Positions 1-64,000 of a DNA stretch of 64,000 nt are shown piece after piece (position 1 is the first letter of the stretch; each line of letters starts with the position of its first letter). Position numbers and translations under genes: made by a program. The notes under the pieces are model-generated. The model made no database searches. It was not told the DNA's origin and worked only from the letters and a program-made list of their open reading frames with translations. Source of the stretch: Nonlabens dokdonensis DSW-6 (GTDB lineage Bacteria > Bacteroidota > Bacteroidia > Flavobacteriales > Flavobacteriaceae); the NCBI RefSeq assembly GCF_000332115.1, contig NC_020156.1, positions 1,922,001 to 1,986,000 on the forward strand, given 5' to 3'.

Positions 1-523
1 TCAATTTATGTGCAAGGACGTCTTTATCTATTCCAGTGGCATTTGCTAATGCTCTAGTCATTAATTTTTGGGAAACTCCTATTCTAAAACCACCTGTAAG
101 GATTTTATTAAAAACAAATCGTTCGTAATAGTTCAATTGCAGCCAGTTATTCTGTAGATAGTCTCGTTTTTCAGATTCATCCTTTGATCTTAAATCGATA
201 ATCTCTTTAATGATTTGTGAAAGGCTTTTATCACTGGATTCATTTGAGGTAGGTAAAATAAGAGCGATGGTTTCTGCAAGGTCGCCTACTATGTGATAGC
301 TTTCTTCAAATAACCACATAGGAACGCCACTTATTTGAGTAGCCCATTCCCGCATGAGAGTGGTGTTTACTGGTCTTTTAGGTCTTCTATGTGATAAAAT
401 AGCGATGGTCCATAGCTTGTCATCATCACTTGCCTTTTTAAAATAGTTGGTTAATGCAGCTACTTTAAGATTTGTTTTATTGGTGCCGTCTATGGTTCTA
501 ATAAGTTCTGCAAACTGTTTCAT
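1..523 (-). CDS. ATP-dependent DNA ligase, N-terminal part (runs off window)
   Basis: The gene begins with ATG at 523-521 and continues past the left edge, so about 174 N-terminal residues are visible. They start MKQFAELIRTIDGTNKTN and include segments such as LSHRRPKRPVN and ILTGGFRIGVSQKLMTRALA, which match the N-terminal DNA-binding domain of bacterial ATP-dependent ligases. The catalytic lysine lies outside the window. The start codon overlaps the stop of the upstream exonuclease gene as ATGA, so the two are translationally coupled. In many bacteria this ligase, a ligase-associated exonuclease and a DEXH helicase form a repair cluster. The assignment is strengthened by that neighbour. Confidence 0.88.
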   Translation of the reverse strand, partial: MKQFAELIRTIDGTNKTNLKVAALTNYFKKASDDDKLWTIAILSHRRPKRPVNTTLMREWATQISGVPMWLFEESYHIVGDLAETIALILPTSNESSDKSLSQIIKEIIDLRSKDESEKRDYLQNNWLQLNYYERFVFNKILTGGFRIGVSQKLMTRALANATGIDKDVLAHKL

Positions 524-1602
524 AACGCTACACTTGACTTTGGACCTGACTCTGATGTAGTGGCTGTTTTTTCCTCATTGTCTTTTGTCGTTTCATCAGA
601 CTCTTTTTCTTCAAGGTTTTCACCTTCGTATTGGGTTTTTTCACTGATGGCATTAAGACCTTTTTCTTCTCTTAAAAATCGAGCAAAAATCTCTTGATAA
701 CCATGTGTTGTGATGACATTTTCACAACCTGTAGCGTCTATACTTTCTAAGAGGCCATCCCAGTCACAATGATCTGAAAGAACAAAACCTTTATCAATAG
801 CTCTTCTACGTCGGGCACCTCTAAAAGTCATCCAGCCACTGGCACTTGCCGTTACATAAGGTACCATTTTACGCATCCACGCACTTCCATGCGCACTAGG
901 TGGCGCAATGACTATATTACCAGCTATTTCTTCTTTGGTAGTTTCTCTAGTGATGAGATGAAAAGGAGGGAAGTCTATTTGATCTTTCAAGACCTCTGTC
1001 ATTTTAAAGACGGCGCCATGGCAATAAATCTTCATTTGTGAGGTGTTCAGATGTTTAATGATACGTTGTGCTTTACCTAGTGAGTAGGCAAAAAGAATAG
1101 AAGTCTTTTTTTCTTGGTGGTTTTGGGCACACCATAAATTAATATCTTCCATCACCTCACTTTGAGCTCTCCACTTGAAAGCAGGCAAGCCAAAAGTACA
1201 TTCTGTTATAAACGTATTGCATTTTACAGGTTCATAAACTTTAGAAATACCATCGTCTTCGGTCTTGTAGTCGCCAGTAAATACCCAAACTTCTCCCTTG
1301 TGCTCTACACGTATTTGAGAAGAGCCAGGAATATGCCCTGCTGGATGAAATGAGAATTTTACATTATTAATAGAAAAAGAGTCGTTGTATCTAACGCCGC
1401 TCACATTTATATCTCCTAACCGGTGACTGATAATAGGTACATTATCATGATGAGTTATGTATTTTTTATGACCCCATCGAGAATGGTCTGCATGACCGTG
1501 TGTTATTAGTGCTTTAGAAACAGGTTGCCATGGATCTAGATAAACTCCTGCTGGTTTGCAGTAAATACCTTTCTTTGTAAATTGAAGTAGTGAATCACTC
1601 AT
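520..1602 (-). CDS. Ligase-associated DNA damage response exonuclease (metallo-beta-lactamase fold)
   Basis: This is a 360-residue protein of the metallo-beta-lactamase/beta-CASP nuclease type related to Snm1. The metal-binding motif THGHADHS lies at about residues 34-41, and later elements HPAGHIPGSSQ and FTGDYK fit the fold. The C-terminal 35 residues are a charged, low-complexity tail rich in Glu, Lys and Ser. It directly precedes the ATP-dependent ligase with a 4-base overlap, the usual arrangement for the ligase-associated exonuclease family. It presumably processes DNA ends during repair in the cytoplasm. The family assignment is secure; the exact substrate is inferred. Confidence 0.92.
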   Translation of the reverse strand: MSDSLLQFTKKGIYCKPAGVYLDPWQPVSKALITHGHADHSRWGHKKYITHHDNVPIISHRLGDINVSGVRYNDSFSINNVKFSFHPAGHIPGSSQIRVEHKGEVWVFTGDYKTEDDGISKVYEPVKCNTFITECTFGLPAFKWRAQSEVMEDINLWCAQNHQEKKTSILFAYSLGKAQRIIKHLNTSQMKIYCHGAVFKMTEVLKDQIDFPPFHLITRETTKEEIAGNIVIAPPSAHGSAWMRKMVPYVTASASGWMTFRGARRRRAIDKGFVLSDHCDWDGLLESIDATGCENVITTHGYQEIFARFLREEKGLNAISEKTQYEGENLEEKESDETTKDNEEKTATTSESGPKSSVAL

Positions 1603-1679
1603 GACCTAAAATTAAAGGACATGTGTTTAAAAGTAGATTAGATTAAGAGAAGTTTACCATTCTACAATTGATTAGATTT

Positions 1680-2207
1680 CTAATCAGTAGTTGGAATACT
1701 GTCATTTTTTTGGGCTTCTAGATCTGCTTTTAAAATCTCTAAAAGAGTTTTATTAGGTTGATCAAATTCATTGATTTTCCAATTTATTTGTAGCACTAAT
1801 TCATCTAAAGCTAAGATAATGTCATTATATTTTTTCTCTATTTCTGCCGACTCTTTAATACGGTAACCTAAATATGATTTGTAGATGTGTAATCTAGTTT
1901 TTAAAACTATTAACCTTGAAATGATCGCTTGATCTACAAAATCATCAATAGGATTTTCTAGCATGTCATTCACATGGTCTATCAACTTGTTAGTCGCTGG
2001 AATGGAATGATCGTAATTTTCTAGTCCAGTAAGCAAGTTTTGAAAAGAATTCCAATCAAGCGCTTTTTTTTGTGCGTTGCCTATCAAGGTCATTTGTGAT
2101 GATCTTAAAGCTAAAGCGGCGAAATCTAGCTGGTCCTGTTTAGACTCCTCAACAGGAGCTGGTTTACAGGCAACAAGTAGTAAAAAGGCTATAATAAAGA
2201 TGCGCAT
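1680..2207 (-). CDS. Predicted lipoprotein of unknown function
   Basis: A 175-residue protein with a short hydrophobic N-terminus and a lipobox LLVAC (lipidated Cys14), so it is probably anchored in the envelope. The rest is helical, rich in Leu, Ile and charged residues, with no motif I recognise. It stands alone on the minus strand about 80 bases upstream of the exonuclease gene and may be co-transcribed with the repair genes. No function is assigned. Confidence 0.75.
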   Translation of the reverse strand: MRIFIIAFLLLVACKPAPVEESKQDQLDFAALALRSSQMTLIGNAQKKALDWNSFQNLLTGLENYDHSIPATNKLIDHVNDMLENPIDDFVDQAIISRLIVLKTRLHIYKSYLGYRIKESAEIEKKYNDIILALDELVLQINWKINEFDQPNKTLLEILKADLEAQKNDSIPTTD

Positions 2208-2330
2208 AATGATAGAACGATGAAATGCAAATATGATTATAATTACTGCAATAAAAAAGAAGCACTTGCATGATTTAAAGCAGGTCAGTTTTGAAGATCT
2301 AGTGGTTAAGTAAGGTGTTTTTTAGGATTC

Positions 2331-2346
2331 CGCTTTCGCGAAAGCG
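2331..2346. repeat. Dispersed palindrome CGCTTTCGCGAAAGCG, intergenic copy
   Basis: A perfect 16-bp palindrome in the gap between two divergent genes, about 50 bases upstream of the -7 element of the threonine dehydrogenase-like gene. Confidence 0.95.
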
Positions 2347-2398
2347 AGATTATTATTAAAACTGTAATAAACTGATGGCTGTCGTTATATGGTGTTAT

Positions 2399-2406
2399 TA
2401 TATTTG
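2399..2406 (+). promoter_or_regulatory. Bacteroidota -7 promoter element TATATTTG
   Basis: TATATTTG matches the Bacteroidota -7 consensus TAnnTTTG and lies 16 bases before the ATG at 2423. Transcription would begin near 2412, which excludes upstream in-frame start codons such as 2375. No clear -33 TTG is visible. Confidence 0.5.
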
Positions 2407-2422
2407 CTATAAATATTTAAAA

Positions 2423-3361
2423 ATGCCAACGAAGATATTAGTTATAGGCGCTTGTGGCCAGATAGGTACTGAGCTTACTATGAGATTGAGACAAATTTAT
2501 GGAGGAAACCATGTAATTGCCAGCGATATACGTGATGGAAACGAGGAGATAATGGCTTCTGGACCTTTTGAAACGCTGGATGCGATGAATAAGAGTCAGA
2601 TCGAAGATATTTGTTTGCATTATGAAATAGACGAAGTATATCTAATGGCAGCGATGCTAAGTGCGACGGGAGAGAAATTTCCTAAAAAAGCATGGAGTTT
2701 AAATATGGATTCTTTGATGCATGTATTAGATATTGCCAAAGAAGGTAAGATTAATAAGATATTCTGGCCATCTAGTATTGCGGTTTTTGGACCTACAACT
2801 CCTAAAGATGACACGCCTCAACACACGATTATGGAACCTACAACGGTTTACGGTATCAGTAAGCAAACAGGAGAACGATGGTGTGAATATTACCATCAAA
2901 AATATGGCGTAGACGTGAGGTCTATACGTTATCCTGGACTTATTTCATGGAAAACACTTCCAGGTGGTGGAACAACAGATTATGCAGTTGATATTTTTCA
3001 TAAAGCGATAGAAGATAATGCCTATAACTGCTTTTTAAGTGAAGATACGGCCTTGCCTATGATGTATATGGAAGATGCTGTAAGAGCAACTACAGAGATC
3101 ATGAGAGCTCCAGCAAGAGAAATCAAGCAAAGGTCTTCTTACAATCTTTCTGGAATGAGTTTTACACCTAAAGAAATTACTGCTGAAATACAGAAGCATT
3201 TACCTGATTTTACAATTAGTTACGAGCCAGATTTTAGACAGAAAATAGCCGATAGCTGGCCTAGTTCCATAGATGACAGTCATGCTCGTGAGGACTGGAG
3301 CTGGAAAAACGAATATGAAATAGGAAATATGGTTTCTGAGATGCTAAGTCATCTTAAATAA
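2423..3361 (+). CDS. L-threonine 3-dehydrogenase-like NAD-dependent epimerase-family protein
   Basis: A 312-residue extended short-chain dehydrogenase. The N-terminal NAD-binding motif is VIGACGQIG and the catalytic YxxxK is YGISK. It closely resembles the GalE-like L-threonine dehydrogenases first described in Flavobacterium, which oxidise threonine to 2-amino-3-ketobutyrate. The reading frame is open from 2375, but the ATG at 2423 (protein start MPTKILVIGACGQ) is preferred because a -7 promoter element lies between the two. It is not linked here to a 2-amino-3-ketobutyrate ligase. The substrate is inferred from similarity; the fold and cofactor are clear. Confidence 0.88.
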   Translation: MPTKILVIGACGQIGTELTMRLRQIYGGNHVIASDIRDGNEEIMASGPFETLDAMNKSQIEDICLHYEIDEVYLMAAMLSATGEKFPKKAWSLNMDSLMHVLDIAKEGKINKIFWPSSIAVFGPTTPKDDTPQHTIMEPTTVYGISKQTGERWCEYYHQKYGVDVRSIRYPGLISWKTLPGGGTTDYAVDIFHKAIEDNAYNCFLSEDTALPMMYMEDAVRATTEIMRAPAREIKQRSSYNLSGMSFTPKEITAEIQKHLPDFTISYEPDFRQKIADSWPSSIDDSHAREDWSWKNEYEIGNMVSEMLSHLK

Positions 3362-3368
3362 TGAGCTA

Positions 3369-3395
3369 TTGCTATAATAGCTATTCTTATATTTG
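3369..3395 (+). promoter_or_regulatory. Probable promoter of the TerB-like gene
   Basis: TTG at 3369-3371 and TATATTTG at 3388-3395 are separated by 16 bases, slightly short of the usual Bacteroidota spacing, 20 bases before the ATG at 3415. Confidence 0.45.
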
Positions 3396-3414
3396 CACTA
3401 ATTAAAATAAGATT

Positions 3415-3840
3415 ATGTCATTTTCAAGTTTATTTGAGTCTGGAGCTAGTGCCAGAAATAAAAGTCATTTTGCAACATTAGTAGCTCTTGCACAGGTTTC
3501 TGGAATGCAAGAAGAAGAAGAAGTGGTATTGAAAAGGTTTAAGTCTGTATTAGATATATCAGATTCAAATTATACCGAAATTCTTAAAAACCCAAATGCG
3601 TACCCAGTTGCTCCACCTAATTCAGCAGAAGAGCGTATCCAGTGGTTGCATGACCTTTTTAAAATTGTATTTGCAGATCATCGCATGGATGAAAATGAAT
3701 ACAAGTTATTGAAGAAGTATGCAACAGCAATAGGGTATAATGAAGAAGATGCAGCGTACTTAGTAGAACGTTCTATAGAAATTTTTAACGGGCACTTGAA
3801 TCTGGACGATTACCGTTACCTACTCAATAAAAATAGATAG
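3415..3840 (+). CDS. TerB-like (tellurite-resistance/DjlA-like) helical protein
   Basis: A 141-residue all-helical protein. The second half (FADHRMDENEYKLLKKYATAIG) shows the acidic loop-helix pattern of the TerB/DjlA N-terminal fold, in which paired acidic loops may bind metal. No signal peptide or membrane segment is visible. It has its own promoter and ends two bases before the convergent pseudo-kinase gene. TerB-like proteins in Bacteroidota are widespread and rarely tied to tellurite; no specific role is claimed. Confidence 0.78.
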   Translation: MSFSSLFESGASARNKSHFATLVALAQVSGMQEEEEVVLKRFKSVLDISDSNYTEILKNPNAYPVAPPNSAEERIQWLHDLFKIVFADHRMDENEYKLLKKYATAIGYNEEDAAYLVERSIEIFNGHLNLDDYRYLLNKNR

Positions 3841-3842
3841 AG

Positions 3843-5342
3843 TTATAAAAACTTTTTAAGTCTAAGCCTTTTATAGATAGTGTTTAACAACTCATCATCT
3901 GTATAAGGCTTTTTTATGACGTCTTTAAACCCTGCAGCTTTATAAGCAGCTATGCTTTCTTTACTCGTATGAACTGTGAGAGCTAGGATAGGAATCTTTT
4001 TATTTTCCTCATTAGCAAATTGCTTGATAATACTTATCAACTCTATGGAGTCAATTTGTGAAATACTAGATGACATGAGAATAAGATCGAATTCACGATT
4101 CTCTACAGCTTCTAATAACTCTCTTGGATCTGTATAAACTTCTGTATTAAAATTACCAGTGCTTACTAATACCTTGAGAGCGGTAAATTGAGTAGTAGTG
4201 TTCTCATCTGCTATTAACACCTTTACTTTTTCAGTAAATTTATATTGCTCTACAGTAGAGGTTTTTTTAGGAGGAAGCTTTACTTCATGTAATGGATAGG
4301 CAACCTTAAGATTCACTATTTGTTGTGTGTAATCTTTGTCAATTTTATTGAATTTAACTGTACCGTCTAATAACTCAACTAATTCTCTTACTATAGAAAA
4401 GTTGAGCCCTTCTGGTTTCATCTTTTCTAGATCTTTTAATTCGTATTTATCTCCTAAGCCTTCTGGGACAATACCTTTATGATGAACTTGAAATCTCAAA
4501 CTAGTTTTACCAGCTCTTTTATGATTTTCTGTCACCTCAAATTTGATATGGTTTCCATTATTAAAAATAAGTGCGTTTTCAATTAAGTTATTGATTACTT
4601 GTCCTATTCTTCTTTGATCACCTACCAAATAATCTGGTACGCCGCTGGCTACGTCCATTTCAAAAGTATTTTTTGAAAGAGAAACTTTAGCATTAAAATT
4701 CAAATAAATATTGGCTAACAAATCTTTAAATGAAAAAACTTCTTCTACTAGTTTTGAATTTCCCTTCTTCAGCTTTGAAAGTTCTATAACATCATCCAGT
4801 AATTTTCTGATAGAATCACTTTGTTCTTTTAGTGCTTCTACTAGTTTAGTTTGTTCTAAATCTAGTTCGCCCTTTAATAAAAGTGATGAAAAGGCACTTA
4901 TTAAAGTAAGAGGGCTTCTCAATTCTTGAGAAAAGTTTTTAATGAACTTTGTTTTAAAAGCCTCTTTTTCTTGCAACAGGTCGTTTTTGATTTCCAAGAG
5001 CTCGTTTAAAATCAGCGACTGATTGCGCTGCTGAGCTACTTCTTGTATACGACTATAGAATTCAGAACGATCTCTTAAAATAATTACTCCAGAGTTATCT
5101 TTATGTGTAATGACTTCGACATCAAATGTACGGTCAAACATATTCACGCAGTCTAACTTAAGATGAGTTGAGCTAGAATTGAATAAGGAATCAATGGATT
5201 CAAAAAAGGGATGTGCCTCTTTAAGAGGTGCGCCTTTTTGAAAGTTCAATAACTTTTGATCAGAACTTTTAATAGTGCCATTTGAATCAATTGAAATAAA
5301 TTGAACAGGAACTATAAATTCACCTTTTGAATTGCTACTCAT
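3843..5342 (-). CDS. Degenerate hybrid histidine kinase/response regulator (pseudo-kinase)
   Basis: A 499-residue protein with a short N-terminal sensor-like region (about 1-100), a helical HisKA-like segment (about 125-190), a HATPase-like region (about 235-350) and a receiver-like domain (about 373-499). The key catalytic residues are missing. The H-box reads FSQELRSP with Gln139 (codon CAA at 4928-4926) in place of the phospho-accepting His. The ATP-lid DxGxG motif is absent (HHKGIVPEG). The receiver phospho-acceptor is Ser424 (DLILMSSSIS). The N-box (NNLIENAL) and the receiver Lys478-Pro are kept. It has no membrane segment. Its start overlaps the GTPase stop as TAATG, so it is the last gene of the operon. 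It is probably a scaffold or effector, not an enzyme. Confidence 0.9.
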   Translation of the reverse strand: MSSNSKGEFIVPVQFISIDSNGTIKSSDQKLLNFQKGAPLKEAHPFFESIDSLFNSSSTHLKLDCVNMFDRTFDVEVITHKDNSGVIILRDRSEFYSRIQEVAQQRNQSLILNELLEIKNDLLQEKEAFKTKFIKNFSQELRSPLTLISAFSSLLLKGELDLEQTKLVEALKEQSDSIRKLLDDVIELSKLKKGNSKLVEEVFSFKDLLANIYLNFNAKVSLSKNTFEMDVASGVPDYLVGDQRRIGQVINNLIENALIFNNGNHIKFEVTENHKRAGKTSLRFQVHHKGIVPEGLGDKYELKDLEKMKPEGLNFSIVRELVELLDGTVKFNKIDKDYTQQIVNLKVAYPLHEVKLPPKKTSTVEQYKFTEKVKVLIADENTTTQFTALKVLVSTGNFNTEVYTDPRELLEAVENREFDLILMSSSISQIDSIELISIIKQFANEENKKIPILALTVHTSKESIAAYKAAGFKDVIKKPYTDDELLNTIYKRLRLKKFL

Positions 5343-5824
5343 TATGAAATAAGAATTTTAGCCATTTTTTCAAATAAGCGTTGAATGTTATTACCTTCTT
5401 TTGCACTAACTAACATATCTAAAAAATCCAACTCTTCTTTCTTTTGTGCAATCGATCCTTTAATCAATAAATCACTTTTATTTCCTACGGTAAGAATTGG
5501 GATGTTACCAAAGTTTTTAATCAGGTAATCTTTGTGTGCGCCTATATTTTCATAAGTTCTAGGGCGCGTCACGTCACTCACATAAATAAACCCATGTGTC
5601 CCGATTAAATAGGATTTTCTGATCTCTTCAATTTCGTCTGTACCTTCTGTATCCCAAATGATAAGGTTAACAGTATGCTCAGGAAGCTCAACTGTTTTCT
5701 TTAAGATGTGTACACCTATGGTTACTTTGTAGTCTTCTGCAAAAGTATCGTCTACAAAACGACGAATAAGAGAGGTTTTACCAACTCCAAAGCTTCCAAC
5801 AATAACTATTTTTTTAGAGGACAT
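5342..5824 (-). CDS. Ras/Rab-like small GTPase
   Basis: A 160-residue single-domain G protein. G1 is GSFGVGKTS (residues 10-18), G2 Thr35, G3 WDTEGT (57-62), G4 NKSD (115-118) and G5 SAK (140-142). The G3 motif departs from the Ras pattern DTAGQ: Ala59 is replaced by Glu60 here and the catalytic Gln61 by Thr62, so intrinsic hydrolysis should be slow and a partner may be needed. It sits between a helical partner-like protein (1-base gap) and the pseudo-kinase (1-base overlap). Prokaryotic Ras-like GTPases commonly act with roadblock-type regulators. The cellular process controlled is unknown. Confidence 0.93.
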   Translation of the reverse strand: MSSKKIVIVGSFGVGKTSLIRRFVDDTFAEDYKVTIGVHILKKTVELPEHTVNLIIWDTEGTDEIEEIRKSYLIGTHGFIYVSDVTRPRTYENIGAHKDYLIKNFGNIPILTVGNKSDLLIKGSIAQKKEELDFLDMLVSAKEGNNIQRLFEKMAKILIS

Positions 5825-5825
5825 T

Positions 5826-6656
5826 TTATTCTTCTGTAAATTTGTAAGTTTTGAATTTATCTAATAATAAATTCTCTAATTCAGTGCGATCGTAAATAAT
5901 ATTTCGTTTACTGATCTCTTGACTTATTTCTAAATTAAAATCTTCTAATTCATTTTCAAGTCTCTCGGTAAAAGTACCACTTACGGCACTTGCAATGTAA
6001 TATTTATGAAAACTATGCAGGTGAATTTCATAAAGGTCGTATTCAATAGATTGCAAGTCATGATGGGTTTCTTTAAAAGCATCTTCTACAAAGGCTTTAA
6101 TGGCTGTAAGCATGCCACTTATCATGTCTTCATCTACGGTCTCCTTAGTTTGATAACTACCTAACAGGATTCCAGAACCTTTTTCAATGACAAAAATTTG
6201 TTCCACTTCTGCCTTAGCAAGTCCACTTATTATAATGTCATTTTCTTTAACACCACTAAAGAGCGCTTTGAGTTTCCTTTTTATCGCTCTTCCAGAAAAT
6301 ACATCTTTAGTAGCAAGATCAACGTTTTCTGAAAGCATTTTGATCTCGTTAGAAATATATTTCTTGATCATTTTCCCTAAAATGGGATAAAGCGCCTCTA
6401 CCACCTGATCTTTAGACTCTTCGATTTGTTTTTTGAGAGTTTTTGTAATTACTGGTCCTAATTGTTCGGGAATATTTAAGGCAAAAGTTTCTAGCTCCTC
6501 TTTAATGATGGGAGATACTTTTTCAGAAAGTTTTTCTCGTTCTCTTATAGTTTCCTCGAGATCAGAAATCTTTTTTGAGATGCTTTCTGTTAATTGCCTA
6601 TCATCAGTAAGTAAGAGAGTACGTAATAAATCCAGCTTATCATCCTGGTTAATCAT
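5826..6656 (-). CDS. Coiled-coil protein with possible roadblock-like domain, GTPase partner
   Basis: A 276-residue cytoplasmic protein. Residues 1-135 are mostly charged helix with coiled-coil character. Residues about 145-215 form an alpha/beta segment (VEQIFVIEKGSGILLGSY, then an acidic stretch and MISGMLTAIKAFVEDAF) that resembles domains found beside GTPases and in some OmpA-linked proteins. I suspect a roadblock/LC7-like fold but cannot prove it by eye. It is one base from the GTPase start and eight bases from the upstream coiled-coil gene. That spacing suggests it regulates or recruits the GTPase. Function is inferred from context. Confidence 0.7.
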   Translation of the reverse strand: MINQDDKLDLLRTLLLTDDRQLTESISKKISDLEETIREREKLSEKVSPIIKEELETFALNIPEQLGPVITKTLKKQIEESKDQVVEALYPILGKMIKKYISNEIKMLSENVDLATKDVFSGRAIKRKLKALFSGVKENDIIISGLAKAEVEQIFVIEKGSGILLGSYQTKETVDEDMISGMLTAIKAFVEDAFKETHHDLQSIEYDLYEIHLHSFHKYYIASAVSGTFTERLENELEDFNLEISQEISKRNIIYDRTELENLLLDKFKTYKFTEE

Positions 6657-6664
6657 ACTTTATT

Positions 6665-7018
6665 TTAGGCTTTTATTTTTTCACCTAATTCTATTAACGC
6701 ATCACCTAACATAGAACGGCTTGTTTTGTCTTCGTCCATGTTCTCTAATCTATCGTCTATTTTAGACTCTAAGTCAGTTATACGTATGTTTAAATCTGTA
6801 GAAAGGCTATCGATGCTTTTGTGAAGCTCGTCCCTAGTTTCTTCAATCATATCATGCAATTCTTGTCGCTTTGCAATGATATCTTTCTTTAAAAGATCAA
6901 ATTCAGAATCGTATTGCTGGATGTTTTCACCAAAAATAAGATTCTTAATAGCTTCTAATTTTGAGCTGCTATCTATAGATAATGATGCTTCCTCCGATTG
7001 CTTTTTGTCTTTTGCCAT
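6665..7018 (-). CDS. Small coiled-coil protein downstream of fbp
   Basis: A 117-residue, highly charged protein without signal or membrane segments. Residues about 40-100 have heptad-like spacing (IIAKRQELHDMIEETRDEL and onward) typical of a coiled coil. It lies 33 bases after fbp and 8 bases before the next gene, inside a five-gene operon. It is not a fructose-bisphosphatase, although its position beside fbp could invite that name. It may form an adaptor with the next coiled-coil protein and the GTPase; this is inference. Confidence 0.75.
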   Translation of the reverse strand: MAKDKKQSEEASLSIDSSSKLEAIKNLIFGENIQQYDSEFDLLKKDIIAKRQELHDMIEETRDELHKSIDSLSTDLNIRITDLESKIDDRLENMDEDKTSRSMLGDALIELGEKIKA

Positions 7019-7051
7019 TCTGGTTAGGTTAAGCTACAAATTTAAGCAAAA

Positions 7052-8062
7052 TTATCGAGGATATTTACTCATAAACTCTTCTGCTTTACGCACCATATTT
7101 TTACTACCACAAAAGAATGGTACACGTTGATGTAACTCATTAGGCTTCAAGTCCATAATGCGCTGATATCCGTCGCTAGCTAGTCCTCCAGCTTGTTCGG
7201 CAATAAACGCCATAGGATTACATTCGTAAAGCAATCGCAATTTACCATCTACTGATTTGGAGCTTTTAGGATACATATAGATTCCACCTTTAATCATATT
7301 ACGATGTATATCGCTCACTAGACTTCCTATGTAACGACTTGTATAAGGCCTGTCACCTTCTTCTTGCTGGCAATATTTGATGTAATCTTTTACACCTTGA
7401 GGGAAATGCACATAATTTCCTTCATTCACGCTGTAGATAGAGCCGTCTTCTGGAAAGGTCATATTAGGATGAGAAAGATAGTAAGTTCCTAAAGAAGGAT
7501 TAAGAGTAAATCCATTCACTCCATTTCCAGTAGTATAAACCAGCATGGTAGAAGTCCCATAAATGATATAACCAGCAGCTACTTGCATATTTCCTGGTTG
7601 TAGAAAATCTTCTAGTTGCACTGGAGTTCCTACTGGAGTCACACGACGGTAAATAGAAAAAATGGTACCTACAGAAACATTCACATCGATATTAGAACTT
7701 CCATCTAGTGGATCCATAGCGACCACATATTTATTACCATGGTCTTTACGTTCTCCTTCTATAGTAATAAAGTCATCATTTTCTTCACTGGCGATTCCAC
7801 AAACAATTTGCCTATTAGTAAGAGTCCTGATAAAAGTGTCATTTGCAAATACATCCAGCTTTTGTTGATCTTCACCTTGTGTGTTGATCTCGCCAGCACT
7901 ACCAGTAATATCTACCAGACCAGCTTTATTAACTTCATGATTCACCATTTTTGCAGCTAGACGTATAGAGTTAATAAGTCTAGAAAGCTCGCCACTGCTG
8001 TACTGAAAGTCAGACTGGTTCTCTATAATAAATTCTCCGAGTGATTGATTTTTTGTAGCCAT
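7052..8062 (-). CDS. fbp: Class I fructose-1,6-bisphosphatase
   Basis: A 336-residue enzyme that hydrolyses fructose-1,6-bisphosphate to fructose-6-phosphate in gluconeogenesis. Metal and substrate motifs are clear: [10 protein letters not shown] near residue 118, then [19 protein letters not shown] and MYPKSSK. Length is normal for the family. It is the first gene of a tight minus-strand operon that continues with two coiled-coil proteins, a Ras-like GTPase and a pseudo-kinase. A promoter with well-spaced elements precedes it. Sharing a transcript with a GTPase signalling module is notable, since it ties a gluconeogenic enzyme to that system. Confidence 0.97.
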
Positions 8063-8078
8063 AATATGATTAGTTACG

Positions 8079-8110
8079 CAAATATCTTAATAAAATATTG
8101 GTCGCTACAA
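8079..8110 (-). promoter_or_regulatory. Promoter of the fbp-GTPase operon
   Basis: On the minus strand, TTG (8110-8108) and GATATTTG (8086-8079) are separated by 21 bases, fitting the Bacteroidota promoter pattern. The -33 TTG lies inside a perfect 12-bp palindrome TACAACGTTGTA (8106-8117), a possible operator in the divergent region. Confidence 0.55.
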
Positions 8111-8176
8111 CGTTGTATTAGATACTTTTCACATTTTTTTACATGTCGTCAATTATATTTACCTAAAATTTGACCT

Positions 8177-8653
8177 ATGATCGAGGTAAGAGAAGTTGTA
8201 AAGGAAGATTTTCCAAGAGTTCTAGAACTCATTAAAGAACTAGCGGTTTTTGAAAATGAGCCAGAAGCGGTAGAGGTAACTATTGAAGAATTAGAAGAAA
8301 ATGGACTAGGCGATGAGGCATTATTTAAATGCTTTGTGGGTCTTTATCATAACAAGATCGAAGGCATTAGTTTATGTTACCCTCGTTTTTCTACTTGGAA
8401 AGGTAAAACCATTCACCTTGAAGACCTCATTGTGACAGAGAAAATGAGAGGTAAGGGTTTGGGTAAAGCATTGTATGATCAAGTACTTCAATATGCATAT
8501 GAACAAAACGTGAGAAGAGTAGAATGGGTTGTGCTGGACTGGAATACTAATGCGATAGATTTTTATGAGAAAACAGGAGTGACCATGATCAAAGACTGGT
8601 ATCTTGCTCAAATGGATCAAACTTCTTTAGAGAATTATATCAAGAGCAAATGA
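8177..8653 (+). CDS. GNAT family N-acetyltransferase
   Basis: A 158-residue single-domain acetyltransferase. The acetyl-CoA binding motif is MRGKGLGKAL, followed by RRVEWVVLDWNTNAIDFYEKTG, typical of the diamine (spermidine/spermine) acetyltransferase branch of GNATs. The start ATG at 8177 begins MIEVREVVKEDFP. Its stop overlaps the aspartate kinase start as ATGA, so the two are coupled. The acceptor substrate cannot be read from sequence. Confidence 0.9.
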   Translation: MIEVREVVKEDFPRVLELIKELAVFENEPEAVEVTIEELEENGLGDEALFKCFVGLYHNKIEGISLCYPRFSTWKGKTIHLEDLIVTEKMRGKGLGKALYDQVLQYAYEQNVRRVEWVVLDWNTNAIDFYEKTGVTMIKDWYLAQMDQTSLENYIKSK

Positions 8654-9936
8654 GAATATTCAAATTCGGTGGTGCCTCAGTTAAAGACGCAGCTGGTGTG
8701 CGCAACGTCTGTAAAGTGTTAAACACTATAGGTTATGAAAATACCGGTATTGTAGTTTCTGCAATGGGTAAAACGACTAATGCACTTGAGGAAATCATTG
8801 AAAGATATCTATCTGAAGATACCACCTACGTAGATCTTATAAGTCATTTGTATGAAGAACATATGGAGGTGATTGGTGCGTTAGAACAACCTAGTAATGA
8901 TCAAGAAAGTGATTTTTCAGTCCGCTTTCGCGAAAGCGGAATCAAAAAAGACATCAAATATATAATCGAGTCACTGACAGAAGAACTATTGCGTAACAAG
9001 AGTAAAAGTTACAGTTTTTTATACGATCAAGTGGTAAGTCATGGAGAATTGATGTCTACAAAAATCGTGGCAGCCTACCTTAATGAATGCGGTATTCCTT
9101 TGCAATGGAAAGATGCAAGAGAGTTTATTAAGACCGACAATAAATATAGAGATGCTGCTGTAAAATGGAAAGAAAGTGAAAAACTAGTTAAGAAGAAGTG
9201 TGGTGCGCAGCTATTTATAACACAAGGGTTTATAGGTTCTGATGACAACGGTTTTACCACAACATTAGGTAGAGAAGGAAGTGATTACACGGCTGCTATC
9301 CTTGCTTACTGCCTCGATGCAGATAGTGTCACGATATGGAAAGATGTGCCAGGCGTACTTAATGCAGATCCTCGAGCTTTTCAAAATACCGTTCTGCTGC
9401 AAAAGATTCCTTATAATGAAGCGATTGAGCTGGCATTCTACGGCGCTTCAGTCATTCATCCTAAAACGCTACAACCGCTTCAAGGTAAAAAAATACCTCT
9501 TTATGTAAAATCATTTTTACTTCCTGAAGATGAAGGTACCGTAATTACTGACGCTGCAACCATAGATCCATTTATACCATGTTATATCGTTAGAAAAAAC
9601 ATGGTGTTCATGAAAATTTCCTCTAGAGATTTTAGTTTCATAGGAGAGAATAACATTTCTGATATTTTTCAAGAACTTAGTGAGCATAAAATGCAAGTAG
9701 GCTTATTGCAAAATAGTGCCATAAGCTTTTCACTTTGTGTAGAAGATAAATATAATAAACTTAAAGAATTACTTGCAGACTTAGAATCACGATATAAAAT
9801 AAGTCATGTTACCGGTGTGTCACTTTACACGGTTAGGCATTACAACGAGGATGCTATGGAATTTATAGAAGCTGGAAAAGAAGTGTTATTGAAGCAACGA
9901 GCGCAAGAAACACTCCAATTAATCGTTAAAGAATAG
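8650..9936 (+). CDS. Aspartate kinase (monofunctional)
   Basis: A 428-residue enzyme that phosphorylates aspartate, the first step to lysine, threonine and methionine. The N-terminal KFGGASV motif and TTLGREGSDYTAA substrate loop are intact, followed by C-terminal ACT-like regulatory sequence from about residue 300. No homoserine dehydrogenase domain is fused. Residues 92-96 (RFRES) are encoded by a perfect copy of the dispersed 16-bp palindrome, apparently inserted in frame in a variable acidic loop of the kinase domain. It is coupled to the GNAT gene upstream. Assignment is firm; which branch product inhibits it is unknown. Confidence 0.95.
   Translation: MRIFKFGGASVKDAAGVRNVCKVLNTIGYENTGIVVSAMGKTTNALEEIIERYLSEDTTYVDLISHLYEEHMEVIGALEQPSNDQESDFSVRFRESGIKKDIKYIIESLTEELLRNKSKSYSFLYDQVVSHGELMSTKIVAAYLNECGIPLQWKDAREFIKTDNKYRDAAVKWKESEKLVKKKCGAQLFITQGFIGSDDNGFTTTLGREGSDYTAAILAYCLDADSVTIWKDVPGVLNADPRAFQNTVLLQKIPYNEAIELAFYGASVIHPKTLQPLQGKKIPLYVKSFLLPEDEGTVITDAATIDPFIPCYIVRKNMVFMKISSRDFSFIGENNISDIFQELSEHKMQVGLLQNSAISFSLCVEDKYNKLKELLADLESRYKISHVTGVSLYTVRHYNEDAMEFIEAGKEVLLKQRAQETLQLIVKE
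8923..8938. repeat. Dispersed palindrome inside aspartate kinase
   Basis: A perfect copy of CGCTTTCGCGAAAGCG, read in frame as Arg-Phe-Arg-Glu-Ser without disturbing the reading frame. Confidence 0.95.
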
Positions 9937-9985
9937 TCAGGTTACAATTATCTTATATTTGTAATATGACAACCAACCAATTTCT

Positions 9986-11812
9986 ATGGGATTAGTAAAT
10001 GCAAAAGAGGTAGCAAAGGCTATCAATATAGATAAATACGGCTTTTTAGGCACTCTCGGAGGATGGTCGTTAATGAAACTTTTGCGTATATCTACTCTCA
10101 ATAAATTATACAATAGACATAAGCATAAACAAACAGGCGACTTTTTAAATGGCTTGTTAGAGGATTTGCAAATTGAGTTTGAAATCCCTGAAGAAGATTT
10201 AAGGCGTATTCCTAAAAACAATGCTTTTATTACTATTTCAAATCATCCGCTAGGAGGAATTGATGGTATATTATTATTAAAACTGCTTCTTGAACGTCGT
10301 CCAGATTATAAAATTATAGCTAACTTTTTACTGCACCGCATCGAGCCGTTGAAGCCATTTATTATGCCGGTTAACCCTTTTGAGGATCGTAAAGACGCTA
10401 AGTCTAGTACCGCTGGGTTTATGCAAGCTATACGACATTTAAAAAACGACTTTCCTCTAGGAGTATTTCCTGCAGGAGAAGTTTCGACCTATAGAGATGG
10501 AAAACTCGTCGTAGATAAGAAATGGGAGGAAAGTGCTATGAAACTTATCCAGAGAGCTGAGGTTCCAGTAATTCCTATTTATTTTCATGCAAAGAATAGC
10601 CGCATGTTTTATAGGCTAGCAAAAATTAATGATGTTTTTAGAACAGCCAAATTACCTTCTGAGCTGCTTTCTCAAAAACACCGCGTTATTAAAGTTAGAA
10701 TAGGTAACCCAATATCTGTCAAGGCTCAAAAAGAGCATGAATCGTTGGAGGATTTTACTGATTTTCTACGTAAAAAAACATACATGCTTTCTAAACCTTA
10801 TGATAAAGAGGTGAAAAAGCTAAGTGACCTTCCTAAAACGATTAAAATTCCTAAAGCTCCCAAAAAAATTGCCGCAACGACAGATCAAAAGTCCTTGATC
10901 AAAGAAGTAGATGCGTTAAGAGAAATGGGAGATAAGCGTCTATTAGAATCTAAAAATTATGAAGTCTTTCTTTCTCAAAAAGAACACATCCCTAATGTCT
11001 TAGCAGAACTCGGTAGATTAAGGGAAATCACATTTAGAGCAATAGGTGAAGGCACTAATCAACCTACCGATCTTGATAAGTATGATAATTATTACCATCA
11101 AATGTTCTTATGGGATCGAGATGCAAATTGCATTGCAGGAGCCTACCGCATGGGAATGGGTAGCCAGATAAGTAAAGCTTACGGTCTTGAAGGGTTTTAT
11201 TTAAATGAGTTGTTCAAATTTGAGCCAGAGCTTCATAAAATGATGAGTGAGTCCATTGAAATGGGCCGTGCTTTTATCATAAAAGAATACCAGCAAAAAC
11301 CTATGCCGCTGTTCTTACTATGGAAAGGAATTGTGCATTGTACGCTTAGGTTTCCAGAGCATAAGTATCTAATAGGTGGAGTAAGCATCAGTAATAAGTT
11401 CTCTAACTTTTCTAAATCATTGATGATCGAGTTTATGAAAAGTAACTATTACGATCCATATATAGCTCAGTATATTACCCCAAAGCAAGACTTTAAAGTA
11501 AAACTAGAAGATGCAGATAAGGATTTTATTTTTGATGAAAGCGCTGCAGACCTCAATAAGTTTGATAAAATTATAGACGAGTTAGAGCCTAATGAATTAC
11601 GTCTTCCTGTACTTATTAAAAAGTACGTAAAGCAAAATGCAAAAGTGGTTGCTTTTAATGTAGACCCATTATTCAACAATGCTGTGGATGGTTTAATGTA
11701 TATACGCATTGCAGACCTTCCAGAAAGCACGGTGAAGCCAGTAATGGAAGAGTTTCAGGCAGAAATGGAATCTAAATACTTTAGCTCACAACAGGAAGAT
11801 GGTGAAGGGTAA
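9986..11812 (+). CDS. OlsF-like bifunctional acyltransferase (amino-acid/ornithine lipid synthesis)
   Basis: A 608-residue fusion. Residues about 75-270 are a lysophospholipid acyltransferase-like domain with SNHPLGGIDG as the HX4D-type catalytic motif and FPAGEVSTY as a later motif. Residues about 320-560 are a GNAT-like hemolysin-family N-acyltransferase (VLAELGRLREITFR, YRMGMG). This order matches OlsF, in which the C-terminal half N-acylates the amino acid and the N-terminal half adds the second acyl chain. The product is a phosphorus-free membrane lipid made at the inner membrane. The head group (ornithine, glycine or other) cannot be told from sequence. A TATATTTG element sits at 9954-9961. 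Confidence 0.88.
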   Translation: MGLVNAKEVAKAINIDKYGFLGTLGGWSLMKLLRISTLNKLYNRHKHKQTGDFLNGLLEDLQIEFEIPEEDLRRIPKNNAFITISNHPLGGIDGILLLKLLLERRPDYKIIANFLLHRIEPLKPFIMPVNPFEDRKDAKSSTAGFMQAIRHLKNDFPLGVFPAGEVSTYRDGKLVVDKKWEESAMKLIQRAEVPVIPIYFHAKNSRMFYRLAKINDVFRTAKLPSELLSQKHRVIKVRIGNPISVKAQKEHESLEDFTDFLRKKTYMLSKPYDKEVKKLSDLPKTIKIPKAPKKIAATTDQKSLIKEVDALREMGDKRLLESKNYEVFLSQKEHIPNVLAELGRLREITFRAIGEGTNQPTDLDKYDNYYHQMFLWDRDANCIAGAYRMGMGSQISKAYGLEGFYLNELFKFEPELHKMMSESIEMGRAFIIKEYQQKPMPLFLLWKGIVHCTLRFPEHKYLIGGVSISNKFSNFSKSLMIEFMKSNYYDPYIAQYITPKQDFKVKLEDADKDFIFDESAADLNKFDKIIDELEPNELRLPVLIKKYVKQNAKVVAFNVDPLFNNAVDGLMYIRIADLPESTVKPVMEEFQAEMESKYFSSQQEDGEG

Positions 11813-11926
11813 ATAGCAGTGCTGAAAACTACACTCTAAATTGCGTAATTATTTTAATTTACCTAAAAACTTAAAATTTCTGGAATGTTGCCTTTAGACT
11901 ATAAATTAAAAGAGTAAGAGTTTGTA

Positions 11927-12352
11927 TTATTTCTTTTTTTGAAGATATTTTTCTGCAAATTCTATGCAATAATCTTGTAATTCTTTGCGGCTGGATTTGA
12001 AGGCTTTTTTTATCTCTTTATCTGTTCCTGAAGTTTTATCTAAATTATCCATATCTAGATGAAATATTTGTGCCTTTTTGGTCTTTGATGTTGCTATCTC
12101 GTTGGCTTTCTTGGAAAAGGTAATAATGAAGTCAAAGGTGATTTCTTCAATATCTTCAAATTTCATGCGCGACTTTTCTATAGGTATACCAAGTGAATCC
12201 ATCACCTTTACAGCCATTTGATGAGTAGGTAACGGTTCTAAACCAGCGCTTATAACCTGTGTCTTCTTTGAGCTGTAGTAATCTAAAAAACCTTGGGCCA
12301 TAGGACCCAAAGTTGAGTTAGTCGTACTTAAAACTAGAATTTTTAATGCCAT
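11927..12352 (-). CDS. LMW phosphatase/ArsC-fold protein lacking the catalytic cysteine
   Basis: A 141-residue protein with the overall pattern of the low-molecular-weight tyrosine phosphatase/arsenate reductase fold: a strand, a P-loop position, PMAQGFLDYY, VISAGLEPLP, and a later DFIITFSKKA. The active P-loop C-x5-R is not present. The equivalent region reads VLSTTNSTLGPMA, and the only cysteine in the protein is near the C-terminus (DYCIEF). It is therefore probably not a phosphatase or arsenate reductase and may instead bind a phospho-ligand. It stands alone on the minus strand. Confidence 0.8.
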   Translation of the reverse strand: MALKILVLSTTNSTLGPMAQGFLDYYSSKKTQVISAGLEPLPTHQMAVKVMDSLGIPIEKSRMKFEDIEEITFDFIITFSKKANEIATSKTKKAQIFHLDMDNLDKTSGTDKEIKKAFKSSRKELQDYCIEFAEKYLQKKK

Positions 12353-12426
12353 GAGTAATTAAAAATAGCAAATGCTATGTGCAATGTTAACGCAAAGTTA
12401 AGTCCATTAAAATTGGTTCACAAAAA

Positions 12427-12455
12427 AAGGTCTTAAACTTAACATTTAAGACCTT
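12427..12455 (-). terminator. Intrinsic terminator of the TM2-domain gene
   Basis: Perfect 10-bp arms AAGGTCTTAA and TTAAGACCTT with a 9-base loop, followed on the minus strand by a run of seven T. It lies 22 bases past the TM2 gene stop. Confidence 0.85.
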
Positions 12456-12476
12456 ATATATTTGTAAATCAAAAAC

Positions 12477-12887
12477 TTAAAACCAAGCTTTTTTATTTAA
12501 CTGGTAAGTGTGGTAAAATTCTTCATCAGACTTTGTCAGATAAATAATTCCCTCTATTAATCCTATGGTTCCTGGTATCCAAACAAAAAACGCTCCAATA
12601 AGGATACATGAAGTTAAAATACCCAAAATTGTAACCACAGCAAGAATAATTCCTTCGGTATTGTAACCTAAAATGAACTTATGAATACCGAAACCACCTA
12701 AGAAAATACCTAATAGTCCAGCCAGTATTTTCTTATTATCTTGACTATTTACAGTTTGATTAAAGTTTTGTTTGAATTCATTGGCGCTATTCTGGGCGCT
12801 ATTTGCCGCATCATTAAATGTTTCTTTTGCTGCATCTTTGGCACTATCAAAACTATCTTTAGCGCTATCGTATCCGTCTGTACTCAT
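12477..12887 (-). CDS. TM2 domain-containing membrane protein
   Basis: A 136-residue protein. Residues 1-50 are a polar segment with repeated SAKDA/NSA-type units resembling CsbD or apolipoprotein-like helices. The C-terminal part is a TM2 domain with two membrane helices (ILAGLLGIFLGGFGIHKFIL and onward, then a second segment ending in TIGLIEGIIYL). The motif GGFGIHKF around a conserved turn is typical. The function of TM2 proteins in bacteria is poorly known. An intrinsic terminator follows the stop codon. Confidence 0.9.
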   Translation of the reverse strand: MSTDGYDSAKDSFDSAKDAAKETFNDAANSAQNSANEFKQNFNQTVNSQDNKKILAGLLGIFLGGFGIHKFILGYNTEGIILAVVTILGILTSCILIGAFFVWIPGTIGLIEGIIYLTKSDEEFYHTYQLNKKAWF

Positions 12888-12923
12888 TTTTTGTAATTTA
12901 TGATTAGTTGTTGTAAATGTATA

Positions 12924-13319
12924 TTATTTTTCAAAAAGGTGTTCATTTGCCGGTTCCCATAATTCAACTTTGCGATCATCACAATCTACAATCCAGCCAA
13001 ATTTCCCGTAATCGAATTCCTCTATCTTACCGACTGTTTTAACTCCGTTTTGTTTCAGTTCTTCCATTAAACTTTTCAAATCTGCCACGCGGTAATTGAT
13101 CATAAACTCTTGTTCTCCTGGCTCAAAATAAGTAGACTCTGCTTTAAACGGACTCCATTGCTGGCTTGCTTTTTCATCCAGCTTCACACTATCTGCTTGC
13201 CAGAAGGTACAACCATAATCATCTACCGGTAAGCCTAGATGTTTTTCATACCATTTCTTAGTGGCAGCAACGTCTTTACATTTAAAAAATATACCGCCTA
13301 TTCCTGTAACTTTATTCAT
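12924..13319 (-). CDS. VOC/glyoxalase-fold family protein
   Basis: A 131-residue protein of the vicinal oxygen chelate superfamily. It begins with VTGIGGIFFKCKDVAATKKW and later shows LMEELKQNGVK and DCDDRKVELWEP, typical of small single-unit glyoxalase-like proteins. The terminal Glu of VELWEP could be a metal ligand. The substrate is unknown. Its ATG overlaps the stop of the dehydrogenase gene upstream (ATGA), so the pair is coupled. Confidence 0.9.
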   Translation of the reverse strand: MNKVTGIGGIFFKCKDVAATKKWYEKHLGLPVDDYGCTFWQADSVKLDEKASQQWSPFKAESTYFEPGEQEFMINYRVADLKSLMEELKQNGVKTVGKIEEFDYGKFGWIVDCDDRKVELWEPANEHLFEK

Positions 13320-14299
13320 GATGGTTGATGGTTTGAGATAATTTTATTTGCAATTACTTCAGCAAGTTTATATTTAGATTCTACCGTCCAGCCTGCTACA
13401 TGTGGGCTTAATATAACATTATCCATAGACAGTAGCTCTTTAAATGCCGTTGGAATTTCGCTTTTCATCTTTTTAGATGAAAGTTTATCCTGAGGTAGCT
13501 CAGGGCGAAAAAGAGATTCAAAAGAACCTTTTTCATATTCTAATACATCGAGACCAGCACCTAGTATTTTGCCATTTTTAAGTGCCTCGACAAGGTCAAT
13601 AGTTACTACAGACTTGCCTCTTGCAGTATTGATAAGGTAAAATGGTTTTCTAAAAGCGCCGATAAAAGCTTGATCTATCATCTTTATAGTATCAGGAGTC
13701 TGCGGTATGTGTAGTGATAGGACATCAGCTTGTTTTTGTAGTTCTTCAAGACTTACTTGACCGCAATACATATCACCTACTGCTTTTTTGATGTCATAAC
13801 AAATGACCTTGCAGTCAAACCCTGAGAGCTTTTTAGCAAAAGCCTTACCCATGTTTCCATAACCTATTAATCCTACCGTTTTACCTTCTAGTTCTACGCC
13901 ACGATTTTCTTCTCGCTGCCACAATCCAGACCGTACTTCTTGATCTGCTCGATTCAAATGATTAAATAGCGATAGTAACATTCCTAATGCGTGCTCACCT
14001 ACAGCATTTCTATTTCCTTCTGGAGCGTTGTAACACTTTATTCCTAGATCCTTTGCTGTTTCTAGATCAATGTTTTCAAGTCCAGCGCCTACACGACCTA
14101 TAAATTTTAAATTACTTGCAACCTGCAAAAACTCTTGATTAATGGGGAACCTACTTCTTACTATCAGGCCATCATAACCAGCTATAACTTTCATGATCTC
14201 CTGTTTAGAAGAAGTGCAGTCATAATGATTTTCAAAACCAGCTTGTTCCAGTTTCTCTGCAAGAATATCGTGGTTGCTATCTAGGTGAAGTACTTTCAT
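13316..14299 (-). CDS. D-isomer-specific 2-hydroxyacid dehydrogenase (phosphoglycerate dehydrogenase-like)
   Basis: A 327-residue NAD-dependent dehydrogenase. The nucleotide-binding motif is VGLIGYGNMG, with acidic residue in ICYDIKK, then NTARGK carrying the catalytic Arg and SPHVAGWT carrying the catalytic His. It lacks the C-terminal ACT regulatory domain of long SerA enzymes. It may oxidise 3-phosphoglycerate in serine synthesis or reduce another 2-oxoacid; serC and serB are not nearby. It is coupled by a 4-base overlap to the VOC protein. Confidence 0.9.
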   Translation of the reverse strand: MKVLHLDSNHDILAEKLEQAGFENHYDCTSSKQEIMKVIAGYDGLIVRSRFPINQEFLQVASNLKFIGRVGAGLENIDLETAKDLGIKCYNAPEGNRNAVGEHALGMLLSLFNHLNRADQEVRSGLWQREENRGVELEGKTVGLIGYGNMGKAFAKKLSGFDCKVICYDIKKAVGDMYCGQVSLEELQKQADVLSLHIPQTPDTIKMIDQAFIGAFRKPFYLINTARGKSVVTIDLVEALKNGKILGAGLDVLEYEKGSFESLFRPELPQDKLSSKKMKSEIPTAFKELLSMDNVILSPHVAGWTVESKYKLAEVIANKIISNHQPS

Positions 14300-14374
14300 C
14301 GAATAAAAATAGGGTTTTAAATAATCAATTTATTCTGAGCAATATTTTAGTTCCTTAACAGTAAAATTAATTAT

Positions 14375-14989
14375 CTAAGAACTATATGAGTTTTTACCTT
14401 GAGTGGTTACTTTGTTGTATTCTTTATCCATAATAAGAAAATAATTATTAAAGCTTTCCAATTCAATTTGAAGGACTTTGCTTTTCAAATTTACTAACGG
14501 GATACAATACACTCCTGATTCAGAAAAAGGATCAGAATTTATGTATATGAATTGGAAAAAATCATTGTTTTGAAATTCTTTAACAAAAATTCTGTCATTG
14601 GTGATTTTAATCTTATCTATGTTTCCCCCATATAAAATAGTGACGGTCAAGTTTTCAATTTTGACAATATAAGTGCGGTGTTTTTCTGTGTATATAGCTA
14701 TTAGTTTGTATCCAAACCATTTAATATAATGAAGTCTAAATCCAAAATCAGAATGATTACTTTTAGGTTGCCAATTTAAAATTATTCCATTTGCATATTT
14801 TATTTTAATCGAACATCTTCCATATTCCTCATCTTGATACCAAGCAAGTCTATTTCCTTCAAAAGCGATATCCTTATATTTGATGTTAAAACTTGCTCTT
14901 TCGCTTTGCCAATGAATAGATTCATTTTCAATCAGAGGTTCAAAACCTTCGTTATTAAGGCAATCTTCAATGTCATTCCAAAAATTCAT
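14375..14989 (-). CDS. Hypothetical protein
   Basis: A 204-residue soluble protein rich in aromatic and charged residues with beta-strand-like alternation (for example LAWYQDEEYGRCSIKIKYAN). No signal peptide, membrane segment or motif I recognise. It is AT-rich and stands alone between two conserved genes, which suggests an accessory gene. It resembles no housekeeping family; an immunity-like or accessory role is only a guess and is not claimed. Confidence 0.6.
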   Translation of the reverse strand: MNFWNDIEDCLNNEGFEPLIENESIHWQSERASFNIKYKDIAFEGNRLAWYQDEEYGRCSIKIKYANGIILNWQPKSNHSDFGFRLHYIKWFGYKLIAIYTEKHRTYIVKIENLTVTILYGGNIDKIKITNDRIFVKEFQNNDFFQFIYINSDPFSESGVYCIPLVNLKSKVLQIELESFNNYFLIMDKEYNKVTTQGKNSYSS

Positions 14990-15074
14990 TATTATAAAAT
15001 TTATTTTATCTACTATCTGGTTTTAAATTATGATACAGCTTTCATATCGTAAATCAAAAATCTACAATCCTTAA

Positions 15075-15551
15075 TCAAACTTCCACCATGTTCAGTTCAC
15101 TTTCAAAATCATATTGTAGGTCTTCATGTAAAGTCGAGATACGCGTTTTAATTAGCACAATTTGTCTTGCCATTAAGTCGCGCATGGTTTTACTGCGCAA
15201 CACTTGTGGATGAGTTTCTCTCATTAGTCTACAAAAGTGTATAAGAAGCGCAACCTCGGTTTCTTTGTTGCCAGAGTAGCGAGCATATTTTTTAGTTTCT
15301 CTAAGCACTTTGCGCACACCTTTTTGTAAGCGGTAATTATTTGCCGTATTCAGCGCTAGAAACTGATTGTCCATAAGCGCTTTTACCTTAGCTATATAGT
15401 CGTCTTCATCAGTAGACTCAAAAAGTAAATAGGTGAGGAGTTCCTTATTTTCTTTTTTAAATCGCGACAGTCGCAATACGATCTTTATCAAATCTTCGTC
15501 AGATCTGAATTTAAGCTCTTCTTTTAATTCTTTTACCGAAGCCGTTTTCAT
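15075..15551 (-). CDS. Conserved hypothetical helical protein
   Basis: A 158-residue, highly charged, all-helical protein beginning MKTASVKELKEELKFRSDEDL. It has several Leu/Arg-rich helices (RLQKGVRKVLRETKKYARY) and no signal or membrane segment. It resembles small conserved flavobacterial proteins of unknown role. It is followed upstream by an intergenic region with one copy of the dispersed palindrome. No function is assigned. Confidence 0.75.
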   Translation of the reverse strand: MKTASVKELKEELKFRSDEDLIKIVLRLSRFKKENKELLTYLLFESTDEDDYIAKVKALMDNQFLALNTANNYRLQKGVRKVLRETKKYARYSGNKETEVALLIHFCRLMRETHPQVLRSKTMRDLMARQIVLIKTRISTLHEDLQYDFESELNMVEV

Positions 15552-15627
15552 AGGGGAAAGATAAGCATTGGGCTAGATTTAATTCTAATAGAAAAGTTAG
15601 AATAAAGTTAGGGTTTGCTGTGTAGTG

Positions 15628-15643
15628 CGCTTTCGCGAAAGCG
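15628..15643. repeat. Dispersed palindrome, intergenic copy
   Basis: A perfect CGCTTTCGCGAAAGCG between mgtE (ending at 15706) and the preceding helical protein gene. Confidence 0.95.
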
Positions 15644-15705
15644 TAATTATCAAAAAACTTCTATAACTAGAAAAGTAAAGGTACCATAGTATAAATAGTG
15701 CTTTT

Positions 15706-17055
15706 TTAAATCCCTATAATCGCTTTGGCAATCATAAAATAGATTAGAATTCCGAAGATATCGTTACTCGTAGTGATAAAAGGACCAGTTGCCAGTGCTG
15801 GGTCGATACCTCTTTTATGTAATGCAAGCGGCACAAAAGTACCTACAAGACCTGCTACAATAATAACCGCAAAAAGGGACGTGGAGATAGCAAGGGAAGT
15901 GAGCAACTCACCTTTTGTAGCAAATGTGTAAGCAAACAAAAGAATGGCGAGAATTACACCGTTAAGCATAGCGAGCAAAATCTCTTTTACGAGCCTGTTT
16001 CCTATACTTCCTTTAAGATCGTCGTTTGCAATACCTTGTACGATAATTGCGCTAGATTGAACACCTACATTTCCAGCCATTGCTGCAATAAGTGGCGTGA
16101 AGAAAAATAACACAGCATGCTTTTCAAAAATCTCTTCAAAACCGCCCATTATTGCTGCGGCGCCTATACCTCCTAAAAGTCCTAAAACTAGCCAAGGAAG
16201 ACGTGCTTTAGTAAGGTCCCAAATACTATCATTTGCTTCAACATCTTGGGAAATACCACTGGCAAGTTGGTAATCTTTCTCAGCTTCTTCTGTAATAAAA
16301 TCTACAATATCATCAATGGTAATGCGTCCTACGAGTCGTTCTAGTTCATCAATTACGGGAATGGCTTCTAGATCGTATTTACGCATGATGCGTGCTACTT
16401 CTTCTCCAGAGGTGTTTACTGTTACAAAATCAACTTTGGGAATATACACATCCTTAATAGGTGTAGTTTCTTTACTGGTGAGCAGGTCTTTGAGCGAGAG
16501 TCTTCCTTTGAGTTTATTGTTGTTATCGACTACATAAATGGAGTGAACACGAGTGACATTTTCTGCTTGAGCACGCATTTCACTTACACAGCCAGTAACG
16601 GTCCAGTTTTCGTTTACTCGCACCAGCTCTTTTGCCATTAATCCACCAGCGCTATTTTCTTCATAACGAAGCAGGTCAACAATATCTTCTGCATGTTGCT
16701 CATCTTCTATCTCATTGATAACTTCTTGAGCAATATTTTCTGGTAAATCGTTCAGGATATCGGCAGCATCATCGGTATCCATTTCTTCGAGCTCCTCGGC
16801 GATCTCTCGTGGTGATAGCGCATTTAAAACGCGATCTCTTTGAGCCTCGTCCAGTTCCATTAAGGCTTCGGACGTTTTTTCTGAATCTAAGAGCTTAACG
16901 ATAAATACGGCTTGCTCTAGATTAAGCTCATCGATGATCTCTGCAATGTCTGCAAAGTGTACTTCTTCTAGAATACGTTCCAGCGTTTCACTGTCATTAG
17001 CTTCAATCAATGACCGTATTTCTTCTAAGAAGTCTTCTGTTATGTTGAATTGCAT
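15706..17055 (-). CDS. mgtE: Magnesium transporter MgtE
   Basis: A 449-residue Mg2+ channel/transporter. It has an N-terminal helical MgtE_N domain (about 1-130, with repeats such as ILNDLPENIAQEVINEI), a CBS-domain pair (about 135-255, VHSIYVVDNNNKLKGRLSL and AIPVIDELERLVG), and five C-terminal membrane helices starting near residue 283 with the pore motif PLIAAMAGNVGVQSS. Both cytoplasmic domains normally sense Mg2+ and gate the pore. Length and order are standard. A TATATTTG-like -7 element precedes the start. Confidence 0.96.
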   Translation of the reverse strand: MQFNITEDFLEEIRSLIEANDSETLERILEEVHFADIAEIIDELNLEQAVFIVKLLDSEKTSEALMELDEAQRDRVLNALSPREIAEELEEMDTDDAADILNDLPENIAQEVINEIEDEQHAEDIVDLLRYEENSAGGLMAKELVRVNENWTVTGCVSEMRAQAENVTRVHSIYVVDNNNKLKGRLSLKDLLTSKETTPIKDVYIPKVDFVTVNTSGEEVARIMRKYDLEAIPVIDELERLVGRITIDDIVDFITEEAEKDYQLASGISQDVEANDSIWDLTKARLPWLVLGLLGGIGAAAIMGGFEEIFEKHAVLFFFTPLIAAMAGNVGVQSSAIIVQGIANDDLKGSIGNRLVKEILLAMLNGVILAILLFAYTFATKGELLTSLAISTSLFAVIIVAGLVGTFVPLALHKRGIDPALATGPFITTSNDIFGILIYFMIAKAIIGI

Positions 17056-17121
17056 AAACGCTGGATTATTCTGGCAAATATAATTTTTTGAACTTTAGAA
17101 GCATGATTTTTATTCTTTTTC

Positions 17122-17152
17122 CTAAGAGCAGTATTAATTCTACCCTAAGAAA
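17122..17152 (-). repeat. Imperfect inverted repeat after dnaE
   Basis: An imperfect inverted repeat containing ATTAATTCTACCCTAAG, related in sequence to the 36-bp palindrome at 62910. It sits just past the dnaE stop and is followed on the minus strand by AAAAAG, so it may act as a weak terminator. Confidence 0.4.
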
Positions 17153-17169
17153 AAATATAGTTAGAAAAT

Positions 17170-20100
17170 TTAACCAACTCCATAGGTGATTTCATTTTCA
17201 TCTAAAACCTCTAACAACTCTGCGGTAACATTTACTTTTTGAAGTCTTGCTGACATGTCTAAAGAAATTTTTTCTTCGTGATCCTTCAGATTAAAATACA
17301 AACGATGATCTCCTTGATGCTTATCTAGTGTCTCCTTAAGTAATTCTATGCGCTCTTCTAAAACCTCGCTTACATGTAATTCAATCGTCAGTTTTTTGGC
17401 AGCTTGCGACATCACATCTTGTAATTGTGACATGGCAGTAAATAGAATTCTAGGATCTCGAGGTTTGCCCGTATTTTTATCGATCCAGCCTTGCTGAATT
17501 TTCACTTTGGCATGTAAAAAAGTATTCGGAATTAAAAAGTGTCTGAATTTTAAATAGTCTTCACCGAACATTCTAAACTCATAAGTTTCCTCATAGTCCT
17601 CCATAGTAAACATTCCCCAAGGCTTGTTTGCCTTACTCATCATATGACGTGCTTCTGTAATAACACCACAAAAAGTCAATTCTCTATTTACTAAAGGAGT
17701 GAGGTCTTTCATAGCCGCAAGATTTGCATTACAGAAAAACTCGATCTCTTTTTTATAATCATCCAGAGGATGTCCTGAAATATAGATTCCAACTACTTCT
17801 TTTTCTCTTTTTAATTTCTCCATCGTTCCCCAATCTTCGCAAATCGGCAATTGAGGTTCTGGTATTTGTACGTCACTAGCTTCTCCAAAAAGACTTACTT
17901 GAGCACTGTTTTCATTCTCTTGAAATTTTTGCGCGTATTTCACTACTTGTTCCAGAAAAATCTGTCCGTTTTCAAATTCATAGAAGAACTGAGCTCTATT
18001 TTCTCCTCCTAAACCGTCAAAGCCACCACTCAAAGCCAGTGCTTCAAAGGACTTTTTATTTGCTGCACGCAAGTCTATGCGCTTTGCCATATCAAAGATA
18101 CTCTTGTAAGGACCATCTTTTCTGTTATCAATAATAGTCATTACTGCACCATGACCTAGACCTTTCACAGCTCCCATCCCAAAACGAATGGCTCCTTTAG
18201 GATTTACGGTAAATTTATAATTGGATTCATTAACATCAGGCCCTAATACGTCTAGTCCCATGCGGCGGCACTCGTCCATGAACTTAGTAACATCTTTGAT
18301 CTGATTCATGTTATTAGAAAGCGTAGCTGCCATAAATTCGGCACCATAGTTTGCTTTTAGATAAGCTGTTTGATAAGCAATCCAAGCATAACATGTCGAG
18401 TGAGATTTATTAAATGCATAGGAGGCAAATGCTTCCCAGTCTTTCCATACTTTTTCAAGAATCGTGCGATCATGACCGTTTCCTTCTCCAGCATCTAGAA
18501 ATTGAGGCTTCATCTTTTGCAGCGTCGCCATTTGCTTTTTACCCATGGCTTTCCTCAAAACATCTGCATCACCTTTAGAGAAGTTAGCCAGTTTTTGAGA
18601 AAGCAACATCACTTGCTCTTGATATACCGTAATACCATAAGTCTCCTGAAGGTATTCCTCCATGGCGTCTAGATCATAAACGATCTCTTTACGACCATGT
18701 TTACGATCAATAAATTCTGGAATATATTCTAGAGGTCCAGGACGATACAAAGCGTTCATAGCGATAAGATCGGCAAATTGAGTAGGTTTGAGCTCTCTCA
18801 TGTATTTTTGCATCCCAACACTTTCATACTGGAAAATAGCCGTAGTTTCTCCACGCTGGAAGAGTTCGTAGGTTTTCTCATCATCTAACGGAATGGATTC
18901 TATGTCAAGCTCTATTCCATGGCGCTCTTTTATGATAGCAACCGTATCTTTTATCTGACTTAAGGTTTTTAACCCTAAGAAGTCCATTTTTAAAAGACCT
19001 GCGCTTTCTACAACTTCGTTATCAAATTGAGTTACGTAAAGATCAGAATTTTTTGCTGTAGCAACAGGCACAAAATTTGTCAAGTCATCTGGCGTAATAA
19101 TGACACCACAAGCATGAACACCAGTGTTTCTAACAGATCCTTCTAGAATACGTGCTTGCTTTAATGTTTCAGCAGTAAGGTCATTTCCTTCGGCGAGTCC
19201 TCGCAGTTCTCGCACCATATCTGCATCATCGCCTCTAAATTTGCTACCTATTTCATTGTCCTCTAGAGCAAAAATCTTTTTAAGTTTAGCAAAGTCAGGA
19301 ATCAACTTTGCAACACGATCGGCATCTTGTAATGGTAAATCAAGTGCACGAGCAGTATCCCTTATAGAAGACTTTGCTGCCATCGTTCCATAAGTGATAA
19401 TTTGTGCCACTTGTGAAGCACCATATTTTTCAATTACATAATCCATCACCTTATGACGATTTTCATCATCAAAATCAATATCAATATCGGGCATGGATAC
19501 ACGATCAGGATTTAGGAAACGCTCAAAAAGTAAGTCGTAGTGAATAGGATCTACATTGGTAATCCATAAACAATAAGCGACTACACTTCCAGCAGCACTT
19601 CCACGTCCAGGACCTACGGCAACATCCATTTCTCGTGCTGCTTTAATAAAATCCCAGGTAATTAAGAAATATCCAGGATAACCAGTTCTAGCGATCGTGT
19701 CTAATTCAAATTCTAATCGTTCTTTAATTTCTGGAGTGATTTCTCCGTAACGTATTTTGGCTCCTTCGTAAGTAAGGTGTCTTAAATAGTTATTTTCTCC
19801 ATTTTTAGTTTTTTCTATCGCGTCATTTGCATCTACAAATTCGGCTGGTATATCAAAGGCAGGTAAGAGTACATCTCTAGCCAATTCATAAGCTTCTATT
19901 TTATCGACTACTTCTTGCACATTAAAAATAGCTTCTGGAAGATCTTTAAAAAGCTCTTTCATTTCCAAGTCGCTCTTATAATAATACTCTTGATTAGGTA
20001 AACCGTATCGATAACCACGCCCGCGACCTATAGGTGTAGCCTGCTTTTCATTATCTTTTACACAAAGTAAAATGTCATGCGCGTTTGCATCATCTTTATG

Positions 20101-21519
20101 GATGTAATAGGTGTTGTTAGTAGCAACAATTTTCACCTCATGTTTTTGAGCAAATTGGAGCAATACTTCATTGGCTCTGTTTTCATCTTCTTGGCCATGG
20201 CGCATGATCTCAATGTACAAGTCTTCACCAAAATGTTCTTTCCACCACAAAAGTGCTTCTTCGGCTTGTTTTTCTCCTAGATTTAAAATTTTAGAAGGCA
20301 CTTCACCATACATGTTACCAGTGAGTACAATAAGATCTTCTTTATATTCTTCTACCAGCTTTTTATCAATACGTGGCATGTAGTAAAAACCCTCTGTATA
20401 GGCTTTACTAGCCATCTTGGCTAGGTTGTGATAGCCATTTTTATTTTTGGCTAATATGACGATTTGATAACCGTTATCTTTATGAGTGCGGTCGTGCATA
20501 TCTTCACAAACCTGAAATTCACAGCCTATGATAGGTTTTATAGGGCTGCGATGTGATCCATCTTCAGCATCTACCAGACTAGCATTGTATGCTTTTACAG
20601 CTTTAACAAAGTGAAATGCTCCCATCATATTAGCATGATCTGTCATCGCAACTGCAGGCATGTCGTTTGCTGCTGCTGCATCTACTAGATCTTTTACGCT
20701 AGCCGTAGATTGTAGAATAGAAAACTGACTGTGTGAATGTAAATGAGCAAATTTTACTTCATTTAACTCATTGAGGTTTTCCTTTATTTCTTCTTTAGTA
20801 ATCTCTGGTGCAGCATCAGTTTTAAGTTTTTCAGATGCTTTTTTAAGATTGACATGTGGTATTCCTACCGGTTGGATAGTGGTAGGGTTGCTTTCGCGAA
20901 AGCGAGAAAAATAACCATCTTCTACTCCTAGTTGAGCCAGTGAGTATTGCTCCTTTCTAATAAGTTCTAGGAAACATCTGGTCGTTGCTTCAACATCTGC
21001 CGTCGCATTATGTGCCTCGCCAAAAGGTTGCTGAAATAAAAATTCATGCAACTCTGTAAGCGTAGGAAGTTTGAACTTTCCATAACGGCCACCAGGGATT
21101 TTACAAAGGTTTGCAGTGTGCTCTGTACAAGTGTCTAGAACAGGTAGCTCTTGAAGATCGTTACCTATTTGCGTGCGTTCAAACTCGGCTCCTGTAACGT
21201 TGAGGTCAAATTTTAAATTTTGACCTACTACAAATTTTGTTTTACTCAACGCAATGTTGAATTTAGCCAGCATTTCTTCTAGAGGGATCCCATCCTTTTG
21301 AGCCAATGCTGTAGAAATACCGTGAATTCGCTCTGCATCATAAGGAATGTCAAAACCGTCTGGCTGTATCAAATAATCTTGCGCCTCGATAAGGTTACCC
21401 ATCGCATCATGTAATTGCCAGGCGATTTGAATCACACGTGGCCAGTTGTCAACATCTGTATATGGTGCGTCCCATCTTTTAGGTAATCCGGTAGTTTCTG
21501 TGTCAAATATTAAATACAT
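17170..21519 (-). CDS. dnaE: DNA polymerase III alpha subunit with N-terminal proofreading exonuclease
   Basis: A 1449-residue replicative polymerase. Residues 1-190 form a DnaQ-type 3'-5' exonuclease (FDTETTGLP and HNATADVEATT), so proofreading is fused to the polymerase. After a linker comes the PHP domain (HLHSHSQFSILQS, MTDHANM), the palm with GPGRGSAAGSV and PDIDIDFDDE, and the C-terminal OB-fold region. The linker at residues 206-210 (RFRES) is encoded by a near-perfect dispersed palindrome. The fusion makes the gene longer than the roughly 1160-residue E. coli DnaE. The start MYLIFDTETTG is unambiguous. Confidence 0.97.
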   Translation of the reverse strand: MYLIFDTETTGLPKRWDAPYTDVDNWPRVIQIAWQLHDAMGNLIEAQDYLIQPDGFDIPYDAERIHGISTALAQKDGIPLEEMLAKFNIALSKTKFVVGQNLKFDLNVTGAEFERTQIGNDLQELPVLDTCTEHTANLCKIPGGRYGKFKLPTLTELHEFLFQQPFGEAHNATADVEATTRCFLELIRKEQYSLAQLGVEDGYFSRFRESNPTTIQPVGIPHVNLKKASEKLKTDAAPEITKEEIKENLNELNEVKFAHLHSHSQFSILQSTASVKDLVDAAAANDMPAVAMTDHANMMGAFHFVKAVKAYNASLVDAEDGSHRSPIKPIIGCEFQVCEDMHDRTHKDNGYQIVILAKNKNGYHNLAKMASKAYTEGFYYMPRIDKKLVEEYKEDLIVLTGNMYGEVPSKILNLGEKQAEEALLWWKEHFGEDLYIEIMRHGQEDENRANEVLLQFAQKHEVKIVATNNTYYIHKDDANAHDILLCVKDNEKQATPIGRGRGYRYGLPNQEYYYKSDLEMKELFKDLPEAIFNVQEVVDKIEAYELARDVLLPAFDIPAEFVDANDAIEKTKNGENNYLRHLTYEGAKIRYGEITPEIKERLEFELDTIARTGYPGYFLITWDFIKAAREMDVAVGPGRGSAAGSVVAYCLWITNVDPIHYDLLFERFLNPDRVSMPDIDIDFDDENRHKVMDYVIEKYGASQVAQIITYGTMAAKSSIRDTARALDLPLQDADRVAKLIPDFAKLKKIFALEDNEIGSKFRGDDADMVRELRGLAEGNDLTAETLKQARILEGSVRNTGVHACGVIITPDDLTNFVPVATAKNSDLYVTQFDNEVVESAGLLKMDFLGLKTLSQIKDTVAIIKERHGIELDIESIPLDDEKTYELFQRGETTAIFQYESVGMQKYMRELKPTQFADLIAMNALYRPGPLEYIPEFIDRKHGRKEIVYDLDAMEEYLQETYGITVYQEQVMLLSQKLANFSKGDADVLRKAMGKKQMATLQKMKPQFLDAGEGNGHDRTILEKVWKDWEAFASYAFNKSHSTCYAWIAYQTAYLKANYGAEFMAATLSNNMNQIKDVTKFMDECRRMGLDVLGPDVNESNYKFTVNPKGAIRFGMGAVKGLGHGAVMTIIDNRKDGPYKSIFDMAKRIDLRAANKKSFEALALSGGFDGLGGENRAQFFYEFENGQIFLEQVVKYAQKFQENENSAQVSLFGEASDVQIPEPQLPICEDWGTMEKLKREKEVVGIYISGHPLDDYKKEIEFFCNANLAAMKDLTPLVNRELTFCGVITEARHMMSKANKPWGMFTMEDYEETYEFRMFGEDYLKFRHFLIPNTFLHAKVKIQQGWIDKNTGKPRDPRILFTAMSQLQDVMSQAAKKLTIELHVSEVLEERIELLKETLDKHQGDHRLYFNLKDHEEKISLDMSARLQKVNVTAELLEVLDENEITYGVG
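20889..20904. repeat. Dispersed palindrome in the dnaE interdomain linker
   Basis: Matches CGCTTTCGCGAAAGCG at 15 of 16 positions (first C replaced by T). On the coding strand it reads Arg-Phe-Arg-Glu-Ser between the exonuclease and PHP domains. Confidence 0.9.
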
Positions 21520-21787
21520 GAATGCTGGTTCTAGTGCAGTGAGTAAAGCGATTTATTTAGGCAAGAATTATTTTTATAAATAATTGATTATAAGTCAATT
21601 AAAAAATTAAAAAATAAGATTTCACCGATTTTAAATATAGGTCTTTGCGCTGCTTTTTGAAAACCGAGTTATGAACAGGTTAGATTCAAATTTGTTATAA
21701 GTTAAGGTTACAACTAGAGCTAAAAAAACTCCCTAAATCATTATTTAAGACTTAGCGAGCTTCATTAAAATAAAGATTGAAGGATAT

Positions 21788-22285
21788 CTAATACTTTTTT
21801 ACCACCGAAGTGATTGCTTTATCAACAGCTTCTTTATAATTTTTACCAGCATTTTCTTCAATCATTCCCATTGCCATGATACAAGTTTCCTTGTCGTATT
21901 CTATACAGTATATCGTGCTTTTTATTGTAACGCCTTCAGCACTACTAGTTCCTGTCATAAAAAGTACATTTACTCCATTAATTTGTTTTTCTCCACTTTT
22001 CTCAAGTTTGAAGTCTTTAGGTGTATCGTTTTTAATTTTCTCCTTTGAAGTTTCATAATCCTGTGGTACATACATAGCCATAATTACTCCTTTTGGAACC
22101 TCAGATACATATGTGTTAGGCGTCACTTCCATGAAAAGTTCTTTATCGACGTCTATGTCTATTTTTTTGGACATTAATTCGAGTATTCTAGCCTCTTGAG
22201 CTTGGTCTTCTTTGGTTGCCTCTTGTGCTTGTAAACTACTCACTGAGATAAATAAAAACAATGAGAAAAAAATTAGATTTTTCAT
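21788..22285 (-). CDS. Secreted hypothetical protein
   Basis: A 165-residue exported protein. The ATG at 22285 gives MKNLIFFSLFLFISVSSLQA followed by Q, a clean signal peptide with cleavage after Ala; a longer open frame to 22315 would bury this signal. The mature part is alpha/beta with EVTPNTYVSEVPKGVIMAMY and a central MTGTSSAEGVTIK. No family is recognised. It lies downstream of metK on the same strand, but a strong terminator separates them. Confidence 0.75.
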   Translation of the reverse strand: MKNLIFFSLFLFISVSSLQAQEATKEDQAQEARILELMSKKIDIDVDKELFMEVTPNTYVSEVPKGVIMAMYVPQDYETSKEKIKNDTPKDFKLEKSGEKQINGVNVLFMTGTSSAEGVTIKSTIYCIEYDKETCIMAMGMIEENAGKNYKEAVDKAITSVVKKY

Positions 22286-22317
22286 ATTATACAGATTTAG
22301 AACTAAAGGTAACAAAA

Positions 22318-22353
22318 AATACTCTGTTAAGAATTAATTCTCAACAGAGTATT
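22318..22353 (-). terminator. Intrinsic terminator of metK
   Basis: Arms of 18 bases (22318-22335 and 22336-22353) with one mismatch form a near-perfect palindrome centred on AGAATTAATTCT. On the minus strand it is followed by six T, 18 bases after the metK stop. Confidence 0.85.
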
Positions 22354-22371
22354 TCAATAAGGATGACTTGA

Positions 22372-23628
22372 TTAAAGAGAGAAAGCTTGCTTTACTTGAT
22401 CTACAAAGTCTAATTTTTCCCAAGTAAAAAGTTCTACTTCACGTTCTACTCTTCCATTATAAGGTGATTCAAAAACCAGCTTTTCAGTACGAGGTGTTCT
22501 ACCCATGTGGCCATAGGCTGCTGTTTCTTGATAGATAGGGTTTCTTAATTTTAAACGTGACTCAATGGCTGCTGGACGCATGTCAAAAATTTCGGCTACC
22601 TTCTTTGAAATTTCTCCATCTGTTAAGTCTACTGTAGAAGTTCCGTATGTTTCAACGTTAATAGAAGTAGGTTCTACAACTCCTATTGCATAAGAAACTT
22701 GTACTAATACCTCTGTTGCAAGTCCTGAGGCAACAAGATTTTTTGCTACGTGACGAGAAGCATAAGCGGCACTTCTATCTACTTTAGAAGGATCTTTTCC
22801 AGAAAAAGCACCACCACCGTGAGCTCCTTTTCCCCCATAAGTATCTACTATAATCTTACGACCAGTAAGTCCCGTATCACCATGCGGTCCACCGATTACA
22901 AATTTACCAGTAGGGTTAATGTGATACGTGATATCGTCATTGAATAATTGCTGAGCGTATTCTGGTAATAACTTCTTTACTCGCGGAATCAATATTTCAA
23001 CAAGATCTTTTTTGATTTGAGCCAGCATCGCGTCGTCATCATCATTAAAATCATCATGCTGCGTAGAAATTACGATAGCATCAATACGTTGTGGTACGTT
23101 ATCATCGCTATACTCAATAGTTACTTGTGATTTTGCATCTGGTCGCAAATAAGTGATGTCTTTCATTTCACGACGTAAAGCAGCAAGTTCAATCAATATT
23201 TTATGAGAAATATCTAAAGCTAAAGGCATATAGTTCTCTGTCTCATTAGTTGCATAACCGAACATCATTCCTTGATCACCAGCACCTTGCTCTTCTTTAG
23301 TCGCTCGATCTACACCTTGATTGATATCTTGCGATTGCTCATGTATTAAAGAAATCACTCCACAAGAATCTCCAGAAAATTGATAAGCACCTTTTGTATA
23401 ACCTATCTTGTTGATCACATCGCGTGCAATCTGTGCTGCATCGATATACGTATTTGATTTTACTTCTCCTGCAAGAACTACTTGTCCTGTAGTAACTAGG
23501 GTTTCACAGGCCACTTTTGATTCTGGATCAAAAGCTAGAAAATTATCGAGCAGTGCATCACTGATTTGGTCAGCAACTTTGTCTGGATGTCCTTCACTAA
23601 CGGACTCTGATGTAAATAAATATGGCAT
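22372..23628 (-). CDS. metK: S-adenosylmethionine synthase
   Basis: A 418-residue methionine adenosyltransferase making SAM from methionine and ATP. Motifs include [32 protein letters not shown] and [19 protein letters not shown]. Length is normal. The leader upstream carries a SAM-II-like pseudoknot riboswitch, so expression should fall when SAM is abundant, and a palindrome copy lies 11 bases before the start. metH and metF are encoded 4-9 kb away under a separate SAM-I riboswitch. Confidence 0.98.
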
Positions 23629-23638
23629 TTTGTATGTG

Positions 23639-23654
23639 CGCTTTCGCGAAAGCG
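23639..23654. repeat. Dispersed palindrome in the metK leader
   Basis: A perfect CGCTTTCGCGAAAGCG 11 bases upstream of the metK ATG. In the RNA it would form a stem that could hide the ribosome-binding site. Confidence 0.95.
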
Positions 23655-23723
23655 TAATAATTACAAACCTCGCGTGATTAATAAATACAAGAAGATAAGG
23701 TGGCTGTATTGTTTTGCGCAGTA

Positions 23724-23786
23724 CACTGTTTTAGCGTTTTATGTTTTCTTATGAAAACGAGGTCGCAAGCAGCCAAATCTTTCCTC
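23724..23786 (-). ncRNA. Candidate SAM-II-type riboswitch upstream of metK (with extra loop hairpin)
   Basis: On the minus strand the leader contains, in order, GAGG, AAAGATTTG, CTGCTTGCGACCTC, a hairpin GTTTTCATAAGAAAAC, and AAACGCTAAAACA. GAGG pairs with CCTC to form P1, and GATTTG, GCTTGC and CGCTAAAA match the conserved blocks of SAM-II riboswitches. The internal hairpin lies where the long loop would be, as in extended-loop SAM-II variants. A -7 element TACATTTG (23806-23799) puts the transcription start only a few bases upstream of P1. I recognised the motif by eye; a covariance-model search has not been done. Confidence 0.68.
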
Positions 23787-23875
23787 TTTATTGAATTGCA
23801 AATGTAGTAAATGATATTATTTAATTCAGTTGATCTTATAGGATTCTTAACAGAATAATGGAAACTAAGGATTTT

Positions 23876-25111
23876 CTATCTGTTTTTGAGATCAGATATT
23901 TCTTTCTTTAACGCATCGATTTGGGTTTGTTGCTCCTGTATAGATTTTACAAGAAGTGGTATCATCTGACCGTAATCAACGGCAAGAGATTTCTCTTCGT
24001 TTGTTGCTTCATCAACTATAGAAGGAATTTGCTGTTGTAATTCTTGAGCCATAAAACCATATTGTAATCTATTACTTTTATCGTTGATGTATTGATATTG
24101 GTAAGTGTTTATGGATAGTACCGTTGTTAAACCTGGCTGCATGGTCTCTATGTTTTTCTTTGTTCTTTTATCTGAAACTCTAAAGGCATTTTGAAAATAG
24201 AAATCACCCCATGCATTACCATTTCTACCTAAATCTTTAACACCATTTAAAACTGGAAAGTGGGCAAAATCACTGAACATATAGTCTGCAGTGGTGTTAC
24301 CGCTGCTTCCTATATTGATTCTTAATCCACCATTGACGTCATTATCATTAGTATGTATGGCTTGCGAGTAAACGCGTCTAAAATGTCTGCTAAAAATCCC
24401 AAGGTCATAACCTACGTTATTAGTATTGTCTACAGAATTAACGGCTGGATAAAATTGATTATTATCCATAATCAGTTTCTGATTTCCAGAAAACGAATAA
24501 ATAAAGTTTCCATTGTTGTTTGAAGAATTGAGGTCTAAATTTCTATCACTTTGAGTGATTTCAAAATTATCATTTCCTCTTTCTATCTTTATTCCTTGCC
24601 CATTTCTAGCAGTAGAAATATGCAATAGTTGACTAGGGTTGTTTTCACCTATACCAACGTCACCATTAGTTGTAACGCGCACTCTTTCCTCTGTATTTGT
24701 CGCGATGACTAAATCTTGATTATCCCAAGTACCTAGAAAATGCTGGTCGTTATTTGTACCAGCATCAGTCCCCATGTTTCCAGTAGTTTTCCAGAAGGAA
24801 TTTGGGTCTGGATTGCTTACATTGTTGTTATTACCTGAATTTAATGGCTGCCATAAAGATCCATTCCAAAAATAAAATCCTGAACCGGTAACAGTGTTTG
24901 TATTGTAAACTAATAAGCTCTCTTCCATAAGGCCAGTTACTGGCGCTGCAGTATTCAAATTTTCAATATCGATTCTTGGGATTAATATTCCTTTATCTCC
25001 TGCGTCACTATGAATATCGAGTAAAGAACTGCTAGATGGAGTGGACGTTCCTATTCCCACTTGAGCAACAAGTGTGGAACAGAAAAAACATAATAGTAAA
25101 ACTAATTTCAT
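23876..25111 (-). CDS. Secreted protein with C-terminal Peptidase_S74 (intramolecular chaperone) domain
   Basis: A 411-residue exported protein. It has a signal peptide (MKLVLLLCFFCSTLVAQ) and a beta-rich, Asn/Ser-rich stalk of tail-fibre type (VGIGTSTPSSSSLLDIHSD, then repeats such as VRVTTNGDVGIGENNPSQLL). The C-terminal S74 chaperone domain (SDKRTKKNIETM, YGFMAQELQ, AVDYGQMIPLL) ends in a coiled coil. In S74 proteins the last domain trimerises the fibre and then cleaves itself off by a Ser-Lys mechanism. In Flavobacteriaceae these are common surface-associated proteins, not necessarily phage. No phage genes are nearby. Confidence 0.9.
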   Translation of the reverse strand: MKLVLLLCFFCSTLVAQVGIGTSTPSSSSLLDIHSDAGDKGILIPRIDIENLNTAAPVTGLMEESLLVYNTNTVTGSGFYFWNGSLWQPLNSGNNNNVSNPDPNSFWKTTGNMGTDAGTNNDQHFLGTWDNQDLVIATNTEERVRVTTNGDVGIGENNPSQLLHISTARNGQGIKIERGNDNFEITQSDRNLDLNSSNNNGNFIYSFSGNQKLIMDNNQFYPAVNSVDNTNNVGYDLGIFSRHFRRVYSQAIHTNDNDVNGGLRINIGSSGNTTADYMFSDFAHFPVLNGVKDLGRNGNAWGDFYFQNAFRVSDKRTKKNIETMQPGLTTVLSINTYQYQYINDKSNRLQYGFMAQELQQQIPSIVDEATNEEKSLAVDYGQMIPLLVKSIQEQQTQIDALKKEISDLKNR

Positions 25112-25221
25112 GTGGTTGATTTTAAGGATTTACGTTTAAAAGAAAACCTTAGTTGTTAATGAAAGGTTAACAATTGCGTTTTAGGTATAGTAGAAAATGT
25201 TAGAAAGTAGTAGATTTGAAT

Positions 25222-25629
25222 ATGCTATCACGTAAAACGAAATATGGTATTAAGGCGCTCACTTATCTTGCGCGTTTAAAAAATCAAGAACCTACCTCTA
25301 TTGCTACTATTGCAGAGTCTGAGAATATACCGCACAAATTCCTAGAAGCTATTTTACTGGAATTAAGGAAGAATAGTATATTGGGTAGTCGCAAAGGCAA
25401 AGGTGGTGGTTATTATTTAATGCAGGATCCTAAAAAAATAAGAATGTCCACCGTGCACCGCATTCTAGAAGGTCCTATAGGCATGTTACCATGCGTGAGT
25501 CTTAATTGTTATGAAAAATGCGAAGACTGTGCAGACGAAGATGCTTGCGCCGTAAATAAATTGATGATAAAAGTAAGGGATAATACACTCGAGGTTCTAG
25601 AAAATCAAACCTTAGAGGACTTAGCTTAA
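25222..25629 (+). CDS. Rrf2-family transcriptional regulator (CymR/IscR-like)
   Basis: A 135-residue winged-helix regulator starting MLSRKTKYGIKALTYLARL at the ATG 25222; an in-frame TTG lies six bases earlier. The DNA-binding helix and wing (RKGKGGGYYL) are typical. The C-terminal half carries clustered cysteines (PCVSLNCYEKCEDCADEDAC) that could hold an iron-sulfur cluster or sense thiols. It lies upstream of the ferredoxin reductase/ferredoxin pair and metH, which suggests control of sulfur or iron-sulfur metabolism. In related flavobacteria such regulators stand next to sulfate-assimilation genes, absent here. Confidence 0.9.
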   Translation: MLSRKTKYGIKALTYLARLKNQEPTSIATIAESENIPHKFLEAILLELRKNSILGSRKGKGGGYYLMQDPKKIRMSTVHRILEGPIGMLPCVSLNCYEKCEDCADEDACAVNKLMIKVRDNTLEVLENQTLEDLA

Positions 25630-25718
25630 ATACATCATGCTTTTCAACTTTCTTAGAATAAATAGGATAGCTTCAGATTCCTATTCAAAATAAAAATACT
25701 CGTTAAATCCTATGGGGC

Positions 25719-25749
25719 TTGTAGGGTTTAAATAAAGTGTCTATATTTG
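25719..25749 (+). promoter_or_regulatory. Promoter of the ferredoxin reductase-ferredoxin operon
   Basis: TTG (25719-25721) and TATATTTG (25742-25749), spaced 20 bases, match the Bacteroidota consensus exactly. Transcription would start near 25756, giving a leader of about 265 bases before the ATG at 26022. Confidence 0.7.
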
Positions 25750-25781
25750 CCGTGTTAAGTTTTAACAAATAGTTTTGGATA

Positions 25782-25852
25782 GGTCACCCAATGCGAGTTG
25801 TTTACGATATTAAGATGGGCTGTTTTCTTATTTTAACCTCTCGCGGTTGACC
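25782..25852 (+). promoter_or_regulatory. Structured leader RNA element upstream of ferredoxin reductase
   Basis: GGTCA, CC and GCGAG (25782-25797) pair with CTCGCGGTTGACC (25840-25852), making a long interrupted stem around a loop of about 42 bases. It lies just inside the transcript predicted from the promoter at 25719. It resembles no riboswitch class I know. The rest of the leader (to 26021) holds one palindrome copy at 25889 and nothing else I recognise. Confidence 0.5.
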
Positions 25853-25888
25853 GTTCAAAAACCACATTCTTCCTCTTGATTAGTTTTT

Positions 25889-25904
25889 CGCTTTCGCGAA
25901 AGCG
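25889..25904. repeat. Dispersed palindrome in the ferredoxin reductase leader
   Basis: A perfect CGCTTTCGCGAAAGCG within the 5' untranslated region, 118 bases before the start codon. Confidence 0.95.
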
Positions 25905-26021
25905 TCAATACAATCATTCATATTATATATTTCTTAAGTTATAGATGACTTAAATCATTTGTTTACCTGCCTTTTCATAACGACCTTTGCACAACGCTAA
26001 TTATTTAGCCTTAAAGTTGCT

Positions 26022-27101
26022 ATGACTCAAGATATGATTACTACAGATATACTAATTATAGGTGCTGGACCTACAGGATTATTTACCGTTTTTGAAGCTG
26101 GATTATTAAAGCTTAAGTGCCATATTATTGATGCGCTGGCACAACCTGGTGGACAATGTTCTGAATTATATCCCAAAAAACCTATTTACGATATTCCTGG
26201 CTTTCCAGAGGTTTTAGCTGGTGATCTCGTTGATAATTTAATGAAACAAATTGAGCCTTTCCAGCCAGGATTTACTCTTGGAGAACGTGCTCAAACCATA
26301 GAAAAACAAGATGACGGTTCTTTTATAGTTACTACCAGCAAAGGCACTCAGCACCATGCAAAAGTAGTTGCGATAGCCGGTGGTTTAGGTTCTTTTGAAC
26401 CACGTAAACCAACTATTGAAGGAATAGAAAAGTACGAAGACAATGGGCTAGCTTACATGATTAAAGACCCAGAAGTATATCGTGACAAAAAAGTAGTCAT
26501 TGCTGGTGGAGGCGATTCTGCTTTAGACTGGTCCATTTTCTTGGCAGACGTTGCTGCTGAGGTAACCTTAGTTCATAGAAGAGAAGAATTCCGTGGTGCG
26601 TTAGATAGTGTAGAGAAAGTTCAAGACCTTGTAGATGAAAATAAAATACGATTAGTAACTCCTGCTGAAGTTCTTGATATTAAAGGAGAGGACAAAGTAG
26701 AGTCTGTTTTATTACAACATAATGATAAAGCTAAGAGAATGGAAGTCATCGAGTGTGATGCTTTTATTCCACTATTCGGTCTAGCTCCTAAATTAGGACC
26801 TATTGCAGATTGGGGCTTAGAAATTGAGAAAAATGCCATCAAAGTAGATAATACATTAGACTATCAAACAAATATCCCTGGAATTTATGCCATAGGAGAC
26901 GTCAATACCTATCCTGGTAAATTGAAACTCATTTTATGTGGTTTTCATGAAGCTACGTTAATGTGTCAAAGTGCTTACCAACGTATTTTTCCGGATAAGC
27001 GGTACGTAATGAAGTACACAACCGTTGGTGGCGTAAATGGCTTTGACGGTTCACGCAAAGAAGCCGAAAAAGCGGTAGTAAAAAAAATAGGAAATCACTA
27101 G
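26022..27101 (+). CDS. Thioredoxin-reductase-like ferredoxin-NADP+ reductase
   Basis: A 359-residue FAD/NADP oxidoreductase of the TrxR-like FNR family. FAD motif IIGAGPTGLFTVFE near residue 12, GGQCSELYP, NADP motif VIAGGGDSALDW, and ATG-type VNTYPGKLKLILCG near the C-terminus. It lacks the redox CxxC of true thioredoxin reductases (one Cys in GGQC). The next gene, 1 base away, encodes a 2Fe-2S ferredoxin, its likely partner. The pair may feed electrons to cobalamin reactivation by MetH or to sulfite reduction; the former is inferred from the neighbouring metH. Confidence 0.9.
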   Translation: MTQDMITTDILIIGAGPTGLFTVFEAGLLKLKCHIIDALAQPGGQCSELYPKKPIYDIPGFPEVLAGDLVDNLMKQIEPFQPGFTLGERAQTIEKQDDGSFIVTTSKGTQHHAKVVAIAGGLGSFEPRKPTIEGIEKYEDNGLAYMIKDPEVYRDKKVVIAGGGDSALDWSIFLADVAAEVTLVHRREEFRGALDSVEKVQDLVDENKIRLVTPAEVLDIKGEDKVESVLLQHNDKAKRMEVIECDAFIPLFGLAPKLGPIADWGLEIEKNAIKVDNTLDYQTNIPGIYAIGDVNTYPGKLKLILCGFHEATLMCQSAYQRIFPDKRYVMKYTTVGGVNGFDGSRKEAEKAVVKKIGNH

Positions 27102-27102
27102 A

Positions 27103-27423
27103 ATGGAAGACATTAACATCACTATTATTGATCGGGAGGGAATAGAGCATAAAGTTCTCGCGCCTACTGACATGAACATGAACCTCATGGAAGTGTGTAA
27201 ATCTTACGAGCTTCCTGTGCAGGCAGTTTGTGGTGGTATGGCTATGTGTGCCACTTGTCAATGTTATATCATTAGTGATCACGATCTAGGAGAACGAAAT
27301 GATGATGAGCAAGCGATGCTTTGGGAAGCAGATCATGTAAAAGATAACTCTCGATTAGGTTGCCAGATTCCCATTACAGAAGATTTAGATGGATTGATCG
27401 TGGAACTTGCTCCAGAAGATTAG
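27103..27423 (+). CDS. 2Fe-2S ferredoxin
   Basis: A 106-residue ferredoxin of adrenodoxin/ISC type. The cluster Cys pattern lies in AVCGGMAMCATCQC with a further Cys in LGCQIPI. The N-terminal IDREGIEHKVLAP and acidic C-terminus are usual. It is coupled to the ferredoxin reductase (1-base gap) and probably carries electrons from it. A small hairpin (27492-27512) sits in the gap to the next transcript. Confidence 0.93.
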   Translation: MEDINITIIDREGIEHKVLAPTDMNMNLMEVCKSYELPVQAVCGGMAMCATCQCYIISDHDLGERNDDEQAMLWEADHVKDNSRLGCQIPITEDLDGLIVELAPED

Positions 27424-27547
27424 TCTTGGTTCTGAACCAGTCTTAGAATCTGTTAGAGAAAATACCAAATATTGATAAATGACAAGCTGATTGTCTTCAT
27501 TACGTGAAGACATTGAAATAAATTCAGCGTGACAATAACAAATTTAT

Positions 27548-27578
27548 TTGCATAAGAAACTTCTGTAGTCCATATTTG
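27548..27578 (+). promoter_or_regulatory. Promoter of the metH-metF operon
   Basis: TTG (27548-27550), 20-base spacer, CATATTTG (27571-27578). Transcription near 27585 starts just ahead of the SAM-I riboswitch. Confidence 0.65.
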
Positions 27579-27600
27579 TATTGTTCTTTTAAATTATGAC

Positions 27601-27702
27601 GTTATAAAGAAAGGTTGAGGGATTAGACCCATTGAAACCTTGGCAACCCTACAGTATTGTAGAAGGTGCCTCATTCTACCACCATATTTGTGGACAGATA
27701 AC
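27601..27702 (+). ncRNA. SAM-I (S-box) riboswitch controlling metH
   Basis: The leader contains GAGGGATTAGACCCATTGAA, ACCTTGGCAACC, AAGGTGCC and ACAGATAA in the order and spacing of the S-box class. GTTAT (27601-27605) pairs with ATAAC (27698-27702) to close P1, and two internal hairpins (CTACAGTATTGTAG and CCACCATATTTGTGG) are visible. It lies between the metH promoter and coding region and should repress metH-metF when SAM is plentiful. A dispersed palindrome copy at 27757 sits downstream; whether it helps termination is unknown. The remainder of the 27424-27857 gap has no gene. Confidence 0.88.
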
Positions 27703-27756
27703 AATACGATTCTTAAAAATCTATCCTTTCTTTTTTATTATTTACTTTTTTGTTCT

Positions 27757-27772
27757 CGCTTTCGCGAAAGCG
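27757..27772. repeat. Dispersed palindrome between the SAM-I riboswitch and metH
   Basis: A perfect CGCTTTCGCGAAAGCG 55 bases past the riboswitch; it could serve as an expression-platform stem but lacks a following T-run. Confidence 0.95.
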
Positions 27773-27857
27773 GAACAGTACTAAGTATTTACCTACTTCA
27801 TAATTTTCTAGAATGTAATAGCAAACTATAAAATATTTGCCTTAACGAAAAGAAAAA

Positions 27858-28880
27858 ATGAAGAAAGAATCCATTTACGATGCAGTGAAAAACAGAATTC
27901 TTGTGCTCGACGGAGCGATGGGAACCATGTTACAGAAACATAAATTTGAAGAAGATGACTTTAGAGGTGATCGTTTTAAAAACCATCCATGCGATGTAAA
28001 AGGAAATAACGATTTACTTTCCATTACACAACCAGAAGCGATTGCGGCTGTTCATAGAGCCTATTTTGAAGCAGGAGCAGATATTGTAGAGACAAATACC
28101 TTCTCTGCAACTACCATCGCCATGGCAGATTATGAAATGGAATTTCTAGTGGACGAACTCAATGAGCAAAGCGCGATCATCGCAAAACAGGTGGCCGACG
28201 AGTTTACAGCTCGTGAGCCTCACAAACCTAGATATGTAGCTGGTGCGATAGGTCCAACTAATAAAACAGCCAGCATGTCTCCAGATGTTAATGATCCTGG
28301 TTATCGTGCCATTACCTTTGACGAATTAAGAATTGCATATAAACAGCAAGCCGCAGCTTTGGTAAAAGGTGGCGTAGATGTATTACTAGTAGAAACCATA
28401 TTTGATACCTTAAATGCAAAAGCAGCATTATTTGCTATTGAGGAATTAAAAGAGGAGCTAGGTAAAGACATTCCCGTAATGGTAAGCGGTACAATAACAG
28501 ATGCTTCCGGAAGAACTTTAAGTGGCCAGACTGCTGAGGCTTTTTTAATTTCAATCGAGCATATTCCTTTATTATCGATAGGTTTTAATTGTGCGCTCGG
28601 TGCAAAACAATTGACGCCTTATTTAGAGTCAGTTTCTAGTAAATCAAATTATGGGATCAGTGCTTATCCTAATGCTGGATTGCCTAATGCTTTTGGAGAA
28701 TACGATGAAACTCCAGAGCAAATGGCATCTCAAATTAAAGAGTATTTAGATAAATCATTGATCAATATTGTAGGTGGATGTTGTGGTACATCACCTGCTC
28801 ACATAAAAGCCATTGCAGATATAGCAGCACAATACCAACCTAGATATATCCAAAACACTAAAACTACTGCTCATGTCTAA
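27858..28880 (+). CDS. metH: Methionine synthase, homocysteine-binding half
   Basis: A 340-residue protein equal to the first module of cobalamin-dependent MetH. It begins [11 protein letters not shown] after a short lead and carries the zinc ligands GFNCALG and [11 protein letters not shown]. It binds homocysteine as a thiolate for methyl transfer. The remaining modules are encoded by the next gene, which overlaps by 8 bases; such a split MetH is usual in Flavobacteriia. Expression is set by the SAM-I riboswitch. Confidence 0.95.
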
Positions 28881-31800
28881 AGAATTCCGTCCTTTGAAGT
28901 TAAGCGGTCTCGAGCCGCTGGTTATCACTCCTGAGAGTAATTTTGTAAACGTAGGAGAACGTACTAACGTTGCTGGTTCTAAAAAGTTTCTCAGATTAAT
29001 AAAAGAAGATAAATTTGATGAAGCGCTAGAAGTTGCTAGAGATCAAGTAGAAAATGGTGCACAAATTATTGATATCAATATGGACGATGGACTTATTGAT
29101 GGAAAGGCCGCCATGGTTCGGTTTTTAAACCTTATTGCAGCAGAGTCAGACATTACTAGAGTTCCTATAATGATTGATAGCTCTAAGTGGGAAATTATAG
29201 AAGCAGGATTGCAGGTTGTACAGGGAAAATGTGTCGTTAATTCCATCAGCCTAAAAGAAGGTGAAGAAGAATTTATACGTCATGCCAAAGCCATAAAAAG
29301 ATACGGTGCAGCAGTTATAGTTATGGCATTTGATGAAGTAGGACAAGCAGACAACTATGAACGCAGAATTGAAATTGCAAAGCGCAGCTATGATCTATTA
29401 GTAGAAAAAGTAAACTTTGCTCCAGAAGATATCATTTTTGACCTCAATATTTTTCCAGTTGCTACAGGTATGGAAGAGCACAAACTCAACGCGCTAGATT
29501 TTATTAATGGAACACGATGGGTAAAAGAAAATTTACCACACGCGAGTGTAAGTGGTGGAGTGAGTAATGTGAGTTTTAGCTTCAGAGGTAACAATACCGT
29601 ACGAGAAGCGATGCACAGTGCTTTTTTATACCACGCTATCAAAGCAGGAATGAATATAGGTATTGTTAATCCTGCATTGTTAGAAGTCTATGACGATATT
29701 GATAAAGAATTACTAGAACATGTAGAAGATGTTTTATTAAATAGAAAAGAAGATGCTACAGAAAGACTCCTAGATTATGCAGAGTCGGTTACTCAAACTG
29801 TTAGAGTTTCAACCATAGATAACAGTTGGAGAGAACTGCCTTTACAAGACCGTATTACTCGATCATTGGTCAAAGGAATCGATGCTTTTATCGTAGAAGA
29901 TGTGGAAGAAGCAAGATTATCTGTAAAAAGGCCTATTGAAGTGATAGAAGGCCACCTCATGACCGGTATGAATGTGGTAGGAGACTTATTCGGTAGTGGG
30001 AAGATGTTTTTACCACAAGTGGTTAAAAGTGCTCGTGTTATGAAACGTGCTGTGGCGCATTTATTGCCATTTATTGAAGAAGAAAAACTCAGACTCCAGG
30101 CCCCTAAATCCCCTAAGGGGACTTTTTCTTCTTGGCAAACTGCCAATCCGATTGCCTACGGCATTCTTAAAGAGCGTGTTAAGGCTAGTCGCCTCAATCC
30201 TACTGAGGCTGAGGCTAAACTTTGGGAGCATTTGAGCAATAAGAAATTAGATGGATACAAGTTTAGAAGAGAACATATAATTGGAATGTATATCGCAGAT
30301 TTTGTTTGTCTGAAGGAAAATTTAGTAATTGAAGTAGATGGCGGTTATCATAACGATCTAGAACAACAAGAAAAAGATAAAGAAAGAACCGAGTGGCTCA
30401 ACGATCACGGCTTCAAAGTCATTAGATTCACAAATAAAGATGTGCTTCAGAACATCGAATTTGTTCTTGACTCTGTCAAGAACAAACTCGAAAAAGTCCC
30501 CTTTGGGGATTCAGGGGCTGGGAAAGTGCTTATGGCAACCGTAAAAGGTGATGTTCACGATATTGGAAAAAATATTGTTTCGGTGGTTTTGGCTTGTAAT
30601 AATTACGAGATTATTGATTTAGGAGTTATGGTGCCGCCAGAAAAAATTCTAGATGCTGCCATAGAACACAATGTAGATATCATTGGTTTGAGTGGTTTGA
30701 TAACGCCATCGCTGGACGAAATGGTTTATCTCGCCAAAGAAATGAAACGTCGCGATTTTAAAGTCCCGCTTATGATAGGCGGTGCGACTACTTCGCGCGC
30801 GCATACCGCTGTAAAAATTGATCCAGAGTACGATTGCACGGTGGTTCATGTAAATGATGCGAGTCGTGCGGTAACTATTGCTGGAGAAATTATTGAGAAG
30901 AAGGATGGTGGTCATCTCGCTTTCGCGAAAGCGAAAAAAGAAGAATACACCAAACTAAGAACTGACTTTTTAGGAAGAGCTAAGAAAAAAGAGTTTTCAA
31001 AATTAGAGCAAGCTCGCAAGAACAAATTAGCTTTAGATTGGAATAATTTTGAGGCTGTAAAACCAAAAAAACTTGGCGTTCACACTCTTGATGAGATCGA
31101 TTTTAATGAATTGAAAGACTACATCGATTGGTCGCCATTTTTTAGAAGCTGGGATCTACACGGTCGCTATCCAGATATTTTAACTGATGAGGTCGTAGGC
31201 GAGCAAGCGACAGAACTCTTTAAAGATGCTCAAGAAATGCTTTCTCAAATCATTGAAGAGAATTGGCTTGAAGCCAAAGCTGTTTATGGACTTTTTCCTG
31301 CTAATTCAGTTAATGATGACGATATAAAAGTAACCAGCGATCAAGAATACATTTTTAGAACATTAAGGCAACAATCTAAAAAAGCAGCAGGAAAACCCAA
31401 CATTGCTCTTGCCGATTTTATCGCACCACAATCAATTGACAAACAAGATTATATAGGAGCGTTTTGCGTTACTACAGGTTTTGGTGTGGCTGAAAAAGCA
31501 AAAGAATTTGAAAAGGATCATGACGATTATAATTCCATCATGCTCAAAGCTCTCGCAGATCGATTTGCAGAAGCACTTGCAGAGTACCTACACTTGAGAA
31601 TACGTAAAGAATTTTGGGGTTATGCTAGTGATGAGAATCTAGCAAATGACTCCTTGATTAAAGAAGAATACAAAGGAATACGTCCAGCGCCAGGATATCC
31701 AGCCTGTCCAGATCATTTGGAGAAATTGACGATTTGGGAATTACTCGATGTAGAAAAACATACAGGTGTGACCTTAACGGATAGTCTTGCCATGTGGCCA

Positions 31801-31956
31801 GCAGCAAGTGTTTCTGGATATTATATAGGTCATCCAGAAGCAAAGTACTTCGGTCTTGGGAAAATCAAGGAAGATCAAGTAGCAGATTATGCAAATCGAA
31901 AAGGCATCTCCACGGAGAAAGCTACAAAATGGCTCAATCCCAACATCGCCGATTAA
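28873..31956 (+). CDS. metH: Methionine synthase, folate/cobalamin/activation half, with inserted DUF559 domain
   Basis: A 1027-residue protein. Residues 10-290 form the pterin-binding barrel ([16 protein letters not shown]), followed by the cobalamin cap. The Rossmann cobalamin domain has [10 protein letters not shown] with the His ligand at 562, and the C-terminal activation domain contains [12 protein letters not shown] near 937. Between cap and Rossmann domain, residues about 410-549 are foreign: a DUF559/Vsr-like nuclease domain ([13 protein letters not shown] at 442, ADF with Asp476, VIEVDGG with Glu487 and Asp489). The insertion keeps the frame and is flanked by inverted repeats at 30100 and 30491. 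Residues within LAFAKAKK further on come from a dispersed palindrome. MetH motifs around the insertion are intact, so the enzyme is probably functional. Confidence 0.93.
30100..30127 (+). repeat. Left inverted repeat of the DUF559 insertion
   Basis: 28 bases including CCCCTAAATCCCC and GGGGACTTTTT, the mirror of 30491-30518 with two mismatches. Confidence 0.9.
30491..30518 (-). repeat. Right inverted repeat of the DUF559 insertion
   Basis: 28 bases including AAAAAGTCCCC and GGGGATTCAGGGGC, the mirror of 30100-30127. Confidence 0.9.
30918..30933. repeat. Dispersed palindrome inside metH
   Basis: A perfect copy read in frame as Ala-Phe-Ala-Lys-Ala within the linker after the cobalamin domain. 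Confidence 0.95.
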
Positions 31957-31980
31957 TATTAAGGACACTAAGCACAACAA

Positions 31981-32934
31981 ATGAAAATTACCAAACATAT
32001 ACAAAAGGCTACAAAGCCACTTTTTAGCTTTGAGATCATTCCGCCAGTGAAGGGAAAGTCTATAAAACAATTGTACGACAACATCGATCCTTTGATGGAG
32101 TTTAAACCACCATTTATTGATGTAACAACCTCACGAGAAGAGTTCATTTATCTAGAAAAAGAAAACGGATTGCTTGAAAAACGACTGACTAGAATGCGTC
32201 CTGGAACTCTTGGAATATGCGCTTCTATACAAAACAGGTATCATGTAGATACTGTGCCGCACTTGCTTTGTGGTGGTTTTACTAAGCAGGAAACCGAGTA
32301 TTTGCTAGTCGATTGTCAGTATTTAGGAATCGATAATGTCATGGCTTTACGTGGCGATGCACGAAAAGAGGAACGTCGCTTTGAAAAGACTACTGATGGA
32401 CATGAGTATGCCATCGATCTAGTAAAGCAAATTCAAAAGCTTAATGAAGGAAGTTATTTGCATGAAGTAATTGAGATTACTTGCGATGTCGATTTCTGTA
32501 TAGGTGTTGCCGGCTATCCAGAAAAGCATGAGGAATCGCCATCTATGAAAAGCGATCTTAAAAGGCTTAAAGAAAAGGTAGATGCCGGCGCAGATTATGT
32601 GGTCACACAAATGTTTTTTGATAATCAGAAGTATTTTGAGTTTGTAAAATGTGCACGTGCAGCAGGAATTCAAGTTCCTATTATTCCAGGAATTAAACCG
32701 CTAGCGACTAAGAAACATTTGAATCTCTTGCCACAAACCTTTAATTTAGACTTACCAGAAACTCTTGTTGAAGCTGTCGAATCCTGTAAAAATAATAAAG
32801 AGGTAAGACAGGTAGGAGTCGAGTTTTGTATTGAGCAATGCAAAGAACTTCTCGCGCACGATGTTCCAGTATTACATTTTTATAGCATGGGCAAAAGTGA
32901 TAATATTGAGTCAATTGCAAGAGCTATTTTTTAA
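31981..32934 (+). CDS. metF: Methylenetetrahydrofolate reductase
   Basis: A 317-residue FAD enzyme of the MetF family that reduces 5,10-methylene-THF to 5-methyl-THF, the methyl donor for MetH. It begins KPLFSFEIIPPVKGKS and includes GIDNVMALRGDAR and ADYVVTQMFFDN, the usual folate and FAD motifs. It lies 24 bases after metH, so the methyl supply and its use are on one riboswitch-controlled transcript. Confidence 0.97.
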   Translation: MKITKHIQKATKPLFSFEIIPPVKGKSIKQLYDNIDPLMEFKPPFIDVTTSREEFIYLEKENGLLEKRLTRMRPGTLGICASIQNRYHVDTVPHLLCGGFTKQETEYLLVDCQYLGIDNVMALRGDARKEERRFEKTTDGHEYAIDLVKQIQKLNEGSYLHEVIEITCDVDFCIGVAGYPEKHEESPSMKSDLKRLKEKVDAGADYVVTQMFFDNQKYFEFVKCARAAGIQVPIIPGIKPLATKKHLNLLPQTFNLDLPETLVEAVESCKNNKEVRQVGVEFCIEQCKELLAHDVPVLHFYSMGKSDNIESIARAIF

Positions 32935-33027
32935 TTTAAAAAGATTTTTAGCCCTTTAATCGATTAAATTCGAGATAGGTTTACATTGATTGATTTTTGG
33001 ATACTTTTCTATCGTAGTTTCGTTTAT

Positions 33028-34134
33028 ATGTTTAAAACGTGTTTAGGTTTATTAATTTGTCTCGCTTTCGCGAAAGCGGTTACCGCACAAACTACAGAAG
33101 AATTTCCAAAAGTGGCAACGCTAGACGCCTCTTTTTTATATGGTTCGATATTAGAACACAATCCGGATATCGCACACTTAATCACTGATCATCCTACAGG
33201 AATTTTATTGAGTTACAATCGCAAAACCTTTGGTGAAGAAGAATGGCAATCTAGATTTGGGTTTCCAGATTGGGGTTTTAGTGCGGCTTACCAAGACATG
33301 AAAACCTACGAGTTGGGTGAGGCTTACAGCGCTTATGCTCATTATAATTTTCATTTTTTCAATCGTAATTTCCAATTGAGAATAGGTCAAGGGCTTGCTT
33401 ATGTGACAAAGCCTTTTGATGAGATTGAGAATCCGCGAAACAATGCTTATGGTTCTACGATTACAAGTACTACTTACCTCAATGCGGTTTACAGAAAAGA
33501 GAATATTGTAAAAGGATTAGGTTTTCACGCTGGCGCAACTATCATTCATTATTCTAATGCAAATGTGAGAGCACCTAATAATTCTACAAACACTTGGTTT
33601 TTTCAAGCTGGATTGAACTATACGTTGAATAAAGAAAATATTCCAGAATTCAAGATTTGGGAGAAAAGAAAATATTCTGAGCCTATTCATTACAACTTTG
33701 TTGCAAGAACTGGATTTAATGAAAGTGATTACCGTGGTAGTGGACAGTTTCCGTTTTACGACTTTTCATTTTATGCCGATAAAAGAATCAATATTAAGAG
33801 TAGTTTAAATGCAGGAACAGAAGTTTTTATAAGTGAATTTCTTAAAGAATATAGAGACTATCAGGCTAATAGTTTTCTAGAAGAAGGAATTACTGGCGAT
33901 GAAAACTTCCAGCGAGTGGGCGTTTTTATAGGTCATGAATTGCATTTGGGTAAAACCAGTGTTTTGACACAATTCGGTTATTATGTGTATTGGCCTATAC
34001 CATTTGAATCTCGTATTTATAATAGAATGGGATTGCAAAGAAGACTTACAGATCATGTTTTTGCAAGTTTAACGCTCAAATCTCATGGCGCTGCGGCTGA
34101 AGGTGTGAGTTTTGGAATAGGATATAGATTATGA
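33028..34134 (+). CDS. Acyloxyacyl hydrolase/PagL-like outer-membrane lipid A deacylase
   Basis: A 368-residue exported beta-barrel. The preferred ATG at 33028 starts a signal peptide MFKTCLGLLICLAFAKAVTA; a TTG 42 bases upstream would extend it. The core AFAKA of that signal is encoded by a dispersed palindrome copy. The catalytic pair of PagL-type enzymes is visible as IIHYSNAN (His174, Ser176). Many alternating strands follow. It may trim acyl chains from lipopolysaccharide at the outer membrane. It overlaps the next gene by 4 bases (ATGA). Confidence 0.85.
   Translation: MFKTCLGLLICLAFAKAVTAQTTEEFPKVATLDASFLYGSILEHNPDIAHLITDHPTGILLSYNRKTFGEEEWQSRFGFPDWGFSAAYQDMKTYELGEAYSAYAHYNFHFFNRNFQLRIGQGLAYVTKPFDEIENPRNNAYGSTITSTTYLNAVYRKENIVKGLGFHAGATIIHYSNANVRAPNNSTNTWFFQAGLNYTLNKENIPEFKIWEKRKYSEPIHYNFVARTGFNESDYRGSGQFPFYDFSFYADKRINIKSSLNAGTEVFISEFLKEYRDYQANSFLEEGITGDENFQRVGVFIGHELHLGKTSVLTQFGYYVYWPIPFESRIYNRMGLQRRLTDHVFASLTLKSHGAAAEGVSFGIGYRL
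33063..33078. repeat. Dispersed palindrome forming part of a signal peptide
   Basis: A perfect copy encoding Ala-Phe-Ala-Lys-Ala at residues 13-17 of the PagL-like preprotein. Confidence 0.95.
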
Positions 34135-34910
34135 AGATGAATTATAAATTTACTCAAGCATTTTACTGGCCGTCATTACTATTGATATTGTTTGTTATCT
34201 CCTGTGATTCAGAAGATGGTTTGAACTGTACTCAAGCTGCTGGTGACTTTATCGAACAAGAATATGAGTTAGAGTCTTTTGATAAGATCTTGGTTTTTGA
34301 ACGTTTGAAACTGACCGTAAAAGATGGACCAATTCAAAAAGTAGTGGTAAAAACTGGAGAGAACCTTTTAAATGATGTGGATGTTACCGTAAATGATGGT
34401 AGACTAGAAGTCGTTAATAATAACGGCTGCAACCTTGTTAGAGATTATGGAATCACCGAGGTTGTAGTCACGTCGCCCAATATTACTGAGATAAGATCCA
34501 GTACTGGAGAAGACGTGCGGTCAGAAGGTGTTTTAGGCTGGGATAATCTAACGTTACTTTCTAACGATGGCCCAGAAGAGGATTTTTATCATTCTACGGG
34601 AGATTTTAGATTGCAACTGGATGTTCTAAACCTTACTATCAATACTAATAAACTAAGCAATTTCTATCTTTCAGGAACTGTAGAAAATGCCGATTTCAAT
34701 TGGGATGAAGGCGATGGAAGGCTGATTGCAAATGATCTAATTATTCAAAATGCGCAGATCTTTCATCGTGGGACAGCTTCTTGGAATGTGGACGTAAGAG
34801 AGAATATATCTGGGATCATAAATGGTTACGGCGATGTTATCTTGAAATCAAGACCTACCACCGTGGATGTTCAAGAAACCTGGCAAGGAAGATTGGTTAT
34901 TGATAACTAA
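34131..34910 (+). CDS. Lipoprotein with DUF2807 (head GIN) beta-helix domain
   Basis: A 259-residue lipoprotein (lipobox VISC, Cys25). The mature part begins with FDKILVFERLKLTVKDG and has repeated short strands (EVVVTSPNITEIRSSTGEDV) typical of the DUF2807 putative auto-adhesive beta-helix domain. It is coupled to the PagL-like gene by a 4-base overlap, suggesting joint envelope roles. The function of DUF2807 proteins is not established. Confidence 0.88.
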   Translation: MKMNYKFTQAFYWPSLLLILFVISCDSEDGLNCTQAAGDFIEQEYELESFDKILVFERLKLTVKDGPIQKVVVKTGENLLNDVDVTVNDGRLEVVNNNGCNLVRDYGITEVVVTSPNITEIRSSTGEDVRSEGVLGWDNLTLLSNDGPEEDFYHSTGDFRLQLDVLNLTINTNKLSNFYLSGTVENADFNWDEGDGRLIANDLIIQNAQIFHRGTASWNVDVRENISGIINGYGDVILKSRPTTVDVQETWQGRLVIDN

Positions 34911-34927
34911 AAGGGATATTATGTTCT

Positions 34928-34943
34928 CGCTTTCGCGAAAGCG
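34928..34943. repeat. Dispersed palindrome, intergenic copy
   Basis: A perfect copy 18 bases after the DUF2807 stop, just ahead of a terminator hairpin. Confidence 0.95.
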
Positions 34944-34953
34944 AAAACTAAAA

Positions 34954-34987
34954 AAAGCACCTCGATTAATTAAAACCGAAGTGCTTT
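34954..34987. terminator. Bidirectional terminator between convergent genes
   Basis: An 11-bp stem with one mismatch (AAAGCACCTCG and CGAAGTGCTTT) and a 12-base loop, with A and T runs on both sides, between the convergent DUF2807 and DUF2911 genes. Confidence 0.75.
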
Positions 34988-35005
34988 CTATTCAAAAGAA
35001 TTTTT

Positions 35006-35590
35006 TTATTTCAATACGATAGGAAGTTCTGTCCTGTATTTTCCCCATCCAGTTTTAAGGTGAACTGTGTTGTCTTTATTAGGAGAATACATGGTAATGC
35101 TTAATTGCTCCAAACTTTCACTATCCATAGTTACAGGAACGGAAACCGTTACCACATCAAGTTCTGGCTTGTGAGAATAATTTCCCCAACCGTCATTTTC
35201 TGAATTGATATGGAACGTCCATTCTTTTTCTGTAGGAGTTACTACGATAGAATAACGGCCAGCTTTAACTAGTTTATCGCCTATCATTGCGTCTTGCATC
35301 AACAATAGCTCTGTACTTTCATTGGCACCCAATCTCCAGGACTTACCGTAAACAGTAATGCCATCTTTTTTCTTGTCTTCAGTAGTAAATATGTTTCTAT
35401 CTTTTAAGCTAGGTCTGCCATAAAGAACTCTAATTTTAGGCTCAGTAACACCTTTTCTAAAGGCACGTTTTGCAGCATCTGCAGGAAAGAATGCAGCATC
35501 CATCGGGCTTTTATCTACAGGACTAAATTCTTGTGCGTAAAGTGATGAAGTAGATAAGATTACCGCAAGTAATAAAATGTATTTTTTCAT
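35006..35590 (-). CDS. DUF2911 family exported protein
   Basis: A 194-residue protein with a signal peptide (MKKYILLLAVILSTSSLYAQ) and the DUF2911 core: KIRVLYGRPSLKDRNIF, WRLGANESTELL, GRYSIVVTP and WGNYSHKPELDVV. These proteins are common in Bacteroidota and of unknown function, presumably periplasmic or surface-located. It stands alone, convergent to the PagL-like operon. Confidence 0.9.
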   Translation of the reverse strand: MKKYILLLAVILSTSSLYAQEFSPVDKSPMDAAFFPADAAKRAFRKGVTEPKIRVLYGRPSLKDRNIFTTEDKKKDGITVYGKSWRLGANESTELLLMQDAMIGDKLVKAGRYSIVVTPTEKEWTFHINSENDGWGNYSHKPELDVVTVSVPVTMDSESLEQLSITMYSPNKDNTVHLKTGWGKYRTELPIVLK

Positions 35591-35683
35591 GATAAAGTTT
35601 TTAATTGGCTTTAAAAATAGACACTACATATCACGAAAACTTCACTTTAACAATACTCTATGATTCGGTTTTTTGAAATTCTG

Positions 35684-35735
35684 TTTTGTAAAGCATCAAA
35701 CCACTAGATGGTGCGATGTGAGAAAGATGTATTTT
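35684..35735 (-). repeat. Displaced copy of the truA 3' end (direct repeat A)
   Basis: 52 bases identical at 51 positions to 36556-36607, the 3' end of truA. On the minus strand it still encodes HLSHIAPSSGLMLYK but is cut off from the rest of the gene. It brackets the toxin-antitoxin cassette together with the intact copy. Confidence 0.95.
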
Positions 35736-35766
35736 AAGTATATTTGAAATAATAAGATTTTCAATT

Positions 35767-35940
35767 ATGGTAATGACAATCAAGAGAGGTGCGACAAAAA
35801 AAAGCATCAAAATAATATTAGAAAATTTATCCCAGGATTTTAAACCTAAAGGTGTAGATGTAAAAAAATTTGTAGGCAAAATAAATATACCGAAAGATGC
35901 TTTAGATATTCAAAAAGAATTTCGTGATGAGTGGAAATAA
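35767..35940 (+). CDS. Antitoxin of the VapBC-type module
   Basis: A 57-residue protein, MVMTIKRGATKKSIKIILEN at its N-terminus, then a segment ending ALDIQKEFRDEWK. It resembles the small antitoxins paired with PIN toxins in Bacteroidota, whose C-terminus (usually near RDEW) occupies the toxin. A TATATTTG element lies at 35739-35746. The stop codon overlaps the toxin start by 14 bases. ATG 35773 is an alternative start. Confidence 0.78.
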   Translation: MVMTIKRGATKKSIKIILENLSQDFKPKGVDVKKFVGKINIPKDALDIQKEFRDEWK

Positions 35941-36301
35941 GCTCTTTTTAGATACAAACATTATTTTGTATCTCTTAAACGGAGACCAGACATTGGCTGA
36001 ACTGCTAGATGGTAAACAATTATATATTTCGGTAATTACAGAGTTGGAATTACTAGCTTTTAAAGGTATTGCTACTTCTGAGGAAGAAGTCATTAGTGAA
36101 TTTATATCTCAATGTAAAACCATTTCTATTAATAAGACTGTAAAAGAAGAAACTATAAGAATACGCAAATCCTACGGAACTAAACTTCCTGATAGCATTA
36201 TAATTGCAACTGCGTTATATCTAGATTTTCCTCTTATTACAGCTGATGTTGAATTTAAAAAAGTAGAAGAATTAACACTTGTGCTTTACGAGAATAATTG
36301 A
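35927..36301 (+). CDS. PIN-domain toxin (VapC-like)
   Basis: A 124-residue PIN-domain ribonuclease. Acidic active-site residues are placed as expected: LDTN (Asp9), SVITELELLAF, LPDSIIIATAL and LITADVEF. It overlaps its antitoxin by 14 bases. The ATG at 35927 is preferred to the GTG one codon earlier. Toxins of this class cleave tRNA or rRNA when freed from antitoxin. The target here is unknown. Confidence 0.9.
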   Translation: MSGNKLFLDTNIILYLLNGDQTLAELLDGKQLYISVITELELLAFKGIATSEEEVISEFISQCKTISINKTVKEETIRIRKSYGTKLPDSIIIATALYLDFPLITADVEFKKVEELTLVLYENN

Positions 36302-36541
36302 TTGATCTTTCTTAATAAAATGTAATAGCGTTATAATACTGAGACAAAAGCGCCTAGAAAGTTAGATGTTTTTTATTGAATTTAAATAAAGCTTCAAGAT
36401 TGTGAATTTAGGTGGTCGTAAATAGTGACCGCTTTATTTTTGAAAGGGTTACAAGATTCTTGGTGTATTTTGATGTCAATTTAAAAGTAAATTAAATTTC
36501 AGTCAAAATTCATGATCTTATTAATACTTTAAATAAAAGAA

Positions 36542-37348
36542 TTACAAAAACTCACTTTTGTAAAGCATCAAACCACTAGATGGTGCGATATGAGAAAGAT
36601 GTATTTTTTTGCTACCATCTAATGTCTCTACAAACTCTTCTAAAGTAAGTTTGTGCATTCCTAAATCAATCAACATTCCCATCATAAGGCGTACTTGATG
36701 ACGCTTAAATCCTGCTCCTGTCACTCTGAAAACAAAACTTTCTTCTGGGAAAAAGTTTGCGGTAAAAAGCTCATTCTTTTCAATGTAACAGCTTTCAATA
36801 GTTGAGGTAGTTTCTGTGGTTTCAGAAGGTTTATAAGTATACGACCAGAAGTCATGTGTTCCTTCAAATAATCGAGCTGCCGTTTGCATGATTTCTATAT
36901 CCAGCTCACTTTTCATATATACCATCATAGATGCACAAAACGGATGGAACTTTTCTCCATGCGAAAAAAGATAAATGTATTCCTTAATTTTAGGAGCTTG
37001 AATGACATTAAAATCTTTGCCTGTCTTCTCAATTTCTAACGCTCTAATGTCGCTAGGTAAATTCTGATTAAAGTCGGCTAGGAATGAATCTGGTTCTAAC
37101 TCTTTAGAATCGTCTAGGAATAATTCAATCCAAGTTTCATTTACCGATACTTTTGCATCTGTTCTTCCAGCGGCAAGAACTTTAAAATTAGAATGATCAA
37201 AAACATAACGCAAGGTTCTCAATACCATACGTTCTACTGTTGGGATGTTGTTGGGTTGTTTTTGCCAGCCATGAAATCTAAAACCTAGGTATTGCAGCTT
37301 GATCAGGAAAAACTGACGGTTATTTTGAGCAAAAGGTCCTGGATTCAT
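36542..37348 (-). CDS. truA: TruA-family tRNA pseudouridine synthase
   Basis: A 268-residue enzyme with the catalytic Asp64 in AAGRTDAKVSV and later RVTGAGFKRHQVRLMMG, the TruA signature. It would isomerise uridines in the anticodon arm of tRNA. Its last 17 codons belong to a 52-bp sequence that is repeated 820 bases downstream, beyond a toxin-antitoxin cassette, so the tail in place may have been supplied by the cassette. The reading frame is complete (KIHLSHIAPSSGLMLYKSEFL at the end). Confidence 0.92.
   Translation of the reverse strand: MNPGPFAQNNRQFFLIKLQYLGFRFHGWQKQPNNIPTVERMVLRTLRYVFDHSNFKVLAAGRTDAKVSVNETWIELFLDDSKELEPDSFLADFNQNLPSDIRALEIEKTGKDFNVIQAPKIKEYIYLFSHGEKFHPFCASMMVYMKSELDIEIMQTAARLFEGTHDFWSYTYKPSETTETTSTIESCYIEKNELFTANFFPEESFVFRVTGAGFKRHQVRLMMGMLIDLGMHKLTLEEFVETLDGSKKIHLSHIAPSSGLMLYKSEFL
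36556..36607 (-). repeat. In-place truA 3' end (direct repeat B)
   Basis: 52 bases matching 35684-35735 at 51 positions; part of the truA coding sequence. Confidence 0.95.
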
Positions 37349-37373
37349 AGAATTAAGTAGAAAGCAAAATTAG

Positions 37374-38027
37374 TTATTTCTCACCATTCCACTCGGCATA
37401 AAACTGATCTAAAAAATCCTGCATAAAGTAGTGACGTTGCTGTGCGATTTTCTTACCAGTTTCAGTATTCATTAAGTCTTTAAGCAATAGCAGTTTCTCA
37501 TAAAAATGATTGATAGTGGGCGCAGTGCTTTTTTTGTACTGTTCTTTAGTCATGTTTAAATCTGGAGCAATCTCAGGATTATAGATAGCTCTATTTTTAA
37601 AACCTCCATAATTAAAAGTACGCGCGATTCCTATGGCACCTATCGCATCCAGTCTATCAGCATCTTGAACTACGTCCAATTCTATACTGGTAAAATTTTT
37701 GCTTTGATGACCGCCTTTATAAGAAATGTATTTGATGATATTTTCTATGTGGAGAATTACATCTTCTGGAACTTCAAGAGACTCCAGAAACTCTCGTGCT
37801 ACTTTTGGGCCAACGGTTTCATCACCATCGTGAAACTTTGAGTCGGCTATATCATGGAGAAGTGCTCCTAATTCTACGATGACACGATCGCACTTTTCGT
37901 TTTGCGCGATCAATTTGGCATTTTTCCAAACTCGTTCTATGTGGAACCAGTCGTGTCCACCTTCAGCATTTTTTAAGGTGTTTTTTACAAACTCTACGGT
38001 TTTGTCTATGATTTGTTGTTGGGTCAT
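37374..38027 (-). CDS. HD-domain phosphohydrolase
   Basis: A 217-residue metal-dependent HD protein. HDWFHIERVWKNA gives the first His-Asp, ALLHDIADSKFHDGD the second, and VVQDADRLDAIGAIGIART the final Asp. This matches the YedJ-like family of predicted nucleotide phosphohydrolases. The ATG at 38027 (MTQQQIIDKT) is preferred to one 39 bases upstream that would overlap the LRR gene. Substrate unknown. Confidence 0.9.
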   Translation of the reverse strand: MTQQQIIDKTVEFVKNTLKNAEGGHDWFHIERVWKNAKLIAQNEKCDRVIVELGALLHDIADSKFHDGDETVGPKVAREFLESLEVPEDVILHIENIIKYISYKGGHQSKNFTSIELDVVQDADRLDAIGAIGIARTFNYGGFKNRAIYNPEIAPDLNMTKEQYKKSTAPTINHFYEKLLLLKDLMNTETGKKIAQQRHYFMQDFLDQFYAEWNGEK

Positions 38028-38046
38028 GATTTTAAGTAAAACATCT

Positions 38047-39498
38047 TCAATTACAATTACATTCAACAGGGTTTAGCATATTAGAGTTAATATTGCAAAA
38101 ATTACCTGCTTCATTGTAATTATTACTATCTAAAGTAATACTGGCAGCTAAAGTGTTCAAACCACAAAAATTTGATAAATTAGGGTTGATAACTATATTG
38201 ATAAATTGCACATGTTGTAATGATGTTAGACCGTTTAGGTTTTGCAAATTATTATTATAACTTATCACTAAATTACCAGAGATGTTTGTGAGGTTTGGAA
38301 AATCAAAACCTTGAGCGAAATCGCTATCATCCAAAGTGAGACTACCTACATTATTTAAATTAGAAAATAAGAGGTGATTTAATTGGTGATTATCTCTGAA
38401 GGTAAGTATTGGAATAGAAGTTAAACTATTATTTTGAAAATTTGTCAATTGATCATTATCTTCAATTAATAATCGCCCACAATTTTGAAGCCCATCAATG
38501 TTTAGATTAGTTATTCCATTTTTTTGAATGTTAAAATAATTTACAACATTGGTTAAATTTGGCAAATCAATTGTTCCTAATGACATATTATTATTAATTG
38601 AAATATAATCATCTACTGATGTTAAATTATTCAAATTAGAAATATCGTTGAGCATAATGTTACCTACAATTTCTAACTGATTTAAAGTTAAAATGCCATT
38701 TGGAAATCCGTTAAGACTTGTTAGAGCCTCATTTCTGTTAATTTCTACACTTTCAACAGATGTGATTCCTTCTAATCCGTGTATACTTTGTAGAGCAGGA
38801 TTAGTTTGTATATGTATTGTTTGAGCGTTTTGTAAATTTGATAAACTGGCAAGATTAGTTAATTGAGTATGTCCAATGAATAAACTGTTCACGGCTTGTA
38901 AATTACTCAAACCAGAAATATCAGTGATCAAAACATTAGTTCTAATATCAAGACTTGAATTTACCACATTCAAATTATCTAAACCATCTAAACTTGTTAA
39001 TAATTCATTCCTATGTATGGAAACATATTCTACTTCTTGAGCACCTTCTAATCCTTCTAGATTTTGTAGCACCGCATTATTTTCTATAGTTATAGAACTA
39101 AAATTAACGACGTTTTCTAAAGAATTGATACTTACTAATTGCTCATTATCTGTAATCCTCAATGATTTGATATCAGATTCTATATTTTGCAAACCATTAA
39201 GCGTATTCACATTAGTAGAAATGATACTTAGATCGCCTTCAATAATATTAATAGAGCTTAATGCATTTAGATTCGTAATTTCATTTTGTTGTAAATCATA
39301 GCCGTCGATAACAACATCACCAGTAATTTTAGTGTAGTTTTCTGCGGCAAACGTGTCAATCTCCAGCTGACTTCGTAAGACTAAATCATAATCAAAAATT
39401 TTTTCTCCTTCATTAATTGTTGTGTCATCGTTGTTGTCACTGCACGATAGGTTTGTTAAAACGAAAAAAAGTAAAAAAAGGTTACAAAAAAGCTTCAT
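38047..39498 (-). CDS. Leucine-rich-repeat lipoprotein
   Basis: A 483-residue surface lipoprotein with lipobox TNLSC (Cys19). It has an acidic linker and then about 18 short repeats of the receptor-L/LRR kind (for example LDGLDNLNVVNSSLDI and NLASLSNLQNAQTIHI), ending in NPVECNCN. Such proteins in Flavobacteriaceae are exported to the cell surface and may bind proteins or glycans. No T9SS sorting domain is visible at the C-terminus. It stands alone, with no clear partner. Confidence 0.88.
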   Translation of the reverse strand: MKLFCNLFLLFFVLTNLSCSDNNDDTTINEGEKIFDYDLVLRSQLEIDTFAAENYTKITGDVVIDGYDLQQNEITNLNALSSINIIEGDLSIISTNVNTLNGLQNIESDIKSLRITDNEQLVSINSLENVVNFSSITIENNAVLQNLEGLEGAQEVEYVSIHRNELLTSLDGLDNLNVVNSSLDIRTNVLITDISGLSNLQAVNSLFIGHTQLTNLASLSNLQNAQTIHIQTNPALQSIHGLEGITSVESVEINRNEALTSLNGFPNGILTLNQLEIVGNIMLNDISNLNNLTSVDDYISINNNMSLGTIDLPNLTNVVNYFNIQKNGITNLNIDGLQNCGRLLIEDNDQLTNFQNNSLTSIPILTFRDNHQLNHLLFSNLNNVGSLTLDDSDFAQGFDFPNLTNISGNLVISYNNNLQNLNGLTSLQHVQFINIVINPNLSNFCGLNTLAASITLDSNNYNEAGNFCNINSNMLNPVECNCN

Positions 39499-39583
39499 AC
39501 ACTATAAATTTAGATCAAAATACAAAAATAAATATCAAATCATTGTAAGTGCAGATTTTTAGGGAATTGTGAATCAAACAAAA

Positions 39584-39603
39584 CTTTCAATAATTATTGA
39601 AAG
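39584..39603. promoter_or_regulatory. GbsR-type operator, copy 1
   Basis: A perfect 20-bp palindrome CTTTCAATAATTATTGAAAG that covers the -33 TTG of the regulator's own promoter, so binding there would block transcription. A near copy lies at 40157. Confidence 0.7.
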
Positions 39604-39626
39604 TTTAAAAAGTAGTTGTATATTTG
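39597..39626 (+). promoter_or_regulatory. Promoter of the GbsR/MarR-like regulator
   Basis: TTG (39597-39599), 19-base spacer, TATATTTG (39619-39626), five bases before the ATG at 39631; the transcript would be nearly leaderless or start within the first codons. Confidence 0.65.
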
Positions 39627-39630
39627 GCGA

Positions 39631-40137
39631 ATGAAATTAGAAGAAGGTAGATCAAAATTTATTCAGGCTTGGGGTTCTTTAGGAAGCTCTTGGGGAATAT
39701 CTAAATCCATGGCGCAAATCCATGCACTGCTGCTTTCTCATCCTGATGGATTAAGTACGGACGAGATCATGGAAGAAGTCCAGCTTTCTAGAGGTAACGT
39801 GAATACAAACGTACGCGAGTTGATCAACTGGAGATTGGTAAGAAAAGAAACCGTTCTTGGAGAACGTAAAGAATTCTTTATAGCACTTCATGATGTACAT
39901 TCTATTGCGCAAAATATTATGGAAGAGCGCAAAAGAAGAGAGCTGGAACCGGTGAGACGATTACTTAACGAGCTCAAAGCCGCCAAACTTGAAGGTAACA
40001 AAGAAGAAATTGAACATTTTCAAACTTTAATTTCTGACCTATCTGATTTTGTAAGCCAAATGGAGAACTTAACTAATCTAATGACTAAAATAAACAGCAA
40101 CAACTACATGAAAAAGCTGATCAAAGCGATCTCGTAG
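39631..40137 (+). CDS. GbsR/MarR-family transcriptional regulator
   Basis: A 168-residue winged-helix repressor. It begins MKLEEGRSKFIQAWGSLGSS and has MAQIHALLLSHPDGLSTDEIMEEVQLSRGNV as the helix-turn-helix, followed by a long C-terminal helix. This is the GbsR branch of MarR regulators. A perfect 20-bp palindrome overlaps its promoter, and a variant stands before the next gene, indicating autorepression and control of the downstream membrane/redox genes. A TTG at 39616 is a less likely start. Confidence 0.88.
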   Translation: MKLEEGRSKFIQAWGSLGSSWGISKSMAQIHALLLSHPDGLSTDEIMEEVQLSRGNVNTNVRELINWRLVRKETVLGERKEFFIALHDVHSIAQNIMEERKRRELEPVRRLLNELKAAKLEGNKEEIEHFQTLISDLSDFVSQMENLTNLMTKINSNNYMKKLIKAIS

Positions 40138-40156
40138 CTTTTTTATTTAAATTAAA

Positions 40157-40176
40157 CTTTCAGTTTTTATTGAAAG
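40157..40176. promoter_or_regulatory. GbsR-type operator, copy 2
   Basis: CTTTCAGTTTTTATTGAAAG differs from operator copy 1 at three of 20 positions, all in the centre; the outer CTTTCA and TTGAAAG halves are kept. It lies 18 bases before the ATG at 40194. Confidence 0.65.
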
Positions 40177-40193
40177 TTCTAAAACTATAAATT

Positions 40194-40538
40194 ATGAAAT
40201 CTCTGTATAAACTCAATCTAGTTCTTTTTATTATCATGTTGGTACTTTTTGTAACCATTTATCTAGGTCTACTAATGATGCCTGTAGTTGGTGTTGTACA
40301 AGTTATGTCTGCATTTTGGTTGTATTCTAAATATAGCGAGTTGCCGAAAGAGATACAGCGCAAGCTTAATATTTACAGCATATTAAGTGTTTGTTTACTT
40401 ACAATATTTATAATTTCTATACAGAATTCGTTCCATGATTTCTTTTTGGTACCGCTCACAGGTTGTGGATTGATGTCTATAGTTTTTATGCATATCCTAT
40501 ATAAGAACTATAAGTATACCGAAGAGAAATTCAATTAA
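40194..40538 (+). CDS. Small membrane protein of the GbsR regulon
   Basis: A 114-residue protein with four predicted membrane helices and almost no loops (LVLFIIMLVLFVTIYLGLLM and others). It immediately follows the second regulator operator and precedes a DCC-family protein by 23 bases. No family is recognised. Position suggests a role in membrane or redox stress managed by the regulator. Confidence 0.75.
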   Translation: MKSLYKLNLVLFIIMLVLFVTIYLGLLMMPVVGVVQVMSAFWLYSKYSELPKEIQRKLNIYSILSVCLLTIFIISIQNSFHDFFLVPLTGCGLMSIVFMHILYKNYKYTEEKFN

Positions 40539-40561
40539 ACATCACTTTAAATTAAAACATC

Positions 40562-41389
40562 ATGATCGCAAATCACAAATTACTCATCGACCAGAATTGC
40601 CCTATGTGCAACATTTATGGCAAGACATTTAAGAAGTTCAACATGCTTGATCAAGAATCTATCACACCATATCAAATAGTAGGTGAGGAGTTGACTTGCT
40701 CGATCGATATGCACCGCGCTCAAAACGAAGTGGCGCTGCACGATACCGTTACAGGTAAAACAATTTATGGTCTTGATTCTATGATTGAAATATTTGCTCA
40801 AGGCAAAAACTGGATCAAGAAACCATTGCAATTTCCGCTAGTTTATCTGCCTTTAAAACAACTCTATAATTTCATTACTTATAATAGGAAAGTCATTGCA
40901 GGTAATGCGCCTAGTCCTGCAGAAGATAGAGTTTGCGAGCCAGATTTCAACTACTTTTATCGCACGCTATTTATAGTGCTTACGGCTTTATTTACCGGTT
41001 TGGTGCTCAACTCCTACACCAATCACATTACGAACTATTTTGGTTTTACAACACCATGGTTTGTAGAATATATAATCTGTTTTGGTCAGGTTGTCTGGCA
41101 AGGAACTATGATTTTACTTTGGTCTCGTAAAAACAGTTGGGATTATCTAGGCAATATGAGTGCCGTTTCTACACTTGGAGGAATTTTATTATTGCCGTTA
41201 CTGTTTATGAATTCGTTTTTTGACTTCTCAGGAATCGTTTTTCTAGTCTATTTTATGGTTGTGGTAGGAATCATGTTATTAGAACATTTACGCCGCTGCA
41301 GCAATATGAATCTCGGTTATCTACCTACGATTTCTTGGTTATCTTTCCGCACCGTCGTTTTGTTCTCAATTATCTGGATATTCAATTAA
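40562..41389 (+). CDS. DCC-family membrane protein (putative thiol-disulfide oxidoreductase)
   Basis: A 275-residue protein. Residues 1-75 are a DUF393/DCC-like domain with LIDQNCPMCNIYG, the DxxCPxC pattern from which the family takes its name. Residues from about 135 on contain four or five membrane helices. The DCC domain may act as a membrane-tethered thiol oxidoreductase. It lies between the small membrane protein and a TIGR01777-family epimerase in the GbsR-type operon. Confidence 0.82.
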   Translation: MIANHKLLIDQNCPMCNIYGKTFKKFNMLDQESITPYQIVGEELTCSIDMHRAQNEVALHDTVTGKTIYGLDSMIEIFAQGKNWIKKPLQFPLVYLPLKQLYNFITYNRKVIAGNAPSPAEDRVCEPDFNYFYRTLFIVLTALFTGLVLNSYTNHITNYFGFTTPWFVEYIICFGQVVWQGTMILLWSRKNSWDYLGNMSAVSTLGGILLLPLLFMNSFFDFSGIVFLVYFMVVVGIMLLEHLRRCSNMNLGYLPTISWLSFRTVVLFSIIWIFN

Positions 41390-41416
41390 AGTTTAATTTA
41401 AAAAACTATGCTTGTT

Positions 41417-41435
41417 CCCTTTCCTTTGGAAAGGG
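41417..41435. repeat. Hairpin repeat ahead of the TIGR01777 gene
   Basis: CCCTTTCC, TTT, GGAAAGGG: a perfect 8-bp stem followed by TTAGGGATAGG, resembling an interspersed repeat common in flavobacterial intergenic DNA. It sits 22 bases before the ATG. Confidence 0.6.
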
Positions 41436-41456
41436 TTAGGGATAGGCTCTATTCTC

Positions 41457-42395
41457 ATGAAAAAAGTTGTTATCGCTGGTGGAACCGGCTTTTTAGGAAT
41501 CGCTCTCAAGAATTATTTTGAGGCAAAAGGGTTTGTTGTGATCTCGCTTTCAAGGAGTGCAACGACGCAGAAGTTCACACAGAGCGCAGTCGAAGTGCGA
41601 AAGCGGAACAAAGACACCACTTACTGGAACGGTAAAGATCTAGGTGAGTGGACCAAGCATCTAGAAGATGCTGAGGTATTGATCAATCTAGCGGGAAAAT
41701 CAGTGGATTGCCGTTATACCGATAAGAATAAAGCTGCGATTTTAAACTCACGTATTGACAGCACGCGCATATTAAATCTGGCTATAGAACAAGCTATCCA
41801 TAAGCCAAAAGTATTCCTTAATGCAAGTACAGCGACTATTTATGTACATTCTGAAACGACCATAAATACAGAAGAAACTGGCGTGATAGGTGATGATTTT
41901 TCTATGAATATAGCCAAATCATGGGAGAAAGAATTCTATGCTACTGAAATACCTAGTGTGCGTAAAATTGCACTTCGTACTTCTATCGTTCTCGGTAAAA
42001 ATGGTGGCGCTTTTCCAAAACTAAAAACCATCACAAGATTAGGAATGGGTGGCAAGCAAGGTCGTGGCGACCAATTTATAAGCTGGATTCATATCCATGA
42101 CTTTTGTAAAGTCTTAGATTTTTTGATCAACTCTAACGTATCTGGATCTGTAAATATCACCTCACCAAATCCTAAAACCAACAAAGATTTTATGAGTGAT
42201 TTACGAAAACAGTTAGGTGTTTCTATAGGTATTTCGCAACCAGTTTGGTTACTTGAATTAGCTAGCACCATCATAAATACAGAAACCGAATTGCTGCTAA
42301 AAAGCAGATATGTATATCCGCAGCGATTGTTAGATGCTGGTTTTCAATTTGAACATGAAACGGTTGAGGATTGTTTAAAGGAGTTAGTTTCTTAG
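41457..42395 (+). CDS. TIGR01777-family epimerase-like SDR protein
   Basis: A 312-residue NAD(P)-binding protein beginning MKKVVIAGGTGFLG at the ATG 41457 (a TTG at 41412 would add 15 residues made of repeat DNA). It has NLAGKSVDCRY, LNASTATIY and a C-terminal DUF1731-like end. This family includes YfcH and cell-division-linked SulA-type proteins. Codons for residues about 30-50 contain a dispersed palindrome split by 45 foreign bases, keeping the frame. Its end overlaps the convergent RDD gene by 12 bases. Confidence 0.88.
   Translation: MKKVVIAGGTGFLGIALKNYFEAKGFVVISLSRSATTQKFTQSAVEVRKRNKDTTYWNGKDLGEWTKHLEDAEVLINLAGKSVDCRYTDKNKAAILNSRIDSTRILNLAIEQAIHKPKVFLNASTATIYVHSETTINTEETGVIGDDFSMNIAKSWEKEFYATEIPSVRKIALRTSIVLGKNGGAFPKLKTITRLGMGGKQGRGDQFISWIHIHDFCKVLDFLINSNVSGSVNITSPNPKTNKDFMSDLRKQLGVSIGISQPVWLLELASTIINTETELLLKSRYVYPQRLLDAGFQFEHETVEDCLKELVS
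41545..41605. repeat. Dispersed palindrome interrupted by 45 bp
   Basis: CGCTTTC (41545-41551) and GCGAAAGCG (41597-41605) join to the exact 16-bp palindrome, but 45 bases (41552-41596) separate them. The insert ends GAGCGCAGTCGAAGT, a phrase I associate with another flavobacterial interspersed repeat. Fifteen extra codons are added to the TIGR01777 gene. Confidence 0.8.
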
Positions 42396-42764
42396 AACTA
42401 GGGAATTAACTAGATTATCATGAATAGCTTGTTTTCTAGAGTCACCATGCACGGTAAGTAGGGAAATCCATCCAAGGGAATATTTGATGATCATTCTTAA
42501 AACAGCTGCAAAGAAGTTGACGGCGTTACCTTTCTCATTTTCAACTCTTATATTAATAAACTGCTGTCCTATCGTGCCTTTGAAAAAAGCGATAGAAACA
42601 GGCTCGTAAAGAAAGAAATAGGATACAAAAAGGATGAATCTCAAGTATGTGGGGACATTCTCAAAATTACCCAATACTTCGGATGTCATAAACATTGTAA
42701 CGATAAGGATAATCTGATCAATTACCAAAGCTTTTATTCTATCCGATAAGCTGGCGTATTCCAT
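42384..42764 (-). CDS. RDD-family membrane protein
   Basis: A 126-residue protein with three membrane helices and the RDD-type pattern SLSDRIKALVIDQIIL near the N-terminus and GTIGQQFINIRVEN in the middle. RDD proteins are often ion or small-solute linked in the inner membrane; a role in Na+/H+ exchange has been shown for one member elsewhere. It is two bases from the end of the M1 peptidase gene on the same strand. Confidence 0.88.
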   Translation of the reverse strand: MEYASLSDRIKALVIDQIILIVTMFMTSEVLGNFENVPTYLRFILFVSYFFLYEPVSIAFFKGTIGQQFINIRVENEKGNAVNFFAAVLRMIIKYSLGWISLLTVHGDSRKQAIHDNLVNSLVLRN

Positions 42765-42766
42765 AA

Positions 42767-44431
42767 TTAATCCAGTTTATTTTGCAATTTATAATCCACG
42801 TAGAAATCTTCAACCACCTCAAGAACTGCTTTTGAATTAGGCAATTTCAGCTTTTGAATTTTAGTTGAAGGTGTTATCCATTCGCTTTTTCCATCAATTA
42901 ATATTTGGATAGGCATCTCAAAACCATCTACTACATTGGTCCAGCGGTAATGCATTTTCTTTTTTACCATGGCATACTCTAAAACGGGAACACGCACATC
43001 TCTCAGGTATTGATCAAAAACAGGTTTTAAATCCATTCCCATTTTATCAGCAATATAGTTTTCTATTTGTGCGGTTGTAACCGTTTGATGATAAAAATCT
43101 GAATTGAGACCGCGTAAAATTTCTCTCCATTTCTTATCATCATTAGTTATGGTTCTTAACGTGTGCAAAAGGTTAGCTCCTTTATAATACATGTCACCAG
43201 AGCCTTCATGATTCACATCATACTGACCTATAAGAGGTCGGTCATTTCTAATACTGCGACGTGTTCCAATGACATACTCACCGCTAGCTTGTCTTCCATA
43301 ATGGTAGTCTAAAAATAAACTTTCTGAATAAGCTGTGAAGCTTTCATGAATCCACATGTCGGCTATATCTTTATTAGTAATATTGTTTGCAAACCACTCG
43401 TGTCCTGCTTCATGAATAATGATAAAATCAAATTTCATTCCCCAACCGCTACCAGAAAGATCATTGCCTAAATAACCTTTTACATATTTGTTACCATAAG
43501 TAACTGAGCTTTGGTGCTCCATTCCTAAATAAGGAACTTCTACGAGTTTGAAACTATCTTCATAAAACGGATAAGGACCAAACCAATGTTCAAAAGCTTC
43601 CATCATTTTAGGAGCATCTTTGAAGTGTTCCTTGGCTTTTTCTAGATTGTCTTTAAGAACATAGTAATTCATATCTAGAGGTCCTTTTTCTCCTTCATAG
43701 ACCTCAGAGAAATTTGCATAATCACCTATGTTGATATTCACACCATAGTTGTTAATAGGGTTTTCTACCAGCCATACAAAAGTTTTGGTTCCGTCGTCTT
43801 TAGAAGATTCATCAGTGAGTCGACCATTAGCAACAGCTGTCAATCCTTGCGGTATAGTTATAGCGATGGTCATTCCAGTTTCTGGCTCGTCGTACATATG
43901 ATCTTTACATGGCCACCACACGCTAGCACCTAATCCTTGATTAGAAGTAGCTATAAAATGTTTGCCATTGCTATCTTTCTTCCAAGAAAAACCACCATCC
44001 CAAGGAGCGTTTTTTGCCTGTCGTGGATTTCCCTCAAAGAATATCTGTATGCTGTTTTTTGCGCCTGCATTTTGTTCTTTTTCTAGAGTTATAAAGTGAG
44101 CATTTCCTTCTCTAGTTACCGATAACTCTTTGTTATTGCCTAATACTTTAGTAATCTTCATAGGTTCTTGAAGATCGATTTGCATGACTTGCTGTGATTC
44201 AAGAACTGTATAAGTTACCGTATTAGAACCTGAAATAAATTTCTTTTCTGGCTCCACTTTCACATCCAAATCATAGCGAACTAAATCCCACCAAACACGT
44301 TCTGGAGTGATAGAACCTCTTAGAGAATCTTGTCTAGTAAACTGCTTTTTGTTTTGGAGGAGTTGTGCGTTTGTAATCTGGCTTGATCCTAAAAGGACAG
44401 CTGCAATTATTATAATTCTAAATCTTTTCAT
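42767..44431 (-). CDS. M1-family metallopeptidase (aminopeptidase), exported
   Basis: A 554-residue zinc aminopeptidase. The ATG at 44431 gives a signal peptide (MKRFRIIIIAAVLLGSSQIT, cleaved after NAQ); 30 upstream bases are also open. The zinc site is IIHEAGHEWFANN with the third ligand in MWIHESFTAY, and the substrate-binding GxMEN-like site reads YLGMEHQS. It lacks the long C-terminal helical domain of PepN. It is probably periplasmic and releases N-terminal residues from peptides. It lies just upstream of the RDD gene. Confidence 0.92.
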   Translation of the reverse strand: MKRFRIIIIAAVLLGSSQITNAQLLQNKKQFTRQDSLRGSITPERVWWDLVRYDLDVKVEPEKKFISGSNTVTYTVLESQQVMQIDLQEPMKITKVLGNNKELSVTREGNAHFITLEKEQNAGAKNSIQIFFEGNPRQAKNAPWDGGFSWKKDSNGKHFIATSNQGLGASVWWPCKDHMYDEPETGMTIAITIPQGLTAVANGRLTDESSKDDGTKTFVWLVENPINNYGVNINIGDYANFSEVYEGEKGPLDMNYYVLKDNLEKAKEHFKDAPKMMEAFEHWFGPYPFYEDSFKLVEVPYLGMEHQSSVTYGNKYVKGYLGNDLSGSGWGMKFDFIIIHEAGHEWFANNITNKDIADMWIHESFTAYSESLFLDYHYGRQASGEYVIGTRRSIRNDRPLIGQYDVNHEGSGDMYYKGANLLHTLRTITNDDKKWREILRGLNSDFYHQTVTTAQIENYIADKMGMDLKPVFDQYLRDVRVPVLEYAMVKKKMHYRWTNVVDGFEMPIQILIDGKSEWITPSTKIQKLKLPNSKAVLEVVEDFYVDYKLQNKLD

Positions 44432-44463
44432 TTTGTTTCTTTTTCTCTTTCCCATTCTCACGA

Positions 44464-44520
44464 GCGGACTGAAGTCCGCGGCTAGGAATTTATTTTGTCG
44501 CCTTCGGCGTTCTTTTTATT
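44464..44520. repeat. Structured interspersed repeat, copy A
   Basis: A hairpin GCGGACT-GA-AGTCCGC (44464-44479), then GCTAGGAAT and a second hairpin CGCCTTCGGCG (44499-44509), then TTCTTTTTATT. Copy B at 44888 has the same layout with different stems. Confidence 0.75.
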
Positions 44521-44616
44521 ATGGTTTTGAAATCTAAAAGGTTTAAGGCGTTATATTCAATTTCAAGTTTAAATATTTAAGAAACCTACACTTAAGGGTT
44601 AGGGAAAGGTTTCGTG

Positions 44617-44802
44617 TTATTTTTTTATTGGTCTTTTTACAAAACCCCATACCACATAGATACCAACTAAAAACATAATAGGAATTTCTGATAGACTTAC
44701 GCTTTCACCAACTATAATTTGAATAGCAAAATATATTGCCATCACAATTAACACAACTCTCAATGTCCAGCTATTTTTTAAAAAGAGTATTATTTCTTTC
44801 AT
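44617..44802 (-). CDS. Small membrane protein, hypothetical
   Basis: A 61-residue protein with two hydrophobic helices (LRVVLIVMAIYFAIQIIVG and IPIMFLVGIYVVWGFV) and a basic C-terminus VKRPIKK. No homologous family is recognised. It lies alone between repeat-rich stretches. The amino-acid makeup is what one expects of a real small membrane protein, but evidence is limited. Confidence 0.5.
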   Translation of the reverse strand: MKEIILFLKNSWTLRVVLIVMAIYFAIQIIVGESVSLSEIPIMFLVGIYVVWGFVKRPIKK

Positions 44803-44887
44803 TATTCATAATTTTTCTAATTTAAAATTAATTCGGCTTTTTACATTATCGTTTAAATCCACCATATTCGTTTCAATAATCATTGCT

Positions 44888-44943
44888 GGCAGAATAAATT
44901 CTGCCGCTAGGAATCTGTTTTGTCGCTTTCAGCGTTCTTTCTA
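44888..44943. repeat. Structured interspersed repeat, copy B
   Basis: Hairpin GGCAGAAT-AA-ATTCTGCC (44888-44905), GCTAGGAAT, hairpin CGCTTTCAGCG (44924-44934), then TTCTTTCTATT. The second stem differs from copy A by a compensating C-G to T-A change. A third hairpin of this kind (GCCGAAT-GA-ATTCGGC) follows at 44947-44962. Confidence 0.75.
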
Positions 44944-44998
44944 TTTGCCGAATGAATTCGGCTTTTTCCTTGCTAATTAAATTGAGAATTTCGATTTT

Positions 44999-45075
44999 CA
45001 TTAAACATTAAACATTAAACATTAAACATTAAACATTAAACATTAAACATTAAACATTAAACATTAAACATTAAA
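44999..45075. repeat. Heptamer tandem repeat (CATTAAA) x 11
   Basis: Eleven perfect copies of CATTAAA run from 44999 to 45075, ending two bases before the stop codon of the GH113-like gene. Such arrays change length by slippage. The rest of the 44803-45077 gap consists of the hairpin repeats above. Confidence 0.97.
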
Positions 45076-45077
45076 TC

Positions 45078-46124
45078 CTAACTCGACTTCCCATAAGTCT
45101 CTGTGATTATTTGTGCTGCTTTCTTATCTTGAGGTGTAAAACGTTTTTCAAAGCCATGCCAGCGGCTGTCTTCAGCATGGTATTTCCAGAAAAAGCCACC
45201 TGCCATCCAGTCTTCATTCCAAACGTTTTTGAAAAGGCCTTCATAAAGAATTTTCTGTGCTTCTTGATTTACTTCATATTCTTTAGGAGCATTTTTCCAT
45301 GGCTCGCGACCAGCAAAGTCTGCACTTATGTAACCGTATTCGGTAAATAGAATTTTCTTGTTATCGTGCTTTTGAGATACGAAAGCCAATTCTTCTTTCC
45401 ATTTTTTCCAACTGGCATCTATATTTTTTGTATCAGGAGTTTTAAGATCGCACATCGGGAAATAGGCGTCCACACCAATATAATCAAGGTCATTCCAAAA
45501 ATGTACTCGTTTATAATTATCCCAGTTTGCCGCATAGGTCAATTTACCTTTATAAATAGATCTAATTTCTTTGATGAGGTTGTTCCAGTATTTAGGTCTG
45601 GCTTCCACAAAAGAATCTAACTCAGTACCAATACAAAAAAGTGGTATATTTTTCTCTTCGGCTATTTTTACAAAACGCATAATATAACTAGAATAGGTTT
45701 TTTCTAAAAGCTGCCATTCTTCCTCTTTTGTCAGCTCAATATTGCCAGTATAGTCGCCGCGTCTTATCCATAATTGAGGTTTGATCATGGCTTGTATACC
45801 TTGATCGTTCAACAGCTGATTGGTAATTTTTACACCATTGGATTTTTCACCCCAATCACCTCGTTCCTCACTATAGAAAATTTCTGGTTCATCTAGACCT
45901 CGCATCCATGCATATGGAATGATAGCTGTATAATTTGCGTTAAAATCTGCTAGCGGTGTTATTTGAGGTGCTGTAATTGGATTGTTAGTCGCTACTAGAG
46001 AGATACCATTGATTTTTGCTTCTCCAGGCGCTGGAATGGTATTCAGATTTTCTACAAGATCTTTATTTTTTGAATTGCAAGAACTTATGATTATCGCAAA
46101 AAGGAGGAATAGGATTTTTTTCAT
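45078..46124 (-). CDS. GH113-like glycoside hydrolase lipoprotein
   Basis: A 348-residue lipoprotein (lipobox ISSC, Cys16) with a TIM-barrel of glycoside hydrolase family 113. Likely acid/base Glu168 lies in FCIGTELDSF and nucleophile Glu262 in ILFTEYGYIS. Aromatic residues near the end (FFWKYHAEDSRWHG) would line the sugar site. Family 113 enzymes are retaining beta-mannanases. No SusCD or other polysaccharide-utilisation genes are nearby. A heptamer repeat lies just past the stop. Confidence 0.87.
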   Translation of the reverse strand: MKKILFLLFAIIISSCNSKNKDLVENLNTIPAPGEAKINGISLVATNNPITAPQITPLADFNANYTAIIPYAWMRGLDEPEIFYSEERGDWGEKSNGVKITNQLLNDQGIQAMIKPQLWIRRGDYTGNIELTKEEEWQLLEKTYSSYIMRFVKIAEEKNIPLFCIGTELDSFVEARPKYWNNLIKEIRSIYKGKLTYAANWDNYKRVHFWNDLDYIGVDAYFPMCDLKTPDTKNIDASWKKWKEELAFVSQKHDNKKILFTEYGYISADFAGREPWKNAPKEYEVNQEAQKILYEGLFKNVWNEDWMAGGFFWKYHAEDSRWHGFEKRFTPQDKKAAQIITETYGKSS

Positions 46125-46128
46125 GAAT

Positions 46129-46515
46129 TTACAGTGTACTTAACTCAATAACATGCTTATTTAACCATGCAATAATTTCTTCAATTTTCATTTTACCTTC
46201 GGCTACTTTTATTGTGAAATCGTATTGACTTTCGAGGTGAAGAATTACACATAAACCATTCACTCTTAAAATTAATTCCATTAACACATAGCCAGTCCTT
46301 TTATTACCGTCTATAAATGGATGATTAATTAAAGTGCTTTCTAAAATTGCTGCAGCTTTATCTATAGGTTTTGGATACAAGTCCAAACCATCAAAAGTGG
46401 CAAATGGTCTTGCTAGAGCTGCTTCTAATAATGATTGATCTCTAATTCCTTTGGCACCACCATGAATTTTAATTTGTAATTCATGTATTTTAAGCGCTTG
46501 TTCTAAGCTGATCAT
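46129..46515 (-). CDS. Doc-type Fic toxin
   Basis: A 128-residue Fic/DOC protein. The active motif is HPFIDGNKRTGY near residue 65, and the N-terminus ISLEQALKIHELQIKIHGG is typical of death-on-curing proteins. Doc phosphorylates EF-Tu in the known case; other Fic enzymes add AMP. It overlaps the antitoxin stop by ATGA. It lies four bases from the GH113-like gene. Confidence 0.92.
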   Translation of the reverse strand: MISLEQALKIHELQIKIHGGAKGIRDQSLLEAALARPFATFDGLDLYPKPIDKAAAILESTLINHPFIDGNKRTGYVLMELILRVNGLCVILHLESQYDFTIKVAEGKMKIEEIIAWLNKHVIELSTL

Positions 46516-46712
46516 TCTGCTAGGCGCTTCAATAGTTCATGATTGTCTTTCATTATTCTTGTCACGTGCTTTTCTATATTTTCATCAGAATACAATGACT
46601 TCTTAGAATCTTGTTTATTTTCAACTAATGTCTTAATGGCTTCAAGAAAAGCTTTATCATTGATCTTTTTAATATTTTCCGATATATATTCTTTTAATTC
46701 TTGAGCGCCCAT
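46512..46712 (-). CDS. Antitoxin partner of the Doc toxin
   Basis: A 66-residue, charged, helical protein (MGAQELKEYISENIKKINDK, ending DNHELLKRLAE). Its stop overlaps the Doc start by four bases, the usual order of antitoxin before toxin. It is not an obvious Phd; the second half may wrap the toxin. Assignment rests mainly on position. Confidence 0.75.
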   Translation of the reverse strand: MGAQELKEYISENIKKINDKAFLEAIKTLVENKQDSKKSLYSDENIEKHVTRIMKDNHELLKRLAE

Positions 46713-46822
46713 AGCTTTTTTACTTTTTATAAATTTACTGAAATTTTTGAGAATTCAGGTACTATTGTTACTACTCAATCTTCTTGCCAGTTTATTTTTT
46801 ATAATGATGTTTTTATAGTTCT

Positions 46823-46838
46823 CGCTTTCGCGAAAGCG
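46823..46838. repeat. Dispersed palindrome, intergenic copy
   Basis: A perfect copy in the 306-base gap (46713-47018) between the divergent antitoxin and flavoprotein genes. Apart from it I see no gene or clear promoter in the gap. Confidence 0.95.
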
Positions 46839-47018
46839 GAACACATAACAACGCTCTCCTGATACTAATGTGATACATAATGTTTATACTTGTGCTAGCT
46901 GGTGGTGGAATCACATAAACAAAGGGAAGAATATATCATAAGCAATGTACAATTCACCTTTGATTCACTGAAGCATAGTAGTTGATTTGTAAAACGATAA
47001 TTAACCAATCCTAAGTCC

Positions 47019-48359
47019 ATGGAACATATAGTCATTATAGGTAATGGTATCGCTGGCGTTACCGCTGCAAGACACATTAGAAAAAATTCTGATAAACGTA
47101 TTACTATAGTTTCTGGCGAGACCGATTATTTTTTCTCTCGTACTGCGCTTATGTATGTGTATATGGGACATATGAAATTTGAGCATACGCAACCTTATGA
47201 AGACTGGTTCTGGAAGAAAAATAGAATCGACTTAAAAAATGCTTGGGTAGAAAAAGTTTCAGGAACAGATAAACAACTTCATTTTAAAAATGGAGAGACG
47301 ATGGATTTTGATAAATTAATTATCGCAACTGGTAGTGTTCCTAATAAATTTGGCTGGCCGGGACAAGATCTAGGTGGTGTACAAGGATTATATCACAAAC
47401 AAGATCTTGAAAAATTAGAAAAAAATGCACCTGATAATAAAACTTGTAAAAGAGCAGTCATTGTAGGTGGCGGATTGATAGGAATCGAGATGGCAGAAAT
47501 GCTGCACTCACGACATATTCCTGTTACCTTTTTAGTACGAGAAGACAGTTTCTGGAATGGTGTTTTACCGGCTGGTGAAAGCGCGCTGGTGAATGAAGAG
47601 ATTCTTGCTAATGGAATAGACCTAAGATTAAGCACAAATCTTGAGGAAATCATAGATAATGGTAGTGGAAGATGCAAAGCTGTCAAAATCAAAGAAACTG
47701 GAGAAATAATAGATTGCGACGTTGTAGGTCTTACTGCAGGAGTTACTCCTAACATTAATTTCTTGAAAGATTCTGATATTGAATTGGGTAAAGGAGTCAA
47801 AGTGAACCGAATGCTAGAAACAAGCGTGAAAGATATTTATGCCATAGGCGATTGTGCGGAGCAGCGTGAAGCGATAGGTAGAAGAAGACCTATTGAAGCA
47901 GTATGGTATACAGGTCGAATGATGGGAGAAGCACTTGCACAAACTATTTGTGGCAACCCAATGGAGTATAATCCTGGGCACTGGTTCAATAGTGCTAAGT
48001 TTATAGATGTAGAATACCAAACTTACGGTTGGGTAAGTGGAAAAAATAAACCAGATTTTGAAGAGCATTTTCACTGGAGACATGATACCGAAATGTTATG
48101 TGTCACGATTGCTTACCATAAAGATACAGAAGAGTTTTTAGGGATCAACACTTTTGGAATACGTATGCGTCATGAGATTTTTGATCGCTGGCTTACTGAA
48201 GACAGAAAAGTAGATGAGGTCATGAAGTACCTCAAGGATGCTAATTTTGATCCAGAGTTTTATAAGCTACATGAAAATGCAATTGTTAAACATTACAATG
48301 AGCAACGCGGTAAAAATATCAAGCCAGTAAACAAAAGCTGGAAACGCATTTTTGCTTAA
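47019..48359 (+). CDS. NAD(P)/FAD-dependent oxidoreductase (NirB/rubredoxin-reductase-like)
   Basis: A 446-residue flavoprotein: FAD site IVIIGNGIAGVTAARHI, NAD site AVIVGGGLIGIEMAEML and the second FAD motif VKDIYAIGDCAE. This is the pyridine-nucleotide-disulfide family without the redox cysteine pair. The C-terminal region (from about 340) is longer than usual. It is followed 30 bases later by a membrane protein with four Cys clusters, so the two probably form an electron-transfer unit at the inner membrane. The electron acceptor is unknown. Confidence 0.88.
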   Translation: MEHIVIIGNGIAGVTAARHIRKNSDKRITIVSGETDYFFSRTALMYVYMGHMKFEHTQPYEDWFWKKNRIDLKNAWVEKVSGTDKQLHFKNGETMDFDKLIIATGSVPNKFGWPGQDLGGVQGLYHKQDLEKLEKNAPDNKTCKRAVIVGGGLIGIEMAEMLHSRHIPVTFLVREDSFWNGVLPAGESALVNEEILANGIDLRLSTNLEEIIDNGSGRCKAVKIKETGEIIDCDVVGLTAGVTPNINFLKDSDIELGKGVKVNRMLETSVKDIYAIGDCAEQREAIGRRRPIEAVWYTGRMMGEALAQTICGNPMEYNPGHWFNSAKFIDVEYQTYGWVSGKNKPDFEEHFHWRHDTEMLCVTIAYHKDTEEFLGINTFGIRMRHEIFDRWLTEDRKVDEVMKYLKDANFDPEFYKLHENAIVKHYNEQRGKNIKPVNKSWKRIFA

Positions 48360-48389
48360 TCATTTACAACCTTAAGAACAACAAGCTTT

Positions 48390-50018
48390 ATGAAAGCATT
48401 ACATAATATAGGATTAGTTATTTTCCTTATAGGTCTAGCTATTTTTACCGGTTCTATTTTTGCAGGATCTTTTAATCTCACCACTGAGGATATTAATACC
48501 TTCATGGATTCTAAAGGAATCGATAATGAATTCTTGAAAAAGGAATTACAACAAGCGGTTGTAGGAAATGAGTCAATGAACATTTTTGCTTTTTCAGGGA
48601 AAGTAAGAAGTGCCTTAGAAAAGAATAATGAACATTTCAATGCGCTTATTGAAAAATATAATGCTGAGAAAAATTGGGAGGCAAAGGGTGCGCAATACCA
48701 GTATCGAGTAAATACAAAAGAATTTAGAGCGATGAGCTTTTCTCTTGCTAAAGTCGCAGGAACAGGTTTTATAGTCGAGAATAAAGGGTTGATGTGGTTT
48801 ATGACATTTGGCCTAGGAATTTTAGGAGCCTTGCTTTATATATTCCCACAATTACAATTGTTAGGGCGACAAGGGATAAAAAACAATGGCATATACCATG
48901 CTTCTTCCACTAATCGTGGTTGGATTGCTTGGCTAGTATTTGTATATCTGGTTAGTTTTTACCTACTGTTATATTTCTATGCAGACTATGTGGTGAACTG
49001 GACCTTTATTGTTGATCCTATAAGTAAAGCGCTCAATGGAGGAGAAGCGAGTCAGTGGTTTGTATATGGATTTCTATATTGTGTGATCATGATGGTCATG
49101 GCTGTGAGAATGTATATCAAATACCGTCATAACAAGTACCAAATAATGAGAACAACATCTGTATTGTTCTTTCAGATTGTTTTTGCCTTTCTCATACCAG
49201 AGATCATGACCAGTTTAAGTATGCCTGGTTATGATTTTAAAAATGCATTTCCTTTAGATTATGATTTTTTCTTTTCTTGGAATTTGAATAGTCTTATGGA
49301 AAGTGGTGCTATTGGAATTTTCATATTGGTTTGGGGAATTGCCTTGACTTTAATTGTTGTTCCAGTAATGGTTTATTTTTTTGGTAAACGATGGTATTGT
49401 AGTTGGGTTTGTGGCTGTGGTGGACTAGCCGAAACGCTAGGAGATCCTTACCGTCAACATTCTAGTAAAAAATTGATTGCATGGCAATTAGAAAGATGGC
49501 TAGTGCATTCTGTTTTAGTTTTCTCTCTAGTAATGACTTTGGTGGTTTTGTATTGTTATTTCACAGGAGCCTCTTCATTGATAGGGATTCCTGCAGAGTG
49601 GATTAAAGATGCGTATAGTTTATTGATAGGCGCTTGGTTTGCAGGAGTAATAGGTACTGGATTCTATCCTATTTTTGGAAACCGAGTATGGTGTCGTTTT
49701 GGTTGTCCGCTGGCGGCATATTTAGGTTTAGTACAACGTTTTAAATCACGCTTTAGAATTACAACTAATGGTGGGCAATGTATTTCTTGCGGTAATTGTT
49801 CTACTTATTGCGAGATGGGAATTGACGTGAGAGCTTATGCTCAAAAAGGGGAGAACATCATCAGATCCAGTTGTGTAGGTTGTGGAATTTGTAGTGCTGT
49901 TTGCCCACGTGGAGTTCTTAAATTGGAGAACGGTCCAGAAGATGGACGTATCAACCCTACCGAAGTACTTCTAGGAAACGATGTTGATTTGATGGAATTA
50001 TTAAATAAGAATAAGTAG
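48390..50018 (+). CDS. Membrane 4Fe-4S protein (NapH/RdxA/NosR-like)
   Basis: A 542-residue inner-membrane protein. It has one N-terminal helix, a periplasmic part (residues 30-125), about seven further helices, two membrane-associated Cys motifs (WYCSWVCGCGG, WCRFGCPLAAYLG) and two C-terminal 4Fe-4S clusters (CISCGNCSTYCEMG and CVGCGICSAVCPRG). This layout is typical of polyferredoxins that bring electrons to or from quinone or periplasmic proteins. Paired with the flavoprotein before it. Confidence 0.9.
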   Translation: MKALHNIGLVIFLIGLAIFTGSIFAGSFNLTTEDINTFMDSKGIDNEFLKKELQQAVVGNESMNIFAFSGKVRSALEKNNEHFNALIEKYNAEKNWEAKGAQYQYRVNTKEFRAMSFSLAKVAGTGFIVENKGLMWFMTFGLGILGALLYIFPQLQLLGRQGIKNNGIYHASSTNRGWIAWLVFVYLVSFYLLLYFYADYVVNWTFIVDPISKALNGGEASQWFVYGFLYCVIMMVMAVRMYIKYRHNKYQIMRTTSVLFFQIVFAFLIPEIMTSLSMPGYDFKNAFPLDYDFFFSWNLNSLMESGAIGIFILVWGIALTLIVVPVMVYFFGKRWYCSWVCGCGGLAETLGDPYRQHSSKKLIAWQLERWLVHSVLVFSLVMTLVVLYCYFTGASSLIGIPAEWIKDAYSLLIGAWFAGVIGTGFYPIFGNRVWCRFGCPLAAYLGLVQRFKSRFRITTNGGQCISCGNCSTYCEMGIDVRAYAQKGENIIRSSCVGCGICSAVCPRGVLKLENGPEDGRINPTEVLLGNDVDLMELLNKNK

Positions 50019-50029
50019 GATAAGTGTTC

Positions 50030-50045
50030 CGCTTTCGCGAAAGCG
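50030..50045. repeat. Dispersed palindrome, intergenic copy
   Basis: A perfect copy 11 bases after the polyferredoxin stop codon. Confidence 0.95.
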
Positions 50046-50103
50046 AGAAACTAACAATTCCTAGAATTTATACTAATACCTTGAATCTTGACAAATTTTA
50101 AAA

Positions 50104-50514
50104 ATGGCAAATAAAACACAACCAAGCGATGAATCTGTAGAAGACTATTTACAAACCGTGGAACCCCAACAAAAAAGAGCAGATTGTTTTCGACTTCTTG
50201 ATATAATGGAGGATGTAATGGGTGAAAAAGCGCGATTGTGGGGTAACATGATAGGAGTAGGTAAGTACCATTACAAATATGATACTGGTAGAGAAGGTGA
50301 CTTTTTTATTATAGGTTTTGCGCCTAGATCAAAAAACATCAGTATTTATGCAACGGCTTATAACGAAGCGTTAGATAAGAAAAAGGCAGAATTAGGCAAA
50401 GTCAAGCTAGGCAAATCATGTATTTATATCAATAAACTGAGTGATATTAGTGAAGAGAAATTGAGGATTGTACTGGAAGAAAGCATCAGGATCAACAAAG
50501 AACGCTATCCTTAA
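50104..50514 (+). CDS. DUF1801 family protein
   Basis: A 136-residue cytoplasmic protein with the DUF1801 pattern: SVEDYLQTVEPQQKRADCFR, MGEKARLWGNMIGVGKYHYKY, FFIIGFAPRSKNISIY and LGKSCIYINKLSDI. The family has a YdhG-like fold and unknown function. Length and order are standard; start MANKTQPSDE at 50104. It is convergent with the ypdA-like gene. Confidence 0.92.
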   Translation: MANKTQPSDESVEDYLQTVEPQQKRADCFRLLDIMEDVMGEKARLWGNMIGVGKYHYKYDTGREGDFFIIGFAPRSKNISIYATAYNEALDKKKAELGKVKLGKSCIYINKLSDISEEKLRIVLEESIRINKERYP

Positions 50515-50520
50515 ATAATA

Positions 50521-51504
50521 TTAGAATGTGGTTTTCTTATGTCTCTCGGCAATAGTTGAAATGATTTGGTGAGCATGCACGCGACTATTTTCAATGAACC
50601 ATTTATGAGTTTCTTCACCACCGCATATCACACCTGCTAGAAAGATGCCATCAACATTAGTTTCCATCGTTTCAGAATTGTAACTTGGAATTCTTTTATC
50701 ATCTTCTAATTTTATGCCTATTTTCTTTAAAAAAGTGAAATTAGGTTGATACCCAGTCAGTGCAACTACAAAGTCATTGGGTAATTTTTGAACTTTATTT
50801 GCAGTCTTAACGATGATGTGCTCTTCTAGAATTTCTTTTATTTCACTATTAAAATAAGCTTTTATGGAGCCTTCTTTGATTCGGTTTTCTATATCTGGTT
50901 TTACCCAATACTTAACGCGATCTCCTATGGACGCTCCTCTTACGATCATAGTAACCTTTCCACCTTTGCGATAAATCTCTAAGGCAGCGTCTACAGCGCT
51001 ATTGCTAGCGCCTACGACGGCAACATCTTGAAACGCATACAGGTGAGGATCGTTATAATAATGAGTTACCTTTATTAAATCTTCACCCTTGACGTTCATT
51101 TTATTAGGGATATCATAAAAGCCTGTGGAAACAATGATGTTTTTAGAATGATATTGATTTTTATCAGTTTTGATCTTGAAGCTTTTTAGCTTCTCAATTT
51201 CTTCAACTTTTTCAAAAAGATTTATGTTTAGATGATTTGAAGTAGCAATTCTTCGATAATATTCTAAGGCTTCTTGCTTACTGGGTTTTGCTTCTTTAGA
51301 AATAAATGGGATATCGTCTAGTTCTAACTTCTCACTTGTAGAGAAAAATTGCATGTTTGCTGGGTAATTATAAAGCGAGTTTACCAAAGGTCCTTTTTCA
51401 ATCACTAAATATGAAAGGCCTTTTTTCTTTGCTTGTAGTGCACAATTAATTCCTATAGGTCCAGCTCCTATGATTATTACGTCAAATAGTTTTGAGTTTT
51501 TCAT
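50521..51504 (-). CDS. bdr: YpdA-family bacillithiol disulfide reductase
   Basis: A 327-residue FAD/NADPH flavoprotein starting MKNSKLFDVIIIGAGPIG at ATG 51504. It has VVGASNSAVDAALE as the NADPH site and the characteristic LYNYPANMQFFSTSE segment. It lacks the redox CxxC of thioredoxin reductase. In Firmicutes YpdA (Bdr) reduces bacillithiol disulfide, and Bacteroidota also make bacillithiol. Bacillithiol synthesis genes are not in the window. The next gene upstream on the strand is unrelated. Confidence 0.9.
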   Translation of the reverse strand: MKNSKLFDVIIIGAGPIGINCALQAKKKGLSYLVIEKGPLVNSLYNYPANMQFFSTSEKLELDDIPFISKEAKPSKQEALEYYRRIATSNHLNINLFEKVEEIEKLKSFKIKTDKNQYHSKNIIVSTGFYDIPNKMNVKGEDLIKVTHYYNDPHLYAFQDVAVVGASNSAVDAALEIYRKGGKVTMIVRGASIGDRVKYWVKPDIENRIKEGSIKAYFNSEIKEILEEHIIVKTANKVQKLPNDFVVALTGYQPNFTFLKKIGIKLEDDKRIPSYNSETMETNVDGIFLAGVICGGEETHKWFIENSRVHAHQIISTIAERHKKTTF

Positions 51505-51573
51505 TGATAACAAAGGTAATTACCGACTTGTAATTAAGCTCTTAAGGAAAGATTAATGCTTTGCCTAGATTTA

Positions 51574-52008
51574 CTATTTACGATTCAATTCGCTTCTTCT
51601 CATAGGCATCCCGTCAATTATTGCAAACAGTTCTTCTGAGCTTATTGCTGCATTGCGCTCTTCTTTTACACCACCATCAAGACCTATGAGGACCACCTTA
51701 AAAGGTTTCTTATTTTCATTGTAAGTAGAATAGAGCTTAGAATTTTTAATCCAATTTGCTTCTTGATTAGTCGTAATGCCAAGAAGTCTATATTTATTTG
51801 GTAAAACTGTATATACTATTAATTTACGCTCGGTGTAGCCTTCAAGAGAATCGTTGATAACTTGCAATTGATTAGAATACTCTTCATTAGAATTATTTTC
51901 TTCACTTATCACTAGTAGAATCCTGTTTTCCCAGCGATGTTTTTCAATAGTTTGTGAAGAAGTCATGAGTGAAATAATTGAGCATAAAAGAAGTAAAAGA
52001 AATTTCAT
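51574..52008 (-). CDS. DUF4174 exported protein
   Basis: A 144-residue protein with a signal peptide (MKFLLLLLCSIISLMTSSQT) and the DUF4174 pattern: HRWENRILLVISEE near the N-terminus and FKVVLIGLDGGVKEER with a C-terminal IDGMPMRRSE. The fold is predicted thioredoxin-like without cysteines. Its role is unknown. Confidence 0.88.
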   Translation of the reverse strand: MKFLLLLLCSIISLMTSSQTIEKHRWENRILLVISEENNSNEEYSNQLQVINDSLEGYTERKLIVYTVLPNKYRLLGITTNQEANWIKNSKLYSTYNENKKPFKVVLIGLDGGVKEERNAAISSEELFAIIDGMPMRRSELNRK

Positions 52009-52082
52009 GTTTCAATTTAGCTAAATGAAGGGCTGTCCATTATTAATTTATGGTTAAAATGTGAGCTGATATTGATCAATAA

Positions 52083-52120
52083 AAAACCGCTTTTAAATCA
52101 AAAGACTTAAAAGCGGTTTT
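52083..52120 (-). terminator. Intrinsic terminator of accD
   Basis: A perfect 14-bp stem (AAAACCGCTTTTAA and TTAAAAGCGGTTTT) with a 10-base loop, followed on the minus strand by T residues, 20 bases past the accD stop. Confidence 0.9.
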
Positions 52121-52140
52121 ATACTTATTTTTAAAAAAGC

Positions 52141-53004
52141 TTAGGCTGTAGCCTCCACTTTCCTATTCAATATTAAGTTGAGGTATAAATTCACTTTTTT
52201 CTTAAGCTCATGTCTAGGACAGATAAAATCTAAGAAACCTTTTTCAAGCAGAAATTCTGCTGTTTGAAAGCCTTCTGGAAGCTCTTTACCTGTAGTGTCT
52301 CTTACCACACGTGGTCCTGCAAAAGCAATTAAAGCTCCCGGCTCACCTATGTTGATATCTCCTAACATAGCAAACGATGCAGTTGTTCCTCCAGTGGTAG
52401 GATCTGTACACAATGAAATGTAAGGAATACCAGCGTCACTTAGTTGTGCTAATTTAGAACTCGTTTTTGCTAGCTGCATTAATGATAAAGCGGCTTCCAT
52501 CATACGTGCACCTCCAGATTTAGAAATAATCATGAAGGGAATATTGTTCTTCAAAGAGTAGTCTGCAGCACGAGCGATTTTTTCTCCTACCACACTTCCC
52601 ATAGAACCACCTATAAAAGCAAAATCCATACAAGCCACAACGAGGTCATTACCTTCAGACTTTCCTACTGCAGTACGTACAGCATCTTTAAGTCCCGTTT
52701 TCTTTTGAGCAGCTTCTACACGATCGGTATATTTTTTAGTATCCTCAAATTTCAAAGGATCTTTAGATACCATATTAGCATTGAGTTCTTTGTATTTATT
52801 ATCGTCAAATAATATTTCAAAGTATTCATTACTTCCTATTCTTACGTGGTAGCCGTCTTCTGGACTTACGTAAAAATTATTTTTTAACTGATCTGTATCT
52901 ACTATTTTGCCAGTAGGTGATTTATACCATAAACCTTTAGGCGTGTCCTTTTTTGCTTCAGTAGGTGTGGTAATTCCTTTCTTATCTCTTTTAAACCAAG
53001 CCAT
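52141..53004 (-). CDS. accD: Acetyl-CoA carboxylase carboxyltransferase subunit beta
   Basis: A 287-residue subunit that, with AccA, moves carboxyl from biotin to acetyl-CoA for fatty-acid synthesis. The core includes [35 protein letters not shown] and [16 protein letters not shown]. The zinc-ribbon cysteines of E. coli AccD are not seen in the N-terminus ([15 protein letters not shown]), as in related Flavobacteriia. ATG 53004 ([10 protein letters not shown]) is the preferred start. It follows fbaA on the same strand, with a terminator between them. Confidence 0.95.
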
Positions 53005-53021
53005 ATCGTTTTCCATAAAAA

Positions 53022-53051
53022 AGCATTTAAATCATTAATTATTTAAATGCT
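53022..53051 (-). terminator. Intrinsic terminator of fbaA
   Basis: Perfect 11-bp arms AGCATTTAAAT and ATTTAAATGCT around eight bases, followed on the minus strand by TTTTTT. It separates fbaA from accD. Confidence 0.88.
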
Positions 53052-53060
53052 AGGGTTAAT

Positions 53061-54128
53061 TTATAAAGTATTGATGTTATTTAAATCTTCAAAAGCTTGC
53101 TTAAGTCTCGCTTTAAAAGACTCTTCTCCTACACGTAGCCATTTACGTGGATCGTAGTATTTTTTGTTAGGAGAGTCTGCACCAGTTGGGTTTCCTATTT
53201 GAGAAAGTAAATAGTCGTTATTACTATCCATGTAGGTTTTAATACCATTTGCAAATGCCCATTGAAGATCAGTATCGATATTCATTTTAATAACACCGTA
53301 ACCTATTGCTTCTCTAATTTCTTCCAGAGTAGAGCCAGAACCACCATGAAATACAAAATCTATGTGATTGTGCTCTACGTTATACTTCTTAGAAATATAC
53401 TCTTGAGAATTCTTCAATATTTTAGGCGTAAGCTTTACGTTACCTGGCTTGTAAACACCATGAACATTACCAAAGGCTGCTGCAATCGTAAACTTATCGC
53501 TTACTTTCTTAAGCTCCTCATAAGCATAGGCAACTTCTTCTGGTTGCGTATATAATTTAGACTCATCTACATCGCTATTATCTACACCATCTTCTTCACC
53601 ACCAGTAATTCCTAATTCAATCTCTAGAGTCATATCCATTTTGGACATTCTTTCTAGGTATCGTTTACAAATTTCTATATTTTCTTCTAGTGGTTCTTCA
53701 CTTAAGTCTATCATGTGGGAAGAGTATAAACTTTTACCCCTTTCGCGAAAGCGTGCTTCACTAGCATCTAATAACCCATCAATCCAAGGAAGTAATTTTT
53801 TGGCACAGTGGTCAGTATGTAGGATAACACTTGCTCCATAAGCTTCGGCTAATCTGTGAACATGCTCAGCACCTGCAATACCACCTAAAATCGCTGCTCT
53901 TTGATTATCATTATTCAATCCTTTTCCTGCGTTAAAAACAGATCCTCCGTTAGAATATTGAATAATCACTGGAGAGTTTAACTCTGCCGCTGTTTCCATT
54001 ACCGCATTTACAGTGTTAGAACCTACAACGTTTACCGCTGGTAGGGCATAGCCATTAGCTTTGGCGTGATTAAAAATTTCTTGAACTTGGTCGCCTGTAG
54101 CAACTCCTGGTTTTATGTTGTGACTCAT
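53061..54128 (-). CDS. fbaA: Class II fructose-bisphosphate aldolase
   Basis: A 355-residue zinc aldolase. ATG 54128 (MSHNIKPGVATGDQ) is preferred to an in-frame start 33 bases upstream. Zinc and substrate motifs include ILHTDHCAKK, ELGITGGEEDGVD, FGNVHGVYKPG and FVFHGGSGS. The RFRERG segment is encoded by an imperfect dispersed palindrome. It catalyses reversible cleavage of fructose-1,6-bisphosphate. Together with the fbp operon it serves gluconeogenesis and glycolysis. Confidence 0.97.
   Translation of the reverse strand: MSHNIKPGVATGDQVQEIFNHAKANGYALPAVNVVGSNTVNAVMETAAELNSPVIIQYSNGGSVFNAGKGLNNDNQRAAILGGIAGAEHVHRLAEAYGASVILHTDHCAKKLLPWIDGLLDASEARFRERGKSLYSSHMIDLSEEPLEENIEICKRYLERMSKMDMTLEIELGITGGEEDGVDNSDVDESKLYTQPEEVAYAYEELKKVSDKFTIAAAFGNVHGVYKPGNVKLTPKILKNSQEYISKKYNVEHNHIDFVFHGGSGSTLEEIREAIGYGVIKMNIDTDLQWAFANGIKTYMDSNNDYLLSQIGNPTGADSPNKKYYDPRKWLRVGEESFKARLKQAFEDLNNINTL
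53738..53753. repeat. Dispersed palindrome inside fbaA (15/16 match)
   Basis: One base differs from CGCTTTCGCGAAAGCG (C for G at position 2). In frame on the coding strand it reads Arg-Phe-Arg-Glu-Arg. Confidence 0.85.
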
Positions 54129-54185
54129 AGTTTTAAATCTTGTATAGGCAAAAATAAGCAAAAATAAACGCCTATCTTAATCTTG

Positions 54186-56738
54186 TTAGAAAGGATAGTT
54201 GATACCTACGTTGAGAACAGATCTAGAAATCTTAAACTCTCTAAACCATCTTCTACCTTCCTCTAATGCTGGATTATAGGTTTTGAATCCCATATCAAAT
54301 CTTAATACAAAAAATCCAAAGTCGTATCGCAATCCGGCTCCGGTTCCTAAGGCTAAAAACTCAAGGTCTTCTATACCGTCAAATATGGCATCAGGATCGT
54401 CCTCGCTATCCAGAACATTATAAATGTTACCTACATCTGCAAAAACAGCTCCTTTAAAAGCTCCCGCAATAGGAAATCTATACTCCGCATTAAATGCCAG
54501 TTTCATATTTGCTTCATTGAAATCATTAAGTCCACCGGTTTTTCCAGGTCCTAATTCATAAGCTTGCCAGGCACGATTATCATTAGGTCCACCAGCAAAG
54601 AAAGATCTAATGAAAGGAATGTTATCTGAGTTTCCATATGGTATTGCTATACCACCAAAAGCTCTTATAGCAAATACATGATTATTGACATATTGCCAGT
54701 GTTTGATGTAATCGATTTCAGTTTTTACATACTGACTATATTCTACGCCGAAAACACGACGTCTATTGTTGCTATTCTTGTCTATCCCTACTAAGCTAGA
54801 GATACCAGAAAGAACATTTCCTGCGGACTCAATTCTAAAATTGAAACGTGAGAAATCATCATCATAAATACCTTCACGATTGTTGCGTGTCCAGTTGTAA
54901 CTGGAAGATATAATTAAGTTGTTTTGTGATAGTCTATCACGCCTTTCTCTCACATTTCTTAAAGTTTCCCGTTGATCTGCAGTGGCGCCTAGGTTACCAG
55001 CGATGGCATCGTTTATAAAGGTATTAGTTCCTGTAGGTATAGTTAAGTTACCTGCATCATTAACATAAGTAGGGTCAATTATGTTTAAATCGTTTGCCAC
55101 ATTGTTGACACTGCTATAACTACTTTGGTATACATTAAAAAAGTTTCCAGGATCGAGATTACGCACATATTGGGCATTAATCAAGTCTACACGTGTACTT
55201 TTTATTGCGGTCTGTCTCCAGTTATAGGTAAGTGCTCCATTTAAACTTTGTTTATCGAGACCTATATTAGTCTGGCTAAAGTAACCAACTGAGAAGTTAG
55301 TTGATGGAGACATGTATTTAGGGATCAAATTATCTACATCAAAAGGAAGAAATAGCCTCGGGAAACTCAAGCGAGCATCTGCTCCTAATTCTTGAAGGTC
55401 AAAAAATCTGGTATCACCATTTGCGGCATTTGTACTAGCACCTATATTACCTCTAAATGAAATATCTAATAGTTCACTACCTCTAAATAAATTTCTGATT
55501 AATAGAGAGGTGTTTAATCCTACACCTATCGCTTGAATATTACTATGAGTAGTTTCTACCCCATAAGTAAATTCAAACTTTTTCTTAGAAGTCAGTAAAA
55601 CGTTTGCAATAAGGTCGGTACCAGTAGAATCTTTAGGGTCTGCAACATAGTTGATAGTAGGGTAGAGAAAACTTTGTAACTCTGTAATTCTACGATAGGT
55701 TCTATCTCTATCTATATCTCTGTAAACATCTCCCTTATGGAAGAAAATAGCATCAGTAAGTGAGGCTCTTTTATACTTGCGTTTACCAAACCTTAAAATA
55801 TTATAATCTTCATATTTTAAAGTGTCCGGCCTTTGACTGCTGGTTGCGTTTTGATAATCTGGAACAATGTTTACCTCACTTATTTTGTGAATTTTATAAG
55901 GGATGCTATAAGTAGAGTCTGCAATTTTGAACTCTCGGTCTTTTATGATTAAAGTGATGTTTGCTTTTTGATTAGTGTTAACGGTATCACCTTCAAATCG
56001 TATGTTGTCTTTCTCCATATGGAAAGCACCGTGATTACGGAAATAAGAGTTTAAACGATCACGCTCTGCGTTGATATCTGGAGTAAAATATTGTTCCCCT
56101 TTTTTAAGAATACTTTCTGATTGAACTAATTGATATAAGGAGTCAATAACTGGTGTCGCTATTTGTGTAGTGATGCTATCAATTTTATAAGGCTGCCCTC
56201 TATCAACTAAATATTCAATTCTAGCTCTTTTAGGTCTATCGCTGTCTATGATGTTATGATCTACTTTAGTATTGAACCAGCCTTGATTCCAGTACCAAGC
56301 TCTTAATCTTTCTTTTGATTTATCTATTGCGACTTTATCAATCAAGCTAGGAGCCTCGCCAGTTCTTTTGAGCCATTTGTTAAACTTTACTAATCCTTGA
56401 CCGAAGGCCATCGTTTGCTTTTCAGAAAGTATGGCATTTCTTCTTTCTAGACCTTCTGGGTTTTCTTGCATCCAATTTAAATAGATGGAATCTCTGTTAG
56501 GTCTAGCTAGGTTGTAAATATGAAGACGCAACGGTATAGTAAGAAGTCGTTGATTAGGTTGGAGAACAGGTAAATTTTGTACTCGTGGATCTTTAGGAGC
56601 CGCGCTATCTACCAGAATAGTACTTTTAGTCAATAGCTTTTTACCATCAGGCACTCGCTTGATAGCACTGCAAGAAACTAATAGAATTATAAGCAAGATA
56701 ATTAATCCTATTTTTGCATGAAGTCCTGTTTTTCCCAT
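54186..56738 (-). CDS. tamL: TamL-like BamA/TamA-family outer-membrane lipoprotein
   Basis: An 850-residue protein. The ATG at 56738 gives MGKTGLHAKIGLIILLIILL and lipobox VSCS (Cys23); a longer open frame reaches 56879 but would cross the divergent methyltransferase start. Residues to about 420 contain POTRA-like repeats, and the C-terminal half is an Omp85-type barrel ending in NVGINYPF. The lipid anchor on a TamA-like barrel is the Bacteroidota TamL form, thought to work with a TamB to move material to the outer membrane. tamB is not within the window. Confidence 0.88.
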   Translation of the reverse strand: MGKTGLHAKIGLIILLIILLVSCSAIKRVPDGKKLLTKSTILVDSAAPKDPRVQNLPVLQPNQRLLTIPLRLHIYNLARPNRDSIYLNWMQENPEGLERRNAILSEKQTMAFGQGLVKFNKWLKRTGEAPSLIDKVAIDKSKERLRAWYWNQGWFNTKVDHNIIDSDRPKRARIEYLVDRGQPYKIDSITTQIATPVIDSLYQLVQSESILKKGEQYFTPDINAERDRLNSYFRNHGAFHMEKDNIRFEGDTVNTNQKANITLIIKDREFKIADSTYSIPYKIHKISEVNIVPDYQNATSSQRPDTLKYEDYNILRFGKRKYKRASLTDAIFFHKGDVYRDIDRDRTYRRITELQSFLYPTINYVADPKDSTGTDLIANVLLTSKKKFEFTYGVETTHSNIQAIGVGLNTSLLIRNLFRGSELLDISFRGNIGASTNAANGDTRFFDLQELGADARLSFPRLFLPFDVDNLIPKYMSPSTNFSVGYFSQTNIGLDKQSLNGALTYNWRQTAIKSTRVDLINAQYVRNLDPGNFFNVYQSSYSSVNNVANDLNIIDPTYVNDAGNLTIPTGTNTFINDAIAGNLGATADQRETLRNVRERRDRLSQNNLIISSSYNWTRNNREGIYDDDFSRFNFRIESAGNVLSGISSLVGIDKNSNNRRRVFGVEYSQYVKTEIDYIKHWQYVNNHVFAIRAFGGIAIPYGNSDNIPFIRSFFAGGPNDNRAWQAYELGPGKTGGLNDFNEANMKLAFNAEYRFPIAGAFKGAVFADVGNIYNVLDSEDDPDAIFDGIEDLEFLALGTGAGLRYDFGFFVLRFDMGFKTYNPALEEGRRWFREFKISRSVLNVGINYPF

Positions 56739-56766
56739 AGTACAATATTCAAAAATACGATTATAA

Positions 56767-57504
56767 ATGATTACAAAAAGCAAGTTAAAGCTTATCAAAT
56801 CTCTAAGTAGAAAAAAATATCGAGAAGAGTACCAGCTTTTTGTAGTTGAAGGGTATAAATCTATAAGAGAGTTGATCAATTCTGGCGTTCATACAGAAGT
56901 TTTACTAGTCACAGAAGGAAATCATCAACTGGACGATTTTGATCCAGATGTCATAGGTGTAAAAGAAATGAACAACATTTCAAATTATACTACTGCTCCA
57001 GGTTATTTAGCTGTTTTTAAAATGATTACTAAAACCGAAATTCCCGATCAAGGAAAGATTTTAGTACTTGACGATGTAAAAGATCCAGGAAATTTAGGCA
57101 CCATAATCCGATTAGCAGACTGGTTTAATATTCCTAATATTGTTTGTAGTAATGAAACGGTAGATATGTACAATACAAAATGTGTACAAGCAAGCATGGC
57201 ATCCTTATCTAGAGTACAAATTCATTATGCAGAATTAGTTATGTTCCTTAATAACACGTCGCTGCCTATTTTTGTCACAGCTATGGACGGTAAAAATGTA
57301 TATGAAACCACATTACCTGAAAACGCAATTATTATAATGGGAAATGAGTCTCATGGGATAAGCAATGAGATTCAAAAATTAGGTAAAGCTATAAGTATCC
57401 CTCAATACGGTACCATTCAGAAAACAGAGAGTTTAAATGTCGCGACAGCTACTTCTCTTATTTTAGGAGAATGGTTGCGTACTACTACAATTACTGAAAA
57501 GTAA
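56767..57504 (+). CDS. TrmH/SpoU-family RNA 2'-O-methyltransferase
   Basis: A 245-residue SPOUT methyltransferase. N-terminal substrate-binding region (LSRKKYREEYQLFVVEGYKS), then knot motifs LVLDDVKDPGNLGTIIRLAD, IIMGNESHGIS and TESLNVATATSLIL. It modifies ribose in tRNA or rRNA, using SAM. It is divergent from tamL by 28 bases and overlaps the convergent porT by 14 bases. Confidence 0.94.
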   Translation: MITKSKLKLIKSLSRKKYREEYQLFVVEGYKSIRELINSGVHTEVLLVTEGNHQLDDFDPDVIGVKEMNNISNYTTAPGYLAVFKMITKTEIPDQGKILVLDDVKDPGNLGTIIRLADWFNIPNIVCSNETVDMYNTKCVQASMASLSRVQIHYAELVMFLNNTSLPIFVTAMDGKNVYETTLPENAIIIMGNESHGISNEIQKLGKAISIPQYGTIQKTESLNVATATSLILGEWLRTTTITEK

Positions 57505-58192
57505 AGTTGATAAACACTCCTCTAGATTGCATGCTGGTAATATTTCCTGTCCATGGACTATTAGGGTCTGCATCTCTGACTAGTTCATCACCCATTGCAA
57601 ATACACCTCTGATGGAAGGAGAAAATTTAAAATAGAACAAGTATAGATCTATTCCTATACCTAGTTCATAATTAAAAACATTAGCTGTTTGTCTAAATTG
57701 GCCAGCGCTGTTGTCATCAGGATTATCAGAATTACTCGATAAGTTACTGGACCATGAAGCTCCTGCTACCACAAATGGTTTCCAGTTGTTGTTTCTTTTA
57801 GTAGAAAACTTGACTAATAACGGCACGTGAATGTACGTAGAAGTAACCTCTCGATTCATTTCTGCCTCTGTCATTAACGATGGATTAGGAAAAGTAAGAT
57901 TCCTAGTTGCAAAAACAATTCCTGGCTCGAGTCTTAAATTAAAATAATCATTTAAACGTACATCGCCTACGAGTCCTACATTAAAACCTGCAGTCGTTTC
58001 TGTAATGATATCTTCTGTGACCTCGTCATAATCAAATTTGTAATCGTAAGAGTTAAAGCCTAGATAATAACCCCAAGTCAAACGTTTTTGATCAAAGTTT
58101 TCTAAATTTCTAATTTTTTCTTTTGAAAATAATTGAGCACTAGCGGTTTGAAAACCTAATACTACAACTATGATGACAATAATGTGTCTCAT
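57491..58192 (-). CDS. porT: PorT-like outer-membrane beta-barrel protein
   Basis: A 233-residue exported barrel with signal MRHIIVIIVVVLGFQTASAQ and the PorT core: WGYYLGFNSYDYKFDY, NLRLEPGIVF, STYIHVPLLVKF and a C-terminal SRGVFINFTFQ. PorT is tied to the type IX secretion system and gliding. The next gene upstream (menG) ends one base away, and the convergent methyltransferase overlaps by 14 bases, so the region is closely packed. Confidence 0.88.
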   Translation of the reverse strand: MRHIIVIIVVVLGFQTASAQLFSKEKIRNLENFDQKRLTWGYYLGFNSYDYKFDYDEVTEDIITETTAGFNVGLVGDVRLNDYFNLRLEPGIVFATRNLTFPNPSLMTEAEMNREVTSTYIHVPLLVKFSTKRNNNWKPFVVAGASWSSNLSSNSDNPDDNSAGQFRQTANVFNYELGIGIDLYLFYFKFSPSIRGVFAMGDELVRDADPNSPWTGNITSMQSRGVFINFTFQ

Positions 58193-58193
58193 A

Positions 58194-58928
58194 CTATGCT
58201 TTTACTGCTTTATAAATGGTAGATGCACCATGAAATTGTAATTCATTTTCTACTTCTTTAAACCCTACTTTCTTCAAAATATTGTTGAAACGGTCCCCAT
58301 AAGGGAATTTAGAAGCACTTTTTGATAAATAACCATAAGCGATTTTATCTTTAGAGAATAGTTTCCCTAAGGTAGGAACGATTAATCCAGAGTATAAATA
58401 GTAACCTTGTTTAAAAGGAAACTTAGTTGGTATGCTTGTTTCTAGTACTACTAGAATTCCACCTGATTTTAATACCCTTAAGATTTCAGAAAGTCCTTTT
58501 TCAAGATCTTCAAAGTTACGTACTCCATAAGAAACCGTTACAGCGTCTATTGAGCCATCTTCAAACTTTAGATTTTCTGAATCACCCAGCACCATTTCAA
58601 TGCGACTGTCTAGATTTTCTTCTTTCACTTTTACTTTTCCTACTTCTAACATTCCACTAGAAATGTCTAGACCTATCAACTTTGACGCATTAGTCTGTTG
58701 TGCCATTTTGATTACTAGATCTCCAGTACCAGTAGCGATATCCATAATCACGTCAGGATTTTGAGCGGCAACCATTTTCACCACATTATCACGCCATTTT
58801 TGATCCAGTCCCAAAGAAATCATTCTATTAAGGCCGTCATATTCACCGCTTATGGTGTCAAACATTTTTGTGACTTGTTCTTTCTTTCCAGAATTTTCTT
58901 CTTTGTAAGGCTTTACTTCTTCAGACAC
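58194..58928 (-). CDS. menG: Demethylmenaquinone methyltransferase (UbiE/MenG)
   Basis: A 244-residue SAM-dependent methyltransferase, last step of menaquinone synthesis. MFDTISGEYDGLNRMISLG, MDIATGTGDLVIKMA and LDISSGMLEVGKVK are diagnostic. I place the start at GTG 58928 (VSEEVKPYKEENSG), where family members begin; an open frame to 59033 would add an odd leader containing the dispersed palindrome. One base separates its stop from porT. Confidence 0.92.
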   Translation of the reverse strand: MSEEVKPYKEENSGKKEQVTKMFDTISGEYDGLNRMISLGLDQKWRDNVVKMVAAQNPDVIMDIATGTGDLVIKMAQQTNASKLIGLDISSGMLEVGKVKVKEENLDSRIEMVLGDSENLKFEDGSIDAVTVSYGVRNFEDLEKGLSEILRVLKSGGILVVLETSIPTKFPFKQGYYLYSGLIVPTLGKLFSKDKIAYGYLSKSASKFPYGDRFNNILKKVGFKEVENELQFHGASTIYKAVKA

Positions 58929-58983
58929 GATCTTGTTTTTAGAGAAGCAAAGATAATGCAGAGCGTTGAGCTTATTGCTATTC

Positions 58984-58999
58984 CGCTTTCGCGAAAGCG
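58984..58999. repeat. Dispersed palindrome between menG and trkA
   Basis: A perfect copy in the divergent gap. If menG started further upstream this would read Leu-Ser-Arg-Lys-Arg. Confidence 0.95.
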
Positions 59000-59090
59000 A
59001 GATTATCACACTCATAACCGTTAAAAACTTCACATTTTTTACAAATTAGACTCCATTCCAGTATCTTTGAAGCACTACAGAAACGATTTT

Positions 59091-60440
59091 ATGAAAATCC
59101 TTATCGCAGGAGCTGGAGAAGTAGGTTTTCACCTTGCCAAACTGCTGTCTTACGAGTCTCAAGATATTACACTTATTGATCCGGTACAGGAGAATTTGCA
59201 TTATGCTGATACACACTTAGATATAAGAGTGTTGCGTGGTGATTCTACTTCTATTAAAATTTTACAAGATGCACGCATTGATCAAGCAGATCTTGTGATT
59301 GCAGTAACGAGTAGTGAGACAACTAATATTACTATTTCGGTACTCGCTAAGCAGTTAGGTGCAAAACGTACTATTGCTCGTATTACTAATACAGAATTCT
59401 TGGAACACCAGGATTCTATAGGGTTTTCTGGTTTTGGAATTGATGAATTGATTTCTCCAGAAGCATTAGCAAGTAAGGAAATTGAGTTACTTCTTAATCA
59501 AAGTGCTTTCAATGATAGTTATGAATTTGAAGATGGCGCACTTACCATGGTAGGAGTGAATTTGCAACGTACCGCACAGTTTGTAGGTAAAACGGTGCAG
59601 CAAGCAGGAGAGATCTTTCCAGAGATTCATTTTATGCCTATTGCTATCCAGCGTTTTGGAACTCAGTACACGTTAATTCCTCGTGGCGATACCCAATTTA
59701 AAGAAGGAGATCAAGTATATTTTATAACGACCGCTGGTGGAGTGGACGAGCTGTATAAACTTACAGGAAAGACTAAGCATGTCATGCGTAATGTCATGAT
59801 CTTGGGTGGTAGTAACATAGGAAAGCAAAGCGCCATGCAGCTTTCTAAAGCTGGCGTAAACGTGAAGCTCATTGAAAAAGATGCCAAAAAAGCCTTTGAT
59901 CTAGCCGATTCCCTTCCTGAAGTTCTAGTTTTAAACGGAGACGGACGCAATGTAGAATTGCTTGAAGAAGAAAACATTCATGAAATGGATGCTTTTATTG
60001 CTGTAACTGGAAATAGCGAGACTAATATTATTTCTTGCTTGATGGCTAAAAGTAAGAGTGTCAAGAAAACGATCTCTCTGGTAGAAAATATGGATTACTT
60101 CCAGTTATCGCACAGCATAGGAATCGATACATTGATCAACAAAAAGCTATTAGCAGCTAATAATATTTTTAGGTATGTGCGTAAAGGTGAGGTAGTTGCC
60201 ATGACTAAGCTAAACAACATGAATGCGGAGTTGTTGGAATTTATTGTTAAGCAAGAAAGTGAAGTTTGTGGTAAAACTGTTTCAAATGCTGGAGTTCCTA
60301 GAAGTGCTATTATAGGTGGTGTTATTAGAGAAGGAGAAGGTAATATAGTTTTAGGAAGCTTTACCATACAAGCTGGTGATCGAGTAGTAGTATGTTGCTT
60401 GCCGCGATCTATTTCTAAAGTAGAAAAACTCTTCTTATAA
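59091..60440 (+). CDS. trkA: Trk potassium uptake system regulatory protein TrkA
   Basis: A 449-residue peripheral membrane protein with two RCK_N (NAD-binding, KILIAGAGEVGFHLAKLL and NVMILGGSNIGKQSAMQL) and two RCK_C halves. It gates the TrkH pore in response to nucleotides. ATG 59091 is preferred over TTG 59067 because TATCTTTG (59062-59069), a -7 type element, lies just upstream. Its stop codon shares a base with the trkH start. Confidence 0.95.
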   Translation: MKILIAGAGEVGFHLAKLLSYESQDITLIDPVQENLHYADTHLDIRVLRGDSTSIKILQDARIDQADLVIAVTSSETTNITISVLAKQLGAKRTIARITNTEFLEHQDSIGFSGFGIDELISPEALASKEIELLLNQSAFNDSYEFEDGALTMVGVNLQRTAQFVGKTVQQAGEIFPEIHFMPIAIQRFGTQYTLIPRGDTQFKEGDQVYFITTAGGVDELYKLTGKTKHVMRNVMILGGSNIGKQSAMQLSKAGVNVKLIEKDAKKAFDLADSLPEVLVLNGDGRNVELLEEENIHEMDAFIAVTGNSETNIISCLMAKSKSVKKTISLVENMDYFQLSHSIGIDTLINKKLLAANNIFRYVRKGEVVAMTKLNNMNAELLEFIVKQESEVCGKTVSNAGVPRSAIIGGVIREGEGNIVLGSFTIQAGDRVVVCCLPRSISKVEKLFL

Positions 60441-61936
60441 TGACAAAACTCAATTATAAGATCATCGTTTTTATTATGGGACTTTTACTGGTCTTTAACG
60501 GTGGGTTTATGTCACTGTCTGCAATAGTAAGTGCTATTTATGGAGAAAGCGAAGGCTTACAAATACTTGCCGCGGCAGGTGTTGCTATTTCATTAGGTGG
60601 TGTTGTCATGTATTTTACACGCGATCACGTTAAAGAATTAAGTAAGAAAGAAGGTTACCTTATTGTTACTTTAGGCTGGTTGATTATGGCTTTTGCAGGT
60701 ACTATGCCCTATGCTTTTACCGGAGCCATCTCAAATTATACTGATGCCTTTTTTGAAACCATGAGTGGATTTACCACAACTGGTGCCAGTATCATGAACG
60801 ATATTGAGATCATGCCCAAAGGAATTTTGTTTTGGCGCAGTCTTACGCACTGGATAGGAGGAATGGGAATTATTGTACTTGCGGTAGCGATCTTGCCCCT
60901 ATTAGGAATAGGTGGAATGCAGCTTTTTGCGGCCGAAGCTCCAGGACCGAGCAACGATAAATTACATCCTCGTATTACAGATACTGCTAAAAGGCTCTGG
61001 TTAATTTATGTAGGTTTCACTGGGTTAGAAACAGTATTGCTTAAAATCGCAGGAATGGGTTGGTTTGACGCTGTTAATCATGCGTTGAGTACGCTTTCTA
61101 CAGGTGGTTTTTCTACTAAAAACGCGAGTACTGCTTTCTGGAATGATAATCCAGCAATTCAGTGGATTATAGTCATCTTTATGTTTATTGCAGGAACAAA
61201 CTTTGTCTTGAGCTACTTTGCTTTCAAAGGAAGGTTTTCTAAAATATTAAAAGATACCGAGTTTAAATGGTATGCGAGTTTTGTCTTTGGGTTTTCAATT
61301 ATAGGTGGTGTTTTAATTTATCTTCAAGCAGATCCTGCTGTTTCTTCTATTAATCACCCTATGGTTTTAGGAGAGTTTGAAAGTGCTTTTAGACACAGTA
61401 CCTTTCAAGTACTTGCGGTGATCACTACCACAGGTTTTGTTACTGCAGACTATACTATGTGGACGCCTTTCTTAACCATCATGTTTTTTGGATTGTTTTT
61501 TATAGGTGGTAGCGCCGGTTCTACTTCTGGTGGAGTAAAAGTCATGCGTCATATTATTTTAATACGTAATGGTATTATGGAGTTTAAGAGAACGCTGCAT
61601 CCTAATGCTATTTTGCCCGTACGTTACAATGGACGTGCGCTACAAAGCGGTATTGTATTTAATGTCCTAGGTTTTTTTATACTTTATATGCTTTCTTTTA
61701 TTATAGGAGCAACAGTTCTTGCAGCTTTAGGGTTAGACTTTGAAACTGCCATAGGTGGCGCTTTAAGTAGCTTAGGAAACGTAGGGCCAGCTTTTGGTAA
61801 CCTTTCTCCTGTAGATAATTTTGCTGGATTACCACCTTTAGGAAAGTGGTGGTGTAGTTTCTTGATGTTAATAGGAAGACTGGAATTGTTTACGGTCTTG
61901 ATATTGTTGACGCCTTTCTTTTGGAGGAATAGGTAG
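60440..61936 (+). CDS. trkH: Trk/Ktr potassium uptake channel subunit
   Basis: A 498-residue K+ transporter with about ten membrane segments and four pore loops. TMSGFTTTGASIM, STLSTGGFSTKN, VITTTGFVTADY and SSLGNVGPAFGN are the P-loops with selectivity glycines. It pairs with TrkA, coded directly before it with a one-base overlap. Length matches the family. Confidence 0.95.
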   Translation: MTKLNYKIIVFIMGLLLVFNGGFMSLSAIVSAIYGESEGLQILAAAGVAISLGGVVMYFTRDHVKELSKKEGYLIVTLGWLIMAFAGTMPYAFTGAISNYTDAFFETMSGFTTTGASIMNDIEIMPKGILFWRSLTHWIGGMGIIVLAVAILPLLGIGGMQLFAAEAPGPSNDKLHPRITDTAKRLWLIYVGFTGLETVLLKIAGMGWFDAVNHALSTLSTGGFSTKNASTAFWNDNPAIQWIIVIFMFIAGTNFVLSYFAFKGRFSKILKDTEFKWYASFVFGFSIIGGVLIYLQADPAVSSINHPMVLGEFESAFRHSTFQVLAVITTTGFVTADYTMWTPFLTIMFFGLFFIGGSAGSTSGGVKVMRHIILIRNGIMEFKRTLHPNAILPVRYNGRALQSGIVFNVLGFFILYMLSFIIGATVLAALGLDFETAIGGALSSLGNVGPAFGNLSPVDNFAGLPPLGKWWCSFLMLIGRLELFTVLILLTPFFWRNR

Positions 61937-62028
61937 GTATGGTTGAGGCGGGCAACAAAACCCAGGATGAATTTGAAAAGATCATTAACTGATGGTAAAT
62001 TTAAAATTTCTAGTAATCAATTAACGTT

Positions 62029-62684
62029 ATGAGAAAGAACATTAGTAAAGTTACTATCATGCTTATTTTGATTTTTGTAATTTTCAGTTGTGCTAATTAT
62101 AAAAATCAGATGATTAGAGGTAAAGGAAATTTAGATCAAGCGCGGTTAAACTCCATGATTGATTTTGCCTATAAGTATAAAACTCCTAAAAAATATCTTA
62201 AAGAAAGGGGCGGCAAACCTTTTAATGTCTTTTGGGTTTTTGAAAAAAAAGTGATAATAAAGACATCTTTACTCTTACCATATTTCCTGAAAATGATGGT
62301 TATATAGCTTTAGGTATGGATGATAGACTTGGAGAAACCCCAAACAGCTATTTCCGAAATAGATTTAAAGAAATTAATGGAAATTTATTTGTTTGGAAAG
62401 ATACTATTACTCCTTTAAAGAGTGATATTTTACAAATTATTGATAAGTATAAAGTTTTAGATTCAACAGATATTAAAAGAAGATTAGGTGTTCTCCCAAA
62501 AGACTTTATAGATAATAGAATTGTAACAATGGATCATGGGTTAAAATCAACTCATTATTATATATGTAAGAATCAATTGAATAAATATAAGAAAGTTAAA
62601 TCTTCTGTCGCTTATGGTTATTACCGTGTTCCCGATGTAAATTGTCCTGATAACGGTAATGAGTTGGGTAATGGGTCAAAGTAA
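62029..62684 (+). pseudogene. Frameshifted lipoprotein gene (two reading frames joined at an A8 run)
   Basis: The frame starting at 62029 encodes a lipobox FSCAN (Cys21) and a conserved-looking N-terminus (KTPKKYLKERGGKPFNVFWVFEKK), then falls out of frame and stops at 62307. Restoring one base at the A8 run (62243-62250) joins it to a second frame that continues SDNKDIFTLTIFPENDG and runs to 62684, giving 218 residues. The sequence AAAAAAG is also a slippery site, so either a real mutation, a programmed shift or a sequencing error would fit. Function unknown. Confidence 0.75.
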
Positions 62685-62909
62685 TCGATTGTTATAACAT
62701 GATATATAAATACTTGTAAAACAGCTACATCATCATCCACGTCGCGCGCGATTGCATCGCGTTCGTTAAAGTGTAGCATTTGCAATACGCTAGAATATTC
62801 AATAAAATTTAAAGAAGAAAAAGGAAGTTAGAGGCAGTTCTATACACGTAAAGCGATATCATTTGATCGTTATATTCAAAATTTCAGGTAAAAAGTAGGA
62901 TGTTTTCAT

Positions 62910-62945
62910 TTTCATAAGGGTAGAATTAATTCTACCCTTATGAAA
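62910..62945. repeat. Perfect 36-bp palindrome
   Basis: Centre GTAGAATTAATTCTAC, arms extending to TTTCATAAGG on the left and CCTTATGAAA on the right, all 18 pairs matching. It lies in a gene-free stretch (62685-63074) that otherwise holds a displaced aminotransferase tail and nothing I can name. It could be a terminator, but no T-run follows. Confidence 0.9.
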
Positions 62946-62985
62946 GCCAGTAGGTTCAAAAATAAAGTAAACACTATTAGTTTCT

Positions 62986-63030
62986 TAATCCAGCACCTTT
63001 TTAATCCTCTTCATCGCTTCTTTAATTTGC
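62986..63030 (-). repeat. Displaced copy of the aminotransferase 3' end (direct repeat A)
   Basis: 45 bases matching 63594-63638 at 44 positions. On the minus strand it encodes IKEAMKRIKKVLD with a stop, like the end of the aminotransferase gene. Confidence 0.93.
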
Positions 63031-63593
63031 CGCTTTAGAAACATATATGAAATTAAAGACCTCTTCAACTCTTTCTATATTTCATTTTGCTTTAGTAAAA
63101 ATAAAATACCTATTATAAATAAAATGACAATACTAATAATTTGCATAGTCATCTTTTCATTTGGATAAACAAAAACAGAGTTGTCAGAATTTATTTTCAA
63201 TTTGACTGTTTTATTCCTCTCTAATAGTCCGCAATATTCACCCTTAATATTTTTTGAATATTCAATTCCATTATAAATAAATGTAAAATAAGCCTTTACA
63301 CTTTTATTACTGGATTTGCACGATATTGGAATGTCAAGGACAGGAACAATGACATCCCTGCCGTAAAATATTGCATCATACTTCTTGTAACTGTTAAAGG
63401 ATGTAGATATTGAAATCAGAATTAATAAAATCCCTCCCATTTTGTAAATTCCTTTTTCTGATAGCAACTGATACATTTAATTGAATTCTTTACTGTTGTA
63501 ACGTCATTCGTCTACTATTGCTTTTTACTTGAAAGTAAAAGTATATCATTTGATATTCAAAATGGTAGGCTTAAAGAAAATTGACTTTGCACC
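63031..63593 (-). mobile_element. Cassette at the 3' end of the aminotransferase gene
   Basis: About 560 bp held between two 45-bp direct repeats of the aminotransferase 3' end. It contains one membrane-protein gene. The arrangement is the same as at truA. A stretch ATATCATTTGAT...ATTCAAAAT precedes both repeats (62858-62886 and 63542-63563), so part of the downstream flank was also copied. Confidence 0.65.
63075..63476 (-). CDS. Small membrane protein, DUF3592-like layout
   Basis: A 133-residue protein with an N-terminal membrane helix (MGGILLILISISTSF near residue 13), an extracytoplasmic beta-rich part (YFTFIYNGIEYSKNIKGEYC) and a C-terminal helix (IISIVILFIIGILFLL). This resembles DUF3592 proteins. 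Methionine 13 is an alternative start. It is the only gene in the cassette. Function unknown. Confidence 0.68.
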   Translation of the reverse strand: MYQLLSEKGIYKMGGILLILISISTSFNSYKKYDAIFYGRDVIVPVLDIPISCKSSNKSVKAYFTFIYNGIEYSKNIKGEYCGLLERNKTVKLKINSDNSVFVYPNEKMTMQIISIVILFIIGILFLLKQNEI

Positions 63594-64000
63594 TAATCCA
63601 GCACCTCTTTAATCCTCTTCATCGCTTCTTTAATTTGCTCTGTGCTTGCCGCATAAGAAATACGTATGCAATTAGGTGCGCCAAAGGCATCACCAGTAAC
63701 TGTAGCAACTAGCGCTTCTTCTAATAAGAACAATGAAAAGTCGGTAGCATTTTCAATTTTTTGACCTTTGATCGTTTTTCCAAAAAAGGCCGAAACATCT
63801 GGGAACACATAAAAAGCACCTTCTGGAGAATCTGTTTTAAAACCTTCGATTTCAGAAAGAAGCTGGAGAATTAAATCACGACGCTCTGCAAAAGCATCTA
63901 TCATGTACTTTATTTTGGAAACAGGTGCTTCTAAAGCTGTGATTACCGCTCGTTGGGCGATACAATTCGTACCGCTAGTGATTTGTCCTTGCATCTTGTT
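63593..64000 (-). CDS. Pyridoxal-phosphate aminotransferase, C-terminal part (runs off window)
   Basis: About 135 C-terminal residues of a class I/II aminotransferase (aspartate aminotransferase type) continuing beyond the right edge. NKMQGQITSGTNCIAQRA, SPEGAFYVFPDVSAFFG and DAFGAPNCIRISYAAS (with the substrate-carboxylate Arg) identify it. The PLP lysine lies outside the window. Its last 15 codons are duplicated 608 bases downstream. Confidence 0.93.
   Translation of the reverse strand, partial: NKMQGQITSGTNCIAQRAVITALEAPVSKIKYMIDAFAERRDLILQLLSEIEGFKTDSPEGAFYVFPDVSAFFGKTIKGQKIENATDFSLFLLEEALVATVTGDAFGAPNCIRISYAASTEQIKEAMKRIKEVLD

Follow-up and report, generated by a model that had tools for sequence, protein, structure and literature searches.

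The methionine synthase gene (metH) of Nonlabens dokdonensis DSW-6 carries, within its reading frame, a unit made of a nuclease domain and two palindromic ends; taken together with similar in-frame units in other essential genes, it suggests a selfish element that is translated with its host and never removed. This is probably a mobile, unspliced palindromic element with a nuclease of homing-endonuclease fold of its own, which would cleave DNA and move. At the sequence level, what speaks for it is the anatomy of the unit, its in-frame fusion in many conserved genes, the existence of both empty and occupied sites, purifying selection on the nuclease and the co-occurrence of nuclease and palindromes. 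The window, that is the whole stretch of DNA analysed, comprises 64,000 nt (NC_020156.1:1,922,001-1,986,000, forward strand), and positions at the metH locus are given in window coordinates.

Methionine synthase is encoded in the window by two ORFs, one of 340 aa at 27858-28880 and one of 1027 aa at 28873-31956, which overlap by 8 bases. The second, on the + strand and open throughout, hosts the unit and corresponds to a cobalamin-dependent methionine synthase without the homocysteine module. Residues 434-539 of this protein (30172-30489, +) match DUF559 (PF04480, E 3.7e-34, whole protein against Pfam) and are flanked by the B12-binding_2 cap (325-397) and the Rossmann B12-binding domain (550-657), which is where a preliminary description of this DNA had placed a DUF559/Vsr-like domain. 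The unit ends in two inverted arms of 34 nt each (left, 30095-30128, +; right, 30490-30523, +) with a complementarity of 88%, which are translated in the host frame to give APKSPKGTF and VPFGDSGAG, respectively. The same description had reported 28-bp repeats (26/28 matching), both open in the host frame; open they are, and the arms share a 29-nt core with 2 mismatches, but in full they are longer than reported and start about five bases before 30100. Each arm also contains the inner CCCC/GGGG stem already pointed out, as TCCCC TAA GGGGA on the left (30109-30121, +) and TCCCC TTT GGGGA on the right (30497-30509, +). The end pattern CCTAAATCCCN{3,14}GGGACTT matches once in the window and in 0 of 100 shuffles of the window.

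A further hairpin of 17 bp (94%) is present at the 3' end of the nuclease coding sequence (30455-30491, +). Stems of 7-17 bp occur at this end in the five Nonlabens MetH inserts, in four of them above synonymous shuffles; the stem reads GTTCTTGAC/GTCAAGAAC in genomes G000 and G002 and GTTTTGAAC/GTTCAAAAC in G001, both sides differing with the pairing kept. As a general part of the anatomy of the units this hairpin was discarded, since only 5 of 83 inserted domains (the four Nonlabens MetH inserts and one in HisD) and none of 37 solo domains beat synonymous shuffles at p ≤ 0.05. The Pfam matches of MetH include no Hint/intein family at E ≤ 0.001, in keeping with what had been claimed, and no transposase family is matched within the unit, where only DUF559 and a weaker REase model are found; the earlier statement that there is no transposase holds for the unit itself, while other parts of the genome do have Y1 transposase matches. 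Because the host linkers vary, no clean target-site duplication is visible at occupied sites. In a structure model of the whole MetH (pLDDT 78.8, pTM 0.40), in which the placement of the domains relative to each other is unreliable, the insert is predicted to be a folded module, and the stretches 408-424 and 540-548, which contain most of the palindrome-encoded residues, are predicted at pLDDT below 50.

By its profile scores (117 and 122 bits for PF04480 vs. a Pfam cut-off of 20.6) and its similarity to the structure 3hrl, the MetH insert is a member of the DUF559 family, and Pfam, residue conservation and fold matches together mark it as Vsr/EDxHD-like. The conserved acidic and histidine residues are present, with D476, E487, D489 and H493 as the putative active site; the first three, whose retention in MetH had been noted beforehand, are each conserved in 199 of 200 inserted domains. 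Active-site conservation and dN/dS both indicate purifying selection on the inserted nuclease. In Pfam, DUF559 stands as a protein of unknown function, and in the open-access DUF559 literature no in-frame mobile behaviour is evident from titles and the beginnings of abstracts; this putative behaviour is the feature that would distinguish the present units from the family as described.

The N. dokdonensis genome contains seven DUF559 copies (nine PF04480 matches, two frameshifted copies being matched twice each), two of which lie in long frames, namely in MetH and at the C-terminus of HisD. In the 3.9 Mb of this genome, three places match the strict left-end pattern: the HisD unit, HisC and MetH. 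A high-copy REP family was considered and set aside on these three places and the 21 found with a looser 85-bp query, which make for a modest copy number. The HisC copy is short and devoid of nuclease, with 84 nt read in frame as AYPKSLPAEGTSNEVSPLGKMSAGQKGL, where genomes G016 and G003 have NEL; HisC of G011 has a similar short insert, 94% identical to it. In-frame palindromic insertion in coding genes of the N. dokdonensis genome is found in MetH, HisD, HisC and HisA, the piece in HisA (L186 10475-10561) being another short one. A right-end palindrome (L187 1715-1754) is also read in frame in an ORF of 807 aa that contains a GTGGAGKS motif. Most other palindrome matches fall outside frames longer than 150 aa, and one (L196) is inside a frame of 194 aa. 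At C1:70582-71492 (L006-L009), two adjacent frameshifted DUF559 genes lie next to CTCCTTTCCTTGG palindromes.

DUF559 is present in 188 of 397 genomes of the family and in 222 of 395 genomes of the phylum, and many Bacteroidota units are in frame and have palindromic flanks. The in-frame hosts that were read include MetH (at three positions), LeuRS (at two), IleRS, MetRS, RecG, HisD, the N-terminus of HemD, PurQ, a HisH-like amidotransferase, Type ISP and type I restriction enzymes and a DNA methylase; DUF559 segments with repeats do reside in unrelated housekeeping proteins, where the preliminary description had suggested looking for them. Pfam annotation covers 12 protein queries and some database entries carry source names; the names PurQ, PurC, HisA, HisC, HisH and IcmF-like, as well as most LeuRS, IleRS and MetH site labels, are our presumed identifications from sequence motifs. 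In a Type ISP protein (L126) and an IleRS (L089), a single Pfam domain is matched in two stretches, as expected of an interruption. A protein search with the insert region matched 1139 proteins, 120 of which are listed. Frames of at least 300 aa hold 60 of the best 150 listed DUF559 matches (397 family genomes) vs. three of the best 150 listed matches of the control GIY-YIG (110 family genomes), both lists being composed of best-scoring matches only and drawn from differing genome sets. Two DUF559 copies are found in 24 of the examined proteins, and three such pairs are mutual best hits. One MetH (L066, genome G236) has two inserts at different sites that are 88% identical to one another, and two helicase-domain proteins of 1528 and 1546 aa (P0035 and P0066) have two copies each, with within-protein identities of 98% and 87%.

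In genome G017, a HisH-like frame (L102 1428-2723) contains a DUF559 unit and further palindrome-derived stretches, yet stays open to the end of the enzyme. A Type ISP gene of the same genome (L103 1-4401), with a unit and a further palindromic stretch, runs across several frames and, judging from these, is likely a broken host, as would be expected where the host gene is dispensable. This gene rules out the sparing of every host; the earlier picture of a selfish element that invades essential genes without killing them agrees with the in-frame units in many conserved genes but does not extend to this frameshifted restriction gene.

Empty alleles of the occupied MetH site are common. A metH match (E ≤ 1e-20) is found in 91 of 110 family genomes (109 genera), 89 of them uninterrupted and 2 split. 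Relatives that carry the MetH insert are named Nonlabens, and a contig scan with the window element, from which records close to the window's genome may be absent, led to one named relative, Nonlabens antarcticus. DUF559 occurs in 14 of 23 Nonlabens genomes (N. dokdonensis included), and 17 of its 51 matches there lie in frames of 300 aa or more, including MetH, HisD and LeuRS. Of the ten Nonlabens genomes with a strong metH match, five carry the insert, two have a short linker and the remaining three a longer one that lacks a palindrome. The gene is patchy in the genus, the other 13 genomes, 9 of them 99-100% complete, having no strong metH match. G006 and G008, 19% apart in metH, share an identical 33-residue unoccupied linker region, and metH of G008 is 4.7% apart from that of its occupied sister G001. 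The check for empty sites in relatives that had been proposed at the outset was positive, and an ancestral insertion fixed throughout, without empty sites or repeats elsewhere, which had been set beforehand as the opposing case, is contradicted by the data. No coconversion of the flanks around the insert is seen between G001 and G008. As insert and host divergence are about equal within Nonlabens (0.18-0.285 vs. 0.187-0.254), carriage in the genus is largely vertical or by whole-allele exchange.

Over a wider range, the same MetH site is occupied in scattered lineages. A host tree of 58 occupied metH genes (out of 91, after removal of near-identical ones) and 26 empty ones (out of 35 unoccupied loci, 9 of which failed the motif filter) requires at least 11 state changes, of which starred branches force 8. 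Of the 30 PurQ loci read in genus g250 (61 genomes matched), nine have a unit inserted at one C-terminal position and 21 have a tail lacking it; the nine units belong to two lineages of four and five genes, whose identity is 46-50% when the host tail is counted. In 160 of 174 cases, the closest relative that an inserted domain has in another protein occupies the same site, and site labels cluster on the domain tree (185 of 237 domains; 34 changes vs. 122.7 in shuffles); the set is enriched in MetH-site domains (93 of 237), one of the protein searches having begun from MetH. The pattern observed in these sequences is that of site-faithful lineages with occasional jumps, a fidelity to which vertical descent also contributes. 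Discordance between trees was dropped as a proof that the insert had moved horizontally: the AU test rejects the host tree for the MetH insert (delta lnL 151) and likewise for seven host windows of equal length (63-172), and the insert tree has 18 of 55 splits in common with the host tree vs. 11-29 for the host windows.

The element that we favour would consist of a DUF559 coding region devoid of its own start and stop, together with REP-like palindromes open in the host frame. Units would insert into inter-domain loops or at the ends of conserved genes; where the host gene is essential, the survivors would be frame-keeping insertions only, because the host can fold around a flexibly tethered extra domain, and the nuclease would be produced as part of the host protein without being spliced out. 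In the most likely scheme, this Vsr/EDxHD-type nuclease would nick or cut the empty allele or the palindromic ends and repair would copy the element in, resulting in same-site homing between strains and in occasional jumps to new sites, while the short nuclease-free palindromic elements may be non-autonomous relatives moved in trans. The in-frame state would then be what remains after selection in essential genes, where imprecise removal is harmful, an argument also made for inteins and introns. Cleavage, copying, partner enzymes and the absence of protein processing are the parts of this scheme that we infer. On the broader proposal we are evenly divided: the units may represent a widespread class in Bacteroidota, in which autonomous mobile elements reside as permanently translated, non-excised domains in essential proteins, with translatable palindromic ends, an EDxHD/Vsr-type nuclease homing to empty alleles and nuclease-free in-frame satellites moved in trans.

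The terminal inverted repeats of the window unit resemble those of insertion sequences. Among the 82 inserted domains with sufficient flanking DNA (150 bases tested), the inverted-repeat score between left and right flanks has a mean of 12.0 for a unit's own flanks vs. 8.7 with other sites and 7.4 after shuffling, with 10.0 for same-site units of other genomes and medians that are closer (10 vs. 8). The 42-bp ends of one unit, located between purQ- and purC-like genes, are perfect, and many units, nearly all of those in RecG among them, show no repeat above chance within the 150 bases. These palindromes could be REPIN-like units moved by Y1 (RAYT-like) transposases, with DUF559 as a passenger caught between two of them and the in-frame cases as survivors. 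REPIN/RAYT is an established palindrome system (PMC3116915), Y1_Tnp matches occur in 17 of 23 Nonlabens genomes (3 in N. dokdonensis) and counts of Y1 and palindromes correlate (Spearman 0.45; 0.60 for strong Y1 hits). The presence of palindromes, however, is tied to DUF559 (14 of 14 DUF559-positive vs. 2 of 9 DUF559-negative genomes, p 1.5e-4, association p-values here being optimistic as the genomes are not independent and the one palindrome query, applied within one genus, comes from one genome) and not to Y1 (11 of 17 Y1-positive vs. 5 of 6 Y1-negative genomes, Fisher 0.62; 10 of 12 vs. 6 of 11 for strong hits, 0.19). In all 14 DUF559-positive genomes, some palindrome matches are also found farther than 1.5 kb from the nearest DUF559 gene; G001 and G005, which lack any Y1 match at E ≤ 0.001, are DUF559-positive with 6 and 4 palindrome matches, respectively. 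A DUF559 gene is found within 1.5 kb of 21 of the 97 palindrome matches, and a Y1 gene within 1.5 kb of none; a single palindrome match is within 3 kb of the 54 Y1 matches. Across the 23 Nonlabens genomes, palindromes track DUF559 better than Y1 transposases and, as a passenger nuclease would not be expected to retain its active site so uniformly, we regard transport by Y1 enzymes as unlikely.

An old insertion, inherited vertically and frequently lost, whose domain is by now an inert or mildly useful spacer of MetH, would account for the similar divergence of insert and host within Nonlabens, for a number of shared splits inside the host-window range and for nearest neighbours at the same site. 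It sits poorly with the predominance of uninterrupted metH across the family, with the many hosts, double copies and two lineages at one PurQ position, and with the identical empty linker of G006 and G008 next to an occupied sister, which loss alone explains poorly; we consider it, if anything, a slightly weaker candidate than the passenger nuclease. A benefit of the fused nuclease to the cell, such as a role in defence or repair through co-production with essential enzymes, is in line with purifying selection and with several hosts being restriction-modification proteins. A host trait would not be expected to show occupancy that is patchy even between sister species, nor unrelated hosts, palindromic ends or short versions free of the nuclease, and we give this idea very little credence. 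The translated mobile element remains our preferred reading and, if it is correct, a homing-type element can persist unspliced in essential genes by means of translatable ends and a tolerated nuclease domain. DUF559 would gain a function, REP-like palindromes in Bacteroidota would be accounted for, in-frame palindromic elements would have a candidate enzyme, and tRNA synthetases and metabolic enzymes would have a route for the acquisition of new domains.

Each ingredient of this element has a precedent; the combination was not found described in the open-access literature, where no title describes a nuclease-bearing in-frame palindromic element. I-Bth0305I is an EDxHD/Vsr-like homing endonuclease. 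Homing endonucleases, as presented in part of PMC3943268, are the nearest systems in enzyme and niche. They are alike in having empty alleles at the same site in relatives, cleavage of the empty site by the present unit being putative; in comparison with I-Bth0305I and inteins, no intein domain surrounds the MetH nuclease, which appears to be retained in the host protein. REPIN/RAYT systems are nearest in genome organisation: in the portion of PMC3116915 devoted to them, single and paired palindromes are spread through the genome and flank the gene of an enzyme thought to mobilise them. Here, by contrast, the enzyme is a nuclease of restriction-endonuclease fold and not a Y1 transposase, and the units enter coding sequence in frame. 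Nearest in behaviour, set beside the present units by description, are the Rickettsia palindromic elements (RPE), which the relevant passage of PMC10969869 portrays as in-frame translational fusions of about 150 bp, with a conserved peptide, in unrelated metabolic genes. The likeness lies in the in-frame insertion of palindromes into coding genes, the short HisC and HisA elements being the closest match; while that passage mentions no nuclease, the longer form found here has a conserved one and is met repeatedly at the same sites across distant lineages.
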